Below, piece by piece: positions 1 to 64,000 of a stretch of DNA of 64,000 nucleotides. Position 1 is the stretch's first letter, and every line of letters starts with the position of its first letter. Made by a program: the position numbers and the translations under genes. The notes beneath the pieces are model-generated. The model worked only from the letters and a program-made list of their open reading frames with translations. It had not been told where the DNA came from and searched no databases. Source of the stretch: Pseudomonas sp. MM223. GTDB lineage: Bacteria > Pseudomonadota > Gammaproteobacteria > Pseudomonadales > Pseudomonadaceae. The stretch spans positions 2,463,501 to 2,527,500 of the forward strand of contig OX352322.1 in assembly GCA_947090765.1 (NCBI GenBank), given 5' to 3'.

Positions 1-1485
1 AGCCTGGAGAGCGTTGCCCAGACGTTACTCGGCGAAGGCAAGGCCATCGACACGCCTTACCAGCGCATGGACGAAATCAACCGGCGTTTTGCCGAGGACA
101 AACCGGCCTTGGCACGTTACAACCTCAAGGACTGCGAGCTGGTCACGCGCATCTTTGCGCACACCCGCTTGCTCGAATTCCTGCTGGAGCGGGCGTCGGT
201 CACTGGCCTGGCGGTAGACCGTAGCGGTGGCTCGGTCGCTGCGTTCTGCCACCTGTACATGCCACAGATGCACCGTATGGGCTTTGTTGCCCCCAACCTT
301 GGCAGCCGCCCCGACGAATCCAGCCCCGGTGGTTTTGTCATGGATTCGCGCCCTGGCCTGTACGACTCGGTGCTGGTGCTGGACTACAAGAGCCTGTACC
401 CGTCGATCATTCGCACGTTCCTGATCGACCCGGTGGGGTTGGTGGAAGGCCTGCGCCAGCCCGAGGACGCGCACTCGGTGGAAGGTTTTCGGGGTGGGCG
501 TTTTTCGCGCAGCCAACATTGCCTGCCGGCCATCGTCGAGCGGGTGTGGCAGGGCCGGGAAGCGGCCAAGCGCGAAGGCAATGCGCCGCTGTCGCAGGCG
601 CTGAAGATCATCATGAATGCCTTTTACGGGGTGCTGGGCTCAAGCGGCTGCCGTTTCTTCGACCCGCGCCTGGCCTCGTCGATCACCATGCGTGGCCACC
701 AGATCATGCGCCAGACCCGTGCACTGATCGAGGCACGGGGTTATGACGTGATCTATGGCGACACCGATTCCACGTTCGTCTGGCTGAAAGGCGCCCATGA
801 CGAAGAGGCTGCGGCGCGTATCGGCCGTACGCTGGTAGCTGAGGTAAACGCCTGGTGGCAAGCGCACCTGCGCGACACCATGGGGCTGCAAAGCGCACTC
901 GAACTCCAGTACGAGGTGCATTACCGGCGCTTCCTGATGCCAACCATCCGTGGCACTGAAGAGGGCAGCAAGAAACGTTATGCCGGCCTTGTGCAGCGCG
1001 CCGATGGTACTGAAGAAATGGTCTACAAGGGCCTGGAGTCGGTGCGCACCGACTGGTCGCCACTGGCCCGCCTGTTCCAGCAGGAACTTTACGGCCGGGT
1101 GTTCCGCGGTGAGCCCTATCGCGATTATCTGCGCGACTATGTAAGGCGCACCCTGGCCGGTGAGCAGGATGAATTGCTGGTGTACCGCAAGCGCCTGCGC
1201 CGGCCGCTTGCGGACTATCAGCGCAACGTACCGCCCCATGTGCGTGCTGCACGCCTGGCTGATGAATTCAACCAGCGTCTGGGCCGGCCGCTGCAGTACC
1301 AGCGAGGTGGCTGGATCAGCTATGTGATCACCACGGCCGGCCCCCAGCCGCTGGAAAACCTGCAGGCACAGATCGACTATGAGCATTACCTGAGCCGCCA
1401 ACTGCAACCGGTGGCGGATGCAATCCTGCCGTTCGTCAACGATGACTTCGGCCGGCTGACCGATAGCCAGATGTTGCTGTTTTGA
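1..1485 (+). CDS. polB: DNA polymerase II, C-terminal part (cut by window start)
   Basis: The reading frame is open from base 1 and ends at a TGA, so this is the 3' part of a family B DNA polymerase. Motif A is visible in [12 protein letters not shown], motif B in [19 protein letters not shown] and motif C in IYGDTDS, whose two aspartates hold the catalytic metals. The preceding [11 protein letters not shown] segment belongs to the end of the 3'-5' exonuclease region. Pol II is a repair and translesion polymerase, SOS-inducible in enterics; its promoter lies outside the window. No frameshift is seen. Confidence 0.95.
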
Positions 1486-1560
1486 ACAGGTGCTAAATAG
1501 CTAGCACTGGCGTTGCCTTGCATTTATTAGCCTCGTGCCCTTTCGCACGTTGGGGTTGCC

Positions 1561-4500
1561 ATGCAAGACACGACACAACAGCCATCCAAGGGTGTCGACA
1601 CGCTCGCGGTTGCGCAAAAGTATCAGGACCAACTGATAGCAAAGCGTCTGCCTGGTTGGTTTGCGCGGCTGAGCAGTTACGAATTTGCGGTCATGCGCGA
1701 TGCGCTGCGCAAACAGTGGGTGAGTGATCGACAGCTCACGGCAGCGTTCGACTGGATCCAGAACATTGATGATTTTGCCAGGCCGTTGTTGCAGGAAGCG
1801 CTGGCCCGCCATGGCCATCACGATGTGGATGCACTGTACTTGCGTCGATGGTATGTCTTTGACGCGTATGAAGGCAGCTACTTCACAGGGCGTGTTCCGC
1901 TGCCAGACAGCGACTATTACGATGTGCCTTTGCTTGAGGCTGCGCTTGGCAACTTCACCGATGAAGAGCAGCGCGTGCAGCCACGGCGTAATGCGGTGGT
2001 CGATAGCGTGGGCAAGAAACAGGCGGGCTTGTCTGCGTTGGGCGTTGCCAGGTTTTGCCGTGAGCTGGACCTTGGCAAGCAGTATCAGGACCACCTGGAC
2101 CTTACCCTGCTCGCAGATACCGGTGAGCACAGTGTCACGGCGTCGATGGCGCAACTGCTGAGTAACAGCATGCTGGCCGATGCCGTGCTGGCCAAGGTGC
2201 AGGGCGTACTGACGGGGGCTGAGTTGCAGCTGGTGATTGGGCTTTGCCGCGACAACCAACTCGGCGATTTGCAGGGCGCCCCCGTCAGGGTCAGGCAACT
2301 GGAGATGTTCGGTTGCGTGCTGCACCGGGTCGTCGTGCTGGACGTTATTGATACCGGTGTGATCTACAACGCCACCCGGCGGGTGCTGGTGTATGTCCCA
2401 GGCGACCCGGACGGCGCCTGGAGTGCTTGTGACAACCTGGAGGAATACGCGCGCCATGTGCTTGGCATGCGGCTGCGCAAGGGCGTGTACAAACGCTTTT
2501 TCAGCCGTTTCGTGCGCCGGCGTGACAGCCACAGCTTTTTCACGGCTGTAAGCGAGCGCCTCGATGATGTAGCGGCATGGGCGACCCGCGACCTTGATGA
2601 AAAGACGCTGGCCAGCCCGGTGTCATTGTTCCACTACCAGGCGGCCAAGTGGGTCGAGCAGATCAAGGACGATGCCGCCATGATCGCACCCCCCGTGGCG
2701 CAGCTGGACCGCCAGGTGCAGGCCGAGCACGACAAGCGCCTGCGTGCTGAGGGCTGGACGCTGCTTGCCTTGGCCGGGCTGTTTGTACCGGCGGTTGGGG
2801 CCTTGCTGACTGCCGTGCTTGTCTACGACCTGCTCCAAGAGGCCTACCAGGCAATCGCCGATTGGCACGATGATGAGCGTGATGCTGCCTTTGAGCATGT
2901 GTTGCATGTTGGCAAGCAGTTAGGGGTGGCTGCTGCTGCCGGTGCCACGGTGGCATTGGCTCATCGTGCCTGGAGCAATGTGGATGACCTGATTTCGGCG
3001 CGGCTGGAAAACGGCGAAGAAAAGCTGTGGAACGGTGACCTGGAGCCTTATCGCAGCGAGGGCCCGCCGAATGCAGCAGCCATGGACGACGAAGGTATCG
3101 TCCGTCACGGCGGCAACAGCTGGGTCAACATGCAGGGGCATTGGTACCGGATTACCCGAAGTAATGCCGACGAGCCATGGCGGTTGTTGCCTTATCAGGG
3201 CCATAGCCCGGAGTTGCGCCACAACGGGGCAGGGGCTTGGCGCTTGTGGTTCGAGCAGCCGGCCGAATGGGACGACCGGCCTATGCTGTTTCGCCGGCTT
3301 GGCAGGCCTTACAGTGAACTCGCAGAGCACTTGATCGACCAAGTGATGGCAATTCACGGATTGACCGATGACCACCTGCGGGCGTTGCACGTGTATGCCC
3401 GGCCTGCAGAAGCGGGCCTGGCCGACACGGTAAGCCGCGTGGTGTTGGCGGACCGCATCCGTTTGCTTACCCACCAGCTGGCCGGCCGTGCGCAGGTATC
3501 CGACACTGCGCTGTTGGCACATGCCAGGCAGTTGGAGGGTGCGGTGGGGATGGATGGCCAGGCACTGGCTGAGGTGGTGTGGGGCCAGCGACGCAGGTTG
3601 TTGCAGCACGCTTACGAGGTGCAGTTTCCTGACAGTGAGGGCAGTGCACTGTTGCGCAGGCATTTCACCAGCCTGCACAGGCTGGCGGCAGACCAACTGC
3701 TGCGCATGGCCAGTGAAGAGGACCGCGAGGCATTGTTGCAGACGCAACGGGTACCGTTGTTCATGGCTCAGTCGGCGCGGTCACAGGTTATGGGCATTCG
3801 CGTGGCGCGGGTGAGTGAGGCACTGTTGTTCGATACGCCGCAAAATCTTGACCTTGCGCGGGTGGTCCTTCACTTGTTGGCGCGTTTGCCAGGTGCTTCG
3901 GCCTTACCTGGCTGGAGGCTGTTCGATGGCGACGCCGGTGAGCCATTGCTCACCACAACCGGGGTCGGTGCACCCGTCGAGCTGGTTCATCGTGATGGCC
4001 TGTTCAGCCTGCGCGCAGCAGAGGGGGCGGTGCAGCCAGGTACCGGCGAGTTGTTTGACACCATAACCCAGGGTTTCTCGGCCGACAGCAGGGCTGCACT
4101 TGGCTTAGAGGAGCCTTTCGCACCTGCATTGCGTGCACATCTGGCCGAAGATGCCACCCGCCAGCGTGGCAGCATGCAGGCCTGGCTTGGCCTTGACGGG
4201 CCAAGCAATTCGTTTTTGGCGCCGCTGAGGCTCGACGACGGCAGGGTTGGCTACCCCCTGAGCGGTGGCAGGTTCTGGGCCACATTGGGGGGGCGTGGCC
4301 CGAGGGCGTTGCAGGCGAGGTTGCGGGACCTGTATCCGGCATTCAGCACCCAGCAGATCGGGCGTTGGCTTGAGGGGGATAACGCGCAGGCAAACCTGGA
4401 GATGCTGGAGCAGCAATACACTACACTCAATAGCCACCTGAACCAGTGGGTGCGCGGTGGGCTTTCCACGTTTGAATTGTTTGCGCGCCGGGCGTTTCGC

Positions 4501-6003
4501 AGGGGCCTGATCGACTGTTGGCGCTGGCTGGTGCCGGAGATGGAAGACGGCATGTTACCCGCGCGGCGCTATATTCTAAGCCAGACCCGCAGCCGCTTGC
4601 AGAACCTGCCAAGCATCCCCGCGGCGGTGAGTTTTCCTCATATTTCCATGCTGGCGATACGTGCCATGCGCATGGAGACGGTGCCTGAGAACTTCCTGGC
4701 TGCGTTTCCCAATCTGCGTAGCCTGGAAATGACCAACTGCCGGCTCAGGCGCCTGCCACTGTCCAGCGCACTTGCCGGGCAACTGGAGGTGCTCGACTTG
4801 TCGGGTAACCAGATTGCACTGGATGAAGAACAAGCGTTGGGCTTGGCCAGTTGTCAGTCGCTGGTGTACCTCAATCTTTCCTCCAACCCGCTGGGAACCA
4901 GCTTCTCGGTGTCTGGCATGCCCCGCCTCAATGCCCTTCACCTGAACAACGCTCAACTCGCCAGCTGCCCGTACGGCATCCTGGACTGCCAAGACCTGCA
5001 CACGCTCGATCTCAGGGATAACGGTATCAGCGAACTACCTGCTGATTTCTATGGCTCTGACCTGTGGCGCGACGGCCGGGTCAACCTGCATGGCAATTTA
5101 TTGGCAGCGCCGTCCGACGCATTAGGAACCTGGCACTTGCTGGAGCAAAGCCAGGTACCGTACCACTTGCGCTGGCTGGACGTGGTGCCTGCCAGCAGGC
5201 GTGACGACATGGCGGCACTGTGGACTCAACTGGAAGCGGAACAGGGCGCAGGTGATTTTTTTTCCACCATGGCCCAGCTGACAACATCGGGCAATTTCAA
5301 GTCGCCCTCCCAGGCCAGGAACTTCGCTGTTCGCCTTCTGGACATGTTCGAGTACATGTGGAAGGACGATGCACTCAAACGTGAGTTGTTCGAGAACGCG
5401 TTGGTGACCGATTGCCAGGACAACGCCACCGTGCGTTTCAGCGACCTGGAGCTGCGTGTCATGGTCTGGCGTGCATTGCACAGCGAGCTTGTACGTAGCC
5501 CCGAGCGTGCGCTGCTGCACCTGGGCGGGCAGCTTTGGCGAATGGAGACGCTTGACCAGTTGGCTGCCGAACATGCGCTGGTGGCAGGGGCAAGTCGGGA
5601 GTCGATCGAATTCGCCCTGGCGTATCGTATTGCGTTGCGCAGTCAGTTGGACTTGCCTATCCAGCAGGATGACATGTTGTATTACCGGATAGCCAATCTC
5701 AGCTGGCGCGATCTGCACAGGGCAAAAAGTGCCGTCATCGCTGCCCAGTCACCGGGCGGCCTTGCTCAGTTCATGGCCAGGCAAACATTCTGGCAGGATT
5801 ACCTGAAAGCCAATTTCCGCGCTCGCCTGCGCGTACCGGATGCCTATCACGAGCAGTTGGAGTGGCTGATGGAGCAAGGCAACCGCGAGCACGACATCGC
5901 GTTATTGCATATCGACAACCAACAACGTGAACACGAAGTGCTGTTGCAATTAACGCGCGAGGCCATGGGCAGGGCGGGGGTTACACCGCACAACATGCCC
6001 TGA
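1561..6003 (+). CDS. LRR protein with C-terminal NEL-type E3 ubiquitin ligase domain
   Basis: This is a 1480-residue protein. Residues about 15-390 resemble the DUF6543/dermonecrotic-toxin-like N-terminal region of large Pseudomonas proteins (recognised from memory). A hydrophobic stretch lies near residues 398-425. Leucine-rich repeats occupy about 1045-1165 (LEVLDLSGNQI, LVYLNLSSNPL, LHTLDLRDNGI). The last 290 residues look like the NEL domain of IpaH/SspH ligases: DCQDNATVRFSDL at about 1284-1296 lines up with the IpaH CED active-site region, making Cys1285 the expected catalytic residue. NEL enzymes modify eukaryotic host proteins. No secretion signal or secretion genes are seen nearby. 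The start ATG is preceded by a weak GGGG. Confidence 0.8.
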   Translation: MQDTTQQPSKGVDTLAVAQKYQDQLIAKRLPGWFARLSSYEFAVMRDALRKQWVSDRQLTAAFDWIQNIDDFARPLLQEALARHGHHDVDALYLRRWYVFDAYEGSYFTGRVPLPDSDYYDVPLLEAALGNFTDEEQRVQPRRNAVVDSVGKKQAGLSALGVARFCRELDLGKQYQDHLDLTLLADTGEHSVTASMAQLLSNSMLADAVLAKVQGVLTGAELQLVIGLCRDNQLGDLQGAPVRVRQLEMFGCVLHRVVVLDVIDTGVIYNATRRVLVYVPGDPDGAWSACDNLEEYARHVLGMRLRKGVYKRFFSRFVRRRDSHSFFTAVSERLDDVAAWATRDLDEKTLASPVSLFHYQAAKWVEQIKDDAAMIAPPVAQLDRQVQAEHDKRLRAEGWTLLALAGLFVPAVGALLTAVLVYDLLQEAYQAIADWHDDERDAAFEHVLHVGKQLGVAAAAGATVALAHRAWSNVDDLISARLENGEEKLWNGDLEPYRSEGPPNAAAMDDEGIVRHGGNSWVNMQGHWYRITRSNADEPWRLLPYQGHSPELRHNGAGAWRLWFEQPAEWDDRPMLFRRLGRPYSELAEHLIDQVMAIHGLTDDHLRALHVYARPAEAGLADTVSRVVLADRIRLLTHQLAGRAQVSDTALLAHARQLEGAVGMDGQALAEVVWGQRRRLLQHAYEVQFPDSEGSALLRRHFTSLHRLAADQLLRMASEEDREALLQTQRVPLFMAQSARSQVMGIRVARVSEALLFDTPQNLDLARVVLHLLARLPGASALPGWRLFDGDAGEPLLTTTGVGAPVELVHRDGLFSLRAAEGAVQPGTGELFDTITQGFSADSRAALGLEEPFAPALRAHLAEDATRQRGSMQAWLGLDGPSNSFLAPLRLDDGRVGYPLSGGRFWATLGGRGPRALQARLRDLYPAFSTQQIGRWLEGDNAQANLEMLEQQYTTLNSHLNQWVRGGLSTFELFARRAFRRGLIDCWRWLVPEMEDGMLPARRYILSQTRSRLQNLPSIPAAVSFPHISMLAIRAMRMETVPENFLAAFPNLRSLEMTNCRLRRLPLSSALAGQLEVLDLSGNQIALDEEQALGLASCQSLVYLNLSSNPLGTSFSVSGMPRLNALHLNNAQLASCPYGILDCQDLHTLDLRDNGISELPADFYGSDLWRDGRVNLHGNLLAAPSDALGTWHLLEQSQVPYHLRWLDVVPASRRDDMAALWTQLEAEQGAGDFFSTMAQLTTSGNFKSPSQARNFAVRLLDMFEYMWKDDALKRELFENALVTDCQDNATVRFSDLELRVMVWRALHSELVRSPERALLHLGGQLWRMETLDQLAAEHALVAGASRESIEFALAYRIALRSQLDLPIQQDDMLYYRIANLSWRDLHRAKSAVIAAQSPGGLAQFMARQTFWQDYLKANFRARLRVPDAYHEQLEWLMEQGNREHDIALLHIDNQQREHEVLLQLTREAMGRAGVTPHNMP

Positions 6004-6189
6004 CCCTTGGCGGCTTTGAACTATGCTCTAACTGGGCTGCGTTGTTTCAGGAAATGTCGCAGCCCGGTCATGGTAATCGGAAGTTACTTTTGTGCCGAGC
6101 ACGTGCTAACCAAGTGGTTTAGGCTCCCGCGTCGGATCTTTCTCCATGATCTGTAGTCTTTGGTTTATCGAGAGAATAAGGAGATACGC

Positions 6190-6750
6190 ATGCTCGTCCG
6201 GTCACTGACCCTCGCTACCTTGCTCGCTGTCGCCGGCCCGCTGCTGGCAGCTGACAGTGACGCACCGCTGGCCAAGGAAGTGGGCAAGGCCAGGCCCTTG
6301 GTGGTCATCGCGCCCAGTAGCGCCGACCCGACCTTGCGCGGATTGAACAAGGCCCTCGAGGACCCTGCCACCCAGGCGGCCTTCAAGGAGCGCAACCTGG
6401 TGCTGTACAGCGTTGCCAACATGATGGGCAAGCGCGAAGACAAGAACCTTGAACAGCAGACCACCATGGCCCTGATCCGCGAACTGAAACTGGGCGCGAG
6501 CAAGGGCACCAAGGTGATCCTGGTGGGCAAGGACGGCGAGCGGCACATGCTCAAGGATGACGACAGTGGCGAGGCCATTGACCCGCAGGTAATCCTCAAG
6601 GCGGTGGATGAACTGCCTGCCAGCGAAAAGGCCGTGGCTGCGCCCGAGCCGGTGGCAGCGGCAGCGGACACCAAGGCCAAGGACAGTAAAGCCGCCAAGC
6701 CCGCCAAGCCAGCCAAACCTGCGGCGCCACCAAAGCCGCTGGAAGACTGA
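6190..6750 (+). CDS. Small secreted DUF4174-like protein
   Basis: A 186-residue protein. The start chosen is the ATG at 6190 because a TAAGGAG ribosome binding site lies 6 bases upstream; an upstream in-frame start at 6160 has none. It has a signal peptide (LATLLAVAGPLLA, cut before ADSD), then a thioredoxin-like core resembling DUF4174 (PLVVIAPSSADPTLRGL, KVILVGKDGERHML), and a low-complexity Ala/Lys/Pro tail with PAKPAKPAK repeats. No CXXC is present, so it is not an obvious thiol oxidoreductase. Function is unknown. Confidence 0.75.
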   Translation: MLVRSLTLATLLAVAGPLLAADSDAPLAKEVGKARPLVVIAPSSADPTLRGLNKALEDPATQAAFKERNLVLYSVANMMGKREDKNLEQQTTMALIRELKLGASKGTKVILVGKDGERHMLKDDDSGEAIDPQVILKAVDELPASEKAVAAPEPVAAAADTKAKDSKAAKPAKPAKPAAPPKPLED

Positions 6751-6760
6751 CCTGGCGCAC

Positions 6761-6788
6761 ATGGCCCTGGCATACGCCGGGGCCATTT
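6761..6788 (+). terminator. Rho-independent terminator after the DUF4174 gene
   Basis: A stem of ATGGCCC (6761-6767) and GGGCCAT (6780-6786), extended inward by TGGC/GCCG with a 4-base loop, is followed by TTT. It lies 10 bases after the stop codon and separates this gene from the hvf locus. Confidence 0.65.
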
Positions 6789-6792
6789 GCTG

Positions 6793-6808
6793 TGTATCCC
6801 TTTGTATC
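6793..6808 (+). promoter_or_regulatory. Candidate response-regulator site upstream of hvfA
   Basis: TGTATCCCTTTGTATC is a direct repeat of TGTA with a 10-base period, typical of OmpR-family binding sites. Similar pairs lie at 9692, 11818 and 12562, near hvfX, the response regulator and a DUF2790 gene. The function is inferred from repetition and position only. Confidence 0.4.
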
Positions 6809-6918
6809 TGACCGCGCCGCAGACCCACTCACTTACAAAACCGCCGCCCACGCGATACAACCCCGACATAGCGCAAAGGCCTAATGGCTCCACTTTCCAA
6901 CCACAGTGGAGCTACATC

Positions 6919-7410
6919 ATGACTCAAGTACGAAGCACCCTCGGCCTGCTTGGCGCCGCCCTGATCGGCAGCATGGCATTGGGCAGCAGTGCATTCGCGG
7001 TCGAACCGTTGGCCCAGGGTTATCAACTGGCCTCAGCCAAGGTGGCAGGTGAAGGCAAGTGCGGTGAAGGCAAATGTGGCGGCAGCGGCAAGGCCACTCA
7101 AAGCGAAGGCAAATGCGGCGAGGGTAAATGTGGTGCCAGCGCCAAGGCCGGGGCAGAGGGCAAGTGCGGCGAAGGCAAGTGCGGCGACGCCTCGTTCGGC
7201 AAAACCGACAGTAACCACGATGGCAAGGTTTCACGCGAAGAGTTCCTGGCGGTGGCCAAGGACCGTGCCGGTGACTTCGACAAGATCGACAGTAATCAGG
7301 ATGGCTTCATTTCCGAACAGGAAGCCGCGGACCACCTGAAGGCGATCTACCAGGCCAATGGCAAGGCCATGCCCGAAGGGCTGTTCAGCCACCTGACCGG
7401 CAAGCCCTGA
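6919..7410 (+). CDS. hvfA: HvfA-like RiPP precursor fused to an EF-hand pair
   Basis: A 163-residue exported protein. Its signal peptide is residues 1-27 (ends GSSAFA). A linker then carries three EGKCGEGKCG blocks with cysteines 48, 53, 66, 71, 83 and 88. Two EF-hand loops follow: DSNHDGKVSREE (97-108) and DSNQDGFISEQE (124-135). In the Haemophilus HvfA family, EGKCG cysteines are converted by the MNIO enzyme HvfB with HvfC into oxazolone/thioamide groups that bind copper(I). The same enzymes follow directly here, so this is most likely a copper-binding RiPP precursor. The EF-hand tail suggests additional calcium or metal sensing, which is inference. The ATG has a GTGGAG about 7 bases upstream. 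Confidence 0.85.
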   Translation: MTQVRSTLGLLGAALIGSMALGSSAFAVEPLAQGYQLASAKVAGEGKCGEGKCGGSGKATQSEGKCGEGKCGASAKAGAEGKCGEGKCGDASFGKTDSNHDGKVSREEFLAVAKDRAGDFDKIDSNQDGFISEQEAADHLKAIYQANGKAMPEGLFSHLTGKP

Positions 7411-7430
7411 CCGCTTACCCCTTGGCTCGA

Positions 7431-7467
7431 CACAACGCCCTTCCTGCTGGTCAGGCGGGGCGTTGTG
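7431..7467 (+). terminator. Attenuator-like hairpin between hvfA and hvfB
   Basis: CACAACGCCC (7431-7440) and GGGCGTTGTG (7458-7467) form a perfect 10-bp stem with a 17-base loop and no U-tract. It sits between the precursor stop and the hvfB ribosome binding site at 7474. It could protect the hvfA mRNA end or lower enzyme expression relative to precursor. Confidence 0.55.
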
Positions 7468-7485
7468 CCTGTTGGAGACCTGTTC

Positions 7486-8318
7486 ATGCTTCCTGCACGA
7501 TTGAATACCGGGCTTGGCCTGCGCCGTGGACTGCTGCCGGAACTGCTGGCCATGGGCACTGGCGCAGTGGACTTTCTTGAATGCGCGCCGGAAAACTGGA
7601 TTGCCGTGGGCGGTGCCTACGGCAGGGGCCTGGCCCAGTTGGCCGAGCGTTTCCCCATCACTTGCCACGGGCTGTCGTTGTCGCTGGGGGGCAGCGCGCC
7701 ACTGGACCGGCATTTTCTCGACCAGACCCGCCAGTTTCTCGACCGCCACCAAGTGCGGCTGTACAGTGAGCACCTGAGCTACTGCAGTGACGACGGGCAC
7801 CTGTACGACCTGATGCCCATCCCCTTTACCGATGAAGCCGTGCGCCATGTGGCTGCGCGCATTCGCCAGGTGCAAGAACACCTGGAACGGCGCATTGCCG
7901 TGGAAAACATCAGCTATTACGCCGCGCCGTACCAGGCGATGAGCGAGCTTGATTTCATCATGGCCGTACTCGATGAGGCGGACTGCGAGCTGCTGCTGGA
8001 CGTGAACAACGTATTCGTCAATGCCTGCAACCACGGTTACGACGCCGGGGCTTTTCTGGCAGGGTTGCCCCCGGCGAGGGTTACCGGCATGCACGTGGCC
8101 GGTCATTACGATGAAGCGCCGGACCTCAAGGTCGACACCCATGGGGCGCCGGTCAGGGACGATGTGTGGGCGTTGTACGCGGTCGCCTGCGCACGTTTCG
8201 GCGTGCAACCGACGGTGCTGGAACGTGATTTCAACTACCCGCCACTGGCCGGCTGTTGGCTGAGGCCGCGCGTATCCGCGCGGTACAGGGCCTTGCGGGA
8301 GGGTTGGCAGATGAATGA
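7486..8318 (+). CDS. hvfB: HvfB, MNIO (DUF692) RiPP-modifying enzyme; 1-nt frameshift near 8254
   Basis: HvfB belongs to the multinuclear non-heme iron oxidases (DUF692), which rebuild cysteine side chains of precursor peptides. Visible family motifs are [63 protein letters not shown] and HVAGHYD, including the His, Asp and Glu residues expected to bind iron. The start is ATG 7486, with GGAGA 7 bases upstream. As read, the frame runs without a stop into HvfC. Adding one C at 8253/8254 restores the usual ending [18 protein letters not shown] and a TGA at 8316-8318, giving 277 residues. That stop overlaps the hvfC start by 8 bases. The missing base is probably a sequencing error, otherwise a recent mutation. 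Confidence 0.85.
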
Positions 8319-9009
8319 GACCCTGCGTGAACAGCAATACACCCTGGCCCGCTACCTGCGCGACCCACAGCACAATGCCCCGCCGCCCGGCGTGGAGGCT
8401 CGGCGCCTGAAGGTTTACCGTGAATTGTTCTATGGCGCCATCGAGGGGCTGCTGGCCGGGAGTTTTCCGGTGATGCGCCAGGCCTTGGGCGAGCAGCGAT
8501 GGCATGCCCGCGTACGTGATTTCTATGCCAGCTACCGCAGCCAGACCCCCTTGTTTACCCAAGTTGCCGAAGCGTTCGTCGATTATCTGCAAGGCGCCGA
8601 GTTGGATGCGCCTTGGCAATTGGAGCTGGCGCACTATGAGTGGATAGAGTCGCAATTATACCTGAGCGATGCCGAGGAGCCGGCCCATGACCCCGCGGGT
8701 GATTTGTTGGAGGGGGTACCGCTGCTGTCCTGCGTGGCACGGGTGCTGGCTTATCACTGGCCGGTGGAGCGCATTGGGGCGGGTTTTCAGCCGACGGTTG
8801 TGCCAGAAGCCCCCACGTTGCTGCTGGTGTATCGCGATGCCGCGCTGAAGGTACGCTTTGCGCGGTTGGCGCCGCTGGCGTATCGGTTGCTGGCGTTGGA
8901 AAAGGGTAGCGGGCGGGCGCGGCTGGAGGCGTTAGGCGCGGATTTGCAGCAGGGGCTGGCGTTGCTGGAAGGGCTGCGCGAACAAGGCGTCATTGTCGGG
9001 ACAATTTGA
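8311..9009 (+). CDS. hvfC: HvfC, DUF2063 partner protein of the MNIO enzyme
   Basis: A 232-residue protein. Its own start is ATG 8311 ([19 protein letters not shown]), with GGGAGGG 7 bases upstream, inside the 3' end of hvfB. The N-terminal half is the DUF2063 domain ([40 protein letters not shown]). The C-terminal half is an alpha/beta region like the precursor-recognition domain of HvfC/BufC. In the family HvfC presents the precursor to HvfB. Its frame is the one into which the hvfB frameshift runs, giving an apparent 514-residue fusion that should not be taken at face value. Confidence 0.8.
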
Positions 9010-9026
9010 GGGCAATGGCGGCGCGT

Positions 9027-9120
9027 TGCGCCCCATTCGCGGCACAAGGCCGCTCCAACAGGGGGTTGCGTTCCCTGTTGGAGCGGCCTTGTGCCGCAAT
9101 GGGCTGCAAAGCAGCCCCGG
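9027..9120. repeat. Inverted pair of REP elements (BIME)
   Basis: GCGGCACAAGGCCGCTCC and its reverse complement face each other around a short GGGGGTTGCGTTCCC spacer. The element lies between the convergent hvfC and hvfX and probably acts as a bidirectional terminator. Confidence 0.8.
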
Positions 9121-9125
9121 CGATA

Positions 9126-9609
9126 TCACCTGCTGAACCGCATCCTCAGCCAATGATCCACGCTCAAGCGCCCAGCCCCTTCAAGCAGCAGTGGCAACAA
9201 TGCCACAAGGTAGATCAACGGTAATTTGAAGTTACCAAAGCCCTGGTCGGTAATGACATAGCCCTGCGCCAGCTCAGCCAGGCTCGACCAGTGGGCTGGC
9301 CAATGCACCGCAGCAATTGCCACCACAGTCACCACCATCAGGCCCAATGACGCCAGCCGGGTGCCCAGGCCCAGCACAAGCAGCAACGGCAGCACCAGCT
9401 CCGCCCACATCGACAGCTGCCAGTTCGAGCTCGGCAGGCAGCAGGTTGAAGGGGAACGGGAAGCTGCCTTGCAGGTCGGCGAACCAATTGTTGCCATTGA
9501 ACTTCTCCAGGCCGGATTCAAAAAACTCCCAAGCCAGGAACAGCCGTAACGGCAGGTCGGCGCTCCAGTTGCCGACGCGGTCGAAAGTAGTGAGGGTAAA
9601 GGCTTTCAT
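9126..9609 (-). CDS. hvfX: HvfX, DoxX-family membrane protein; 1-nt frameshift near 9430
   Basis: A DoxX-like inner-membrane protein with four hydrophobic helices ([67 protein letters not shown]). DoxX proteins accompany hvfA-type RiPP operons. The first 60 codons are in one frame and the rest in another. Removing one base in the GAGCTCGAAC context (about 9426-9432) joins NLLPAEL to [10 protein letters not shown] and gives a 160-residue protein of normal length. The start is ATG 9609 with GGGAG 8 bases upstream. It is likely a sequencing indel, since the same fault recurs in other genes of the window. Confidence 0.75.
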
Positions 9610-9691
9610 CAAGGTGGCTCCCGGGCCTGATTGTGTGACCGGGAGTGTGTGGCGGCGGGGTGTCTGCAGTGTGTCGGTGGTGCTGGGGTTG

Positions 9692-9705
9692 TGTATCGGA
9701 TTGTA
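9692..9705 (+). promoter_or_regulatory. Candidate response-regulator site upstream of hvfX
   Basis: TGTATCGGATTGTA repeats TGTA with a 10-base period, as at 6793, and lies 83 bases upstream of the hvfX start. The motif is on the strand opposite to hvfX. Confidence 0.3.
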
Positions 9706-9721
9706 GGTGCGCGTTCATCTT

Positions 9722-11008
9722 TCAGCTGAGTTCGATCCGCGCGCACAGCCCGCCGCTGTCGCGGTTGCTCAGGGTCAGCCGCCCCCCCATGGCCTGGATC
9801 AGCTGGTGGGCAATGGCCAGCCCCAGCCCGGTACCGCCAGTGCTGCGATTGCGTGAACCTTCCACTCGGTAGAACGGCTTGAGCACTTCGTCGAGCTCGT
9901 CGCCTGGAATACCGGGCCCGTTGTCGAGCACACGGATCACGGTCATATCGCCCTCGCGGCACACTTCCAGTTCGGCAGCGCCGGCAAACTTGAGGGCGTT
10001 GTCCACAAGGTTGACCAGCACGCGGCGCAGGGCATGCGGGCGGGTTTCCAGCAGGCTGCCGGTGCTGCCATGGCGCTGTACCTGGGCGCCGCTGTCCTGG
10101 TAGTCGAACACCAGGCTGTCGAGGAAGGCATCGAGGTTGACCCTGCACGGGGCCTCAGTGCTGGTATCCATGCTGCGGGCGTACGCGACGCCTTCGCGCA
10201 CCAGGTGCTCCATTTCGCCCAGGTCGCTCCACAGCTTGTCCTTCTCGACCCCTTCGTCCATCACCTCGACACGCAGCTTCATGCGTGTGATCGGCGTTTG
10301 CAGGTCGTGAGAAATGGCCGCCAGCAACTGCATGCGTTCTTTCAGGTGGGCGGTAATGCGCGCCTGCAATGCGTTGAAGGCCACTGCGGCGTAGCGCACC
10401 TCGCGCGGGCCGCTTTCATCCAGCTGTACGCCGGGCTTGTCCGGGTCGAGGTTGTCCACCGCGCGGGCCAGGCGGGTGAGAGGGCCTATGGCCAGGTGCA
10501 CTGCCAACCACGTGCACAGCAACAGGACGGCCAGCTGTATCAGCAATACCATGGGCAACCAGCGGGCCACCGGGACCGGCGACGGGGTGACGTCGATGGT
10601 CAGCGGTGCGCCGTCAGCCAGCCTCAGGTGTGCCTGGAAGTGAGCATTCGGGCCGGGGATGTCCTGAAAGGTCAGGCGGTAGTCGCTGCCGATGGCCTTG
10701 ACGATCGACTCGGCGGCCATGGGCGGGTCGCTGCTGGGCATTGCCTCGCCGGCCAGGCCGTGGTCGAGGCGGTAGCGGTAGGTACGCCGCTCCAGGCGCG
10801 GCAGCCAGGCGGCACGCTCGGCCGCAGGCAGGCGGTCAAGGATGGCCACCGAAGTGGCCACGTCTTGCTCCAGGTTGCTGAGCATCATCGAGCGGCTGCT
10901 GATGTAGCGCTCGTAGGCCTGCAGGCCAAACGACAAACCGTAGGCCAACACCAGGCCGGTGAAGAAGATCAGCGCCAGGCGTGAGGCGAGGGTGCGTGGC
11001 CACTTCAT
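9722..11008 (-). CDS. Two-component sensor histidine kinase
   Basis: A 428-residue inner-membrane kinase. TM1 spans residues about 10-30 and TM2 about 151-175, with a periplasmic sensor of about 120 residues between. A HAMP segment (IGPLTRLARAVDNL) follows, then the HisKA H-box SHDLQTPITRMKLR with phosphorylatable His234. The HATPase has N-box NLVDNALKFA, G1 DNGPGIPGDEL and G2 GGTGLGLAI. It overlaps the response regulator by 4 bases (ATGA), so they form one operon. The stimulus is unknown. The position beside hvfX and the shared TGTA repeats suggest it controls the hvf genes, perhaps in response to copper or oxidative stress; this is inference. Confidence 0.9.
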   Translation of the reverse strand: MKWPRTLASRLALIFFTGLVLAYGLSFGLQAYERYISSRSMMLSNLEQDVATSVAILDRLPAAERAAWLPRLERRTYRYRLDHGLAGEAMPSSDPPMAAESIVKAIGSDYRLTFQDIPGPNAHFQAHLRLADGAPLTIDVTPSPVPVARWLPMVLLIQLAVLLLCTWLAVHLAIGPLTRLARAVDNLDPDKPGVQLDESGPREVRYAAVAFNALQARITAHLKERMQLLAAISHDLQTPITRMKLRVEVMDEGVEKDKLWSDLGEMEHLVREGVAYARSMDTSTEAPCRVNLDAFLDSLVFDYQDSGAQVQRHGSTGSLLETRPHALRRVLVNLVDNALKFAGAAELEVCREGDMTVIRVLDNGPGIPGDELDEVLKPFYRVEGSRNRSTGGTGLGLAIAHQLIQAMGGRLTLSNRDSGGLCARIELS

Positions 11009-11745
11009 GACGGCGACTCAAGCAGTTGCACCGGCAGCGAAAATACATAGCCCTCGCTGCGCACGGTCTTGATGCAGCTGGGCTCGCGGGCGTCGTCGCC
11101 CAGGCGCTGGCGCAGGCGGCTGACCAGCAGGTCGATGGAGCGGTCGAACAGGTCGGCTTCGCGGCCCTGGGTCAGGTTGAGCAGCTGTTCGCGGCTTAGC
11201 ACCCGCTGCGGGTGGTCGAGAAACACGCGCAACAGGCGGTACTCGGCGCCACTCAGGGCTACCAGCGTGCCTTCGTTGTCGAGCAAGTGGCGCGCGGTGG
11301 TGTCCAGCCGCCATTGGCCGAAGCGCAGCAGGCGGCTGCTCTCGCTGATGGTGAGGTTGGGCGGCAGCATGCGCGTGCGGCGCAGCACGGCATTGATGCG
11401 GGCGAGCAGTTCGCGGGCCGAGAACGGCTTGGTCAGGTAATCGTCGGCGCCCATTTCCAGGCCGATGATGCGGTCGGTTTCATCGTTGCGGGCCGTCAGC
11501 ATCAACACGGGCGTGTTGCGGTGCTTGCCGGCGCGCAGTTCGCGGCACAGCAGCAGGCCATCGTCGCCGGGCATCATGATGTCGAGGACGATCAGGTCGA
11601 CGCTGTTGGCTTCGAGGAAGGCACGCATCTGCCGGCCGTCGGCGACGATGCTGGTGCGCAAACCGTTCTTCTTCAGGTAGTTGCCGACCAGTTCGCGGAT
11701 CTCGCGGTCGTCGTCGACGATCAGGATGTGATCGACGTGTTCCAT
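11005..11745 (-). CDS. OmpR-family response regulator
   Basis: A 246-residue regulator with a receiver domain (acidic pocket DDD at 11-13, phospho-acceptor Asp55 in LDIMMP, Lys in LTKPF) and a C-terminal winged helix (RVLSREQLLNLTQGREADLFDRS, VSRLRQRLG, SEGYVF). It is the first gene of the pair with the kinase at 9722-11008. OmpR-type regulators bind direct repeats with a 10-11 base period, which is the form of the TGTA pairs around this gene. It is not confidently assignable to a named system such as CzcR. Confidence 0.9.
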   Translation of the reverse strand: MEHVDHILIVDDDREIRELVGNYLKKNGLRTSIVADGRQMRAFLEANSVDLIVLDIMMPGDDGLLLCRELRAGKHRNTPVLMLTARNDETDRIIGLEMGADDYLTKPFSARELLARINAVLRRTRMLPPNLTISESSRLLRFGQWRLDTTARHLLDNEGTLVALSGAEYRLLRVFLDHPQRVLSREQLLNLTQGREADLFDRSIDLLVSRLRQRLGDDAREPSCIKTVRSEGYVFSLPVQLLESPS

Positions 11746-12020
11746 GCGCAGCGTTCCTGTTCAAGTGGGGTTGGCGCAGTGTACCCGGCGCGTTCGCGCT
11801 TGCCTGCTGGGGTTTGTATTGCAGTGTATCCGGCAGGGTACCGAGCTGTGCATCGGGCTGCTTGAAGCGGCTTGGGCCAAGGCAGCGCAATGCGGAGGCG
11901 TTGACCGCCTGGCCGATAAAAGCCGGGTTCTTTGTAGGGTTCAGGGCCTGATTGCAATACAAAGCGTACAATGACGCCTCGGGTAACTGTATTTCAGTGG
12001 CTCATTACCGAGTAGCCTGC
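11746..12020. promoter_or_regulatory. Upstream region of the two-component operon with TGTA direct repeat
   Basis: This intergenic stretch contains TGTATTGCAGTGTATCC at 11818-11834, again two TGTA units 10 bases apart, about 73 bases upstream of the response regulator start. It is a candidate autoregulatory site. Nothing else recognisable is seen. Confidence 0.3.
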
Positions 12021-12194
12021 ATGTCCCAGACATACCCCAGCCCAGCCCATAGGGCACACGACCGCCTCTGCGAGCAGATCGAAGCGTTCCTCAAGCAAGG
12101 CGGCCATATCCAGCAAGTCGCACGCGGTGTTACCGGCTCCCCGGATGGCGTATCCAAAGTTCAGTGGCACAAAGCGCGAACAGCCAAGCCTTGA
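12021..12194 (+). CDS. Small hypothetical protein
   Basis: A 57-residue protein starting MSQTYPSPAHRAHD. The core IEAFLKQGGHIQQVARGVT is a predicted amphipathic helix pair that resembles short HTH-like segments of small Pseudomonas proteins. It is basic at the C-terminus and has no signal peptide. The ATG at 12021 was preferred to an upstream in-frame start that would add an unlike leader. It is not recognised as a named family. Confidence 0.5.
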   Translation: MSQTYPSPAHRAHDRLCEQIEAFLKQGGHIQQVARGVTGSPDGVSKVQWHKARTAKP

Positions 12195-12263
12195 TGGCCG
12201 GCATTGCTTCCTGAACTCATCACCATTCGAGCGCTTCAGTACCCACTTTGAAGGGGCACGCCC

Positions 12264-12491
12264 GTGACCGAAGAACCGAGCGACTGCGTGATCGCCGTTT
12301 GCCTAGGTATTTCTGAACAACAAGTGGCTCAATACCGCCGGGAGAGCTTTTTGCTCGGGGACGGGGCCTGGCTCGTGCATTTCGCTATCATCATGCCCAA
12401 AGAGCTTCGTCATCAACTGACCGGCAGTTTTACACTCTTGTTCAAGGCCTCGCGGGCACCTGGCGATACCCGCCAGGCCGACGAGCTTTAA
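12264..12491 (+). CDS. Small hypothetical protein
   Basis: A 75-residue frame from GTG 12264, with GAAGGGG 7 bases upstream. It begins MTEEPSDCVIAVCLGISEQQVAQYRRESFLLGDGAWLVHF. The order of hydrophobic and charged residues is protein-like, but no family is recognised. It follows the 57-residue gene in the same direction and ends ahead of a terminator at 12583. Confidence 0.45.
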   Translation: MTEEPSDCVIAVCLGISEQQVAQYRRESFLLGDGAWLVHFAIIMPKELRHQLTGSFTLLFKASRAPGDTRQADEL

Positions 12492-12561
12492 CCATGATTT
12501 GTCGGTTGATCAGGGCGCTGCGGCGTATACCCGGCATGTGCCGGTAAACGCCTGGGCCTAT

Positions 12562-12575
12562 TGTATCCATTTGTA
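12562..12575 (+). promoter_or_regulatory. Candidate response-regulator site
   Basis: TGTATCCATTTGTA matches the hvfA site (TGTATCCCTTTGTA) at 13 of 14 bases. It lies upstream of the DUF2790 gene but in front of a terminator, so it could act on another promoter. Confidence 0.35.
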
Positions 12576-12582
12576 CAAGCAG

Positions 12583-12611
12583 GGCGCCCTTGGTGGGCGC
12601 CTTCTTTATTT
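12583..12611 (+). terminator. Rho-independent terminator
   Basis: GGCGCCC (12583-12589), loop TTGGT, GGGCGCC (12595-12601), then TTCTTTATTT. It ends transcription of the small genes before the DUF2790 unit. The rest of the 12492-12792 gap holds the TGTA repeat at 12562 and the leader of the next gene. Confidence 0.7.
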
Positions 12612-12792
12612 ATAACTACCTGCTTGCAAAGGCTTTTCCATGATTCGATGAGGGTTTGCCGACAGGGGGGCAGCTACAGGAGGACGCACAGCACAGCGTT
12701 GAGCGACACAGAAGGGATACTTGGCAGGCGTCAAATGGCTCTCGACCGGGGACAACATGCCCCACCGCCAAGCGTTACACAGGAGAGATGCC

Positions 12793-13068
12793 ATGAACGT
12801 CAAGACCTTCGCCAGCGCCAGCCTGTTCGCCGTGCTCAGCTTTGCTGGCATTGCCGCCCAGGCTGCCGCTATGCCGACGCAGAATACAGGTGCAATGCAG
12901 TACCACTACGGTGAGCATCTGGATGTGAAGAAAGTACTGTCGGTACAGGACGACCAGAACAATGCCTGCGGCCTGGTGAACACCCGTATGGACTACCTCG
13001 ACTCCCACGGCCGGCAGCAGAGCGTGCAGTACCGCAGCTACGCCACTGGCGGCTGCCATGACAATTGA
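12793..13068 (+). CDS. Small periplasmic DUF2790 protein
   Basis: A 91-residue exported protein. It has a signal peptide (residues 1-25, ends AAQAAA) and the DUF2790 pattern YHYGEHLDVKKVLSVQDD, ACGLVNTRMDYLDSHGRQQSVQYRSYATGGC with two cysteines. AGGAGAG lies 6 bases before the ATG. DUF2790 proteins are small periplasmic Pseudomonas proteins often under two-component control; their role is unknown. It overlaps the next gene by 11 bases, so they are co-translated. Confidence 0.85.
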   Translation: MNVKTFASASLFAVLSFAGIAAQAAAMPTQNTGAMQYHYGEHLDVKKVLSVQDDQNNACGLVNTRMDYLDSHGRQQSVQYRSYATGGCHDN

Positions 13069-13594
13069 TCGCCGCTTGATGTTGAAGGTGGGGGGCATTG
13101 CGTTGGCGCTGAGTGGGCTGGGTTTGGCCGGGCACCTGATGGCCCGTGACAGCTACGGCGCGATGCCGTCGCTGTCGGGGGCCAGTCAATGGATCAACTC
13201 GACCCCGCTGGATGGGCCAGCGCTCAAGGGCAAGGTGGTGCTGGTGGACTTCTGGACCTGGGACTGCATCAACTGCCAGCGCAGCCTGCCCCATGTGAAC
13301 GACTGGGCGCGGCGTTATGCCGATCAGGGGCTGGTGGTGGTGGGCGTGCATACGCCGGAGTACGACTACGAACACGATGTGGGCACCCTGCGTCACAAGG
13401 TGGCCGGGTTGGGTATTGGTTACCCGGTGGCGGTGGACAACGACCATAAGGTGTGGAATGCCTGGGGCAACCAGTTCTGGCCGGCGCATTACTTTGTCGA
13501 CCGCAAGGGGCAGGTGCGCCATGTGCACTTTGGCGAGGGGGATTATGGCGGGCAGGAGCAGGTGATACAGGCGTTGCTGGATGAGAAAGGGTGA
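13058..13594 (+). CDS. Membrane-anchored thioredoxin-like (TlpA/DipZ C-terminal type) protein
   Basis: A 178-residue protein. N-terminal arginines and a hydrophobic segment (residues about 8-27) anchor or export it. The thioredoxin fold carries the redox motif WDCINCQRSLP (CXXC) and the later cis-proline segment WPAHYFVD. The WTWDCINC form is typical of the periplasmic thioredoxin domain of DipZ-like proteins. It overlaps the DUF2790 gene by 11 bases, so it may keep that protein's cysteines reduced; this is inference. Confidence 0.85.
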   Translation: MTIDRRLMLKVGGIALALSGLGLAGHLMARDSYGAMPSLSGASQWINSTPLDGPALKGKVVLVDFWTWDCINCQRSLPHVNDWARRYADQGLVVVGVHTPEYDYEHDVGTLRHKVAGLGIGYPVAVDNDHKVWNAWGNQFWPAHYFVDRKGQVRHVHFGEGDYGGQEQVIQALLDEKG

Positions 13595-13611
13595 TTGCCT
13601 GTGCCGGCCTA

Positions 13612-13631
13612 TTCGCGGGCTTGCCCGCGAA
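13612..13631. terminator. REP-like hairpin terminator between convergent genes
   Basis: TTCGCGGGC (13612-13620) and GCCCGCGAA (13623-13631) with a 2-base loop, followed by AAAA. It can terminate both the thioredoxin gene and aroE. Confidence 0.65.
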
Positions 13632-13649
13632 AAAGCCAACACCGATCAG

Positions 13650-14498
13650 TCAGGTAAAGCTGGCAAAGTGCGCCTGCATCCGAGCCGCATCTGCCTGGCG
13701 CCCGCTGAACAGCTCGAACGCCTTTACCGCCTGAAACACCGCCATGTTGCTGCCATCCAGCGTGCGGCAACCCAGTGCCCGAGCCGCGCGCAGCAATTCG
13801 GTTTCCAGCGGGAAGTAGATGATTTCTGCGACCCACAAGCGCGCATGCAGCAGCTCGACCGGCAACGGTGTGCCCGGCAGCTTGGCCATGCCTACCGGGG
13901 TGGTGTTGACCAGCCCGTCTGCCTCGGCCACGGCCGCGGCCAGGTCGGTGCCGAGCACGGCACGACCAGCGCCAAAATGGCCATTCAGGTTGTCTACCAG
14001 CGCTTGCGCGCGGGCCGCGTCCACTTCAAACAGCACCAATTGCTCGACCCCCTCACCCAGCAGGGCGTGGGCCACGGCCGAACCGGCGCCACCGGCACCC
14101 ATCTGCACCACCTGGCGCCGAGCCACGTCGGGCAGGCCGCGGCGCAAGCCTTCGGCAAAGCCCAGGCAGTCGGTGTTATGGCCGACGCGCTTGCCGTCCT
14201 TGAGCACCACGGTATTCACCGCGCCGATGCCACGGGCTTCGTCTGACAGTTCGTCGAGCAGCGGCAGGATCGACTGCTTGAACGGGTAGGTGATGTTCAA
14301 TCCGGTAAAACCGGTGTGCTGCGCGGCGTCGAGCAGGCCGGGCAGGGCGCTGTCCTCCAGTTGCAACTGGTCGGCATCGATCAGCCGATACAGGTAGCGC
14401 AGGGCCTGGGCGTCACCTTCGTGTTCGTGCAGGGCAGGGGTACGCGACAGCTGGATGCCGCGGCCGATCAGGCCGGCAAGGATGGCGTGCTGGCTCAT
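13650..14498 (-). CDS. aroE: Shikimate/quinate dehydrogenase family protein (AroE-like)
   Basis: A 282-residue NAD(P)-dependent dehydrogenase interconverting 3-dehydroshikimate and shikimate, or 3-dehydroquinate and quinate. The substrate motif [11 protein letters not shown] replaces the canonical Sx[10 protein letters not shown] carries the catalytic Lys, NTDCLGF the Asp, GAGGAGSA the nucleotide loop, and VNTTPVGM and EIIYFPLET follow as in the family. It shares an operon with aroQ, overlapping by 4 bases. The SRTP substitution and pairing with a type II dehydroquinase suggest an accessory AroE-like enzyme used for quinate or shikimate catabolism rather than the housekeeping AroE. Confidence 0.85.
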
Positions 14499-14914
14499 GC
14501 CGTGCGCTCCTGGAACATTTCGGCAAAGTGGTTGAGGGCCATGCGGTAGCCATGGCTGCCCAGGCCGCAGATCACGCCTACGGCGATGGACGATACGAAG
14601 GACAGGTGGCGGAACGGTTCGCGCTTGTGCACGTTGGACAAGTGCACTTCGATGACCGGCAGTTCGCTGGCCACCAGGGCATCGCGGATGGCCACCGAGG
14701 TATGGGTCCAGGCGCCGGGGTTGATCACGATACCGGCGCAGCGGCCGCGGGCGGCGTGAATCCAGTCGATCAGTTCGCCTTCGTGGGCAGTATCGGCATG
14801 GCTCTGGGCCAGGTCAGCAAGGGTTTCGTGGCCATATTGGGCAGGCTCGCGGGTACCCAGCATGTTCAGGTTGGGGCCGTTGAGCACGAGAATAAGGGGC
14901 TTCATGACGGGCAT
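14495..14914 (-). CDS. aroQ: Type II 3-dehydroquinate dehydratase, 13 residues shorter than the family
   Basis: Converts 3-dehydroquinate to 3-dehydroshikimate. Family motifs are [14 protein letters not shown] (Arg of the lid), QYG (catalytic Tyr), [10 protein letters not shown] (Asn, His), [15 protein letters not shown] and [15 protein letters not shown]. Between QYG and ELIDWIH there are only 18 residues, where the family normally has about 31. The usual strand ending in QSNHEG is missing apart from HEG. The frame is intact, so this is an in-frame loss of about 39 bases, either real or an assembly fault; if real, activity is doubtful. The start could be ATG 14914 or ATG 14905. Confidence 0.85.
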
Positions 14915-14947
14915 CGCTTTGTTGTTGTTGGATGCACCTAGTTTTGT

Positions 14948-14979
14948 ACCGACTGGTTAGTTTAGTCAATTGGACTAAA
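14948..14979 (-). promoter_or_regulatory. Candidate operator upstream of aroQ-aroE
   Basis: TTTAGTC (14961-14967) and GACTAAA (14973-14979) form a perfect 7-bp inverted repeat with a 5-base spacer. Next to it lies ACCGACTGGTTA (14948-14959), resembling TetR-family half-sites. No cognate regulator is in the immediate neighbourhood. Confidence 0.45.
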
Positions 14980-15032
14980 ACGCCGCACCGGGAAAGTGGG
15001 CGATTATCGAACTCTTGAAGTGTGCAGGGGCC

Positions 15033-15157
15033 CGTGTAGGAGCGGCCTTGCGCCGCGAAAGGGCTGCAGAGCAGCCCCAGCATTGTCTGCGGCGAGACTG
15101 AAAATGTGGGGCCGCTGCGCGCCCTTTCGCGGCGCAAGGCCGCTCCTACAAGTGATC
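15033..15157. repeat. Inverted REP pair (BIME) between divergent aroQ and czcC
   Basis: TAGGAGCGGCCTTGCGCCGC and its reverse complement flank a centre with GGGCTGCAGAGCAGCCCC and GGGGCCGCTGCGCGCCC hairpins. It fills most of the 348-base gap between aroQ and czcC. The rest of the gap holds the two operator candidates at 14948 and 15175. Confidence 0.8.
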
Positions 15158-15174
15158 TGTGTCTCTACGCGTGC

Positions 15175-15190
15175 ATTACAGAATTGTAAT
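15175..15190 (+). promoter_or_regulatory. CzcR/CopR-type operator upstream of czcCBA
   Basis: ATTACAGAATTGTAAT is a perfect inverted repeat (6-bp arms, 4-base centre) containing TTAC-N6-GTAA, the form of metal-responsive CopR/CzcR boxes in Pseudomonas. It lies 72 bases before the czcC start. Confidence 0.55.
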
Positions 15191-15262
15191 TTTCCCGCCA
15201 CCACCCCGATAAGCACGGCTTTCTACAGTGCCTCGCCTACACGCGTCGACGAGGATTTGTTC

Positions 15263-16508
15263 GTGCCCATCCCCCGCAAGATCGCCTTGCTCTGCCTGCT
15301 GCTGGCCAGTGCCACCAGCGCCCAGGCCAGCCAGAGCCTGAGCCTGCCCCAGGCGCTCGCCGCCGCCTTTGACCAAAACCCGGAGCTGGCTGCTGCCGGC
15401 CGGGAAATCGGCATTGCCGACGGCGAGCGGCGCCAGGCCGGGTTGATCCCCAACCCAGAGCTCGCCTGGGAGGTCGAGGACACCCGCCGCGATACCAGCA
15501 CCACCACGGTCACCCTCAGCCAGCCGCTGGAACTGGGCGGCAAGCGTGGCGCACGTATTGCGGTGGCCGGCACCGGCCAGGCCATTGCCCAACTGGGCCT
15601 GGAGCAACAGCGCAATGGCCTGCGTGCCGATGTGGTGCAGGCCTTTCATGCAGCCTTGCGCGCGCAGACCGCGCTGGAGCTGGCGCAGCAATCACAGGCG
15701 TTGACCGAGCGCGGGCTGCGCGTGGTGCAGGGGCGGGTGACCGCTGGCCAGTCCTCGCCGGTGGAGGCCACCCGTGCCCAGGTGCAACTGGCCCAGGCCC
15801 AGGCTGAAGTGCGCCGTGCACAGACCCAGCGCGGTGTGGCCTACCAGGCCTTGGCACGCCTGACCGGCAGCCCGTTGGCAAGCTTCGGCCAGTTGCAGGC
15901 GGCCAACCTTTCGCCTGGCGTCGCGCCCAGCGCCGACGCCTTGCTTGAACGGGTCGAACAAACGGCCGAATGGCGTCTGGCTGCTGCCCAGGTCGAGCGC
16001 GGCGACGCGTCCCTGGGGTCGGAAAAGGCTCAGCGTATTCCCAACCTCACCGTCAGCCTCGGCAGCCAGTACAGCCGAGAAGACCGCGAGCGGGTGAATG
16101 TGGTTGGCCTGTCCATGCCATTGCCGTTGTTCGACCGCAACCAGGGCAACGTGCTGGCAGCCGCACGCCGTGCCGACCAGGCACGTGACCTGCGCAACGC
16201 CGTGGAGTTGCGCTTGCGCAGTGAAACCCGCAGCGCCGTCAGCCAGTGGCACACGGCGATGCAGGAGGTGGAGGCCTACGACCGCACCATCTTGCCGTCT
16301 GCACAGCAGGCCGTGGACACCGCCACCCGTGGTTTTGAAATGGGCAAGTTCGCCTTTCTCGATGTACTCGACGCCCAGCGCACGTTGATCGAGGCCCGCG
16401 GGCTGTACCTGGAGGCCCTGGCTTCGGCGACCGACGCGCGGGCGCAGGTCGAGCGGATCTATGGCGACCTCGATGGCCTGAGCACAAAATTGAACAGCAG
16501 GAGCAACA

Positions 16509-16516
<8 letters not shown>
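15263..16516 (+). CDS. czcC: CzcC-type outer membrane channel of heavy-metal efflux
   Basis: A 417-residue TolC-fold protein with signal peptide (LLCLLLASATSAQA). Two OEP repeats are visible, each with long coiled-coil helices (for example RTLIEARGLYLEALASATDARAQVERIY near the C-terminus). It forms the outer membrane exit of the CzcCBA zinc/cobalt/cadmium pump. The start chosen is GTG 15263, with GAGGA 7 bases upstream, because the signal peptide begins there; an upstream ATG at 14996 lies inside the REP region. The stop overlaps the czcB start by 8 bases. Confidence 0.92.
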
Positions 16517-21016
<4,500 letters not shown>

Positions 21017-21021
21017 AGATC

Positions 21022-22359
21022 TCAAACGGTACTACGAACTCCAGGCCGCACGCCGTCTACCCCCGCCTCATCATGCAACGAAATCCGCGAAGTCTCCGGC
21101 AACGCCAACCCGCCCACCAACGCCACCAGCGCAATTACCACCAGGTAAAACGCCGGTGCCAGGCTGCTGCCGGTCTGGCCGATCAGCCAGGTCGCCACCA
21201 GCGGCGCGGTACCGCCAAACAGCGTATAGGCCACGTTGTAGGTAATCGCCGAAGCGGTATAGCGGGTGCGGGTGGGGAAGCTTTCTGACAGCAACGCCGC
21301 GGTCACCACACCACTGCACAGGGCCCCCACCGCCAGCAGGATCACCCCCAGCAGTGCGCCGGACATCGAGCCCGAACTGGCCAGCCAGTACGCCGGGAAC
21401 ACGCACAGCATCACCCACAAGCAGGTAAAACCAATGGTCTTGCGCCGCCCCACCCGGTCCGAGAACGCCCCGGCCAGCGGGCAGCCGACGGCGGCAAACA
21501 GCAGCGCCACGGTGGTCACCAGCAGCGACTGCGCGCGGGTCAGGTTGCCCACCAGTTGCAGGTAGGTGGCGAAGTAGGTGGTGAACATGTAGAACGACAG
21601 GGCGGTCAGCGAGATGAACGCCCCCAGGTTGCGAATGACCCGGCCATGATGACGCAGGGTGTGTTTGAGCGGCGAATGCTCATGCGCTTTGCCCTGGGCG
21701 ACGGCTTCGCGGAATGCCGGGGTTTCTTCCATGCGCCAGCGCAGGTAAAGGCCCACCAGCCCCAGCGGTGCGGCGATCAGGAATGGAACGCGCCACCCCC
21801 AGGCATTCATCGCTTCGGCTGACAGGCTGGCTTCCAGGCCATAGGCGATCACGGCGGCGCAGGCGAAGGCGGAAAAGGTCGAGACCGGCACGAAGCTGCC
21901 GTAGAACGCACGTCTGTCGTTGGGCGCGTGCTCCATCAGGTAGGCGCAGGCCCCCGCGTACTCGCCACCGGCAGAAAACCCCTGCAGGCAGCGCGCCAGG
22001 GTCAGCAGCACGGGGGCTGCCAGGCCGATGCTGGCGTAGGTCGGCAGCAGGCCGATCAGGGTGGTGGAGCCGGCCATCAACAGGATGGTCAGCGACAGGA
22101 TGCGCTTGCGCCCCAGGCGGTCGCCCAGCGCGCCGAACACGATCCCGCCCAGCGGGCGAAGGGCAAAGGCCACGGCAAACACTGCGAACGTCTTGAGCAA
22201 AGCCACGCTGGGGTCTTCGCTGGCAAAAAACTGGCTGGCGATCAGGGTGGCGAGAAAGCCATACACGGCGAAGTCGAACCATTCGACAAAATTGCCGATG
22301 GCCGAGGCGGCGATCACCCTGCGCAGGGTGGCGGGGGATACCTCATGAGGTGCGGACAT
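21022..22359 (-). CDS. MFS transporter of the metabolite:H+ symporter (MHS) family
   Basis: A 445-residue membrane protein with 12 predicted helices. MHS hallmarks are GNFVEWFDFAVYGF in helix 1, RPLGGIVFGALGDRLGRKRIL between helices 2 and 3, and RCLQGFSAGGEYAGA in helix 4. Relatives (ProP, KgtP, ShiA, citrate carriers) import organic acids or osmolytes with protons. The substrate is unclear; proximity to aroQ-aroE allows shikimate or quinate, but the czc operon lies between. The start is ATG 22359, with GGAGAG 7 bases upstream, rather than the upstream in-frame ATGs. Confidence 0.88.
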   Translation of the reverse strand: MSAPHEVSPATLRRVIAASAIGNFVEWFDFAVYGFLATLIASQFFASEDPSVALLKTFAVFAVAFALRPLGGIVFGALGDRLGRKRILSLTILLMAGSTTLIGLLPTYASIGLAAPVLLTLARCLQGFSAGGEYAGACAYLMEHAPNDRRAFYGSFVPVSTFSAFACAAVIAYGLEASLSAEAMNAWGWRVPFLIAAPLGLVGLYLRWRMEETPAFREAVAQGKAHEHSPLKHTLRHHGRVIRNLGAFISLTALSFYMFTTYFATYLQLVGNLTRAQSLLVTTVALLFAAVGCPLAGAFSDRVGRRKTIGFTCLWVMLCVFPAYWLASSGSMSGALLGVILLAVGALCSGVVTAALLSESFPTRTRYTASAITYNVAYTLFGGTAPLVATWLIGQTGSSLAPAFYLVVIALVALVGGLALPETSRISLHDEAGVDGVRPGVRSTV

Positions 22360-22510
22360 GCGGGTGCTCTCCGGTTCCATTGGCAGCCATGATGAAAGTG
22401 GCACGGTCGGGCCGCGCCATCATTGTTGTGCTTGCCAGTAGATAACCGCGCGCAGGCAGGTGCTTTGTCGAGGGCGACCTCGGGATACCTGATTCAACCG
22501 CTGATGCGGT

Positions 22511-23269
22511 TTACAGCCGGCCCACCTTCCAGGGGGCGTACTCCAATTCACTGTAACCTTTGGCCTGGCCGTGCTCGTCGGCGCTGAAGCCGGGTAGCTT
22601 GCTCAGGTCAAGCGCCATACAGCGGCTGTTGAGTTCGGCCTGCAGCTTGCCATCGAGTCGAAAGTCATCCGGCCGGTTCGGGTGGGGATAAATCTGCACC
22701 AGGCAGCCTTGGACTTTGCCCTGCGCATTCGCCTCATAGTAGAGCGAGGCCCTGCCGATGCTGTTCACCGGCTGGTCGCGGAACAGGTGCTGCCAGAAGA
22801 ACTCACGTTGTGCATTGGCTTGGCGCCGTGGAGTGTCCAGTGCCTGGGCGGCGGCAGGCAGATCCACGAACAGGGGGGCGCGTACCTCCACTGTGCCGTC
22901 CTTTTCGCGTAAAGACTTGGGCGCCACGGGGTAGATGGTCTTCCAGCATTGCGCCTCGACCATGCTGGCCAACGCCTTGAAGTCCGTGCGGACGTGTTCG
23001 GCAGGCAACACCATTTCGTACTTCATGGGCGCCTTGCGGGCTTTGCAACTGATGGGCGCGGCGTGCTGGTCGAGTTTGACATCCAGCATCACCACGCCGA
23101 CCTGCTTGCCTGTATCTGCGGTGACGATACCCAGCTTCAGTACGTCCTGCATGTCGGTGACGAATGCCTTGCGCGCCTGCGCGTCCGCCTCGGAGGCAGG
23201 CCGGTTTTGGCAACCCGCCAAGGCGATGAGTGCGGCTGCCACAATTGCCGGAGACAACGATCTGAACAC
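22511..23269 (-). CDS. Hypothetical lipoprotein
   Basis: A 252-residue protein with a lipoprotein signal (lipobox LAGC, Cys20) and a predicted periplasmic domain with further cysteines (ISCKARK, AQCWKTIY, GCLVQIY, SRCMAL) that could form disulfides. The GTG start has AAGGAAG upstream at the right distance. No known family is recognised. The next gene on the same strand is 286 bases upstream and separated by a REP pair, so it is probably transcribed alone. Confidence 0.75.
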   Translation of the reverse strand: MFRSLSPAIVAAALIALAGCQNRPASEADAQARKAFVTDMQDVLKLGIVTADTGKQVGVVMLDVKLDQHAAPISCKARKAPMKYEMVLPAEHVRTDFKALASMVEAQCWKTIYPVAPKSLREKDGTVEVRAPLFVDLPAAAQALDTPRRQANAQREFFWQHLFRDQPVNSIGRASLYYEANAQGKVQGCLVQIYPHPNRPDDFRLDGKLQAELNSRCMALDLSKLPGFSADEHGQAKGYSELEYAPWKVGRL

Positions 23270-23417
23270 AGAAACTTCCTTGATCCGATGGAACCGGCCT
23301 ACATGCCGGCGGTAATGAGAAACAGTATTATCACGCGAAATGCGTGAGGGTTGTGTGTGGTTTGTGTGGAGAAATGTGGGACCGACAATTTTCCACCATC
23401 GCTCAAGCTACCACTCA

Positions 23418-23516
23418 CCCGGTAGGAGCAGCCTTGTGCTGCGAAGAGGCCGGCAGGGCTATATATCACCTTGTGCTGCAATGGCCTCTTCGTAGCACAA
23501 GGCTGCTCCTACAGGT
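23418..23516. repeat. Inverted REP pair, AGCAGCC variant
   Basis: TAGGAGCAGCCTTGTGCTGC and its reverse complement flank a centre containing GGCCGGC and ATATAT. It lies between the lipoprotein gene and the TonB receptor; the rest of the 286-base gap shows nothing else. Confidence 0.8.
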
Positions 23517-23555
23517 GTTGGGCCCGCTGCCGAGAGTGGGTAACCAAGCTTAAGG

Positions 23556-25706
23556 TCAGAAGCGCATGTCCAGCGCCAGCTCGAAGGTGCGTGGCGGCCC
23601 CATGTAGTACTGGCTGTTGTAGGCCTGCTTGGCATACACCTCATCGGTCAGGTTGCGCACCCGCCCGGTCAGCGTGGTGTGCTCATCCAGCCGGTAGCGG
23701 GCAAACGCGCCGAACAGTGTATAGGCCGGGGCCTTGAGGCTGTTGGCGTTGTCGGCATACACCGAGCCCACGTAGCGGCTGTCTGCGCCCACCGACCATG
23801 CCGGCGACAAGCTGTAGGTCAGCCACAGGTTGGCGACATTGGCCGGCACGTTGGTCGGTGCATTGCCCTTGCGCGACACCGACTTGCCGTTGACTGCCTC
23901 GTTGAACTCATCGTACTGCGCATCGACATAGGCGTAGTTGGCCTCGGCCAGCAGTTTGGGCGTTACCTGCAGGCGCCCGGACAGCTCGACACCGCGTGAG
24001 GTCTGCTGCCCGGCCTGAACGGTAAGGTTGGCGTCGTTCGAGTCGCGCACGGCAAAGTCCTTGCGCACGATCTGGTACAGCGCCAGCGTGGCAGCGCCTC
24101 GCCCGTCCAGGAAGTCGAACTTGCTGCCCACTTCCCATTGTTCGCCCTTGGACAGGTCGAACAACCCGACGTTGGAGTAGGTCGCTGCTGCCAGCGAACC
24201 GGCCGGTAAGTCGGCCGAGGAGCTGTACTGCACGTATACGCTGGCCGAAGGTGTCAATGCATAGGTCAGGCCGATGCGCCCGGACAGCGGCTCCCAACGT
24301 CGCTCGAAATAGGCCGGCGAGGTTGGCGTCACTGCGCCGTAGTTGGTCACTTCCATGTCCAGGTAGTCGTAGCGCAGGGCGGTCAGCAGGGCCAGGCGTT
24401 CGGTGAGTTGCAGGCGGTTTTCGGCGAACACTGCGCGGTTGATGACCTCGTGGTGGCGTTGCTTGGTCAGGCCGGCATTCACCCCGGGGATGTCATCGAA
24501 GCTGCCGGGGTCGAAGTGATCGGCATCGACCACGTCACTCCAGCTGCTAGAGGTGGGGTAGAGGGTCTGGCGCATGCGCGAGTATTCCAGCCCCAGCGAC
24601 CACTGGCTGGCCAGGCCGAACAGCTGGTTGTCATGGCGCAGCTCGATACGGTCGCCCAGCAGGTTCTGGTCGTGGCGCTGCAGGTAGGGGCTGCTGCGCT
24701 GCACCTTGCCATCGCGGGTGTAGGCGTAACGTTCAACGTTGCGGTAGTCGCGCTGGGCGTTGTAGTGGTACAGCGTGTTCTGCACGCTGGTGCTGTCGCT
24801 GAACTGGTAATCAAGGATCGAGCGCAGCCAGCGTACCCGTTGCTCATAGCGGCCGTCGGCGACGTTGTAGTTTTCGAAACGGCGGCTGTTGTCGATCTTC
24901 ATCGTGCTGCGCCCAGGCAGGATCGGTGAGCCCCAGTAGGGGCTTTCTTCGCGGTCTTCCTGGTACTCCAGCGCCAGGGTGTGGGTGAGGTTGGGTGCCA
25001 GGTCGCTGAGCAGCGAAAAGGCCAGGCTGTCGGTGTGCCGTTCGTTGCGGTCGACGTAGCCGTTGCCATGCCCGCGGCTGAAGTCCAGGCGCATGAAATG
25101 ACGGGCGTCGGCGGGGTTGCTGGCCAGTGCCTGGTTGATACCGAATGCTACCTCGCTGTCGTCGAAACTGCCGTAGCGGATTCGCCCGTCAATGATCTGC
25201 TGGTCGCGGCTGGCGAGCTTGGTGATGTAGTTGATCGAGCCGCCCACTGCGCCCGCGCCATGCAGGAACGAAGACGGCCCGCCAATCAGCTCGACGCGGT
25301 CGAGTACCCAGGCGTCCACTGGCCGAGTGGCACTGCTGTAGCCCAGGTTGATGCCGTTGTACAACTGGGTGACCTGGTTCTGGGTAAACCCGCGGTAGGC
25401 GACGAAGCCGCCAAAGCCGGGGTTGGCCGAGGCGTTGACGCCGGTCATGGCGTTGACCACGTCCTGGCTGTCCTTGGCGCCGCGTTCTTCGATCAGGCGG
25501 CGGTCCGAGACGCTGACCGATGCGGGGGTTTCCCGTGCGGTCAGGCCAAGGCGCGAACCGGTCCGGATCGGCTCGTCCAGTTGCACGCCGCTGGCGGCGT
25601 CGCGTTCGCCGTCGATGGTGGTGGCGCCAAGTTCCACAGGGGCGGTTTCAGCGCAGGCAAAGCTGCAGGTGCCCATAAGGAGCACCAGGGAGGTCTTGCG
25701 AAGCAT
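23556..25706 (-). CDS. TonB-dependent receptor, possibly copper-related
   Basis: A 716-residue outer membrane receptor. The signal peptide ends CSFACA. The plug domain has a TonB-box-like segment, RLGLTARETPASVSVSDR, GFGGFVAYRGF and VELIGGPSSFLHGAGAVGGSINYITK. A 22-strand barrel follows, ending in ELALDMRF with terminal Phe. The family label would be siderophore receptor. The gene directly upstream on the same strand encodes a DUF2946 protein, a family that often accompanies copper receptors, so copper or a copper complex is a reasonable alternative substrate. The start ATG 25706 follows GGAAG. Confidence 0.85.
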   Translation of the reverse strand: MLRKTSLVLLMGTCSFACAETAPVELGATTIDGERDAASGVQLDEPIRTGSRLGLTARETPASVSVSDRRLIEERGAKDSQDVVNAMTGVNASANPGFGGFVAYRGFTQNQVTQLYNGINLGYSSATRPVDAWVLDRVELIGGPSSFLHGAGAVGGSINYITKLASRDQQIIDGRIRYGSFDDSEVAFGINQALASNPADARHFMRLDFSRGHGNGYVDRNERHTDSLAFSLLSDLAPNLTHTLALEYQEDREESPYWGSPILPGRSTMKIDNSRRFENYNVADGRYEQRVRWLRSILDYQFSDSTSVQNTLYHYNAQRDYRNVERYAYTRDGKVQRSSPYLQRHDQNLLGDRIELRHDNQLFGLASQWSLGLEYSRMRQTLYPTSSSWSDVVDADHFDPGSFDDIPGVNAGLTKQRHHEVINRAVFAENRLQLTERLALLTALRYDYLDMEVTNYGAVTPTSPAYFERRWEPLSGRIGLTYALTPSASVYVQYSSSADLPAGSLAAATYSNVGLFDLSKGEQWEVGSKFDFLDGRGAATLALYQIVRKDFAVRDSNDANLTVQAGQQTSRGVELSGRLQVTPKLLAEANYAYVDAQYDEFNEAVNGKSVSRKGNAPTNVPANVANLWLTYSLSPAWSVGADSRYVGSVYADNANSLKAPAYTLFGAFARYRLDEHTTLTGRVRNLTDEVYAKQAYNSQYYMGPPRTFELALDMRF

Positions 25707-25774
25707 GTTTGTGTGTCTTCCACGCAAAGGTCATGGCTGACGGCGAGCGCGCGCACAGGCGCGCCCGGCTGAAG

Positions 25775-26184
25775 TCAGGCGAAATGAAGTACGGCTGCGG
25801 GGGAGACGGCGGGGGAGGCGCGGGGGTTGAGGGCGGGGCGTTGGTAGCGTGGTGGCGGTTGTGCCCAGCTGCGCACGACGATGGGCGAGGTGGCCACGGC
25901 GTGCGCCGGGGTAAAGACCAGCCGCCGCTGCTGAGCGGCACGGCCAAGCCAAACGAGGAGCACACCGGGCAATCGAGCTGGGCCATGTGCTGGTCACCGC
26001 CGGCACCGTCCAGGTCAATGGCTACGCCATGTTCGCTGTTGACCGAGCAGAAGCCGCCTTCCAGGCCGGCCAGGCGCAGGCCGCCCATCTGGCCATGGTG
26101 CAGGCCACACAGCAACAGGCTGAACAGGACGCTGGCATAGAGCGTCCAGGCAGTCAGTGTGCGAGTGTGCCGGGTGGTTTTCAT
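25775..26184 (-). CDS. DUF2946 protein; 1-nt frameshift near 25914
   Basis: A 136-residue exported protein once the frame is repaired. An N-terminal signal or membrane segment (TAWTLYASVLFSLLLCGLHHGQM) is followed by SVNSEHG and DQHMAQLDCPVCSSFGLAVPLS, with the CPVC and His residues characteristic of DUF2946, a family linked to copper handling. As read, the frame runs on through an unlike Arg/Pro-rich tail. One extra T on the coding strand (run of A at 25913-25915) joins GGWSF to TPAHAVATSPIVVRSW and the usual NPRASPA ending. The start is ATG 26184. It lies upstream of and collinear with the TonB receptor. Confidence 0.75.
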
Positions 26185-26239
26185 GGCGGCGAATCTACCA
26201 TCCGGATGAATGGTCGGGTAGCTCTTTTGCTGCAAGATT

Positions 26240-26290
26240 TTGGGGCTGCTTTGCAGCCCTATCGCGACACAAGGCCGCTCCCACAGGTAT
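26240..26290. repeat. Single REP-like element
   Basis: GGGGCTGCTTTGCAGCCC hairpin followed by CGACACAAGGCCGCTCCCAC. It lies between the DUF2946 gene and the upstream parA on the same strand and may terminate parA. Confidence 0.7.
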
Positions 26291-26327
26291 TGCACCGCTT
26301 CCAGACGCGGCGCACCCCCAAGGTCTG

Positions 26328-27104
26328 TCAGGCCGCCCGTTCCAGTGCATCCAGCAAATCGACAAACTCCATCGCCAATTTGTGCCGAGGTGCCAGGTGC
26401 ACCAACGGCACCGACGCCTGGTGCGATTCGCGCATCTTGATCGAGCTGCTCAGGTACACCGGCAGCACGGGCATGCCTTCGCTGCGCAACTGATCGACCA
26501 GGGTCTGGTGCAGGGCGGTGCGCCCGGCGAACTGGTTGACCACCACACCTTCTACCTGCAACGCCGGGTTGTGGTCCTGGCGCAGTTCCTCCACCTCGGC
26601 CATGACACTGTGCAGGGCCTGGCGCGAGAAGCTGTCGCAGTCGAACGGGATAAGCAGGCGCTCGGCCGCCACCAGTGCGCTGAAGGTATAAAAGTTGAGC
26701 GCCGGCGGGGTGTCGATATAGATCCGCTCGTAGTCCTCGCCCAGTTCCACCAGCAACTTGCGCAGCTTGTTGATCTTGAACTTGCTCTCCAGCTTGCTTT
26801 GCAGGTCGCTGAGGTCGGGGCTGGCGGTGACCAGGTGCAGGTTGCTGTAGCGGGTTTCGGTGATTGCCACACGGTGCTTCTTGCCGGCGGCAGTGACCGG
26901 TGACAGGGTCTGGCGGAAGAAATCGGCGATGCCGGCAGGAATGGCGTCGTTGTCCAGGCCAGTCAGGTAGTAAGTGGCATTGGCCTGCGGGTCCAGGTCG
27001 ACCAGCAAGGTCCGGTAACCCTCGGCGGCACTGGCAGCAGCGAGGTTGCAGGCGATGCTGGACTTGCCGACGCCACCTTTCTGATTGAAAACCACACGAC
27101 GCAT
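26328..27104 (-). CDS. ParA-family ATPase (orphan)
   Basis: A 258-residue deviant-Walker ATPase. Walker A is FNQKGGVGKSS with the signature lysine. Switch I lies in VDLDPQANAT and switch II in YIDTPPALNFYT; FDCDSFSRQAL and VVVNQF follow. ParA proteins position DNA, chemoreceptors, flagella or other complexes on the nucleoid or membrane. No parB or chemotaxis partner is adjacent, so the cargo is unknown. ATG 27104 is preferred over ATG 27119 because GGATGAG precedes it. Confidence 0.88.
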   Translation of the reverse strand: MRRVVFNQKGGVGKSSIACNLAAASAAEGYRTLLVDLDPQANATYYLTGLDNDAIPAGIADFFRQTLSPVTAAGKKHRVAITETRYSNLHLVTASPDLSDLQSKLESKFKINKLRKLLVELGEDYERIYIDTPPALNFYTFSALVAAERLLIPFDCDSFSRQALHSVMAEVEELRQDHNPALQVEGVVVNQFAGRTALHQTLVDQLRSEGMPVLPVYLSSSIKMRESHQASVPLVHLAPRHKLAMEFVDLLDALERAA

Positions 27105-27232
27105 GAGACGCTCATCCATGAAATGAAAATGTCAGGTTGGGGTCAATCCTATGACCGGAACACGACAGTTTTATGACAAAGATTGTTACAACAATCACTT
27201 TCATCGTTGGCTGGCCCTGCGAAGAAGCTGAT

Positions 27233-28804
27233 TCAGGCAATAGCTACCCGATTACGCCCCCCCTGCTTGGCCTGGTAAAGCGCCCGGTCAGCCTCGCCCA
27301 ATGCTTCCAAAGGGCCGCTGCCTGCCTCGCCATCCCAGCGTGCCACCCCCAGCGAAACCGTCACCGCGCCCACCGGCTGCACGGGCGTATCCTGCACCGT
27401 TACCCGTAGCCGCTCGGCCACCGCGGCCGCCACATCCAGGCTGGCCCCCGGCAGCAGCATCAGAAATTCCTCGCCCCCGGTGCGGCACAACAGGTCACCC
27501 TCGCGGCAGCAGCGGCGCATCAACTCCGCCAGCCGGCGCAGCACCTGGTCGCCGACCTCGTGCCCATGGCTGTCATTGACCCGTTTGAAATGGTCGATGT
27601 CCAGCACGATGGCCGCAAAGGCCCGGCCTTCGGCTTCCAGCAATGACAGGCTGAACTCCAGGCTGCGGCGGTTGCCCAGGCCAGTCAGCGGGTCGGTCTG
27701 GGCGTCGCGATTGAGCCGGCCGATGCGCTCCTGCAGCAGGTTCAGCCCAAACAGCAGGGCGCGCTTGAGCTCGGCCGCTTCGAAGTACCAGGCCCGCACG
27801 CGATGCAAGCGCTCTGCGGTGCCTGCACGGTCCATCGAGCGAGCGCCGGCAGCCAGTTGCCACAGCGGCCGGGCGATGGTCATGGCCAGCCACCACAGCA
27901 GCAGACAGCCCACCAGCGCCAAGGGCGCAGAGATGCCCACCACGTTGAGGACCAGGTGGCTCAGTGGCGCCACCGTCTGCGCCAGCGGTTGCTGCGCCAC
28001 CACGCCCCAGCCAGCGCTGGGTACGGTGGCGAACCCTGCGAGCATGTCCACGCCCTGGCTGTTGGTGAGTTGCCGAGTACCGCTGTCCAGGGTCGCCAGC
28101 TGGTCGATCAGCACGTTGCCCTCTACCACTGTGCCGACCCGTTCGCTATTGGGGTGGTACAGCAGGCGGCGGTTACGGTCGACCACATACAAGTACGAAC
28201 CGTCCTTGTAGAAATGCTCGCCCAGCAGGCTGTTGAGGATGTTGCGTTCACGCAGGTACAGGCTGCCACCGACGTACCCCAGATAGCGACCGTTACTGTC
28301 GAAAACGGGCTGCGACAGCGCCACCACCAGGTTGTCGGCCGCTGAAAGGTAGGGCGTGGAAACCAGTGGGCGACGTTCGTGCAGTGCTTCCTGAGCGCCG
28401 GGCGACTGTACGTGGCTGCCGACCAGGTGCCGTAGCGGGGCAGGGGATACTGCCAGCAGCACGCCCTTGGCATCGATCACGAAGGTGGAGTTGAAGGCCA
28501 TGCTCTGGCCCAGCACACGGTCGGTCTCCACCTGCAGCGCAGCGGCATCGCCTAGCTGCCGGCCTTGTACGCCGGCGCTGAAGGCCAGCTGCTGCTGGGC
28601 GTTGCTGATGAAGGTTTCGGTGATGCTGGCCAGCTTCATCGCATACACCCGGTTGGCTTCCAGGGCGTGGTCGATCAGCAACTGGCGCTGTACCCGGTAG
28701 CTGGCAAAATAGCTGGCGCACAGCATGACCAGGGCGGTAAGGGCGCAGAGCACCAGAATGAGTGTGCGTAGATCCAGGCGCAATCCGTGCTTGGCGTGTG
28801 GCAA
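27233..28804 (-). CDS. Diguanylate cyclase with periplasmic Cache sensor
   Basis: A 523-residue c-di-GMP synthase. TM1 is TLILVLCALTALVML. A dCache-like periplasmic domain follows (FVIDAKGVLLAVSP; LSQPVFDSNGRYLGYVGGSL; YLYVVDRNRRLLYHP). TM2 is ISAPLALVGCLLLWWLA. The cytoplasmic GGDEF domain has DPLTGLGNRRSLE, an intact GGEEF active site and an RxxD inhibitory site (REGD) five residues before it, so it should be active and feedback inhibited. The start is uncertain: TTG 28804 after GAGG is used, with TTG 28849 possible. The next gene upstream lies 64 bases away on the same strand. Confidence 0.9.
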   Translation of the reverse strand: MPHAKHGLRLDLRTLILVLCALTALVMLCASYFASYRVQRQLLIDHALEANRVYAMKLASITETFISNAQQQLAFSAGVQGRQLGDAAALQVETDRVLGQSMAFNSTFVIDAKGVLLAVSPAPLRHLVGSHVQSPGAQEALHERRPLVSTPYLSAADNLVVALSQPVFDSNGRYLGYVGGSLYLRERNILNSLLGEHFYKDGSYLYVVDRNRRLLYHPNSERVGTVVEGNVLIDQLATLDSGTRQLTNSQGVDMLAGFATVPSAGWGVVAQQPLAQTVAPLSHLVLNVVGISAPLALVGCLLLWWLAMTIARPLWQLAAGARSMDRAGTAERLHRVRAWYFEAAELKRALLFGLNLLQERIGRLNRDAQTDPLTGLGNRRSLEFSLSLLEAEGRAFAAIVLDIDHFKRVNDSHGHEVGDQVLRRLAELMRRCCREGDLLCRTGGEEFLMLLPGASLDVAAAVAERLRVTVQDTPVQPVGAVTVSLGVARWDGEAGSGPLEALGEADRALYQAKQGGRNRVAIA

Positions 28805-28868
28805 TCCTGACCTCGAGTGATTGAACGTAGCGCCGACCTTTCGCGCCAAGTGGAATGGGGAGCCGCGT

Positions 28869-29348
28869 TCAGGAACCCGCCCTGTCCAGGGCGTTCAGTT
28901 CGTCTTCCACTTGCTGCATGCGCCGCTCGACCAGTGCTTGTACCTTGACGTCGCGGGCGGTCTCGCGCATCAGGGCGGTGAGTTTTTCGCTCAGGCGCTT
29001 GCCCGCTTCGGTGTCTTCCAGCGCCCTGGCCTTGGCCGGGTCCTGGGTGGCCGCAACGATGGTGGCGAACTCGGCGTCGCTGAAGTTCTTTTCGCTGTAC
29101 AGCCGGAACAGGTCCTGGCGCTGGTCCTCGACGGTCAGGTACTTGCGCAGAACATCCTGGATGGTGGCCTGCGACAGCTGTGGGTGGGTGCGGCCCAGCA
29201 GCGCGGCCATGCGCTCGATGTTGTGGGCATAGGCATCCTGCAGCGGTAGCTGGGCGAGGATCTGATCTTCACGAGAGGGCTTCTGGTCGCAGGCGGTAAG
29301 GGCGGCAGTCAGCAGCAGGGGCAACAGCAACTTCTGGAAGCGAGGCAT
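28869..29348 (-). CDS. Hypothetical lipoprotein
   Basis: A 159-residue lipoprotein (signal LLLPLLLTAALTAC, Cys20). The mature part is predicted all-helical and highly charged, with heptad-like stretches near the end (LVERRMQQVEDELNALDR). No catalytic motif is seen. It is probably co-transcribed with the downstream diguanylate cyclase. No family is recognised. Confidence 0.75.
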   Translation of the reverse strand: MPRFQKLLLPLLLTAALTACDQKPSREDQILAQLPLQDAYAHNIERMAALLGRTHPQLSQATIQDVLRKYLTVEDQRQDLFRLYSEKNFSDAEFATIVAATQDPAKARALEDTEAGKRLSEKLTALMRETARDVKVQALVERRMQQVEDELNALDRAGS

Positions 29349-29478
29349 GGCGTGGCCTGGTCGGGCAGTGAAGACTGCCGATTATACCGGTGTCCGCCTG
29401 GCCACGACGAACTTTGTGATTTGCCTTGTACGGCACACTGGGGTAGAACCTTGCCCTCCAACCACTGCCAACAGCCCC

Positions 29479-29976
29479 ATGCCGAACTGGACCCTGCAAC
29501 CTGTGGCGCGCGCCGCCATTGCCGAAGTCGTGGCGTTTGTCGACAGCGCTCGCCGCGAGCTGTTCCCGATGCTTGCGAAGGCGCCATTGCCGCACGACCT
29601 TGCGCATTTTGCCGAGACCTACCTGGACGGCGCAGGGTGCTTTCTTGAGGCCCGTGATGGCGGGCGGCTGGTCGCGGTGATTGGCTACGTGCCCTATGAC
29701 CACCGCTTTGCCCAGCTTGACTACCACGCCGACCGGGTGGTCGAGGTGGTACGCCTGTTCGTGCTGCCGGCCTACCGCAGGCATGGCCTGGCAGCCGCGT
29801 TGTTTGGTGCGTTGCGCGAGCGGGCGGAGCAGGCGGGTGTCAACTGCCTGTACCTGCATACGCATCCGTTTCTGCCGGGGGCGATTGCGTTTTGGGAGCG
29901 GCAAGGGTTCGCAGTGGTGAATGTGGAGCAGGACCCGGTCTGGCAGACCACGCACATGCACGTGCGATTGCCCTGA
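29479..29976 (+). CDS. GNAT-family N-acetyltransferase
   Basis: A 165-residue cytoplasmic acetyltransferase. The acetyl-CoA motif is VVRLFVLPAYRRHGLAAALF (R/Q-x-x-G form), followed by the late strand LYLHTHPFLPGAIAFWERQGF. The start MPNWTLQPV at 29479 places the family core at the usual distance; upstream in-frame codons overlap the divergent lipoprotein promoter. The substrate is unknown. Confidence 0.85.
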   Translation: MPNWTLQPVARAAIAEVVAFVDSARRELFPMLAKAPLPHDLAHFAETYLDGAGCFLEARDGGRLVAVIGYVPYDHRFAQLDYHADRVVEVVRLFVLPAYRRHGLAAALFGALRERAEQAGVNCLYLHTHPFLPGAIAFWERQGFAVVNVEQDPVWQTTHMHVRLP

Positions 29977-30098
29977 CCTGTGGGAAAGCGCCTACAGCGA
30001 CACTTTTGGCGTGATCTACGTGTTCATTTAAAAACCGGCCCGGCTTGCTTACCTTTCCCTGTGCACGGCTTATTCACTGCACCAGAGGGAAGCTCACG

Positions 30099-30455
30099 AT
30101 GCCATACATGGCCCTGTACAAACTCAAACTGCTGGACGAATTCGAAGACCGCATTGACCTGTGGACCTTTGCGGAATTTGAAAAAAGGCTGATAGAGCTG
30201 TGGCGTGGGGCGACCTACCATGACGCCAAGGGCATCATCAATGCGGCGCACAAGGAACGCCGGTGGCCGAGGGTGGTGAAGCGGTATTTGCTGACCCATT
30301 ACAAGGTGTTTGGCAATGTCGAGCCGGGCTGGATCGCACGTTTGCCCAAGTCGTGGCGGCGATGCCTGCGCAGGAACGAATGGATTGGGGGTTGCTGCCT
30401 GCTGGCAGTTCAGTTGCCTGATGGATCCTGGGGCTGCGCAGCGGCCCCAATTTAG
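30099..30455 (+). CDS. Hypothetical protein
   Basis: A 118-residue basic protein starting MPYMALYKLKLLDEFED, with AGAGGGAAG upstream of ATG 30099. The core is aromatic and positively charged (AAHKERRWPRVVKRYLL; LPKSWRRCLRRNEW), with no signal peptide or membrane segment. The last residues (GSWGCAAAPI) are encoded by the hairpin at 30430, so the natural stop may lie in that terminator. No family is recognised. Confidence 0.5.
   Translation: MPYMALYKLKLLDEFEDRIDLWTFAEFEKRLIELWRGATYHDAKGIINAAHKERRWPRVVKRYLLTHYKVFGNVEPGWIARLPKSWRRCLRRNEWIGGCCLLAVQLPDGSWGCAAAPI
30430..30448. terminator. Hairpin between convergent genes
   Basis: GGGGCTGCGCAGCGGCCCC can fold into a compact hairpin; AATTTA follows. 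It overlaps the 3' end of the 118-residue gene and lies just beyond the OprD stop, so it may serve both. Confidence 0.5.
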
Positions 30456-30468
30456 GCAACCCGGTCTA

Positions 30469-31806
30469 TCAGAACCCCCCAGACAACGGCCACTCAACCG
30501 CCAGGCGTATCTGGTCCCCGTCCAGCTCAGCCTGCGCCGTGTTCCCCCGGTGAACGTTATGCCTCACCGAGAACGTCGTCCCCTTGGCCTTGCCGCTCTG
30601 CACCACATACCGCGCTTCCAGGTCGCGCTCCCAATGCTTGCCGCCCTTGCCATACCCCAGGTACGCATAGCCGCCGTTTGGGTCTACGTGTGTGCCGTCG
30701 ATATCGAACCCCCGCACATACAGCGCCGTGAGGTTCAACCCCGGTACGCCATAGGCCCCCATGTTGAGGTCGTAGCGTGCTTGCCAGGACTTCTCGTTCG
30801 GTGCGTTGAAGTCCGACATCTGCACGGCGTTGGCAATGAAGATTGCCCCCCGCGTCACATAGTCGAACGGGGTGTTGCCGTCTACCTGCTGCCAGCCCAG
30901 GCTGAAGCCGTGCGGCCCTTGGTTGTAGCGCGAGACCAGGCTCCAGGTGGTGTTGTCGATGCGCCCGGACAGCGCCTTGCCGGTGTCTGTGGTGCGGTAA
31001 AGGTTCAGGTCCAGGCTGAGGCTGCGGCGGTCATCCAAGGCGTGGGTGAGGGTGCTGCCGAGGTAGTGCTGGTTCCAGCTGTCCTCGTAGCGCGAGGTGT
31101 ACAAGCTGCCGCTGAAGGCTGCACTGGGGTTCCAGACCACGCCGGCCAGGTCGAAACTGTTGCCCTGTTTGCCGTTGGAGTAGTTTACCGCGAAGCCTTG
31201 GTCGTGGCTGGAGGCATTGCGGTCGGCGTTTTCGTTGAAGTGCCCGGCCACCAGCTTGAGTGTGTCGAACTCGCTGCTGGTGAGGAAGAACCCGGTGGCG
31301 GTCTCGGGCAGCAGGCGGCTGTCGGAAGAACTGAACACCGGGGTTTTGACCCGTTGCTCGCCATAGGACAGCACAGTATTGGACACCCGCAACTTCAGCG
31401 CCGCGCCCGCGCGGCTGTATTCGTTTTTCGGGTGCCCATCATTATCCACGCCCAGCAGGCGTGCTTTGCCCACGCGGCCGCCGCCGCTGTCGAGTTGCAC
31501 GCCCAGGTAGGCATGGGCATCGACGCCGACACCGATCAGGCCCTGGGTGAAGCCCGACTGCAACGTCCCCATCAAGCCGTAGGCCCATTCCTCAGCCTTG
31601 CCATTGCGTTCGTTACGCGGTTTGTAGGCATTACGCCCGGCACTGTTGCGCCCACCGTGCTTGTAGTCGCGCTGGTCGAATACGCTGCGGTTGAGGATGC
31701 TCCAACTGCTGTCTTCGACAAAGCCGTTGCTTTGCGACTGGGCGGAGTCGGCAAATGCAAAGGGCGACAACCCCAGCAGCGGCAGCGCCAGCATGAGCCG
31801 GCTCAT
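30469..31806 (-). CDS. OprD-family outer membrane porin
   Basis: A 445-residue porin. Signal peptide MLALPLLGLSPFAFA, then the OprD pattern of an N-terminal FVEDSSWSILNRSVFDQRDYK, a long strand-rich body and a C-terminal QIRLAVEWPLSGGF ending in Phe. OprD channels take up small carboxylates, amino acids or peptides. It is the last gene of a unit with the ABC importer and the cupredoxin, overlapping the cupredoxin by 4 bases. An OprD porin in a cobalamin-riboswitch operon is unusual. Confidence 0.88.
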   Translation of the reverse strand: MSRLMLALPLLGLSPFAFADSAQSQSNGFVEDSSWSILNRSVFDQRDYKHGGRNSAGRNAYKPRNERNGKAEEWAYGLMGTLQSGFTQGLIGVGVDAHAYLGVQLDSGGGRVGKARLLGVDNDGHPKNEYSRAGAALKLRVSNTVLSYGEQRVKTPVFSSSDSRLLPETATGFFLTSSEFDTLKLVAGHFNENADRNASSHDQGFAVNYSNGKQGNSFDLAGVVWNPSAAFSGSLYTSRYEDSWNQHYLGSTLTHALDDRRSLSLDLNLYRTTDTGKALSGRIDNTTWSLVSRYNQGPHGFSLGWQQVDGNTPFDYVTRGAIFIANAVQMSDFNAPNEKSWQARYDLNMGAYGVPGLNLTALYVRGFDIDGTHVDPNGGYAYLGYGKGGKHWERDLEARYVVQSGKAKGTTFSVRHNVHRGNTAQAELDGDQIRLAVEWPLSGGF

Positions 31807-32237
31807 CGGGCGGCCTCAAGCTTCTGCAACTGGGCCGCGAAGCGGGCTTGCGCCCGAGCAGGCAAGCTGGCTGGCAATTCGGCAACCGGCGCATCGCCCA
31901 CCTGGATCACCATCACCATGCCCATCGCCAGGTGCGGAATGCACTGGATGCCATACACGCCCGGCACGCTGAAGGTCTGCTCGAACGGCTGGTTCAGTTT
32001 GCTCTTGAACGGCTCGGCGCCGGTGGGCAGCAGGCCGGGCACGCTGGCCGCATTGTGCCCGCTTTGGGTGGGCAGAAAGCGCACCGTGTCACCGGGGGCA
32101 ATGCGCAGGTGGTCCGGCTCGTACACCATCGCGCCCTCGCTGCCGCGGTTGAGCATTTTCACTTCATGCACTTCGGCCAGTGCGGCAGGGGCAAGCAGGG
32201 CGCTGGCAAGCAGCAGGGCGACAGGGCGCAACAGCAT
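31803..32237 (-). CDS. Pseudoazurin-like periplasmic cupredoxin
   Basis: A 144-residue exported blue-copper protein. Signal peptide LLLASALLAPAALA. A complete type I copper set is present: His in QSGHN, then Cys, His and Met in CIPHLAMGM. Pseudoazurins are small periplasmic electron carriers. AGGAAG precedes ATG 32237. The gene lies 17 bases after the ABC ATPase and overlaps the porin by 4 bases, so it is part of the riboswitch-headed operon. Its link to cobalamin-controlled uptake is unexplained. Confidence 0.88.
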   Translation of the reverse strand: MLLRPVALLLASALLAPAALAEVHEVKMLNRGSEGAMVYEPDHLRIAPGDTVRFLPTQSGHNAASVPGLLPTGAEPFKSKLNQPFEQTFSVPGVYGIQCIPHLAMGMVMVIQVGDAPVAELPASLPARAQARFAAQLQKLEAAR

Positions 32238-32254
32238 CAGTAGAACTTCCTGGT

Positions 32255-33043
32255 TCAGGGGGCGCGAAAACGCAGGATGCGCGCGCCATCGAAGGGGTCG
32301 GTGAGGTAGCGGGCATGCACGCCGAAGGTGCACAGCAGGCGCTCGGGCGTGAGGACGTCGAACGGTTTGCCAAGGGCGACCAGGTGGCCCTTGTCCAGCA
32401 CCGCGACGCGGTCGCAGGTGAGTGCCTGGTTGAGGTCGTGCAGGGCCACCAGCGTGGTCACCGGCAAGGCTTGAACCTGCTGCAGCAGGCTTAGCTGGTG
32501 CTGGATGTCCAGGTGGTTGGTCGGCTCGTCCAGCAACAGTACCTGCGGCCGTTGCGCCAGGGCACGGGCGATGTGCACGCGTTGGCGCTCGCCACCCGAC
32601 AGCGAACCCCACAGGCGTGTACGCAGGTGCAGGGCGTCGAGGTCCGCCAGGGCTTGCTCGACGATAGCACGGTCGTCCCGAGAGAACGGTGCCAATGCCG
32701 ACAGCCACGGTGTACGGCCCAAAGCAACGGCATCGAACACACTGATTGCATCGAGGGTGTCGGCCTGCTGCTCGACCAGTGCCAGGGCCTGCGCAACACG
32801 GCGGCGGGGCAGCTGTGCCAGCGGTTCGCCCAGCAGTTGCACGCTGCCACTGGCCGGCTTGCGCAGCCCTGCGAGCACCTTGAGCAGTGAAGATTTGCCA
32901 GAGCCGTTGGGGCCGACGATGCCCAGGGTTTCACCCGCCACAACGCTCAGCTGGATAGCGTGGAGCACGGTATTGCCGGCCAGTTGCAGCCCCAGGCCCT
33001 GGCAGCTCAGCGGTGCAAGCTGTACAGCTGTCATGACCGTCAT
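32255..33043 (-). CDS. ABC transporter ATPase (FecE/BtuD type)
   Basis: A 262-residue ATPase. Walker A GPNGSGKSS, Q-loop in ALALVEQQ, signature LSGGERQRVHIARAL, Walker B VLLLDEPTN and switch His in ALHDLNQAL are all intact. It powers import of a metal chelate or cobalamin with the permease at 33040-34059, which it overlaps by 4 bases. The start is ATG 33043; an ATG nine bases later is also possible. Confidence 0.92.
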   Translation of the reverse strand: MTVMTAVQLAPLSCQGLGLQLAGNTVLHAIQLSVVAGETLGIVGPNGSGKSSLLKVLAGLRKPASGSVQLLGEPLAQLPRRRVAQALALVEQQADTLDAISVFDAVALGRTPWLSALAPFSRDDRAIVEQALADLDALHLRTRLWGSLSGGERQRVHIARALAQRPQVLLLDEPTNHLDIQHQLSLLQQVQALPVTTLVALHDLNQALTCDRVAVLDKGHLVALGKPFDVLTPERLLCTFGVHARYLTDPFDGARILRFRAP

Positions 33044-34059
33044 GGCTGCCCTCGGCGGCTGACCAGAATAAGCGCAAACACCGGTGCGCCGATCAGTGCG
33101 GTGACCACGCCCACGGGAATCACCTGGCCTGTAATCAAGGTACGCGATAGAACATCGGCGGTAATCAGGAACAGTGCACCGCCCAGCGCGCTGGCGGGCA
33201 ACAGGCGGCTGTGACCGGGGCCGAGCAGCAGGCGCAGGGCATGCGGAATCACCAGCCCGACAAAGCCGATGGCGCCGACGATGGACACCATCACGGCCGT
33301 CACCAGTGCCGTGCAGCTGATCAGCAGTAACTGGGTGCGCCGCACCGGGATGCCCAGCGAAGCAGCCGAATCGGCGCCGAACGTGAAGGCGTCCAGGGCG
33401 CGGCGGTGCAACAGGCACACCGCCAGGCCGAACAGCGCCACCGGCACGGCCAGCCACACGGAAGGCCAACGCACGCCGCTGAGGTTGCCCAACAGCCAGA
33501 ACAGGATGCCGCGTGCCTGTTCGGCGGTGGCCGACTTGGTGATGAGAAAGGCGGTGAGGGCGGTGAACAGTTGCGAGCCGGCGATACCGGCGAGGATCAC
33601 TTGCGCGTTGTTGCTGCTTGGGCCGGCCGCGCGGGCCAGTACCAGCACCAGGGCGAACGCTGCCAACGCACCGATGAAGGCGCCCCCGGACATGCTCAGC
33701 GTCAGGCTACCCAGGCCCAGCAGGCCAACCAGCACTGCACCGGTCGAGGCGCCGGCCGACAAGCCCAGCAGGTAGGGTTCGGCCAGCGGGTTGCGCAACA
33801 GCGCCTGGAGAACCACGCCGCAGGTGGCCAGGCCGGCACCGCAGGCTGCTGCGACCAAGGTGCGGGTCAGGCGGTAATTCCAGACGATGCCGGCGTCGAT
33901 CGGGTCAACCGGGTAGCCGGCCTGCCACAGGTGGTTGGCCAGCACCTGCCCGACCACGCCGGGCGACAGGTTGGTCTCACCGATGGCAGTGCCGGCCAGC
34001 AAGGCGGCCAGCAGTGCTGCCAAGGCGACTGCGATGCAGGGTAACAGGCGACTCATCAC
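33040..34059 (-). CDS. ABC transporter permease (FecCD/BtuC family)
   Basis: A 339-residue inner-membrane permease with about 10 predicted helices. Family patterns include the conserved GLATCGVVLQALLRNPLAEPYLLG and LSAGASTG near the N-terminus and GFVGLVIPHALRLLLGPGH toward the C-terminus. It transports iron-siderophore, cobalamin or related complexes. It overlaps both neighbours by 4 bases. Confidence 0.92.
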   Translation of the reverse strand: MMSRLLPCIAVALAALLAALLAGTAIGETNLSPGVVGQVLANHLWQAGYPVDPIDAGIVWNYRLTRTLVAAACGAGLATCGVVLQALLRNPLAEPYLLGLSAGASTGAVLVGLLGLGSLTLSMSGGAFIGALAAFALVLVLARAAGPSSNNAQVILAGIAGSQLFTALTAFLITKSATAEQARGILFWLLGNLSGVRWPSVWLAVPVALFGLAVCLLHRRALDAFTFGADSAASLGIPVRRTQLLLISCTALVTAVMVSIVGAIGFVGLVIPHALRLLLGPGHSRLLPASALGGALFLITADVLSRTLITGQVIPVGVVTALIGAPVFALILVSRRGQP

Positions 34060-35066
34060 TGGGCCGCTTTACCGCTGGCGAAGGCTGCCGACAAGGTCTG
34101 CAGGCCACGGAACAGGCGGATGCCGGCCTGCATGGCGTCGGCGTCGAGGACGATGATGCGGTCGTGCTTCACCGCGTCCATGTTGCGGGTTACCGGGTCG
34201 CTACGCAGGAATTCCAGCTTCTTCTGGTAGTCATCGGCGGGGAAGCGGCGGCGGTCCATGCGGGCGATGATCAGCCAGGTGGGGTTGGCCTTGGCCAGGG
34301 TTTCCCAGCCTACGGTAGGCCATTCCTCGGTGGACTCGACCACGTTGCGCACGCCCAGGGTACGCAGCATGAAGTCAGCGACCCCTTGGCGGCCCGCCAC
34401 GTAAGGGTCGATGTCGAGGTCGGCGCTGGAGAACCAGAACAGTGCCGAGGTGGCGGACAGGTCCTTGCCGGCCAGCTGTGCCTTGGCGCTGTCCAGGCGG
34501 CCTTTCAGCTCGGCATTCAGGGCCGTGCCGCGGTCCTGCACATCGAAGATCTCGGCCAGCTGGCTGACGCTTTTGTAGATGCTGCCGACCTGGAACGCCT
34601 GCAGGCGGGTACCGTCGGCACCGACCAGGTTGTCCTTGCCTTCGCAGTCCGACGGCAGCAGGTAGGTGGGTATCTTCAGTTCGTCGAACTGCTCGCGGGT
34701 GCCGACCACACCTTGGGCGCCGACCATCCATTCGAACTGCACCGTCACCAATTGTGGGCGCTTGCCGACCACGGCCTCGAAGCTGGGGTCATTGTCGGCC
34801 AGGCGCGGCACCTTGTCGTTCTGCGCCTGGTACTCGGGGAGCACGTTGTTGAACCACAGCGAGGTGCCCGCCAGCTTGTCGCCTAGCCCGAGTGCGTAGA
34901 GCATCTCGGTGCCGGCCTGGCCAATGGTGACGGCACGCTGCGGCGCCTGGGCGAAGGTTTGCGGCTTGCCGCAGTTTTCGACGGTCAGCGGGTAGTGGGT
35001 GGCAGCGGCCTGGGCCAGGCCAGTGAGGCCAAGGCCGGCGAGCAGGGTGGCGAAACGGGGCAGCAT
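34056..35066 (-). CDS. Periplasmic metal-chelate/cobalamin-type binding protein
   Basis: A 336-residue type III binding protein with signal peptide (LLAGLGLTGLAQA). The fold markers are AVTIGQAGTEMLYALGLGDKL near the start, a long connecting helix, and NPTWLIIARMDRR and DRIIVLDADAMQAGIR near the end. It delivers the ligand to the FecCD-type permease. AGGAGAT lies 8 bases before ATG 35066. It is the first gene after a cobalamin riboswitch, so the ligand may be a corrinoid or a cobalt/metal complex; sequence alone does not decide. Confidence 0.88.
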   Translation of the reverse strand: MLPRFATLLAGLGLTGLAQAAATHYPLTVENCGKPQTFAQAPQRAVTIGQAGTEMLYALGLGDKLAGTSLWFNNVLPEYQAQNDKVPRLADNDPSFEAVVGKRPQLVTVQFEWMVGAQGVVGTREQFDELKIPTYLLPSDCEGKDNLVGADGTRLQAFQVGSIYKSVSQLAEIFDVQDRGTALNAELKGRLDSAKAQLAGKDLSATSALFWFSSADLDIDPYVAGRQGVADFMLRTLGVRNVVESTEEWPTVGWETLAKANPTWLIIARMDRRRFPADDYQKKLEFLRSDPVTRNMDAVKHDRIIVLDADAMQAGIRLFRGLQTLSAAFASGKAAQ

Positions 35067-35187
35067 GCTGGGCGATCTCCTATCGGACAGTTCGGGTGAG
35101 GAACGCACGGACAGGCATCGCCGAGCCCCGCTGATGGCAGGGGCAACACAGATGGCCAATCCCGGACACCCCGCCGGTTGGTAAATG

Positions 35188-35362
35188 TAGGCCGGCAGGT
35201 CTCCTGACTGGTGCGTCATGGCCCGGCTCCGGCCTTCCCGGGTGTGTGGCCCAGTGGCATCGATGGAGCAGGCTCGGCACCTACAGTTGCGGGGGCAGTT
35301 CCGTTTGGCCCGTATTCACGGGCCTGGGATTCCCTATTAATTCCGTGGTGGAAACCGGCGGC
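35188..35362 (-). promoter_or_regulatory. Cobalamin riboswitch upstream of the ABC importer operon
   Basis: Read on the minus strand the leader contains, in order, CTGCCCCCGCAACTGTAGG, the core ATGCCACTGG and the 3' segment CAGGAGACCTGCC. These are the conserved B12-box, core and P1-proximal parts of the AdoCbl riboswitch. It ends about 120 bases before the binding-protein start. Adenosylcobalamin binding should repress the operon. Confidence 0.92.
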
Positions 35363-35382
35363 CCGCATCTTAGACGCCTTCG

Positions 35383-35417
35383 GCTTCAAGCTTCAAGCTT
35401 CAAGCTTCAAGCTTCAA
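35383..35417. repeat. Tandem heptamer repeat
   Basis: Five perfect copies of GCTTCAA in a row, followed after 30 bases by a looser CAGCTTGCAGCTTGCAACTT run. It sits between the DUF1624 stop and the riboswitch-headed operon; such AGCTT-rich repeats may act as terminators. Confidence 0.85.
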
Positions 35418-35474
35418 GCAGAAGCGAGCTAGCGTAGCGGCTTCCTCTTTCAGCTTGCAGCTTGCAACTTGCAG

Positions 35475-36641
35475 CTAGAAATACTTCAGCCAGGTGATGT
35501 CGCGGCGGCGCGCCTTCAGGCGGGCAAACCCGCGCACCGGCAGGTACAGCGAAACCGCCAGCAGGGCTGCGCCCAGCCACACCGCCGCAATGCCGTCGAA
35601 GCCAAAGTAGCCGCCATGGTTGAGGCCGAACAGCGCCACGCTGGCCAGGTACAGCAGCTTCAGCACGTACAGGTGCAACAGGTAGAAGAACATCGGTGCT
35701 GCGCCAAACACCGCCAGCGCGCTGATCCATCGGGCTTGGCCAGCGCGCTCGAAGGCGCGCAGCAACAGCAGGCCGCAACCCAGGGTCAAGGCCAGGAACA
35801 GAAGAGACGGCGGGTATTTGGTGATGTTGAAGAAGCTCATCACGGTTTGTGTGAAGGTTGGGTAACCACTCCAAGGCGCCTCGCCATAGGCGTTGAACAT
35901 GCGCAACACAACAAAACCCAGCAAGGCGATCAGCCCAGCCAGTAGCAGGCGCTGCTGGCGTTGGCCGGCCGTGCTTTCACGGGCGAACCAAGGGCCCAGG
36001 CCGTAGCCCAACGCGATGACGCCGATCCATGGCAGCACCGGGTAGGACGTGCGCAGGCGCAGGTTTTCGGAGAACTCGAGCCAGCCACGGTCGTGCAGGA
36101 TGGCCCACGGCACGTGCAGGGCGGATTCCACGCCAAAGTGCAGGCCGTCGAGCAGGTTGTGGCCGGCGACGATGACTGCGCCCAGGGCGAGCAGGGCGGC
36201 ACGTGGCAGCCATACCAGCAGCGACAGGGCGATCATGCTGACGCCGATGGCCCAGATGACTTGCAGGTAGATCACGCTGGGGGGCAGCTGGAAGGTCCAG
36301 GCGAAATTGACCAGGGTGAATTCCAGCACCACCAGAAACAGCCCGCGCTTGAACAGAAACGCCGAGACATCGCCACGGCCCTGGTGTTTTTCGCCATACA
36401 GCCAGGCCGACAGGCCGGTCAGCAGGACGAACACCGGCGCGCAGAGGTGGGCCAGGGTGCGGCTGAAGAACAGCGAAGGCTCCGTGGCGTCGATGGTCAT
36501 CGGGTCGCTGACCTGGCGGTGCAGGAAGAACGTTTCGCGGACGTGGTCCAAAAGCATGAACAGGATCACCAGGCCGCGCAGGGCATCGATGCTCTGCAGG
36601 CGCTGGGTGATCAGGGAGGGCGTGGCGCTGGCGCTTGTCAT
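35475..36641 (-). CDS. DUF1624 (heparan-alpha-glucosaminide acetyltransferase-like) membrane protein
   Basis: A 388-residue inner-membrane protein with about 10 helices. The family signature QSIDALRGLVILFMLLDHVRE is at the N-terminus, with R, D and H residues typical of transmembrane acyltransferases, followed by AHLCAPVFVLLTGLSAWLYG and a late FFYLLHLYVLK. Relatives transfer acyl groups across the membrane to cell-surface sugars. It stands alone between two riboswitch-controlled units; no riboswitch precedes it. Confidence 0.85.
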   Translation of the reverse strand: MTSASATPSLITQRLQSIDALRGLVILFMLLDHVRETFFLHRQVSDPMTIDATEPSLFFSRTLAHLCAPVFVLLTGLSAWLYGEKHQGRGDVSAFLFKRGLFLVVLEFTLVNFAWTFQLPPSVIYLQVIWAIGVSMIALSLLVWLPRAALLALGAVIVAGHNLLDGLHFGVESALHVPWAILHDRGWLEFSENLRLRTSYPVLPWIGVIALGYGLGPWFARESTAGQRQQRLLLAGLIALLGFVVLRMFNAYGEAPWSGYPTFTQTVMSFFNITKYPPSLLFLALTLGCGLLLLRAFERAGQARWISALAVFGAAPMFFYLLHLYVLKLLYLASVALFGLNHGGYFGFDGIAAVWLGAALLAVSLYLPVRGFARLKARRRDITWLKYF

Positions 36642-36726
36642 GGAGGGTCGCTGATAGGAATTGATGTCATGTGAAACGTTATCTTATAACTAAATGATTA
36701 GGTGTTGGTAGCGGTTTTTTGTAGTG

Positions 36727-36826
36727 CCTGTGCCGGCCTCTTCGCAGCGCAAGGCTGCTCCTACCGGTCTGTGTTGACTTGTAGGAGCAGCCTTGTGCTG
36801 CGAAGAGGCCGGCACAGGCAACTCAG
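36727..36826. repeat. Inverted REP pair, AGCAGCC variant
   Basis: TGCCGGCCTCTTCGCAGCGC and its partner TGTGCTGCGAAGAGGCCGGC surround a CTGTGTTGACTTGTAGG centre. It lies between the TonB receptor stop and the DUF1624 gene on the same strand. Confidence 0.8.
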
Positions 36827-36827
36827 G

Positions 36828-38955
36828 TCAGAAGGTGTAATCCACCGTCGCAAAGTACGACCGCGGCATTCCCATCAGCCATTGCTGCCCACTGAACGCC
36901 GACTGCACATACTCGCGATCAAACAGGTTGTTCAACTGCAACCCCAACTTCACATCCGGCAACACCTGCCAGGCGATGTTGGCATCGACCACGGTGTACC
37001 CGGGGGCGCTCTGGGTGTTGGCGGTATCGGCATAACGCTCATCCACGTAGCGCGCACCAATGCCGGCCTCTACCTGCTGGCCGAAGCCTTTGCTCAACCA
37101 CAGGTTGGCGGTACGCCTTGGTACGTTGGCCGGTCGGTTGCCGGCGCGGTCCTGGGCTACGCCACCGACCATCTCGTCGAAGTCGTCATACCTGGCACGC
37201 ACCAGCGACGCGTTGGCCGATACCTGCCACTGATGCGCCAGTGCCAGTTCCAGGGTGGCCTCAAGGCCGTCTGACGTCTGCTGCCCAGCCTGCTGCTTTT
37301 CGTGGGTGATCGGGTCGTCCACCAGCAGCTTCTTCTTGACGATGTGGTAGGCGGCAAGCGTCCATTCGCCACGGCCTTCCCAGAAGCGCTGCTTGAGGCC
37401 TACTTCGGTCTGCTTCGCTTCGGTCAGGTCATAGTGCATCTGGGTGGGGCTGAGGCTGATGAGGTTGTTGACCCCCTCCTGGCTGGTGGAGTACTGCCCG
37501 TACAACGACAGATCGTCGCTGACCGCAAACACCAGCCCGGCGCGCCAGTTGCCACCTTGCAGGCTGCGGTCGCTGCGGCTGTCGTTGGTCAAGTTGGTGC
37601 GGTCGATGTGGTTCTGGTCGCGACGCACGCCGGTCACCAGCGACAGCCGATCGCTCAGTTGCAGGCGGTTTTCGGCGAACAGGGCGAAGGTGTGGGTGCT
37701 GGACAACGTTTGCGGGCGCAGCGGCGAGGCGCTGTGGAACCAACCCGGTTCTGGTTGCCACGGGTCGATGTAGTCACCGCCCACATCGTTGTAGGGCGCA
37801 TTGCTGTCGACGTTGAAGCGGACCTTGTTGTATTCCGCGCCGACCACGGTCTTGCTGGCCAGGCCGAACAGCGTGTGGTCAACGGTAAAGGTCTGGCGGT
37901 CACCGAACTGTTCCTGGTTGTGCTTGATCTCCAGGTAGCTGCCGCGCTGCAATTGCTGGCGCTCGGCGTCCCAGCTGTAGTCTTCGGCGTTGCGCCAGTG
38001 GCGGCGGCTTTTGATGTAGTACAGCTGGTTGCTGGCGCTGAGGTGGTCGTTCAGCGTCCAGTCGGTGGTCAGCCGCGTCCACTCATCGACGTAGTGCTGC
38101 ACGTCGTTCTGCACGTTGTAGTTTTTCTTGCGCAGGCTGCTGCGGTAGTGGCCGTCGATCAGCGGGGTGCCGTAGTAGTTGGCAGGCTCTGCATCGCCAC
38201 GGTCGTGGGCAAGGGTGAAGCTGAGGTCGTCACTGGCATCGAAACGCAGCGCGGCACTCATGGCCAGGCTGCGCGAAGTGGTGCGGTCGACCCAGCCGTT
38301 GCCAGCCTGCTGGTTGAGGGTCAGGCGATAGCTCAGGCGCTCGCTGAGGCTGCCGCCGCTGTCCAGGCCGAGCTGCTGGCGGTCCCAAGAGCCGTAGCCC
38401 AGGCGCACGTGGTTGCGTACCTCGCCGGCAAACGGTTTTTTCGGGATCACGTTGATCACCGCGCCGGTGGCGCCTTCGCCATGCAGTACCGAGGCCGGGC
38501 CGCGAATTACATCGATACGTTCGACCATCCACGGGTCGACAGGGAACGTCTGGGTGCCGGCACCGGTGTACAGGCGTGCGCCGTCGAACAGCGTCATCAC
38601 CGAGCTCGTGGCCGGCAAAGCCACGGGCGGACAAACCGGTGCCGCCGTCACCCGGGGAGCCGACGAAGGTGATGCCCGGCGACCGCGTTACCGCATCCTG
38701 TACGGTGAAGTTGTTACGCTGCTGAATCTGCTCGGCGCTGATGCTGCTGGTGCTGGCCGGTGTTTCCAAGGCGCTGAGGCCAAGGCGCGAGCCTGCCTGG
38801 GTTGGTGTGGCCAGGTCGATGGCATGGCTGTCGAGGGTGTCGGTGATGGCCGTAGAGGGCAAGGCCAGGGGCTGTGGGTCACGGTCATCGGCCAAGGCTG
38901 GCAGGGCGACGGCCAGGCAGGCCGCCAGGGGGTGAAGCTTGAACATACGGGACAT
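36828..38955 (-). CDS. TonB-dependent receptor under cobalamin riboswitch; 1-nt frameshift near 38607
   Basis: A 708-residue receptor after repair. Signal peptide, then the plug (ETPASTSSISAEQIQQRNN, TGLSARGFAGH, VERIDVIRGPASVLHGEGATGAVINVIPKK) and the barrel, ending YFATVDYTF. The plug start is in one frame and the rest in another. Removing one base (C at 38607 on the plus strand) joins ARGFAGH to SSVMTLFDGARLYTG. The length is then normal. It is the only gene between a cobalamin riboswitch and a REP pair. The family resembles siderophore receptors rather than classical BtuB, so the substrate is open. The start is ATG 38955 or 38946. Confidence 0.8.
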
Positions 38956-39077
38956 GTCGTTCCACTGCTGCAGGAATGAATGGATCCCGGTGGAAAACAC
39001 GCAAAGGCGAACCATGCAGGCTGGCGCGCGCACGGATTCCGGCCTGCGCCCGCCCACCGCGGGTTGCCAAGTGACGT

Positions 39078-39240
39078 TCCAGGCCGGTCTCCGGGCTTGC
39101 GAGGGGCATGAAACCTTCACCTTCCCATGCTCGTGCACAGTGGTATCTCGAAGGGTTCGCTCGCTTACCGTTGCGGGGGCAGCGCCGGACTTGTCGTGGG
39201 TAACACGACGCACCGGCTTCCCGTTTCACCCTGCGCGCGG
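39078..39240 (-). promoter_or_regulatory. Cobalamin riboswitch upstream of the TonB receptor
   Basis: On the minus strand the leader shows GGTGAAACGGGAAGCCGGTG, CTGCCCCCGCAACGGTAAGC, the core ATACCACTGTGC and AAGCCCGGAGACCGGCC, the ordered conserved blocks of the AdoCbl riboswitch. The 386-base gap 38956-39341 holds this element and about 120 bases of leader before the receptor. Confidence 0.93.
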
Positions 39241-39341
39241 CGGCGAAGGGCACCTGAAACTGGCGCGCATCAGACCATTGAAACAGTGATGCGTCAAATG
39301 TGCAGTAGAGCAGGCCTGGCCCTTTCGCGGCCCTGAGTAGG

Positions 39342-39911
39342 CTAGCGCCCGCGACGCCGCGATACCCGTGCCTCGATGTTCTTGCGCCCAATCAGTAGCG
39401 GCGGTTTCTCCACCACCGGTTCATCCGCGAGCCACTTGTACATCACCAGGCAGTCCACCAGCCCCAGGCGGGCATGGCGATAAGCCTTGGGCAAGCGGCC
39501 GACCGTTTCGAAGCCCAGCTTGTGCCACAGTGCCACCGCGACTTCATTGCTGGCCACCACCGAGTTGAACTGCAGGGCCAGAAAGCCCTCCTGGCGTGCC
39601 AGTTTCTGCGAGTGCTCGCACATCAGGCGCGCCACGCCTCGGCCACGTGCCTGTCCGCACACCATGTAGCCGCAGTTGCCCACATGCGCGCCAGGCCCGG
39701 CGGCATTGGCCTTCAGATAATAAGAGCCCAGTAGCTGGCCATCCTCTTCGGCCAGCAGCGTGTGCAATGGCAGCTCCAGCCACAGCTGGCGGGCCTGGTC
39801 GACGCTCAGGGCCGGGTCGAAAGCGTAGGTTTCACGGGCCTGGACAATGGCCTGGAAGGTGGGCCAGAAGCGCTCGAAGTCTTCGGCTGTCATGGGGCGA
39901 ATGTGGATCAT
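39342..39911 (-). CDS. GNAT-family N-acetyltransferase
   Basis: A 189-residue acetyltransferase. The acetyl-CoA loop is in QARGRGVARLMCEHS, with a preceding GNCGYMVC strand and the late ASNEVAVALWHKLGFETVGRLPKAYRH segment typical of aminoglycoside-acetyltransferase-like GNATs. ATG 39911 (MIHIRPMTAEDF) is the standard family start and follows AGGAA; the upstream in-frame start is not supported. The substrate is unknown. Confidence 0.88.
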   Translation of the reverse strand: MIHIRPMTAEDFERFWPTFQAIVQARETYAFDPALSVDQARQLWLELPLHTLLAEEDGQLLGSYYLKANAAGPGAHVGNCGYMVCGQARGRGVARLMCEHSQKLARQEGFLALQFNSVVASNEVAVALWHKLGFETVGRLPKAYRHARLGLVDCLVMYKWLADEPVVEKPPLLIGRKNIEARVSRRRGR

Positions 39912-39989
39912 GCGGGTTCCTGCAAGGGCTGGGCCGCCAAGTCTGTAAGGCGCGGCGCCGTCGCGCAAGGGCAACGACGCCGTTCGTAC

Positions 39990-40334
39990 TCAGCCGTTGG
40001 CCTTGCCCACCGCATCCATGGCCCGCGCCGAGTACACCAGCGCAGCACCGGCGTTCATCGCCACGGCCACGCCGAGGGCTTCGGCAATTTCCTCGCGGCT
40101 TGCACCGTGCTTGACCGCCTGTTGCGAATGCACGGCGATGCAGCCGTCGCAACGGGTGGTCACGGCCACGGCGAGCGAGATCAACTCACGCGTCTTGGCG
40201 TCGAGGTGGTTGGTCTTGGCCCCGGCACCGCTGGCGGTCATGTAGCCGGCCACGGTGTCGGGGGAAAGTTGCTTGAGATCGCCGATGCCGGCCATCAACT
40301 GCTTACGGTAGGCGTCCCAGTCCATCATGCTCAT
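39990..40334 (-). CDS. Carboxymuconolactone decarboxylase/AhpD-like protein
   Basis: A 114-residue protein with the AhpD-type redox motif CDGCIAVH (CXXC plus His) and SREEIAEALGVAVAMNAGAA. Such proteins are small peroxidase-like antioxidants or decarboxylase homologues. AAGGTGA precedes ATG 40334; ATG 40328 is an alternative. It lies 78 bases upstream of the GNAT gene on the same strand. Confidence 0.88.
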   Translation of the reverse strand: MSMMDWDAYRKQLMAGIGDLKQLSPDTVAGYMTASGAGAKTNHLDAKTRELISLAVAVTTRCDGCIAVHSQQAVKHGASREEIAEALGVAVAMNAGAALVYSARAMDAVGKANG

Positions 40335-40477
40335 CGTCTTCACCTTGGGGTGGTTGCGAGTGGAGCTTTCAGGCTAGTCGAAGTGTGGCAAGTGCGAGGC
40401 TTGTACTTTGGTGGGTGGGCAGCGGTACTTATGGGGGCAACTGTCTTGCACCATCGGTCAGGCTGCCGCATCACCTG

Positions 40478-40574
40478 GTAGCAGCGGCCTTGTGCTGCGA
40501 AGAGGCCAGTAAGGCTAAAGATTATCTTCGGCGGCAATGGCCTCTTCGCAGCACAAGGCTGCTCCTACAGGTGA
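40478..40574. repeat. Inverted REP pair, AGCAGCC variant
   Basis: GCGGCCTTGTGCTGCGAAGA and its partner TCTTCGCAGCACAAGGCTGC flank AAGGCTAAAGATTATC. It lies between lpxO and the AhpD-like gene, both on the minus strand. Confidence 0.8.
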
Positions 40575-40589
40575 GCGTGCGTTGAACGG

Positions 40590-41489
40590 TCAGATGTAGA
40601 TGAACACCAGCACCAGCGCCGCAACCACTGCCCACTTCTCCAGGTAGTAGCGCATGCGGTTGCGCTTCTTCAGCGCTTTGCCGCGTTCACGGATCTTGTA
40701 GATGCGGGTGAACAGCCGGTTGATGCCGCCGGTCTTGTCGCCGTCACCGTTGGGCGCGGCGGCGGCGGCCATGACGTTGCGGCTGAACCAGCGGTTGAAC
40801 GCAGTTGCCCAGCGGTACTTGAGCGGGCGCTCGACGTCACAGAACAGGATGATGCGGTTGTGCTCGGTGTTGTTGGCCGCATAGTGGATGTACGTCTCGT
40901 CGAAGACCACACCCTCGCCATCGCGCCACGAGTACTTCTCGCCATCTACGTCAATGTAGCAACCGTCGTCGTTGGGTGTATCCAGGCCCAGGTGATAGCG
41001 GTAAGAACCGGCATACGGGTCACGGTGGCGCACCAGTTTGGCGCCCGGTGGCAGGGTGGCGAACATGGCGGCCTTGACCGTACCGATGCCTTGCAGCAGC
41101 TCGGTGGTGCGTGGGCACAGGGCCATCGCCGATGGGTGGCTTTCGCCGTACCACTTCAGGTAGAAGCGCTTCCAGCCAGTCTTGAAGAACGAGTTGAAAC
41201 CGACGTCATCGTAATTGTCGGACTTCTTGATTTCACCCACGTGCAGCAACTGGCGGCCTTCCTCGCGGATTTCCTGCCAGTGGTCCTGCAACGGCTTCAG
41301 TTCGGGGAACGCTTCGACCGGCAAGTAAGGCTTGGCCGGGAGCTTGGAAAACAGGTAAAGGAAGCTGTTGACCGGGGCCAGGAAGCTGGAGTGGTCGCCC
41401 AGCTGGCGGGTCAGTTTGTGGCGAACCCGACCGCGCAGGTGCACATAGGCGATCGAGAGGACGAAGATAAGTACGAGTGCAATTTTCAT
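40590..41489 (-). CDS. lpxO: Lipid A hydroxylase (aspartyl/asparaginyl beta-hydroxylase family)
   Basis: A 299-residue Fe(II)/2-oxoglutarate dioxygenase that 2-hydroxylates acyl chains of lipid A. It has an N-terminal membrane segment and a C-terminal one (WAVVAALVLVFIYI). Iron ligands are expected in LVRHRDPY and ETYIHYAANNTEHNRI, with the 2-oxoglutarate arginine close by; SYRYHLGLDTPNDDGCYIDV is characteristic. Full length; it appears to be transcribed alone. Confidence 0.9.
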   Translation of the reverse strand: MKIALVLIFVLSIAYVHLRGRVRHKLTRQLGDHSSFLAPVNSFLYLFSKLPAKPYLPVEAFPELKPLQDHWQEIREEGRQLLHVGEIKKSDNYDDVGFNSFFKTGWKRFYLKWYGESHPSAMALCPRTTELLQGIGTVKAAMFATLPPGAKLVRHRDPYAGSYRYHLGLDTPNDDGCYIDVDGEKYSWRDGEGVVFDETYIHYAANNTEHNRIILFCDVERPLKYRWATAFNRWFSRNVMAAAAAPNGDGDKTGGINRLFTRIYKIRERGKALKKRNRMRYYLEKWAVVAALVLVFIYI

Positions 41490-41648
41490 GGACGTTTACT
41501 TGTCGAAAAATGGCCATGCGCCATGGCATAAGCTCGCCAGCATAAACAATCATGGGGTTAGTTTGTACTTATTGTTACGAAACCGCGGGGCGACATTGGT
41601 GTAATGCCCTACAGTCTTGCGCAAACGTTTCAGGTCAGGGAGTTGGTA

Positions 41649-42194
41649 ATGGTTCAGGATATACGCCCCAGCGGTAGCCCGTTCAAACGGTTGTTTTTCG
41701 CCTTGCCGGTCAGCGATGCCCAGCGCCGTGCACTGGCCCAGTGGCGCCGGGGCCTGAACCTGCGCAGCGGCAAGCCGGTGCCGGCGGCCAACTTCCATGT
41801 CACGCTGTTGTTCCTCGGCGATGTGGATACCGCCCAGGTGCCGGCGATCTGTGCGGCGGTCGATCAGTTGGCGCTGCCGGCCATGGCGCCGCGGCTGCTG
41901 CTCGACCGTTTGCAGGTGTGGCAGCGCGCCGGTGCGCTGGTGCTGGAAGCACAGCAGACACCGCCCGCCCTGTTGCAACTGGTGTACGGTTTGCAGCAGG
42001 CGCTGCTGCCGTTGGGGGTGGAGGCGGCCAACCGTGAGTATCGGCCGCACCTGACCCTGTCCAGGGATTACCGCGGGCAACCACCCGAGGCCAGCAGCGC
42101 GCCGGAGTTCTACCTCACCGCGCGCCACTTCACACTCTACGAGTCGCGCAAGGGCGCGTACTGGCCCTTGGCGCAGTGGCCGCTGGCAGGCTGA
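41649..42194 (+). CDS. thpR: RNA 2',3'-cyclic phosphodiesterase
   Basis: A 181-residue 2H phosphoesterase. Both HxTx motifs are present: HVTLLFLGDV and HLTLSRDY. FKRLFFALPV is the typical N-terminus. ATG 41649 follows AGGGAG by 7 bases; the longer in-frame start at 41604 adds an unlike leader. It opens cyclic phosphates at RNA ends. It is convergent with the downstream receptor gene, 7 bases apart. Confidence 0.9.
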   Translation: MVQDIRPSGSPFKRLFFALPVSDAQRRALAQWRRGLNLRSGKPVPAANFHVTLLFLGDVDTAQVPAICAAVDQLALPAMAPRLLLDRLQVWQRAGALVLEAQQTPPALLQLVYGLQQALLPLGVEAANREYRPHLTLSRDYRGQPPEASSAPEFYLTARHFTLYESRKGAYWPLAQWPLAG

Positions 42195-42201
42195 CCCGGG
42201 G

Positions 42202-44631
42202 TCAGAGCTCCGGGGTGTACTTCACCGTCAGCATGAAGTTGCGCGGCTCGCCATAGTTGTTGCTGCCGTTAAGCTGGTTGAAGCCTGCAACCCAGTACTT
42301 CTTGTCGAACAGGTTGTTGGCGTTGACGGCAAGGTTCACTTCCGGGGTCAGCTGGTAGGCCAGGCGTGCGCTCCACACGGTATAGCCGGGCACGGTGTAG
42401 GTACGTTCGTAGCCAAGGGTGTGGCTCTGGGTGGTAAAGCCAAGGCCAGTGCTCCAGCGCTGGCCGTCCAGTGGCAAGGTGTAATCGGCCCACGCCCTCA
42501 GCATATGCTTGGGTGTCCACTGGCTGAAGGTGCGGCCTTTATTGTCAGGGTCATCGAGGAACTTGGTGGTGTTGTAGGTGTAGCCTGCGAACAGTTGCAG
42601 GCCACTGAGCACTTCGCCGCTGATCTCGGCTTCGACGCCCTGGCTACGCACCTTGCCTGCTGCGGTGGAACAGTACCAGTCATCGCAGGCGAAGCCCGAG
42701 GCCACGTCGGTGACGGCGCGGTTTTTCTGGTCGTACCGGAACAGCGCGATCGAAGCGTTGACCCGGCCGTCAAGCAGTTCGCCCTTGAAGCCCGTTTCAT
42801 AGTTGCTGCCGATCACTGGTTTGAGCGGCGCATTGCCGACGGCGCGTTCGGTTTGCGGTACGAACACGTCGGTATAGCTGGCGTACCAGGCCCATTCGCG
42901 GGTCAGGTCGTAGACAAAACCTGCATACGGGGTGACCTCACCTGTTTCGGTCATGCGGCTGGTGGGGTTCACCTGGCCTGGATTCAGCCCCCGATAGGTG
43001 GTGCTTGCGTAGCTGTAGTCGAACCAGCTGACGCGTGACCCGAGAATCAGCGTCAAATGGTCGGTCGGCTTGACTCGCCAGGCGCCGTACAGGCCTCTCT
43101 GGCTAATATCATAGCCACTGCTTTCGTGACGCCCGAAGGGCGCTGCAAGCAAGCTGCCACGGCTGGGCTCGGGGCGGTCGTGGTCGATGTCGAAAATGCT
43201 GTCGTTGCCACCAAAGGTGCGCCAGTAACCATCATCGCTGGTGAGCTTGGAGTAGTTGCCGCCAAGGGTCACTTCGTGTGCCACGGAGCCTGTGTCGAAG
43301 TGGCCGACCACGTTCATGTCCAGGCCCAGCTTGGTGGAGTGGAAGTCGGTGATCCAGTCTGCATATTCAAGGCCGGTACCGTCAGGCTCCAGGCCTTCAC
43401 CGACGGTCTGGGTGCGTTGGTGGGTCGACGTGTTGGTTTCGTCCATGCGCACTGCAGCCGCCTTGAACGTCCAGTCCTCGTTGAAGCGATGCTCCAGGTC
43501 CAGGTAATACGTGGTGACGTCGGTTTCCGCTCGGTTCCAGCGGGCACCGGTGTAGGTCGAACGCGGTATGTCGACCGGCTTGCCCGTGGCGTAGCGGGGA
43601 ATGCCGCGCAGCATCGGCCGCGACTGTTGGCGGTTGTAACTGATGCCGGCACCCACGGTGGTGGCGTCGTTCAGGTCAATGTCCAGCGCGCCGTACAGCG
43701 AATGTGACTTGCTCCACTGGTAATCGATGAAGCTATCGCTCTGGTCTTCGTCGGCGACGAGTCGTCCGCGTACACGGCCATCGGCAGTCAACGGGCCACC
43801 TGCGTCAAGCTGTAGGCCGTAATGGTCCCAGGAACCAGCCTTGCCGGTGAGGGTAACCGTCGGGGTGGCCTGGCCGCGCTTGCGCACCAGATTGATTGCG
43901 CCGCCTGGGCTGCCTGTGCCTTGCAACAGGCCCGAGGCCCCGCGCAGCACTTCCACGCGGTCGAAGAACACCAGGTCCTGGGTTGCCCAGTTGCCCAGCG
44001 AATAGTTGTTTCGCGGAATCGGCACACCGTCGTACTGCCAGTCATCAATCTGGAAGCCACGCGAGGTCACGACCACGCCCGGGCCAATGCCCTGTGCCCC
44101 GACAATGCCGGTGGTGTGGTTAAGCGCGTCCTGCAAGTCGGTGATGCCCTGGTCATCCAGTTGTTTGCGCGTAATGACGGTGACCGACTGCGGGATCTCC
44201 TTGAGGGTGTGCGTGCCTTTGCCCAGGGTCACCGCGCGGGCGGCATAGGAACCTGTGCCTTCGCTGGTGGCATCCACAAAGTTGTCGGTGATGCTGGTGC
44301 TGCCCAGCTCCATGACGTCGCTGCCCAGGTTGCCGGGTGCCACACTGAAATGGCCCTCGGCGGAAACCCGCAACTGCAAACCGCTACCGGCCAGCGCAGC
44401 TTGCATGGCCTGCTCGGCACTCATCTGGCCAACCACGGCAGGTGCCTGCTTGCCGCGCACCAGTGCAGGCTCCAGCGCGATGATGTGGCCGCTCTGGCTG
44501 GCGATGCGGTTGAGCGTGTGGGCCAGGCTGGCGGGTGGTAGGTCGAACATCTGGGTGTGCGCCTGGGCAAGCACGTTGAAGCTGGCCAGGGCGGCGACCA
44601 GGGGCAGGGCGCGGGGCAAGGGGTTGTACAC
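42202..44631 (-). CDS. TonB-dependent siderophore receptor with STN signalling domain
   Basis: An 809-residue ferric-siderophore receptor. Signal peptide ends ASFNVLAQA. The N-terminal STN domain (FDLPPASLAHTLNRIASQSG; ALAGSGLQLRVSAEGHFSV) signals to FecR. The TonB box and plug include KGTHTLKEIPQSVTVITRKQLDDQ and VEVLRGASGLLQGTGSPGGAINLVRKR. The barrel ends MLTVKYTPEL. With the upstream fecI-like and fecR-like genes it forms a cell-surface signalling unit. The siderophore is probably a hydroxamate or catecholate taken from another species; not determinable here. Confidence 0.92.
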   Translation of the reverse strand: MYNPLPRALPLVAALASFNVLAQAHTQMFDLPPASLAHTLNRIASQSGHIIALEPALVRGKQAPAVVGQMSAEQAMQAALAGSGLQLRVSAEGHFSVAPGNLGSDVMELGSTSITDNFVDATSEGTGSYAARAVTLGKGTHTLKEIPQSVTVITRKQLDDQGITDLQDALNHTTGIVGAQGIGPGVVVTSRGFQIDDWQYDGVPIPRNNYSLGNWATQDLVFFDRVEVLRGASGLLQGTGSPGGAINLVRKRGQATPTVTLTGKAGSWDHYGLQLDAGGPLTADGRVRGRLVADEDQSDSFIDYQWSKSHSLYGALDIDLNDATTVGAGISYNRQQSRPMLRGIPRYATGKPVDIPRSTYTGARWNRAETDVTTYYLDLEHRFNEDWTFKAAAVRMDETNTSTHQRTQTVGEGLEPDGTGLEYADWITDFHSTKLGLDMNVVGHFDTGSVAHEVTLGGNYSKLTSDDGYWRTFGGNDSIFDIDHDRPEPSRGSLLAAPFGRHESSGYDISQRGLYGAWRVKPTDHLTLILGSRVSWFDYSYASTTYRGLNPGQVNPTSRMTETGEVTPYAGFVYDLTREWAWYASYTDVFVPQTERAVGNAPLKPVIGSNYETGFKGELLDGRVNASIALFRYDQKNRAVTDVASGFACDDWYCSTAAGKVRSQGVEAEISGEVLSGLQLFAGYTYNTTKFLDDPDNKGRTFSQWTPKHMLRAWADYTLPLDGQRWSTGLGFTTQSHTLGYERTYTVPGYTVWSARLAYQLTPEVNLAVNANNLFDKKYWVAGFNQLNGSNNYGEPRNFMLTVKYTPEL

Positions 44632-44709
44632 GGATTACTCCCGAATGAAGTGGCTGTCAGGAGGTATGTGGGACGAGCAAAGAAAACTTGCCACGATTGC
44701 GAATGATTT

Positions 44710-44727
44710 TGATAAATATTTTTATCA
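44710..44727. promoter_or_regulatory. AT-rich inverted repeat between fecR and the receptor
   Basis: GATAAA (44711-44716), TATT, TTTATC (44721-44726), flanked by T and A, overlaps the fecR stop codon and lies 80 bases before the receptor start. It may be part of the receptor promoter, a Fur-like site or a small terminator. Confidence 0.4.
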
Positions 44728-45700
44728 ATCCGTTTTCAGGTCGATCAGCATCAGCCACGGGCCATAGCGCTCCACGCTGATGGGCAGGGCTTCGGCCAAC
44801 GCCTTCAACGCCTGCTGTGGCTGGTCCAGAGGAAAGACGCCTTGTACCCTCAGATCGCGTGCTGCAGGGGAGAGCCGGATGTAGCCACGCTGGTAGGGGC
44901 GCAGCGCGTCGACCACCCGATACAGAGGCTCGTCGAGGACTTCCAGGCGGCCCTCCAGCCATGCGGCACGCTGCTGTTGCTCGCCTGTCAGCCGCTCGAT
45001 GGTGCTATCGCGCAGCAGGGCAGCCTGCCCCTGCTGCAGGCTCGGCCGACTGACCATCGGCCAGGCTGGCGCGAACACTGTGCTGCAGCACCACGACCCG
45101 GGTGGCGTCCTGCTCCTGGCTGACCAGAAAGCGTGTCCCTAATGCCTGCACTTGCCCTTGCGCGGTGCGCACGCGCAAGGGGCGCAGCGGATCGCGCGCA
45201 ACCTGAATCAGCAACTCGCCGTGACGCAGCACCAGAAGACGCTGCCCGGCATCAAACTGCACGTCGACCGCACTGGCGCTGTTCAGGCTCAGGCGGCTGC
45301 CGTCTGCCAAGGTAAAGCTGCGTCGCTCGCCACGGCCTGTGTGCAAGTCGGCCAGCCAGCCTTGGGTGGTGTCGCTGCGCCATCCACCCCATAGCGTCGC
45401 GCCGAACAGCCCAAGGCTTGCCATGGCGCCAAGTACGTCACGGCGTGAGCGGGTAGGTTGCATCAGCAACCGGCGTGCCTCTGCGGCCTGGCCGGGGGCC
45501 CGTTGATCCAGGGCGTGCAACGCAGCCAGCGGATGGCCAAGGCGTTGCTCCAGGCGGTTCCAGGCCTGTTGGTGGGCGGGGTCCTGCTGTAGCCAGAGCC
45601 GGACCCGTTGCAGCAGCGCCGGGTCCGGCGTGGCGGCCCTGAGCTCGACCATCCAGTCGATGGCTTGCTCGCTGACCGGGTCGAGGGCTGGCCTGCTCAT
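44725..45700 (-). CDS. fecR: FecR-type anti-sigma/sensor protein; 1-nt frameshift near 45040
   Basis: A 324-residue FecR protein after repair. The cytoplasmic N-terminus (EQAIDWMVELRA) holds the sigma factor. A twin-arginine segment RSRRDVLGAMASLGLFGATLW forms the membrane helix. The periplasmic FecR domain (GERRSFTLADGSRLSLNSAS; VQALGTRFLV) and a C-terminal domain that contacts the receptor STN follow. One extra base (G at 45039-45040 on the plus strand) splits it; deleting it joins DGQSAEL to QQGQAALLRD. ATG 45700 overlaps the sigma factor stop. Confidence 0.85.
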
Positions 45701-46203
45701 GCCTGCACCTCGCACAGGTAACACTGGCGCAGGGCCTGCTTCATGTAGCGGCTGACAGAGCGCTCGCTGATCTTTAGCTTTGCGGCGATGTCGGCGTAGT
45801 GCATGCCGTCAAGCTGGCTGTAGAGAAAGGTGGCTTTGACGACTGCTGGCAAGCCGTCCAGTGCCTGATCGATGCTCACCAAGGCCTCGATCAGCAGCAG
45901 TTGCTCCTCGGCCGATGGCGCTACGGCCTCCGGCAGCCGCGCCAGATGTTCCAGATAGGCTTGTTCAAGCTGGCGACGGCGATGGCGGTCGAAGATCAGC
46001 CGACGGGCAATGACGGTGAGGTAGGCGCGAGGCTGCTGGATGCTGTCTGGGTCGACACGTGCGCCGAGCATCTGGCAGAACGTTTCGGCGGCGGTGTCCT
46101 CGGCGTCGGCGTGGTTGCGCAGGCGTTTCTGGATGTGCTGGAGCAACCAGCGATGGTGGTCGCTGAAGAAAAAGCCCAGTTTACGGGTCGATGTGCTGTC
46201 CAA
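45697..46203 (-). CDS. fecI: FecI-type ECF sigma factor
   Basis: A 168-residue extracytoplasmic-function sigma factor. Region 2 includes the helix HADAEDTAAETFCQML and AYLTVIARRLIFDRHRRRQ. Region 4 has LPAVVKATFLYSQLDGMHYADIAAKLKISERSVSRYMKQAL. It directs RNA polymerase to the receptor gene when FecR signals siderophore binding. The start is a TTG at 46203, with GGAAG upstream. It overlaps fecR by 4 bases. Confidence 0.9.
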   Translation of the reverse strand: MDSTSTRKLGFFFSDHHRWLLQHIQKRLRNHADAEDTAAETFCQMLGARVDPDSIQQPRAYLTVIARRLIFDRHRRRQLEQAYLEHLARLPEAVAPSAEEQLLLIEALVSIDQALDGLPAVVKATFLYSQLDGMHYADIAAKLKISERSVSRYMKQALRQCYLCEVQA

Positions 46204-46223
46204 CGCCTGGCTTCCGGTTGTTA

Positions 46224-46243
46224 GTGTGAATCGTTCTCAATGG
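46224..46243 (-). promoter_or_regulatory. Fur box upstream of the fecI-like gene
   Basis: On the minus strand CCATTGAGAACGATTCAC resembles the Pseudomonas Fur site around TGAGAAnGATTCA. It lies 20-40 bases before the fecI start, so iron should repress the unit. Confidence 0.6.
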
Positions 46244-46292
46244 TAGCCGGGTCGTTTGATTTCCTGCAATGGGGCGGTGCGCAGAACCGAAG

Positions 46293-46316
46293 GTGCCGCT
46301 ACGTGGGTAGCGGCAC
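46293..46316 (-). terminator. Strong hairpin after the reductase gene
   Basis: GTGCCGCTAC (46293-46302) and GTAGCGGCAC (46307-46316) pair perfectly over 10 bp with a 4-base loop, just downstream of the reductase stop. Confidence 0.6.
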
Positions 46317-46327
46317 TGCGGCACCCT

Positions 46328-46924
46328 TCAGGCTGCGGCCTGGCAACCGGTAAACAGTTTTTTGCCCAACGCGTGTGCGTGGTGCAGATGGGCGGCCTGG
46401 TCAGGCCCTTCGCTGTCGTCCAGCAATGTGGAACTGAGCACTTCGGCACCGCAATAGTCGAAGATGCCATGCTCGATCTGTACGCGCATCGCCTCGCCAT
46501 AGCCATGCCGTTCGAAGGTGCCTGCATCGGCACCTGCCACACCGATCAGGTGGACTTTCATGCCGCGCAATTTCTTGACCGTGGTGCCCCCTTCATAGTC
46601 GAACGCCCAGCCGTTGCTGAATACCCGCTCGACCCAGCCCTTCATCAAAGCAGGCAGCGACCACCAATAAATCGGATAAACAAGCACCAGGGCATCGGCG
46701 CGTTCGATGCGTGCCTGCTCGTTGAGTACATCGGCAGGCGGTGCAGCCAGCCGGCGATGCACGGCATGGTCTGCCAGGCCAAAGCGGGGGTCGAAACCTT
46801 CGCTGGCCAGGTCGGCGATTTCGCTGCTGTGGCCTTCGCTGGCCAAGCCGTCGGCAACCTGTCGGGCCAGTGCGTGGGTGAGGGATTGCGGGTCATGATG
46901 GCCGATAACGATCAGAGCGTGCAT
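46328..46924 (-). CDS. NAD(P)H-dependent flavodoxin-fold oxidoreductase
   Basis: A 198-residue quinone-reductase-like protein. The flavin fold start MHALIVIGHHDPQSLTHALA, the FMN loop YPIYWWSLPALMKGWVERVF and GVAGADAGTFERHGYGEAM match the YwrO/KefF family. GGAGAG precedes the ATG. It is divergent from a TetR regulator with shared operators between them, so it is probably repressed by that protein and induced by quinones or similar electrophiles. Confidence 0.9.
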   Translation of the reverse strand: MHALIVIGHHDPQSLTHALARQVADGLASEGHSSEIADLASEGFDPRFGLADHAVHRRLAAPPADVLNEQARIERADALVLVYPIYWWSLPALMKGWVERVFSNGWAFDYEGGTTVKKLRGMKVHLIGVAGADAGTFERHGYGEAMRVQIEHGIFDYCGAEVLSSTLLDDSEGPDQAAHLHHAHALGKKLFTGCQAAA

Positions 46925-46976
46925 GGTGGCTCTCCAATGAAGGGTGCAGGGTTGCCTTGAGCGCTATATACTCAAG

Positions 46977-46999
46977 GTAAGTTACGTTTAGTAAGTTAC
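46977..46999. promoter_or_regulatory. Operator pair between the reductase and tetR genes
   Basis: GTAAGTTAC occurs at 46977-46985 and again at 46991-46999, each a near-palindrome, 14 bases apart. They lie between the divergent starts at 46924 and 47016 and are the likely TetR binding site. Confidence 0.65.
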
Positions 47000-47015
47000 T
47001 TTTGGTAGGTAATCA

Positions 47016-47621
47016 ATGTCAAGCGATGATCAAGCACGTTCACGCAAGCGCCTGAGCCGCGACGAACGACGCCGGCAGTTGCTGGATGTGGCCTGGCAAC
47101 TGGTACGGGAGGAGGGTACCGATGCCTTGAGCCTGGGCCGCCTGGCCGAACAGGCGGGGGTGACCAAGCCGGTGGTTTACGACCATTTCGAGACCCGCAA
47201 CGGGCTGCTGGTGGCGCTGTACCAGGAATACGATACGCGCCAGTCGCAGATGCTGGCGCAGGCCTTGGCCAACTGTGAAACCCGCCTGGTCAGCCGTGCC
47301 CGGGTGATTGCCGAGGCCTACGTGGACTGCGTGGTGAGCCAGGGCCGGGAGATACCCGGGGTGTCGGCAGCGCTGGCCGGCTCGCCGGAAATGGAGGCGC
47401 TGAAGCGGGCCTATGAGCAGCCGTTTCTGGACAAGTGCCGCGACGCCTTGGCCGAGTTTTCGCCCAGCGGCAAAGTAGGGGTTGCCGGCATGCGCCTGCT
47501 GGTGGGGGCGGCAGATGCGTTGTCCCAGGCGGCTGCGGCAGGGGAACTGGAGGCCGGGCAGGCCAAGGCTGAATTGCAGGCGGCAATCGTGGCTATGGTT
47601 GAGCGGCAGGGGAAGGTTTGA
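47016..47621 (+). CDS. TetR-family transcriptional regulator
   Basis: A 201-residue repressor. The N-terminal HTH region is RRRQLLDVAWQLVREEGTDA, LSLGRLAEQAGVTKPVVYDHF; the C-terminal ligand domain is diverse. It is divergent from the flavodoxin-fold reductase and very probably regulates it and itself through the GTAAGTTAC sites. The ATG lies 16 bases after the second site. Confidence 0.9.
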   Translation: MSSDDQARSRKRLSRDERRRQLLDVAWQLVREEGTDALSLGRLAEQAGVTKPVVYDHFETRNGLLVALYQEYDTRQSQMLAQALANCETRLVSRARVIAEAYVDCVVSQGREIPGVSAALAGSPEMEALKRAYEQPFLDKCRDALAEFSPSGKVGVAGMRLLVGAADALSQAAAAGELEAGQAKAELQAAIVAMVERQGKV

Positions 47622-47645
47622 GATTGTCGAGGCAGATGCAGTTTC

Positions 47646-47724
47646 TGTAGGCGCAGCCTTGTGCTGCGAAAGGGCCGGCATCGCAAAAGATGGTCTGTGG
47701 CTTTAACGGCCTCTTCGCAGCGCG
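47646..47724. repeat. REP pair, AGCAGCC variant, imperfect
   Basis: TAGGCGCAGCCTTGTGCTGC with a partner GGCCTCTTCGCAGCGC; the second unit is degenerate and lacks the AAGGCTGCTCC end. It lies between convergent tetR and araC-type genes. Confidence 0.6.
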
Positions 47725-47741
47725 GATGCCTTTGAAATCGC

Positions 47742-48656
47742 TCAGGCGATTACACAGGTAGGCTCTGGTACGGCAGGCTCATCCCCCGGGCTGCGCTCGA
47801 ACTGGCGCTTGTACTCGCGGCTGAACTGCGAGGTGCTCTGGTAGCCCACCCGGTGCGCCGCCTGCGCCACCCCCAGGCCCTCGCCGATCAGCATCTGCTG
47901 CGCTTTCAGCAGCCGCAAGCGCTTGAGGTACTGCATCGGGGCCATGTCGGTGCAGCGCTTGAAGTGTTCATGGAAGGTCGAAACGCTCATGTTGGCCCGC
48001 GCGGCCAGTGCCTCCACACTCAGCGGCTCGGCGTAGTGTTCGCGCAGGTGGGCGAGGGCGGCGCCGATGCGGGCGAAGTGCCCTTGTTGCTCCACCAGTG
48101 CTCGCAACACACCGGCCTGCGGGCCACGCAGCGCGGTATACAGCACCTCGCGTACGCGCGCCGGGCCCAATACCTTGGCGTCCAGCGGGGCCTGCAGGCA
48201 CTGCAGCAGCCGTTCCACACTGTCGCGCATAGGCGCATCCAGCGCGGCCGAGGTCATCGATTGGGGTGTTTGTGCCTGCACGGCAGCGTCCGGCGCCAGG
48301 TCCATGCTCTGCACCAGTTCACTTAGCACGGCACGGTCTATGTCCACTGCCACGCCCAGCAATGGCGCGTCAGGGGTGGCGAAGGTTTCGCACATGAACG
48401 GCACCGACAAAGCCTGCACCAGATAATGCCCTGCACCGTACTCCAGCGTGCGTGGCCCCAGGCGCGCAAGCTTGCTGCCCTGGGCCAGGATCATCAGGCT
48501 GGGTTCATAGATTTGCGGGCTGCTGGCCACGTAGTGGTCCCAACTCAGCACCTGCACCTGGGGCAGGTACGTGGGCACGAAGCCTGGGCGCGTGGCGAGG
48601 CTGCGGATCAGCGTACAAAGCGGCGCATTGGCGTCGACGTGACGGGTCAGTTGCAT
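47742..48656 (-). CDS. AraC-family regulator
   Basis: A 304-residue regulator. An AraC_N-type cupin region (PSLMILAQGSKLARLG; HYLVQALSVPFMCET) is followed by two HTH units: LSVEALAARANMSVSTFHEHFKRC and GVAQAAHRVGYQSTSQFSREYKRQF. ATG 48656 is chosen because the conserved region begins there. It is divergent from the alcohol dehydrogenase at 48838, so it probably controls it, as in the many Pseudomonas pairs of this type. Confidence 0.9.
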   Translation of the reverse strand: MQLTRHVDANAPLCTLIRSLATRPGFVPTYLPQVQVLSWDHYVASSPQIYEPSLMILAQGSKLARLGPRTLEYGAGHYLVQALSVPFMCETFATPDAPLLGVAVDIDRAVLSELVQSMDLAPDAAVQAQTPQSMTSAALDAPMRDSVERLLQCLQAPLDAKVLGPARVREVLYTALRGPQAGVLRALVEQQGHFARIGAALAHLREHYAEPLSVEALAARANMSVSTFHEHFKRCTDMAPMQYLKRLRLLKAQQMLIGEGLGVAQAAHRVGYQSTSQFSREYKRQFERSPGDEPAVPEPTCVIA

Positions 48657-48837
48657 GGTGAACCATGGGCAGAGAATCAGACAGCTTAATGATCGCAGGT
48701 TTAGGGCTTGGCGCCAGGTACAGGGTGCCATATTCGGAGAATAAGGCATGCATGCCGGAGAATCAGCCGTGGCCGAGACGTGGTTGGGCGCGCAGAATGC
48801 GCCGCCTGAATCGTTTCACTTCACTGCGAGGCCCAGC

Positions 48838-49890
48838 ATGTATACAGCCATCGGTTACGCCGCCCAAACCGCTACCAGCCCCCTGGCCCCCATGACCTTC
48901 GAGCGCCGCAGCCCGCGCCCGGACGACGTCGCCATCGAGATCCTGTACTGCGGCGTGTGCCACTCCGACATCCATCAGGCACGCAACGAATGGGGCATTG
49001 CCGTGTACCCGCTGATGCCTGGCCACGAGATCATCGGCCGAGTCACGGCGGTGGGCGCCACGGTTACCGCGCACAAGGTCGGTGACCTGGTTGGTGTCGG
49101 CTGCATGGTCGACGCGTGCCGCCACTGTGAAGCCTGCGCCAAGGACCTGGAGCAATATTGCCTGGAAGGCCCGACCATGACCTACGCCACCCCGGACCGG
49201 GTTGATGGCAGCAACACCATGGGCGGTTACTCCAGCAGCATCGTGGTCAGCGAGCACTTCGTGCTGCGCATCCCGGCCGGTATGGACCTGCCCAGCGCCG
49301 CGCCTATCCTGTGCGCCGGCATTACCACCTATTCGCCGCTCAAGCACCACGGCGTTGGCCCGGGCCACAAGGTCGGTATCCTCGGCATGGGCGGCCTGGG
49401 CCACATGGGCATCAAGCTGGCCAAGGCCCTGGGCGCGGAAGTGACCTTGTTCACCCGCTCCCAGGCCAAGGCCGAGGAAGCCCGCCGCCAAGGTGCCGAC
49501 CATGTGATCGTGTCCACCGACACCGAGCAGATGCGCGCCGCTGCCGGCCGTTTTGATTTCCTGCTCGACACCATCCCGGTGCAGCACGACCTCAACCCGT
49601 ACCTGGAAACACTGAAGTTCGATGGTGTGCACATCCTGGTCGGCCTGATCGAACCGATCGACCCGGCGGTGCATGCGGCCAACCTGGTGATGAAGCGCCG
49701 GGTGCTGGCGGGGTCGTTGATCGGCGGCATCGCCGAGACCCAGGAAGTACTGGACTTCTGCGCCGAGCATGACATTCGTTGCGATATCGAACTGCTGGAC
49801 ATTCGCAACATCAACCAGGCGTATGAGCGGATGATCGCCGGTGATGTGAAGTACCGGTTCGTGATCGACATGGCCACGCTTCAGGGCTGA
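48838..49890 (+). CDS. Zinc-dependent NAD(P) alcohol dehydrogenase (CAD/YahK type)
   Basis: A 350-residue medium-chain dehydrogenase. Catalytic zinc ligands are in CGVCHSDIH, GHEIIGRV and a later Cys (ILCAGITTYSPL). Structural zinc cysteines are in CMVDACRHCEACAKDLEQYC. The nucleotide loop is GILGMGGLGHMGIKLAKALG. The close form to YahK/CAD enzymes suggests reduction of aldehydes with NADPH. ATG 48838 is used; upstream in-frame codons overlap the regulator promoter. Confidence 0.92.
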   Translation: MYTAIGYAAQTATSPLAPMTFERRSPRPDDVAIEILYCGVCHSDIHQARNEWGIAVYPLMPGHEIIGRVTAVGATVTAHKVGDLVGVGCMVDACRHCEACAKDLEQYCLEGPTMTYATPDRVDGSNTMGGYSSSIVVSEHFVLRIPAGMDLPSAAPILCAGITTYSPLKHHGVGPGHKVGILGMGGLGHMGIKLAKALGAEVTLFTRSQAKAEEARRQGADHVIVSTDTEQMRAAAGRFDFLLDTIPVQHDLNPYLETLKFDGVHILVGLIEPIDPAVHAANLVMKRRVLAGSLIGGIAETQEVLDFCAEHDIRCDIELLDIRNINQAYERMIAGDVKYRFVIDMATLQG

Positions 49891-49895
49891 TCGTT

Positions 49896-50020
49896 CGATT
49901 GCCTGTACCGGCCTCTTCGCGGGTTTACCCGCTCCCACAAGTACTGCACTGTTTTCGAATCTTGTGCGATCCCTGTGGGAGCGGGTTTACCCGCGAAGAG
50001 GCCGGTACAGGCAGTAAAAA
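49896..50020. repeat. Inverted REP pair, GGGTTTACCCGC variant
   Basis: TGCCTGTACCGGCCTCTTCG and TTCGCGGGTTTACCCGCTCC are mirrored by GGAGCGGGTTTACCCGCGAA and CGAAGAGGCCGGTACAGGCA. It separates the convergent dehydrogenase and the beta-propeller gene. Confidence 0.85.
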
Positions 50021-50031
50021 TCTTGGGGCTG

Positions 50032-51348
50032 TTACCAGACCATCCCCTTGTCCCACCCCTTCCAGAACAACCACCGCCGCACCTCGCCATGCGCCCCGGT
50101 GCCGATCTGCCACGCAGGCCGACCGCTCTCCAGCGCAATCACCGATACAATCCCCGCATGGCTCGCCGCCACCAGCGTGCGCCCGTCGGCGCTGATGTCC
50201 ATCGCACTGATGGTGGAGCCCAGGTAATGCTGCCAGTGCTCCTTGCCATCCTCGCCAAACGCTCGCAGGTAGCCATAGGCATCACCCACAATGTACTCGC
50301 CATCGCGCGCCACCCCCGCATACACCCTTGCGCCATCCTGCACCAGCGGGGTACGTGGGTCCTGGCTGTAGTAGTCAGTCTCCAGCCCCGGTAAATCGGC
50401 AACGTTTACCCCCAGGGTGGCGCCGCTGTAGAAATGGCAGGCGTTGAGGGCCAAATGGTCACCCGCGCGGTTGAACAACGCAAAGTGGGGGTACTCGCTG
50501 CCAGGGCCGATGTTCGCCAGCGGCCTGAGTTGTTCGTCCAGCACCAGGTGCCGGCTGCCTTGCTCACCCACCACGATCAGCCGGCCATCCGCCGACACTG
50601 CCCCATGCTCCATGCTCAGCCCCAGGCTGATGTCGTCCGGGTCGGTGCCTTCGGCCAGCTCATCGAGCACGCGCGTTTGCTGCGGCAGCAGGCGAGTCGC
50701 CCCCTGAGTGGTCAGCACGAAGATACCTTCGGCACTCACCAGCAGCACGCGTTGGCCGTCCGGGAAGGGGATGAGTGCGGTCGGCGTGGGCGGCAGGTCG
50801 AACGGCTCGAACGGGTACCCCGACGGCAACCCCTCCAGCCCCGTTGGCCAAGCCAGGCGCTGCACCTGCGGGCCGCCCCAGCCGTCGGTCACTCGCACGC
50901 CCTCGGCATTGGCCAGGGCGAAATAGCGCCGGGCCGGGCAGCGGCCGAAGTGCTCGATGCCAATGACCGGGGTTACCCCATGCTGGTCGATACGCACCAC
51001 CTGGCCCTTTTCGTATGGCATGCCGATGCGCGCCAGCAGGCTGCCGTCGTCCAGCAGCAGGACATGGCTGATCCCTTGGCCGTGGTCGTCGAGCAGCGGT
51101 ATCAAGGGGTGATGCGCAGGTGGCCAGGCCTCGCGGAAGGCTTGGCGCTGCTGTGCGTCGACGCCAGGGCGATTGGCTGCCTGCAAGGCGGCCAGCCAGG
51201 CATCGAGCAGGTGGCCGGTGGCGGGCATCTGTGGCTCTGCGAGGTGATCCCAGCCTTGCGCATGGCCTTGCGCGACGTAGTCGTTGACGGCCTGGGCATA
51301 GGCGATGACCGCCTGCTGCCACTGCTGCTGGGGGTGCTGCTTGTCCAT
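50032..51348 (-). CDS. Predicted cytoplasmic beta-propeller protein of unknown function
   Basis: A 438-residue protein without a signal peptide. The N-terminal 100 residues are helical. After that come repeats of WD/PQQ-like blades (AVSADGRLIVVGEQGSRHLV; GVARDGEYIVGDAYGYLRAF; AMDISADGRTLVAASHAGIVSVI). The start is uncertain; ATG 51348 has AAGGAG 12 bases upstream, and GTG 51384 would add a short leader. No partner is nearby. Confidence 0.75.
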   Translation of the reverse strand: MDKQHPQQQWQQAVIAYAQAVNDYVAQGHAQGWDHLAEPQMPATGHLLDAWLAALQAANRPGVDAQQRQAFREAWPPAHHPLIPLLDDHGQGISHVLLLDDGSLLARIGMPYEKGQVVRIDQHGVTPVIGIEHFGRCPARRYFALANAEGVRVTDGWGGPQVQRLAWPTGLEGLPSGYPFEPFDLPPTPTALIPFPDGQRVLLVSAEGIFVLTTQGATRLLPQQTRVLDELAEGTDPDDISLGLSMEHGAVSADGRLIVVGEQGSRHLVLDEQLRPLANIGPGSEYPHFALFNRAGDHLALNACHFYSGATLGVNVADLPGLETDYYSQDPRTPLVQDGARVYAGVARDGEYIVGDAYGYLRAFGEDGKEHWQHYLGSTISAMDISADGRTLVAASHAGIVSVIALESGRPAWQIGTGAHGEVRRWLFWKGWDKGMVW

Positions 51349-51441
51349 GAGCGGATCGGGCTCCTTGTTGCACACGCGTTTCACACAAAGCGCGCATGGT
51401 ACTCCTTCTGCCTGCCTTGCGGTTGTGAGGCCCTGGCTTGA

Positions 51442-52752
<1,311 letters not shown>

Positions 52753-52771
52753 CCCAAGCCCTGCGCGATCT

Positions 52772-52892
52772 TCTGTAGGAGCGGCCTTGTGTCGCGATGG
52801 GCCGCAAAGCGGCCCCGGCAATTTCAACTGCGAAGCTGAAATCCTGGGACCGCTTTGCGGTCCATCGCGACACAAGGCCGCTCCTACAGGTC
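52772..52892. repeat. Inverted REP pair between sotB and lysE-like gene
   Basis: GTAGGAGCGGCCTTGTGTCG and its reverse complement, with GGGCCGCAAAGCGGCCCC and GACCGCTTTGCGGTC hairpins inside, between convergent genes. Confidence 0.85.
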
Positions 52893-52914
52893 CCCGTAGA
52901 CCTGAGGGAACAAT

Positions 52915-53500
52915 TCAGGCCAGTACCGCAGCCCAGGCAGAAATCAACAGCACCGCCGCCAATACCTGGTTCAACAGCTGCAACCGCCGCGGTGCCTGCA
53001 ACCACCGGGCGCTGCCCACCCCCAGCACTGCCCATGCTGCCATGCACGGCAGGGCAATCAGCAAGAACACCAGCGCCAACTGCCACACCGGCAACGACGG
53101 CGCGCCAAATACCCCGACCACCGCCACGCCCATCAACCACACCTTGGGGTTCACCACCTGCAACGATGCGGCGCTGAAAGCACTGAACCCTTGCGCCGTA
53201 GCTGCCTGCAGCGGAGCGGCGGCACTGCGCAGCATCTTCCACGCCAGCCCGCTCAGCCATAACACCCCGGCCCAGGCTCATCAGCTGTTGCGCCAAAGGG
53301 TGGCGTAGCAGCAGTTCACCCAACCCCAGCCCGACCATCAACACAATCGCCGCCGCCGCACCACAGGCTGCCACGATGGGCGCCAGGCTTGCGCGCAAAC
53401 CCGCGCGTGCGCCATGGGCCAGGATCAACAGGTTGGTCGGCCCCGGGCTGATGCTGGACACCAGGGCGAACAAAATGAATGGCAACAACGACTGCGACAT
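52915..53500 (-). CDS. LysE/RhtB-family exporter; 1-nt frameshift near 53272
   Basis: A 194-residue amino acid exporter after repair. The start MSQSLLPFILFALVSSISPGPTN (with the family SPGP motif) and helix 2 are in one frame. The rest (VLWLSGLAWKMLR, FSAFSAASLQVVNPKVWLM, ending ISAWAAVLA) is in another. Deleting one G in the CCC run 53271-53273 joins QQLMSLA to GVLWLSG. The N-P-K-x-W motif is typical. It is followed upstream by an AraC-family regulator on the same strand that may control it. Confidence 0.82.
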
Positions 53501-53549
53501 GGTTCAGGGCTCCGGAATTCAAAGCACCATGTTCGCTGCCGGCAGGCGC

Positions 53550-54380
53550 TCAGTCTGGAAGGTTTGAGCAGCGCCTGCGGTAGTCGGCCGGGGTCAGCCG
53601 GTAGGCCCGGCGGAACCAGCGCCCCAGGTGGCTCTGGTCGGCAAAGCCCAATGCCACGGCCACTTCGGCAGGCGTCTGGCCTTGGGCGAGCAGGCGCCGT
53701 GCCCGGGCCAGGCGCAGCTGGATCAGGTAGGCATGCGGTGCAATGCCGAAAGCGGCCTTGAACGCGCGGGTCAGGCGAAAGCGGTCGATGCCGCAAGCCT
53801 GGGCCAAGTCCTCCAGGCCGATGTCGCGCTCCAGGTTAGCGTGCAGGAAGTCCTGAGCGCGCTGTGCAGTCAGCGGCAGGCGCGGGTCGGGGTTGATGCG
53901 TTGGCGCCAGTGCATGTGGCGGGTCAGGCAGGCCAGCAGGTCGTCCATGGCCGTTTGCCGGACGATGCGCAATTCCTGGTCGTGCACCGCCCGGAAGGCC
54001 AGGGCGGTGGCACGCGCCAGGCGTTCGTCGTGGCACAGGGTATCGGCAAAGCTGGGCAGGCTGTTGCCGGGTGCGTGCTCGAACAGCGCCCGCAGCTGTT
54101 GGTCGAGCCAGGCAGGCTCCAGGTACAGCGTGGAATAGGTGAAGCCTTCTTCGGTGGGCGCCAGGCCATCGTGGATGTCGCCAGGCTCCAGCAAAAATAC
54201 CTGCCCCGGTGTGCTACGGTGGCGTACCCGGCGGCAGTTGAACTGCTGCACGCCCTGTTCGGTCACGCCGACCAGGAAGCTGTCGTGCCAGTGCGGGTCG
54301 TAGGCATGCCCGACGAAGTGCGCACGGACCGACTCGATGCCGGTGTCGGCGTCTTGCTTGAGGTCGATCCAGTTGCTCAT
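53550..54380 (-). CDS. AraC-family regulator with cupin sensor
   Basis: A 276-residue regulator. N-terminal AraC-binding cupin (GHAYDPHWHDSFLVGVTEQG; FLLEPGDIHDG) is followed by the HTH pair IGLEDLAQACGIDRFRLTRAFKAAFG and TPAEVAVALGFADQSHLGRWFRRAY. This form is often next to LysE exporters in Pseudomonas and senses amino acids. It lies 49 bases upstream of the exporter. Confidence 0.9.
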   Translation of the reverse strand: MSNWIDLKQDADTGIESVRAHFVGHAYDPHWHDSFLVGVTEQGVQQFNCRRVRHRSTPGQVFLLEPGDIHDGLAPTEEGFTYSTLYLEPAWLDQQLRALFEHAPGNSLPSFADTLCHDERLARATALAFRAVHDQELRIVRQTAMDDLLACLTRHMHWRQRINPDPRLPLTAQRAQDFLHANLERDIGLEDLAQACGIDRFRLTRAFKAAFGIAPHAYLIQLRLARARRLLAQGQTPAEVAVALGFADQSHLGRWFRRAYRLTPADYRRRCSNLPD

Positions 54381-54428
54381 GAACGTGTGCCGTCAGGGTA
54401 AACGGCTACCTTAGCGCAACCCCAGGGC

Positions 54429-55352
54429 TCAGTCTGGAACGATTGTGCAGCCGTTGGTCAGTGCCCGATGGCGCAGGGCCTCGAAGCGCTCACGCAGCCA
54501 CAGGTGCAATTGCGAAACCGCCGGTGTGAGCTGCTTGCGATGCGGGCATACCAAGGTGACCGGGGTAGGTTCGCCTAGCAATTCGGGCAGGATGATTTCC
54601 AGCTCACCGGCCGCAATGTTGGCACTGACATCCAGCCACGACTTGTAGACGATACCTTCGCCTTGAATGGCCAGGCGGCGGATGACGTCGGCATCGTCAC
54701 TGATCAGCGGCCCGCGCACCTGGAAGGTACGGTTGCCCAGCTGCCACTTGTCGTAAACCCGGTTGTGTTGCATGTACAACAGGCAGGCGTGCTGGTGCAG
54801 AGCGTCGGGGCTGAGCGGGTGACCATGGCGGGCCAGGTAGTCGGGTGAGGCGACCAGCACTCTGCGGTTCCATTCGGCCAATGGCAGGGCAATGTAGTTG
54901 GCATCCTGGTTGAGGCCATAGCGGATGGCCACATCCACCGGGTCGCGGTTGAGGTCGGCAATCTGGTCGGACAAGAAGAAGCGCAGCTGCAATGCGGGGT
55001 GCTCGCGGCGGAAGGCGCTGAGCCAAGGCAGCAGCATGTTGCGGCCCATGTCGGAAGGTGCCGATACCTGCAGGGTGCCGCGCAGGGTATTGGGGCTGCC
55101 ATGCAAGTCTTCATGGCCCTGGCGTAGGCTCTCCAGCACATTCAGTGCGGTGGGCAGGTAGCGCTCGCCCTCGGCGGTGAGGCGCAGGCTGCGAGTGGTG
55201 CGGGCGAACAGGCGTACATCCAGGTCGCGCTCCAGGCGCTTGATTGCCGCAGCCACCTGGCCCGGCAGCAGGCCTGCTTCATGGGCCGCGGCGGTAAAGC
55301 TGCCCAGCACGCTACTACGGGCGAACAGTTCGAGGTCGGTGATGCGCAGCAT
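54429..55352 (-). CDS. LysR-family regulator
   Basis: A 307-residue LysR regulator. The HTH is LRITDLELFARSSVLGSFTAAAHEAG with LPGQVAAAIKRLERDLDVRLF (residues 1-60), followed by the periplasmic-binding-like effector domain. ATG 55352 matches the family start. It is divergent from the nitroreductase at 55457, with 104 bases between, so it probably controls that gene. Confidence 0.9.
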   Translation of the reverse strand: MLRITDLELFARSSVLGSFTAAAHEAGLLPGQVAAAIKRLERDLDVRLFARTTRSLRLTAEGERYLPTALNVLESLRQGHEDLHGSPNTLRGTLQVSAPSDMGRNMLLPWLSAFRREHPALQLRFFLSDQIADLNRDPVDVAIRYGLNQDANYIALPLAEWNRRVLVASPDYLARHGHPLSPDALHQHACLLYMQHNRVYDKWQLGNRTFQVRGPLISDDADVIRRLAIQGEGIVYKSWLDVSANIAAGELEIILPELLGEPTPVTLVCPHRKQLTPAVSQLHLWLRERFEALRHRALTNGCTIVPD

Positions 55353-55456
55353 TTTCACTCCAGCGATGAAAGTGTTGCTGTATTTTCCCACTTTTTCTTT
55401 TTTACGGGAAATATAAGATGCTCGGCACATTCCCTGTTCATTGCTGGAGTTGTTGC

Positions 55457-56110
55457 ATGGATACCGTCTCGCTGGCCAAGCGCCGCTACACCACCAAAGC
55501 CTACGATGCCTCACGTCGCATTCCCCAGGCCACTGTCGATGCCCTGCTCGAACAACTGCGCCACAGCCCGTCGTCGGTCAACTCCCAGCCCTGGCACTTC
55601 ATCGTCGCCGATACTGCTGAAGGCAAGGCCCGCCTGGCCAAGAGCACTACTGAGGGTTATGCCTACAACACGCCGAAGCTGCTCGATGCGTCGCACGTGA
55701 TCGTGTTCTGCACCCGCACCGAAATGACTGAAGCGCACCTGAACAGCGTGCTCGATCAAGAGGCTGCCGATGGCCGTTTCCGTGATGAGCAAGCACGTGC
55801 CGGGCAGAACCAGAGCCGCCGTCACTACGTCAACCTGCACCGCTACGACCACAAGGATGTGCAGCACTGGATGGAAAAGCAGACCTACCTGGCCTTGGGC
55901 ACGGCGTTGCTGGGGGCTGCGGCACACGGTCTGGATGCAACACCGATCGAGGGCTTCGACAGCAAGATCCTCGATGCCGAGCTGGGGCTGCGTGAGCGTG
56001 GCTTTACCAGCGTGGTGATACTCAGCCTGGGTTATCGCAGCGAGACGGACTTCAATGCTGGCCTGAACAAGTCGCGGTTGCCGGCTTCGCAAGTGTTCAC
56101 CTTCCTGTAA
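55457..56110 (+). CDS. NfsB-type oxygen-insensitive nitroreductase
   Basis: A 217-residue FMN enzyme. Core motifs are KRRYTTKAYD at the start, HSPSSVNSQPWHF and ALGTALLGAAAHGLDATPIEGFD. It reduces nitroaromatics and quinones with NAD(P)H. ATG 55457 after CTGGAG is used. The C-terminal LSLGYRSETDFN is normal for NfsB. Confidence 0.9.
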   Translation: MDTVSLAKRRYTTKAYDASRRIPQATVDALLEQLRHSPSSVNSQPWHFIVADTAEGKARLAKSTTEGYAYNTPKLLDASHVIVFCTRTEMTEAHLNSVLDQEAADGRFRDEQARAGQNQSRRHYVNLHRYDHKDVQHWMEKQTYLALGTALLGAAAHGLDATPIEGFDSKILDAELGLRERGFTSVVILSLGYRSETDFNAGLNKSRLPASQVFTFL

Positions 56111-56220
56111 GGCTGCCGGGGCGCTTTGCGGCTGCGAGTTGAAACTGTTCAACGTTTCGGGGGCCGTCCGCGCTGTGGGAGCGGACTTCTCGCCGGGCAG
56201 CCGCATGTTCTAGCGCGTAT

Positions 56221-57390
56221 TCACCACAATGCCGCCGCTGCCGTCGTCAGCACCCGGCCAAACACTGCCAGTGCCTTGTCCACTTCGGCTTCGGTGCTGA
56301 AACGCCCGATGCTCAAGCGCACACTGTTGCGTGCCTGGCACTCATCCAGCCCCAGTGCCAGCAGCACATGCGAGGCGGCGTTGCTCGCCGAGTTGCAGGC
56401 CGAGGTGGTGGACAATGCCGGCTCGCTGGCCAGTGCCGCACTATTAAAGCCCTTGCTGTCGATGCACAGGTTCAGGGTATGGGGGATGCGTTGGCTGGCG
56501 CAGCCGTTCAGGGTAACGCCGGGTAACGCCAGCAGGCCTTCGCGCAGGCGCGTTGCCAGTTGTTCAAGGCGCTGGTGCTCGCTGTCACCAGGTTGGCCGG
56601 CCAGGGCAAAGGCACTGCCCATGCCCGCGATCTGGTGGGTCGCCAAGGTACCGGAGCGCAGGCCCTGCTCATGGCCGCCGCCGTGCATCTGCGCACGCAT
56701 CAGCGCACGGGCGCGTGGCCCGACATACAGCGCGCCGATGCCTTTTGGCCCGTAAACCTTGTGCGCCGAGAACGACATCAAGTCCACGGCCATCGCGTTC
56801 AGGTCGATGGCCAGCTTGCCCACGGCCTGTGCGGCATCCACGTGCAGCAGTGCACCATGGGCACGCACCCGCTCGCCAATTGCAGCAAAATCGGTGACCG
56901 TGCCCAGCTCGTTGTTCACCGCCATCAGCGATACCAGACGGGTGTCGGCGCGTAACGCTGCCTGCACGCTTGCGGGCTGGATCAGGCCGGCGGCATCCGG
57001 CGCCAGGCGCGTGACGGCCCAGCCTTGGCGCTCCAGTTCGGCCACCGTGTCGAGCACGGCCTTGTGTTCCAGCTGGCTGGTGATCAGGTGCCCGGGTTGG
57101 CCTATGCCTTGGGCAATGCCTTTGAGTGCCAGGTTGTTGGACTCGGTCGCGCCCGAGGTCCAGACCAGATGCCCGGCTTGCGCGCCGACGCGCTCGGCCA
57201 CCTGCTGGCGGGCTTGCTCCACTGTCTGGCGCGCCGCCTGGCCGTAGGCGTGGCCACTGGACGCCGGGTTGCCGAAGTTGGCCTGGCTGCCAAGGCAGGC
57301 AAGCATGGTTTCAATGACCCGATCGTCGACGGGGGTGGTGGCGGCGTAATCGAAGTAGAGCGGGGCGCTTGGCATGTGGGGCAGGTCCAT
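56221..57390 (-). CDS. Cysteine desulfurase (IscS/NifS-like)
   Basis: A 389-residue PLP enzyme that releases sulfur from cysteine. PLP lysine lies in SAHKVYGPKG. The N-terminal YFDYAATTPVD and ATESNNLALKG are typical. The sulfur-accepting cysteine is in TTSACNSAS. It stands apart from isc or suf genes, so it is an accessory desulfurase. The start is uncertain (ATG 57390 or ATG 57375; no clear ribosome binding site). Confidence 0.88.
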   Translation of the reverse strand: MDLPHMPSAPLYFDYAATTPVDDRVIETMLACLGSQANFGNPASSGHAYGQAARQTVEQARQQVAERVGAQAGHLVWTSGATESNNLALKGIAQGIGQPGHLITSQLEHKAVLDTVAELERQGWAVTRLAPDAAGLIQPASVQAALRADTRLVSLMAVNNELGTVTDFAAIGERVRAHGALLHVDAAQAVGKLAIDLNAMAVDLMSFSAHKVYGPKGIGALYVGPRARALMRAQMHGGGHEQGLRSGTLATHQIAGMGSAFALAGQPGDSEHQRLEQLATRLREGLLALPGVTLNGCASQRIPHTLNLCIDSKGFNSAALASEPALSTTSACNSASNAASHVLLALGLDECQARNSVRLSIGRFSTEAEVDKALAVFGRVLTTAAAALW

Positions 57391-57569
57391 GTCTGTCGCC
57401 GTGGAATCGGCGATTAATGGGGGAAGCTTATCTGCCATGCGAGAGATATTTTTCGCTTCCCGCAGCTTTGATCTCAACGGGTTGGGAAAAATTTTCTATC
57501 CATTGAACTGTTTGTAGGTTTTTTTCTGCTGGGTTCAAGGGGCCGATGAACAGCCCCTCGCAAGCGTCA

Positions 57570-58496
57570 TCAGGCGGGCTCCAGGGCTTTCTCTTCTTCG
57601 GCTACCACGCGTTCGCACAATTCGGTTATCTGCTCGCGCATCCAGCGGTTGGCCGGGTCCTGGTCAGTGCTTTCATGCCAGTACAGGTGCGTCTCCAGTG
57701 CAGGCACATCCACCGGTAGCGGCTGGTAACGCAATTGATGGCGGCGAGCGAAACGCTCGGGAACGGTCATCGCCATGTCGGTCTGCTGCAACACCTGCGA
57801 AGCCATCAGGTAATGCTGCGAGCGCAGGGCGACCTTGCGTTGAACACCCATCTTGCCCAGCGCCAGGTCGACGTAACCCAGGCCATTGCGGCGGCTGGAG
57901 ATATGGATATGGGTCATGCCCAGGTAGCTGTCGAGGGTCAGCTTGCTGTCGGCTAGCGGGTGGCCCTGGCGCAGGGCGCAGACATAGCGGTCCTGCATCA
58001 GCTTGACGTGGCGTACCTGCGGGTCGGTGTTCAGCGGCGCGTCGATGGCAAAGTCCAGGCGGCCGGCGGCGAGTTCCTTGGTGGTCTCGCGGCGCTTGCA
58101 CAGGAAGCTTTCGATCAGCACGGCAGGCGCCAGGCGCCGTAGGCGCTGGAACAGCGGCGGCAGGATGACCGCCTCGGTCAGGTCGGTCATGCTGATGCGG
58201 AAGGTCTTGTTGGCCTGCTGCGGGTTGAAAATACGGCTTTCCTGCACCGACGTACGCAACAGTGCCAAGGCGTTGCGCACCGGGCCGATGATGTTCTGCG
58301 CCATGGGCGTGGGCACCATGCCTTGTGCGGTGCGCACGAAAAGCGGGTCGTTGAAGGTTTCGCGCAGCCGCGAAAGGGCGTTGGAGACCGCCGGCTGGGT
58401 AATGCCGACAATTTGCCCGGCGCGGGTCAGGTTGGCTTCGGTGTAGATCGCATCGAACACGATGAACAGGTTCAGGTCGACCTTGCTGAGGTTCAT
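57570..58496 (-). CDS. LysR-family regulator
   Basis: A 308-residue regulator. The N-terminal helix-turn-helix is DLNLFIVFDAIYTEANLTRAG, ITQPAVSNALSRLRETFNDPLFVR, as in the NodD/LeuO-like branch. It is divergent from the acyl-CoA dehydrogenase at 58637, with a palindrome between, and likely regulates it. Confidence 0.92.
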   Translation of the reverse strand: MNLSKVDLNLFIVFDAIYTEANLTRAGQIVGITQPAVSNALSRLRETFNDPLFVRTAQGMVPTPMAQNIIGPVRNALALLRTSVQESRIFNPQQANKTFRISMTDLTEAVILPPLFQRLRRLAPAVLIESFLCKRRETTKELAAGRLDFAIDAPLNTDPQVRHVKLMQDRYVCALRQGHPLADSKLTLDSYLGMTHIHISSRRNGLGYVDLALGKMGVQRKVALRSQHYLMASQVLQQTDMAMTVPERFARRHQLRYQPLPVDVPALETHLYWHESTDQDPANRWMREQITELCERVVAEEEKALEPA

Positions 58497-58524
58497 GGGC
58501 GCCGCTCTTTGTTGGAATTATTGG

Positions 58525-58539
58525 CCGATCATATATCGG
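58525..58539. promoter_or_regulatory. LysR-type operator between regulator and acyl-CoA dehydrogenase
   Basis: CCGAT (58525-58529), CATAT, ATCGG (58535-58539) is a perfect 5-bp inverted repeat of the T-N11-A type, 29 bases from the lysR start and 98 from the dehydrogenase start. Confidence 0.6.
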
Positions 58540-58636
58540 TTATGAATGTTTATACACGCGGAAAATAGACTAGGTGGATGGGGGCTTGCTGCTCTAGGCT
58601 CTGGCCCATGTACTCCGAACCGTGAAGGTAGCCCCG

Positions 58637-59866
58637 ATGGATTTCGCCTATTCGCCCAAGGTCCAGGCACTGCGCGAGCGCGTTACTGCGTTCATGGACG
58701 CCTATGTCTACCCCGCCGAAGCCGTGTTCGAGCGCCAGGTTGCCGAGGGCGACCGCTGGCAGCCCACTGCAATCATGGAAGAACTCAAGGCCAAGGCCCG
58801 CGCCGAAGGGCTGTGGAACCTGTTCTTGCCCGAATCGGAGTACGGCGCCGGCCTGAGCAACCTGGAATACGCCCCGCTGGCGGAAATCATGGGCCGCTCG
58901 CTGCTCGGGCCAGAGCCGTTCAACTGCTCGGCGCCAGACACCGGCAACATGGAAGTGCTGGTGCGCTATGGCAGCGAAGCGCAGAAACGCCAGTGGCTGG
59001 AGCCGTTGTTGCGCGGCGAGATCCGTTCGGCGTTTGCCATGACCGAGCCGGACGTGGCCTCCTCGGACGCGACCAACATGGCCGCCACTGCCGTGCGTGA
59101 CGGCGACGAATGGGTCATCAACGGCCGCAAGTGGTGGACCTCCGGCGCCTGCGACGCGCGCTGCAAGGTCATGATCTTCATGGGCCTGTCCAACCCTGAA
59201 GGGTCACGCCACCAGCAACATTCGATGGTGTTGGTGCCCACCGATGCGCCGGGCGTGAAGATCGTCCGCCCGCTGCCGGTGTTCGGCTATGACGATGCCC
59301 CTCATGGCCACGCCGAAGTGCTTTTCGAGAACGTACGGGTGCCCTATGAAAACGTGCTGCTTGGCGAAGGCCGCGGCTTCGAGATTGCCCAGGGGCGACT
59401 TGGCCCGGGGCGTATCCACCACTGCATGCGCTCGATCGGCATGGCCGAGCGTGCGCTGGAACTGATGTGCAAGCGCTCGGTGGAACGTACGGCTTTTGGC
59501 CGGCCACTGGCACGGCTGGGCGGCAACGTCGACAAGATCGCCGACTCGCGTATGGAAATCGACATGGCCCGGCTGCTGACGTTGAAAGCGGCGTACATGA
59601 TGGACACCGTCGGCAACAAGGTGGCCCGCAGCGAGATCGCGCAGATCAAGGTGGTGGCACCGAACGTGGCATTGAAGGTGATCGACCGGGCAATCCAGAT
59701 ACATGGCGGGGCAGGGGTGAGCGGCGATTTCCCGCTGGCCTACATGTACGCCATGCAGCGCACCCTGCGCCTGGCCGACGGGCCGGATGAAGTGCACCGG
59801 GCGGCGATTGGCAAGTATGAAATTGGCAAGTATGTGCCGATGGAGATGCTGCGAAGCGGGCGATAG
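58637..59866 (+). CDS. Acyl-CoA dehydrogenase
   Basis: A 409-residue FAD enzyme that makes the first double bond in acyl-CoA oxidation. [16 protein letters not shown] opens the N-terminal helical domain. [16 protein letters not shown] contacts flavin and substrate, and the C-terminal [35 protein letters not shown] is the ACAD end, close to ACAD10/11-like proteins. ATG 58637 follows GAAGGTAG. It is divergent from the LysR regulator. Confidence 0.9.
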
Positions 59867-59941
59867 AGGGTTCATACCGCAAGTTCAGGGAAACTTGTAG
59901 GACGCTTCTGATTCTCTGTCCCTACCGCTTGAGGTCGCCCC

Positions 59942-59979
59942 GTGGGTGTTAGGTTTCTAACCCTGTCCACCCACAGGGA
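59942..59979 (+). promoter_or_regulatory. Leader with two alternative hairpins at the effector ribosome binding site
   Basis: GTGGGTG (59942-59948) can pair with CACCCAC (59968-59974). Alternatively CCCTGT (59961-59966) can pair with ACAGGG (59973-59978), which covers the AGGGAG ribosome binding site. The two structures exclude each other. Confidence 0.4.
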
Positions 59980-59987
59980 GCTTGAAG

Positions 59988-61387
59988 ATGCGCGTCAGTC
60001 TAGAGGGAAAAGGTCAGGCGGTAGATGGCGATCTGACCACAACGGGTGCTATCTGCATTGCAACGGGCGCAGGCTATCTCGACGAAGGCCGAATGGTGCT
60101 CCGTGAAGGCGACCAGACCACGCCATGCCCTATTTGTGGCCAGGTGGGGACTGTCGCCGAAGGTGTGGATCACTTCATATCCGATGGCCAGCGGGTGGCC
60201 ATGGACGGGGCGCTGGTTGTCTGTGGTTGTTCCCCAGGCAGCAACCGGGTAGTCGCGCCACTGTATGAAGCCCCGCCCTCCCTGTATTCCAGTGCAGGGC
60301 GTGCCAATACCCACGTTGCCGAGCCATCACCCTCCGTCTACCCCGAGCGTTTTTCCCAACCCGTAATAGGCACATTGCCCAGTACGCTGGAGCCTGGCTT
60401 CTACGTTGTGCCTCGACGCATGTCGTTCCCCGAGGTACTGCTGCAACTGGCCGAGCACGATGCCACATTGCCGATCTCCCGGTTGCAGCGGCTCAACCCG
60501 ACGTTTGAGCAAGGCTTCAAGGCCGGGGAAATCTTCGTTATCGGTGACCCTGACAACGCAAATGCCTGTACACGCGAAGAGGGACAACTGATGGCGGCTG
60601 CCCAGCATGCACGCCGCGCACTGGAGGTGCTCGACTTCGCCGAAGCGGATTTCATGATGGAGCACCAGGCCGAAATTGCCGGTTTGCTCAGCAGTGCCAG
60701 CCTGTCCATGGGCGTGGGCAAGGACATGTTGGATCAAGGTTTAAGACAGGTCAGTCATACATTGACCAGTATCGAGCAGTTGCACCAGCGGGAGTTCATG
60801 CGCCACGGCCACTTGAACAGCCCGGGCTTTTTCGCTGAACGGCGGCGGCTTCTGCAGCAGCTGGATGGCCAGTTGAAAACGGCATTTCTGAACAAGCAGT
60901 TGAACCTGGGGAACTATGAGCGCTTGAGGAAGAGCTTGAATATTTCGACCAGGAGCCTGGTGCATCACTGGTCAAAGGCCGGTGGTCCGGGGCAGATTCC
61001 GGGGTATGCGACGCATCTGGATAAGGTGGCGCGGCTCAGTAAGTACCTTCAATATGGAGGCCACGCTGCAATAGGGCTGGGCGGAGCTTCCTCATATTTA
61101 AAAGTGCAGGAAGTGTGTCAGGCCGGTGAAGCTGGTGATTGTAAAAAGGTACGTTTCACTGAGACGGGTAGCTTCGCAGGGAGTTTGGGGGGAGGCATAC
61201 TTGGCGCTTGGGGGGAGGTGCTGTTGCAACTGCTCTATGCGGTGTTTTCGCGATCGGTACTGCTGGATTTGGTGTGCCGGTATGCGGGGTTGTCATCGTT
61301 GGCGCCGGTTCTGCGGCAGGCTCAACTGGCATTGGCGCGTTCGGTGAGAAGGCTGGTGAGGTGCTTTATGAGGTGATAGATGATTGA
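59988..61387 (+). CDS. PAAR-domain type VI secretion effector with glycine-rich toxin tail; 1-nt frameshift near 61210
   Basis: A 466-residue effector after repair. Residues 1-95 form a PAAR domain that sharpens the T6SS spike (VDGDLTTTGAICIATGAG; PCPICGQVG; VDHFISDGQRVAMDGALVVCGC). About 130-190 is LysM-like (GFYVVPRRMSFPEVLLQLAE; LNPTFEQGFKAGEIFVI). A helical middle follows, then a hydrophobic glycine-zipper tail (GSFAGSLGGGILGA onward), probably membrane-active. As read, the frame leaves the family after GGILGA. Adding one G to the G6 run at 61210-61215 continues with GGAVATALCGVFAIG and GEKAGEVLYEVIDD, whose TGA overlaps the immunity start by 8 bases. The start is ATG 59988 with AGGGAG. 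Confidence 0.8.
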
Positions 61388-61769
61388 CTTCGAAAGTTGG
61401 CCGCCTCTGCTTAAATTAGCTTTTCTGATTGTCCCGTTTGTCACTGGATTTTCAGGTCTTGCTATAAATGTGCAGATTGCAATGTCCCGTGATTTTCAGG
61501 TCGCTTTGTCAGCGATCACAAGCAACCCATACTTGGAGCGAATGAAGCCCGTTTGGGGAGGTGGAAGTTTGAGGTCTCGCTGTCTGTTGATGAGTGCAGT
61601 TAGCGCTTTAGTCACGTTCCCTAAGCTTCATATGCACATGGGTTGGCTTGATAAAGACGAAGTTAATGATTTTCCGCCGTGCGTGAGACGAAAACTGGTT
61701 GTAGCCCTGTGGTTGATTTTTCTTGCGTTGCTTTGGTCATTGATGGGTTATTTTGTGATCAAAAGTTGA
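61380..61769 (+). CDS. Probable membrane immunity protein for the PAAR effector
   Basis: A 129-residue inner-membrane protein with three helices (LAFLIVPFVTGFSGLAIN; LLMSAVSALVTFP; ALWLIFLALLWSLMGYFVI). It starts inside the end of the effector gene, the usual arrangement of toxin and immunity. It is 40-50% alike by eye to the protein at 61972-62364 (both have MID at the start, ALSAITSNPYLERMK or ACSAITSNRYFESIK, and a C-terminal helix). It probably blocks a pore-forming toxin in the membrane. Confidence 0.75.
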   Translation: MIDFESWPPLLKLAFLIVPFVTGFSGLAINVQIAMSRDFQVALSAITSNPYLERMKPVWGGGSLRSRCLLMSAVSALVTFPKLHMHMGWLDKDEVNDFPPCVRRKLVVALWLIFLALLWSLMGYFVIKS

Positions 61770-61783
61770 AATTTTCGCATAGG

Positions 61784-61968
61784 CGGGGGTTCATGCGCCA
61801 TGGCTACTTAAATAAGTCGGGTCTCTTTGTCGAGCGCAGGAAGTTGCTGCTGCCACTGGCTGTCTAGCGGAAAGTGGCATTGCTTAACCATGCTGGTGCC
61901 AGCGGTATGGCTGGTGGGGGCTGGGGGAAAGTTTGGTGAGTCGGTAGGCGAGTTTATTTACGAGGCAA
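61784..61968 (+). pseudogene. Decayed second copy of the toxin tail
   Basis: Two stretches match the effector at 59988-61387: FMRHGYLNKSGLFVERRKLL matches its FMRHGHLNSPGFFAERRRLL, and GKFGESVGEFIYEATSD matches its GAFGEKAGEVLYEVIDD. A stop and a gap of about 150 residues separate them, so this is a remnant in front of the second immunity gene. Confidence 0.7.
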
Positions 61969-61971
61969 CAA

Positions 61972-62364
61972 GTGATCGACATTACTGATTGGCACCCACT
62001 CGCTAAAGTGGCGATTCTACTAAGTCCTTTTGCTATAGGCATACCAGGGATAGTCCTTAGTGTTGTCACGACGTTGACCCAAGATTATGACGTCGCCTGC
62101 TCAGCCATCACGAGTAACCGCTATTTTGAAAGCATCAAGCGTGCGTGGGGTTCTGGGTCATTTAAGTGGCGCTGGATGACACTTTCTACGGTAAGTGGGT
62201 TAGTTGCATTCCCGTGGCTAGCACTGCGAATGGGTCAACTGGATGCTGGCGAGTTAAATGCGTTTCCGCAGAAGCTTAAACGAAGGTTGAGGGTTTCAGC
62301 CTGGCTAAGCATGACTGGATTCATCTGGATGGTGATTGTATGGGCGTTATTTAAGGTCAAGTAG
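61972..62364 (+). CDS. Second membrane immunity protein (paralogue)
   Basis: A 130-residue protein starting at GTG 61972 (MIDITDWHPLAKVAI). Helix pattern and conserved AITSN core match the first immunity protein. It has lost its own intact toxin, leaving a remnant upstream, so it is an orphan immunity gene that may protect against a neighbour's related toxin. Confidence 0.7.
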   Translation: MIDITDWHPLAKVAILLSPFAIGIPGIVLSVVTTLTQDYDVACSAITSNRYFESIKRAWGSGSFKWRWMTLSTVSGLVAFPWLALRMGQLDAGELNAFPQKLKRRLRVSAWLSMTGFIWMVIVWALFKVK

Positions 62365-62370
62365 TGGAAA

Positions 62371-63435
62371 TCAGACCCGCATCTGCGGGTCTTCCTCTTT
62401 CTGGCTGACCGTACAATCGGCATTTGAAGGCTGCTCTGGCGAAGAATCCACGACCGTCGCTTTCTCCCCCCGCGTCTTGACCAACGAAACCACCACCCCA
62501 CCCAGCAACAACCCGAATGTCACCCCCAACGACAGCAGCGCCGGCACCTTGCCCACCATGCCGTGGTAGAAAATCTTGCAGCCAATAAAGATCAACACCA
62601 GCGCCAACGCATACTTGAGGTACACAAACCGGTGCATCAACGCCGACAGCGCGAAGTACAGCGAGCGCAACCCAAGGATGGCAAAGATGTTCGAGGTGTA
62701 GACAATGAACGGGTCCTGGGTAATGGCAAAAATCGCCGGCACGCTGTCGACGGCAAATACAAGGTCGGCCAGCTCGATCAGCACCAGCGCCAGGAACAAC
62801 GGGGTGGCATAGCGCAGTGCCTTGCTGTGCCCGGGCGGGGTCTGGCGTACGAAGAAGTGCGAGCCGTGGATCTGGTCGGTGACCCGCATGTGCCGGCGCA
62901 CGAACTTGATGATCGGGTTGTTGGCAAGGTCCGGGTGGCTGTCTTCTTTCGACAGCGCCATCTTCACCCCGGTAAACAGCAGGAAGGCACCGAAGAGGTA
63001 CAGCACCCAGGCAAAGTTCTGCACCAGTGCAGCGCCCACGCCGATCATGATCGCCCGCAGGAACACCACCCCGAGGATGCCCCAGAACAGCACGCGGTGC
63101 TGGTAGCGGCGGGGGATGGCGAAGTAGCTGAAGATCATCGCCATGACGAACACGTTGTCCATCGACAGCGATTGCTCGACCAGGAAGCCGGTGTAGAACT
63201 CCAACGCCGACTGCGCGCCCAGCTGGTACCACACCCCGGCGCCGAACAGTACGCCGACGCTGAAGTAGCCTGAATACAGCAGCAGGCTTTCGCGCATTTC
63301 GATTTCCCGGTCGTGGCGGTGCAGCACACCCAGGTCGAGCACCAGCAAACCGATGACGATGGCCATGAACACCAGCCACAACCAGGCGCTGGTACCGAGA
63401 ACAGGGGTGGTGAGGAATGCTTGCAGAGCTGTCAT
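62371..63435 (-). CDS. TerC/Alx-family membrane protein
   Basis: A 354-residue membrane protein with about eight helices. Family signatures are EQSLSMDNVFVMAMIFSYF and LIELADLVFAVDSVPAIFAI, with the conserved aspartates of TerC/Alx proteins, which act in manganese export, metal insertion or alkaline and tellurite stress. AAGGAGGG is an ideal ribosome binding site before ATG 63435. The C-terminal 35 residues are charged and soluble. Confidence 0.9.
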   Translation of the reverse strand: MTALQAFLTTPVLGTSAWLWLVFMAIVIGLLVLDLGVLHRHDREIEMRESLLLYSGYFSVGVLFGAGVWYQLGAQSALEFYTGFLVEQSLSMDNVFVMAMIFSYFAIPRRYQHRVLFWGILGVVFLRAIMIGVGAALVQNFAWVLYLFGAFLLFTGVKMALSKEDSHPDLANNPIIKFVRRHMRVTDQIHGSHFFVRQTPPGHSKALRYATPLFLALVLIELADLVFAVDSVPAIFAITQDPFIVYTSNIFAILGLRSLYFALSALMHRFVYLKYALALVLIFIGCKIFYHGMVGKVPALLSLGVTFGLLLGGVVVSLVKTRGEKATVVDSSPEQPSNADCTVSQKEEDPQMRV

Positions 63436-63535
63436 GAGCCCCTCCTTGAATGTCGACGTTGCATGGCAACAGTGATCCGACATGGCGGCTTGGCAGCCGT
63501 CAGAGGGGCCCGGTATCACATGAGTTTGAGCCTAG
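63436..63535 (-). promoter_or_regulatory. Structured leader of the terC gene with SD-sequestering stem
   Basis: GCCCCTC (minus strand, complement of 63503-63509) can pair perfectly with GAGGGGC (complement of 63438-63444), which overlaps the ribosome binding site. Smaller stems (GGCT/AGCC and TTGC/GCAA) lie between. The motifs of the yybP-ykoY manganese riboswitch are not recognised, though that class controls relatives. Confidence 0.45.
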
Positions 63536-63589
63536 ACCCGTTTGCCAGTGATGCCGAATGGGGAGCTGTTACATTTCTTTGCCAAGGCC

Positions 63590-63688
63590 CCTGTAGCAGC
63601 AGCCTTGTGCTGCGAAGAGGCCCGTATGGGCAATACATCTGTGCAAGGTTTGCCGGCCTCTTCTCAGCGCAAGGCTGCTCCTACAAGG
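63590..63688. repeat. Inverted REP pair, AGCAGCC variant
   Basis: TGTAGCAGCAGCCTTGTGCT and GCGCAAGGCTGCTCCTACAA flank GTATGGGCAATACATC. It lies between the terC leader and the OmpA-domain gene on the same strand. Confidence 0.8.
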
Positions 63689-63706
63689 ATGTGTGCAGTG
63701 TTTGGA

Positions 63707-64000
63707 TCAATAAACCCACACCTCTACACGACGGTTACGCAGCCGCCCTTGCTCCAGCTCATTGCCGGCTACGGGCAGTTCATCGCCCATGCCTGTCACC
63801 TCCAGCAACTCCACGCCATCGCGCGCCAGTTCGCGGCGCACTGCCTGGGCCCTCAGGCGCGAGAGCAGGGCTGCGCGCCCGGGGGTTTCCTTGGGGTCGC
63901 CAAACCCTACCAGTACCGCCTTGCTCTGCAGCTTGCCGGCCTGGCGCAGGTACTCGGCCACGCGCTGTACATCGCGCAGGGCCTTGTTGTCCAGGCTGGC
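63707..64000 (-). CDS. OmpA-family C-terminal domain protein (cut by window end)
   Basis: The last 97 codons of a protein that continues beyond the window. ALRDVQRVAEYLRQ, VLVGFGDPKETPGRAALLSRLRAQAVRREL and NRRVEVWVY form the peptidoglycan-binding OmpA C-terminal fold. The N-terminal part is outside the window; in Pseudomonas this domain is often fused to a phosphate-binding or membrane segment, but that cannot be seen here. Confidence 0.8.
   Translation of the reverse strand, partial: ASLDNKALRDVQRVAEYLRQAGKLQSKAVLVGFGDPKETPGRAALLSRLRAQAVRRELARDGVELLEVTGMGDELPVAGNELEQGRLRNRRVEVWVY

Follow-up and report, generated by a model that had tools for sequence, protein, structure and literature searches.

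The BfmRS two-component system is known as a biofilm and virulence switch. Its genes have been mapped in one cluster with efhP (PA4107) of Pseudomonas aeruginosa and with genes for DUF692, DUF2063 and DoxX proteins (PMC4053335; PMC4918941), and in the accessible text of related reports BfmR binds the PA4107 promoter (PMC4148453) and controls the efhP, DUF692, DUF2063 and DoxX genes (PMC4148453, PMC4918941). According to the available parts of PMC9132961, EfhP binds Ca2+ with a Kd of 13.7 uM and is Ca2+-selective. The EfhP used for this affinity is described as made in E. coli, with its signal peptide removed, from a plasmid bearing efhP alone, so that the measured protein was probably unmodified. 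Proteins that join EGKCG repeats to EF-hands were described as a class of chimaeras by Antoine et al. 2025 (PMC12452194), and EfhP and the MNIO enzymes have already been linked in print, in one sentence. Copper-binding 5-thiooxazoles formed from EGKCG cysteines have been shown for HvfA, fontiphorin and gonophorin (PMC12668002, PMC13419390), and this chemistry replaces the oxazolone/thioamide that a first-pass annotation of the locus discussed here had assumed for HvfA-type peptides; the term EF-hand is absent from both of these papers. EfhP-type proteins, the chimaera class, the cluster map and control by BfmR are already known, and the annotation's suggestion that a fusion of this kind might be undescribed is contradicted by the chimaera class and by the Ca2+ binding of EfhP.

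The locus lies in a stretch of 64,000 nucleotides of the Pseudomonas sp. MM223 genome, referred to below as the window (Table 1). The genes by which the efhP cluster can be recognized (DUF692, DUF2063, DoxX and a kinase/regulator pair) were all found here, and the family profiles and gene adjacency bear out the proposal of an MNIO/HvfBC locus whose HvfA-like precursor has an EF-hand pair, a combination that makes a two-metal protein plausible. HvfB and HvfC, encoded downstream of the precursor, match their profiles with 401.6 bits (cut-off 360) and 248.1 bits (cut-off 142). The adjacency first proposed for HvfB, HvfC and HvfX stands for these two and for the presence of a DoxX gene beside them, but hvfX lies on the minus strand and is split.

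Table 1. Features of the efhP-type locus and its surroundings in the window
Feature	Position	Strand	Basis
DUF4174 gene (PF13778), upstream of precursor	6190..6750	+	Pfam, 69.8 bits (cut-off 27)
BfmR-type box GATACAnnGC (6789-6798) inside GATACA-N4-GATACA, a direct repeat whose cores are at 6793-6798 and 6803-6808	6789..6808	-	motif search
Third GATACA core	6854..6859	+	motif search
Precursor, EfhP/HvfA-type EGKCG/EF-hand chimaera, 163 aa	6919..7410	+	profile matches, motif reading
LxQGYxLA motif, residues 31-38, directly after signal-like segment	7009..7032	+	conserved in relatives
EGKCGEGKCG block 1, Cys 48 and 53	7051..7080	+	motif
EGKCGEGKCG block 2, Cys 66 and 71	7105..7134	+	motif
EGKCGEGKCG block 3, Cys 83 and 88	7156..7185	+	motif
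EF-hand loop 1, residues 97-108	7207..7242	+	Pfam, conservation in relatives, model
EF-hand loop 2, residues 124-135	7288..7323	+	Pfam, conservation in relatives, model
hvfB, MNIO (PF05114)	7486..8310	+	profile match
hvfC, DUF2063 and NGO1945_C, RRE-type partner	8311..9009	+	profile match
Repeated palindromic element between convergent hvfC and hvfX, with further genomic copies	9017..9122	.	genome search
hvfX (DoxX), in two pieces lying in different frames (9277-9612 and 9126-9521)	9126..9612	-	profile, comparison with relative
Sensor kinase, BfmS position	9722..11008	-	70.6% identical to kinase beside efhP in L252
Response regulator, BfmR position	11005..11745	-	91.4% identical to regulator beside efhP in L252
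Second GATACAnnGC box, upstream of response regulator gene	11821..11830	-	motif search

The three EGKCGEGKCG blocks with six cysteines and the two canonical EF-hand loops that had been read in the precursor are both matched above the cut-offs of their families, with 65.9 bits in three stretches for NCBIfam KCGExKCG_twice (NF050137, cut-off 19.5) and with 36.1, 35.6 and 31.2 bits for Pfam EF-hand_1, EF-hand_5 and EF-hand_7 (cut-offs 25.4, 25.9 and 30). The protein stays under the cut-off of the NCBIfam HvfA equivalog (NF050188; 54.7 bits versus 95) and, as judged from these profiles, belongs with the chimaeras of the broader EGKCG family and not with HvfA proper. Its N-terminus is hydrophobic and signal-like to the eye, and it is probably a small exported protein. 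The positions of the LxQGYxLA motif are invariant or nearly so in one set of relatives (A2), and a looser form occurs in 90 of 91 precursors surveyed. A XopAW-type type III effector was considered and rejected (34 bits versus 120), the match being to residues 84-142, the EF-hand part. The database search that the annotation had called for returned 5,246 matches at E<=1e-3 among 7,997 scored proteins, and EF-hand Pfam domains are present in 119 of the 120 precursor matches listed; by the measure of these sequences, the combination of EGKCG and EF-hand is far beyond chance. In a predicted structure the block means of pLDDT are 66-83 over residues 91-150 and 31-47 over the Cys arm, both models that were made being of low confidence overall (mean pLDDT 54.7 and 55.1). 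A fold search with the precursor model against the PDB gave nothing at E<=0.001, and its best matches were EF-hand proteins with E values of at least 0.022.

An alignment of the precursor with a P. aeruginosa protein shows identity in 104 of 168 columns, and that protein has EF loops beginning at residues 88 and 115 and four EGKCG motifs, matching published EfhP. The precursor is thus an ortholog, of the P. putida type, of EfhP from P. aeruginosa. The gene order is the same in the P. aeruginosa-like genome G610 (locus L252) and matches the PA4101-PA4107 map as given in the accessible part of PMC4918941.

The direct repeat GATACA-N4-GATACA occurs once in the 6.73-Mb genome, in the precursor promoter. 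The window holds four GATACAnnGC boxes versus 1.46 expected; 7 of 100 shuffled sequences had four or more as well, so that little weight can be put on the short box by itself. Genome G610 is without the N4 repeat, its GATACA cores being 11 apart. GATACA cores lie upstream of 84 of 91 tail-type relatives (a count made after removal of identical upstream stretches, in which one species may still appear twice, in the named and the unnamed set). In the accessible portions of the EfhP, MNIO and BfmRS literature we did not find this distribution of cores, the unique repeat, the 91% regulator identity (to the G610 regulator of L252, at the published PA4101 position of PMC4918941, and not to the PAO1 sequence), or the interpretation that the targets of BfmRS make up a captophorin pathway.

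The relatives of the precursor show how its parts can be arranged. The named loci are the best 80 of 336 confirmed and are biased toward the query. They were accompanied by a genus sample (199 genomes, 81 with a match; L004, L005, L011, L019 and L199-L201 were added) and by a class sample (274 genomes, 117 with a match) in which the classification covers 30 loci. In 160 distinct sequences the EF ligand positions 3, 5 and 12 are nearly invariant and positions 2, 4, 7 and 11 are variable, position 1 having been fixed by the way the sequences were selected. Cysteines outside the motifs occur in only 5 of 119 proteins. In addition to precursors with the EF pair as a tail, there is a sandwich form, EGKCG-EF-EF-EGKCG, with Cys blocks flanking the EF pair on both sides; the precursor of L080 is one example. 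Some Pseudomonas genomes have precursors distant from hvfBC, with GATACA cores common to both, and these scattered loci lead us to predict that one MNIO pair might act in trans on several precursors. The survey of 91 precursors took in at least 5 kb on either side of each and left 6 without an assignment; in the count of architecture against MNIO, from which one 2-motif minus-strand frame of L034 had been dropped, an entry without MNIO may also reflect a contig end. The three architectures were placed on an HvfB tree (109 rows, a quick method with SH-aLRT only, several long branches), where they require 11 changes versus a shuffled mean of 46.0. The starred branches of this tree force at least two changes for the sandwich form, at least three for the tail form and at least four for the plain, EF-less class, which includes L079, L094 and L174 with degenerate or broken EF loops that the motif missed. 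Gain and loss of the architectures are not distinguishable on this tree, and the idea that the EF-hand was added once is unsupported by it.

We consider it reasonably likely that the locus is a P. putida-type version of the efhP-PA4106-PA4105/DoxX/bfmRS cluster and that EfhP-type proteins are precursors of captophorins, or thiooxazole metallophores, that carry a Ca2+ module. The operon would be switched on by the BfmRS-type two-component system, as the boxes, the synteny and the published P. aeruginosa data suggest. In the cytoplasm, at low free Ca2+, the EF pair would be expected to be unfolded while HvfC recognizes the N-terminal segment and HvfB converts the cysteines of the six EGKCG motifs by oxidation into 5-thiooxazoles that bind copper. 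After export, presumably by the Sec route, the EF pair might bind the more abundant Ca2+ of the periplasm and fold, Ca2+ binding having been shown for EfhP, and the disordered modified arm might take up Cu(I). The last modified cysteine would lie right where the first EF helix begins, and Ca2+ loading could therefore be expected to hold the copper arm in place at this end.

Alternatively, the EF pair might be a Ca2+-dependent folding or retention module only, left unfolded for HvfBC and Sec and folding later in the periplasm, with calcium and copper sites that are independent of each other. We regard this as a real possibility, although short of probable. The EF pair is predicted as a separate domain, the number of Cys motifs ranges from 2 to 7 while the pair is retained, and four plain relatives fall inside the same HvfB clade as the EF chimaeras, from which the pair would seem to be dispensable for the pathway. 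A geometric link between the two parts is hinted at, however, by the sandwich forms and by the placing of the last cysteine: of 99 chimaeras identified by the strict motif, 75 have it nine residues ahead of EF loop 1, and so has the window precursor, with the last cysteine of block 3. Neither these features nor the scattered precursors with shared cores were found in the parts of the EfhP, MNIO and BfmRS literature that were accessible.

A wider proposal, which we put forward tentatively and hold to be doubtful, is that EfhP-type proteins are Ca2+-gated copper captophorins, matured by one HvfBC pair and belonging to a dispersed BfmRS-type regulon. If it were true, folding of the EF pair would arrange flanking (sandwich) or abutting (tail) thiooxazole blocks into a copper site, and one exported protein would buffer or report both metals. 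HvfBC would mature unlinked, orphan EF chimaeras together with short HvfX-linked peptides; the precursors would form a regulon under the BfmRS-type system through the GATACA cores, and BfmRS would be at heart a captophorin regulator. The published biochemistry of EfhP would then have concerned its immature, unmodified form. The scattered and rearranged forms and the possible link between calcium and copper make these proteins a good experimental target.

It is unlikely, in our estimation, that EfhP-type proteins are primarily signalling sensors of Ca2+ (and Fe or Cu), with the EGKCG arm as a second sensing element and not a buffer. As far as the accessible text of the reports goes, Ca2+ binding alters the hydrophobicity of EfhP and is required for the Ca2+ response (PMC9132961), and dual sensing of calcium and iron has been proposed from its four EGKCG repeats (PMC11559002); the latter proposal, in which the EGKCG part is given iron and not copper, also counts against the copper reading that we prefer. 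The maturation genes and the characterized relatives nevertheless indicate copper-binding thiooxazoles, and the locus is without a signalling partner besides the two-component system that presumably controls it.

The state of hvfB and hvfX in this assembly raises the question of whether the locus is decaying. Relative to locus L056 the sequence differs in length by one base near 8252 and again near 9427, and both differences were read as uncompensated; the break near 8250 alters the last ~20 residues of HvfB and reads on into hvfC, so that the two genes share one open frame here as a consequence of the frame slip. The hvfB and hvfC matches are in different frames in all 13 displayed loci that have both. 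If the 3' end of hvfB and hvfX were truly frameshifted, the strain might make no mature product, or else an HvfB-HvfC protein with an altered junction, and an engineered fusion without a linker is active according to the accessible text of PMC13419390. We think this quite improbable: a second relative offers 40 comparable frames, of which 4 cross two frames of the window, and three of these crossings are outside the hvfBC operon (~25914, ~35130 and ~38606), a pattern that suggests errors of sequencing or assembly and not a decay confined to this operon. A genuine HvfB-HvfC fusion, in which a linker would join HvfC to an HvfB with its C-terminus complete, was rejected, the junction residues being an out-of-frame reading. 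Fusions with a linker exist elsewhere: the 120 matches listed include 9 two-domain proteins, and 6 of these were identified by reading as such fusions (P0148, P0156, P0158, P0161, P0164 and P0171).

Finally, the start-to-start distance of the EF loops (mostly 27 or 25 in relatives) and weak lanmodulin matches (NCBIfam LanM 17.2 bits, PDB 26.6 bits) might recall a close pair serving a lanthanide or Mn2+, but the LanM score is so far under its cut-off of 135 that identity with lanmodulin was rejected, and with EfhP reported to be Ca2+-selective (PMC9132961) such a role is most improbable.

The locus joins three literatures, on EfhP calcium sensing, on MNIO-made copper peptides and on the BfmRS two-component system. 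The captophorins HvfA/oxazolin, fontiphorin and gonophorin share EGKCG pairs and HvfB/HvfC-type enzymes with it; the HvfA signal peptide, in the accessible account, works like a leader, and hvfX is on the opposite strand here, unlike in captophorin loci. The chimaeras of Antoine et al. 2025 resemble the precursor in having two EF-hands after a short EGKCG domain and in their association with MNIO genes; in the available text of PMC12452194 the EF-hands are C-terminal only, with neither the sandwich form nor the shared GATACA cores. The P. aeruginosa cluster of EfhP, PA4106 (DUF692), PA4105 (DUF2063), PA4104 (DoxX) and bfmRS is alike in architecture, EGKCG repeats and downstream genes. It differs in having four EGKCG motifs, versus six in the window precursor, while the DUF4174 gene upstream is a neighbour reported for P. 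putida efhP homologs (PMC4053335) and the frame breaks are a feature of the present assembly, which may mean that the mature product is not made by this strain. In both proteins the EF loops follow the EGKCG arm and are 27 residues apart, and in both genomes GATACAnnGC boxes stand upstream of the precursor and regulator genes and a probably orthologous kinase and regulator lie beside the operon, for which the pair of the window is predicted to have the role that BfmRS has in P. aeruginosa.

The precursor carries six Cys residues (48, 53, 66, 71, 83 and 88 of the translated frame) in three EGKCGEGKCG blocks, and its EF-hand loops begin at residues 97 and 124. This combination, first recognized from the sequence alone, is borne out by the frame and by matches to an NCBIfam EGKCG-pair domain model (65.9 bits, cut-off 19.5) and to Pfam EF-hand_1, EF-hand_5, EF-hand_6 and EF-hand_7, all above cut-off; the protein scores below the NCBIfam HvfA equivalog cut-off (54.7 vs 95 bits). 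The N-terminus is hydrophobic and signal-like by eye, and a PLAQGYQLA segment lies between it and the blocks. The first-pass annotation had also placed HvfB, HvfC and HvfX side by side. All three are present, but hvfX is split near 9427 and lies on the other strand.

Features of the locus and of related loci (window positions unless a locus handle, L, is given)
Feature	Position	Strand	Remarks
Precursor	6919-7410	+	single open frame, 163 residues
HvfB (MNIO/DUF692)	downstream of precursor		401.6 bits, cut-off 360
HvfC (DUF2063)	downstream of precursor		248.1 bits, cut-off 142
hvfX (DoxX)		opposite to precursor-hvfB-hvfC	
DUF4174 gene	upstream of precursor		Pfam
Sensor kinase and OmpR-type regulator	beyond hvfX	same as hvfX	
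Palindromic repeat	9017-9122		separates convergent hvfC and hvfX; several further genomic copies
1,480-aa open frame	1561-6003		just upstream of locus; leucine-rich-repeat-like stretches, by eye
Second MNIO locus of the genome	L033:2461-4828 (C1:3776460-3778827)		small Cys-bearing BufA1-like precursor, HvfC-like, DoxX-like and sigma-factor-like genes, by eye
Apparent second BfmR-type regulator copy (genome G005)	L265:694-1431		judged from first 40 residues; own GATACA repeat upstream
Acetamidase/formamidase-family genes	L203:4478-5791; L204:4487-5818		between GATACA repeat and hvfBC; possible regulon member
Two genes of genome G002	L264:1643-2698; L266:1614-3014		signal-like N-termini; near GATACA repeats distant from hvf loci; possibly new members of the regulon

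Two P. aeruginosa proteins in our comparison (P0099 and P0100) have EF loops from 88 and 115 and four EGKCG motifs, and these loop starts and this motif number are those published for EfhP/PA4107 (PMC4053335, PMC9132961, PMC11559002). The window precursor and P0100 share 104 identical residues over 168 alignment columns. According to a 2014 report, efhP clusters with genes for DUF692 and DUF2063, P. putida strains have an extra DUF4174 gene at the cluster, and the homolog in P. fluorescens Pf0-1 has no DUF692 neighbour (PMC4053335); two 2021 papers cite that calcium study with regard to DUF692 clusters (PMC8719888, PMC8692599). The published map of PA4101-PA4107 comprises bfmRS, a ferric-reductase-like gene, DoxX, DUF2063, DUF692 and efhP (PMC4918941). 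Ca2+ binding by EfhP made in E. coli without its signal peptide was reported at 13.7 uM (PMC9132961), its EGKCG repeats have been noticed and dual Ca/Fe sensing proposed (PMC11559002), and Antoine et al. (2025) treat chimaeras of EGKCG and EF-hand_5 as a class, citing EfhP (PMC12452194). Given this chimaera class and the EfhP cluster (PMC4053335, PMC4918941), the fusion can no longer be called undescribed, and the oxazolone/thioamide chemistry first given for HvfA-type peptides has been reassigned to 5-thiooxazole (PMC12668002, PMC13419390). The window precursor is a real, well-conserved protein of a described kind, and its calcium half and gene cluster are of a kind already studied in P. aeruginosa.

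Conservation was compared in 160 distinct tail-type sequences (EGKCG arm, then C-terminal EF pair), which were picked by an Asp nine residues past a Cys, a choice that itself sets EF1 position 1. In EF1, all 160 have D, N or S at position 3, 159 have D at position 5 and 158 have E at position 12; positions 2, 4, 7 and 11 vary. Among the 141 tail-type sequences with a 27-residue loop spacing, in which Asp at EF2 position 1 was likewise selected, EF2 has D at position 5 in 140 and E at position 12 in every one. Cys residues outside the motif occur in 5/119 proteins having at least two motifs, beyond which two more proteins have a single motif. The last motif Cys stands exactly nine residues before the EF1 Asp in 75 of 99 distinct EF-bearing precursors; the other 24 include six that match at the second loop only, because the first is degenerate, 17 of the sandwich form (EF pair flanked on each side by EGKCG) and one with a spacing of 6. 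In the predicted structure, the first helix (90-96) starts immediately past the last motif Cys-Gly, and block means of pLDDT are 66-83 for residues 91-150 and 31-47 for the Cys arm, in agreement with the disorder that Antoine et al. report (PMC12452194).

Sandwich precursors were found in Pseudoxanthomonas, Luteimonas, Lysobacter, some Pseudomonas and two of the families compared (f66 and f156). The best 80 of 336 confirmed loci hold 81 precursors: 15 sandwich, all beside an MNIO gene, 47 tail (21 beside MNIO) and 19 plain, that is, with EGKCG and no EF pair by motif (15 beside MNIO). The 30 loci classified in the class sample are 4 sandwich, 1 tail (the window itself) and 25 plain. Pseudomonas sandwich precursors adjoin MNIO at L011, L080, L082, L085, L163 and L164, and these loci fall in one starred group of the HvfB tree with the plain short-precursor loci L167 and L173.

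The genus sample yielded 91 precursors, counted as linked when MNIO lay within 3.5 kb and as unlinked when none was found with at least 5 kb of flank on both sides. All 4 sandwich precursors are linked; the 51 tail precursors divide into 26 linked (4-7 motifs), 20 unlinked (2-5 motifs) and 5 unclassed, and the 36 plain ones into 18, 17 and 1, respectively. The 17 unlinked plain precursors have two motifs each; 16 lie directly before hvfX on the same strand, and the remaining one (L174) is a degenerate chimaera. Precursors of very small size, each with a single EGKCGEGKCG pair, lie immediately ahead of a same-strand hvfX at L165, L166, L169-L171, L176, L177 and L179-L187; no MNIO gene was found near them, and their promoters contain GATACA cores. 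Around the hvfB-hvfC pair of six genomes (L202-L207), the examined regions contain no EGKCG precursor. Since a loose LxxGYxL-like motif is kept ahead of the first Cys in 90 of the 91 precursors, all 55 chimaeras included, the unlinked precursors may be substrates in trans.

P. aeruginosa BfmR binds the PA4107 promoter, with the box GATACAnnGC (PMC4148453), and efhP is the gene that it activates most (PMC8025907). In the promoter of the window precursor, the full box is present once, two cores offset by 10 bases form a direct repeat, and there is a third core besides. The box occurs four times in the window (1.46 expected; at least four in 7/100 shuffles), and this short box alone is weak evidence. 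The 6.73-Mb genome has a single GATACA-N4-GATACA repeat, at the precursor promoter, and no match to the reversed control pattern. Eight other chosen genomes have 14 sites of the repeat, in seven of the eight; the P. aeruginosa-like genome G610 has none, its efhP cores being 11 apart, and is the sole one with a control match. Over all nine genomes the repeat has 15 sites: by position, 11 are ahead of a precursor, hvfB or regulator gene, two are ahead of an acetamidase-family gene beside hvfBC, and two are elsewhere. With the window excluded, at least one core was found within 200 bases upstream of the start for 84/91 tail and 7/20 sandwich precursors; among plain precursors the figures are 20/23 for those carrying two or three motifs and 5/54 for those carrying at least four. 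The background is 0.04-0.15 per 200 bases. Each of the six precursor-less hvfBC pairs has 1-4 cores within 500 bases.

In G610, efhP (95% identical), MNIO and HvfC are followed on the other strand by HvfX, a 209-aa frame with no Pfam match at 1e-5, a kinase and a regulator, an order that agrees with the published PA4101-PA4107 map. By its position, the kinase/regulator pair probably corresponds to PA4101-PA4102. The window regulator and kinase are 91.4% and 70.6% identical to the G610 pair. The same regulator (at least 75% identical) is present in 25/145 loci searched, with a core upstream in 20 of these. Among the papers listed by a literature search, BfmR occurs together with DoxX in PMC4918941, which describes the PA4101-PA4107 cluster, and in none together with MNIO or DUF692, terms as written. 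In the collection searched, EfhP and MNIO are both named in a single paper.

A frame slip near 8250 places hvfB and hvfC in one open frame; in all 13 displayed loci with both matches, the two genes are in different frames. This break and that near 9427 are one-base length differences from the related locus L056; other odd-length gaps are, in our reading, compensated close by or non-coding. Against genome G078, 4/40 comparable frames cross two window frames, near 8250 (through an antisense frame), 25914, 35130 and 38606, the last ones perhaps including N-terminal differences; against a third relative, 11/11 frames are single. Decay of the precursor-hvfBC operon might explain the breaks within the locus, but the spread of breaks over the window makes sequencing or assembly error the more likely cause, and, as a relative's protein crosses two frames near 25914, 35130 and 38606, the assembly may contain several indels. 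Natural HvfB-linker-HvfC proteins do exist, by our reading 6 of 9 two-domain proteins among the 120 matches listed (P0148, P0156, P0158, P0161, P0164 and P0171); they are counterparts, with a linker, of an engineered linker-less HvfB-HvfC fusion that is reported to be active (PMC13419390).

It is established elsewhere that HvfBC-type pairs form thiooxazoles on EGKCG peptides, that EfhP binds Ca2+ and that the P. aeruginosa efhP operon is under BfmR control; the conserved parts, architectures, synteny and cores of EfhP-type loci are established here. The precursor would be matured before export, its EF pair would fold on periplasmic Ca2+, its EGKCG arm would bind Cu, and the neighbouring kinase/regulator pair would regulate its operon; gating of the copper site by calcium is a speculative extension. 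Three points deserve attention: in the portions of the literature covered, no study that measures both metals on a single matured protein was found; the genes are scattered and share cores; and there is the sandwich form. As regards the last, the chimaeras in the covered text of PMC12452194 have C-terminal EF-hands only, whereas sandwich precursors carry EGKCG both before and after the EF pair.
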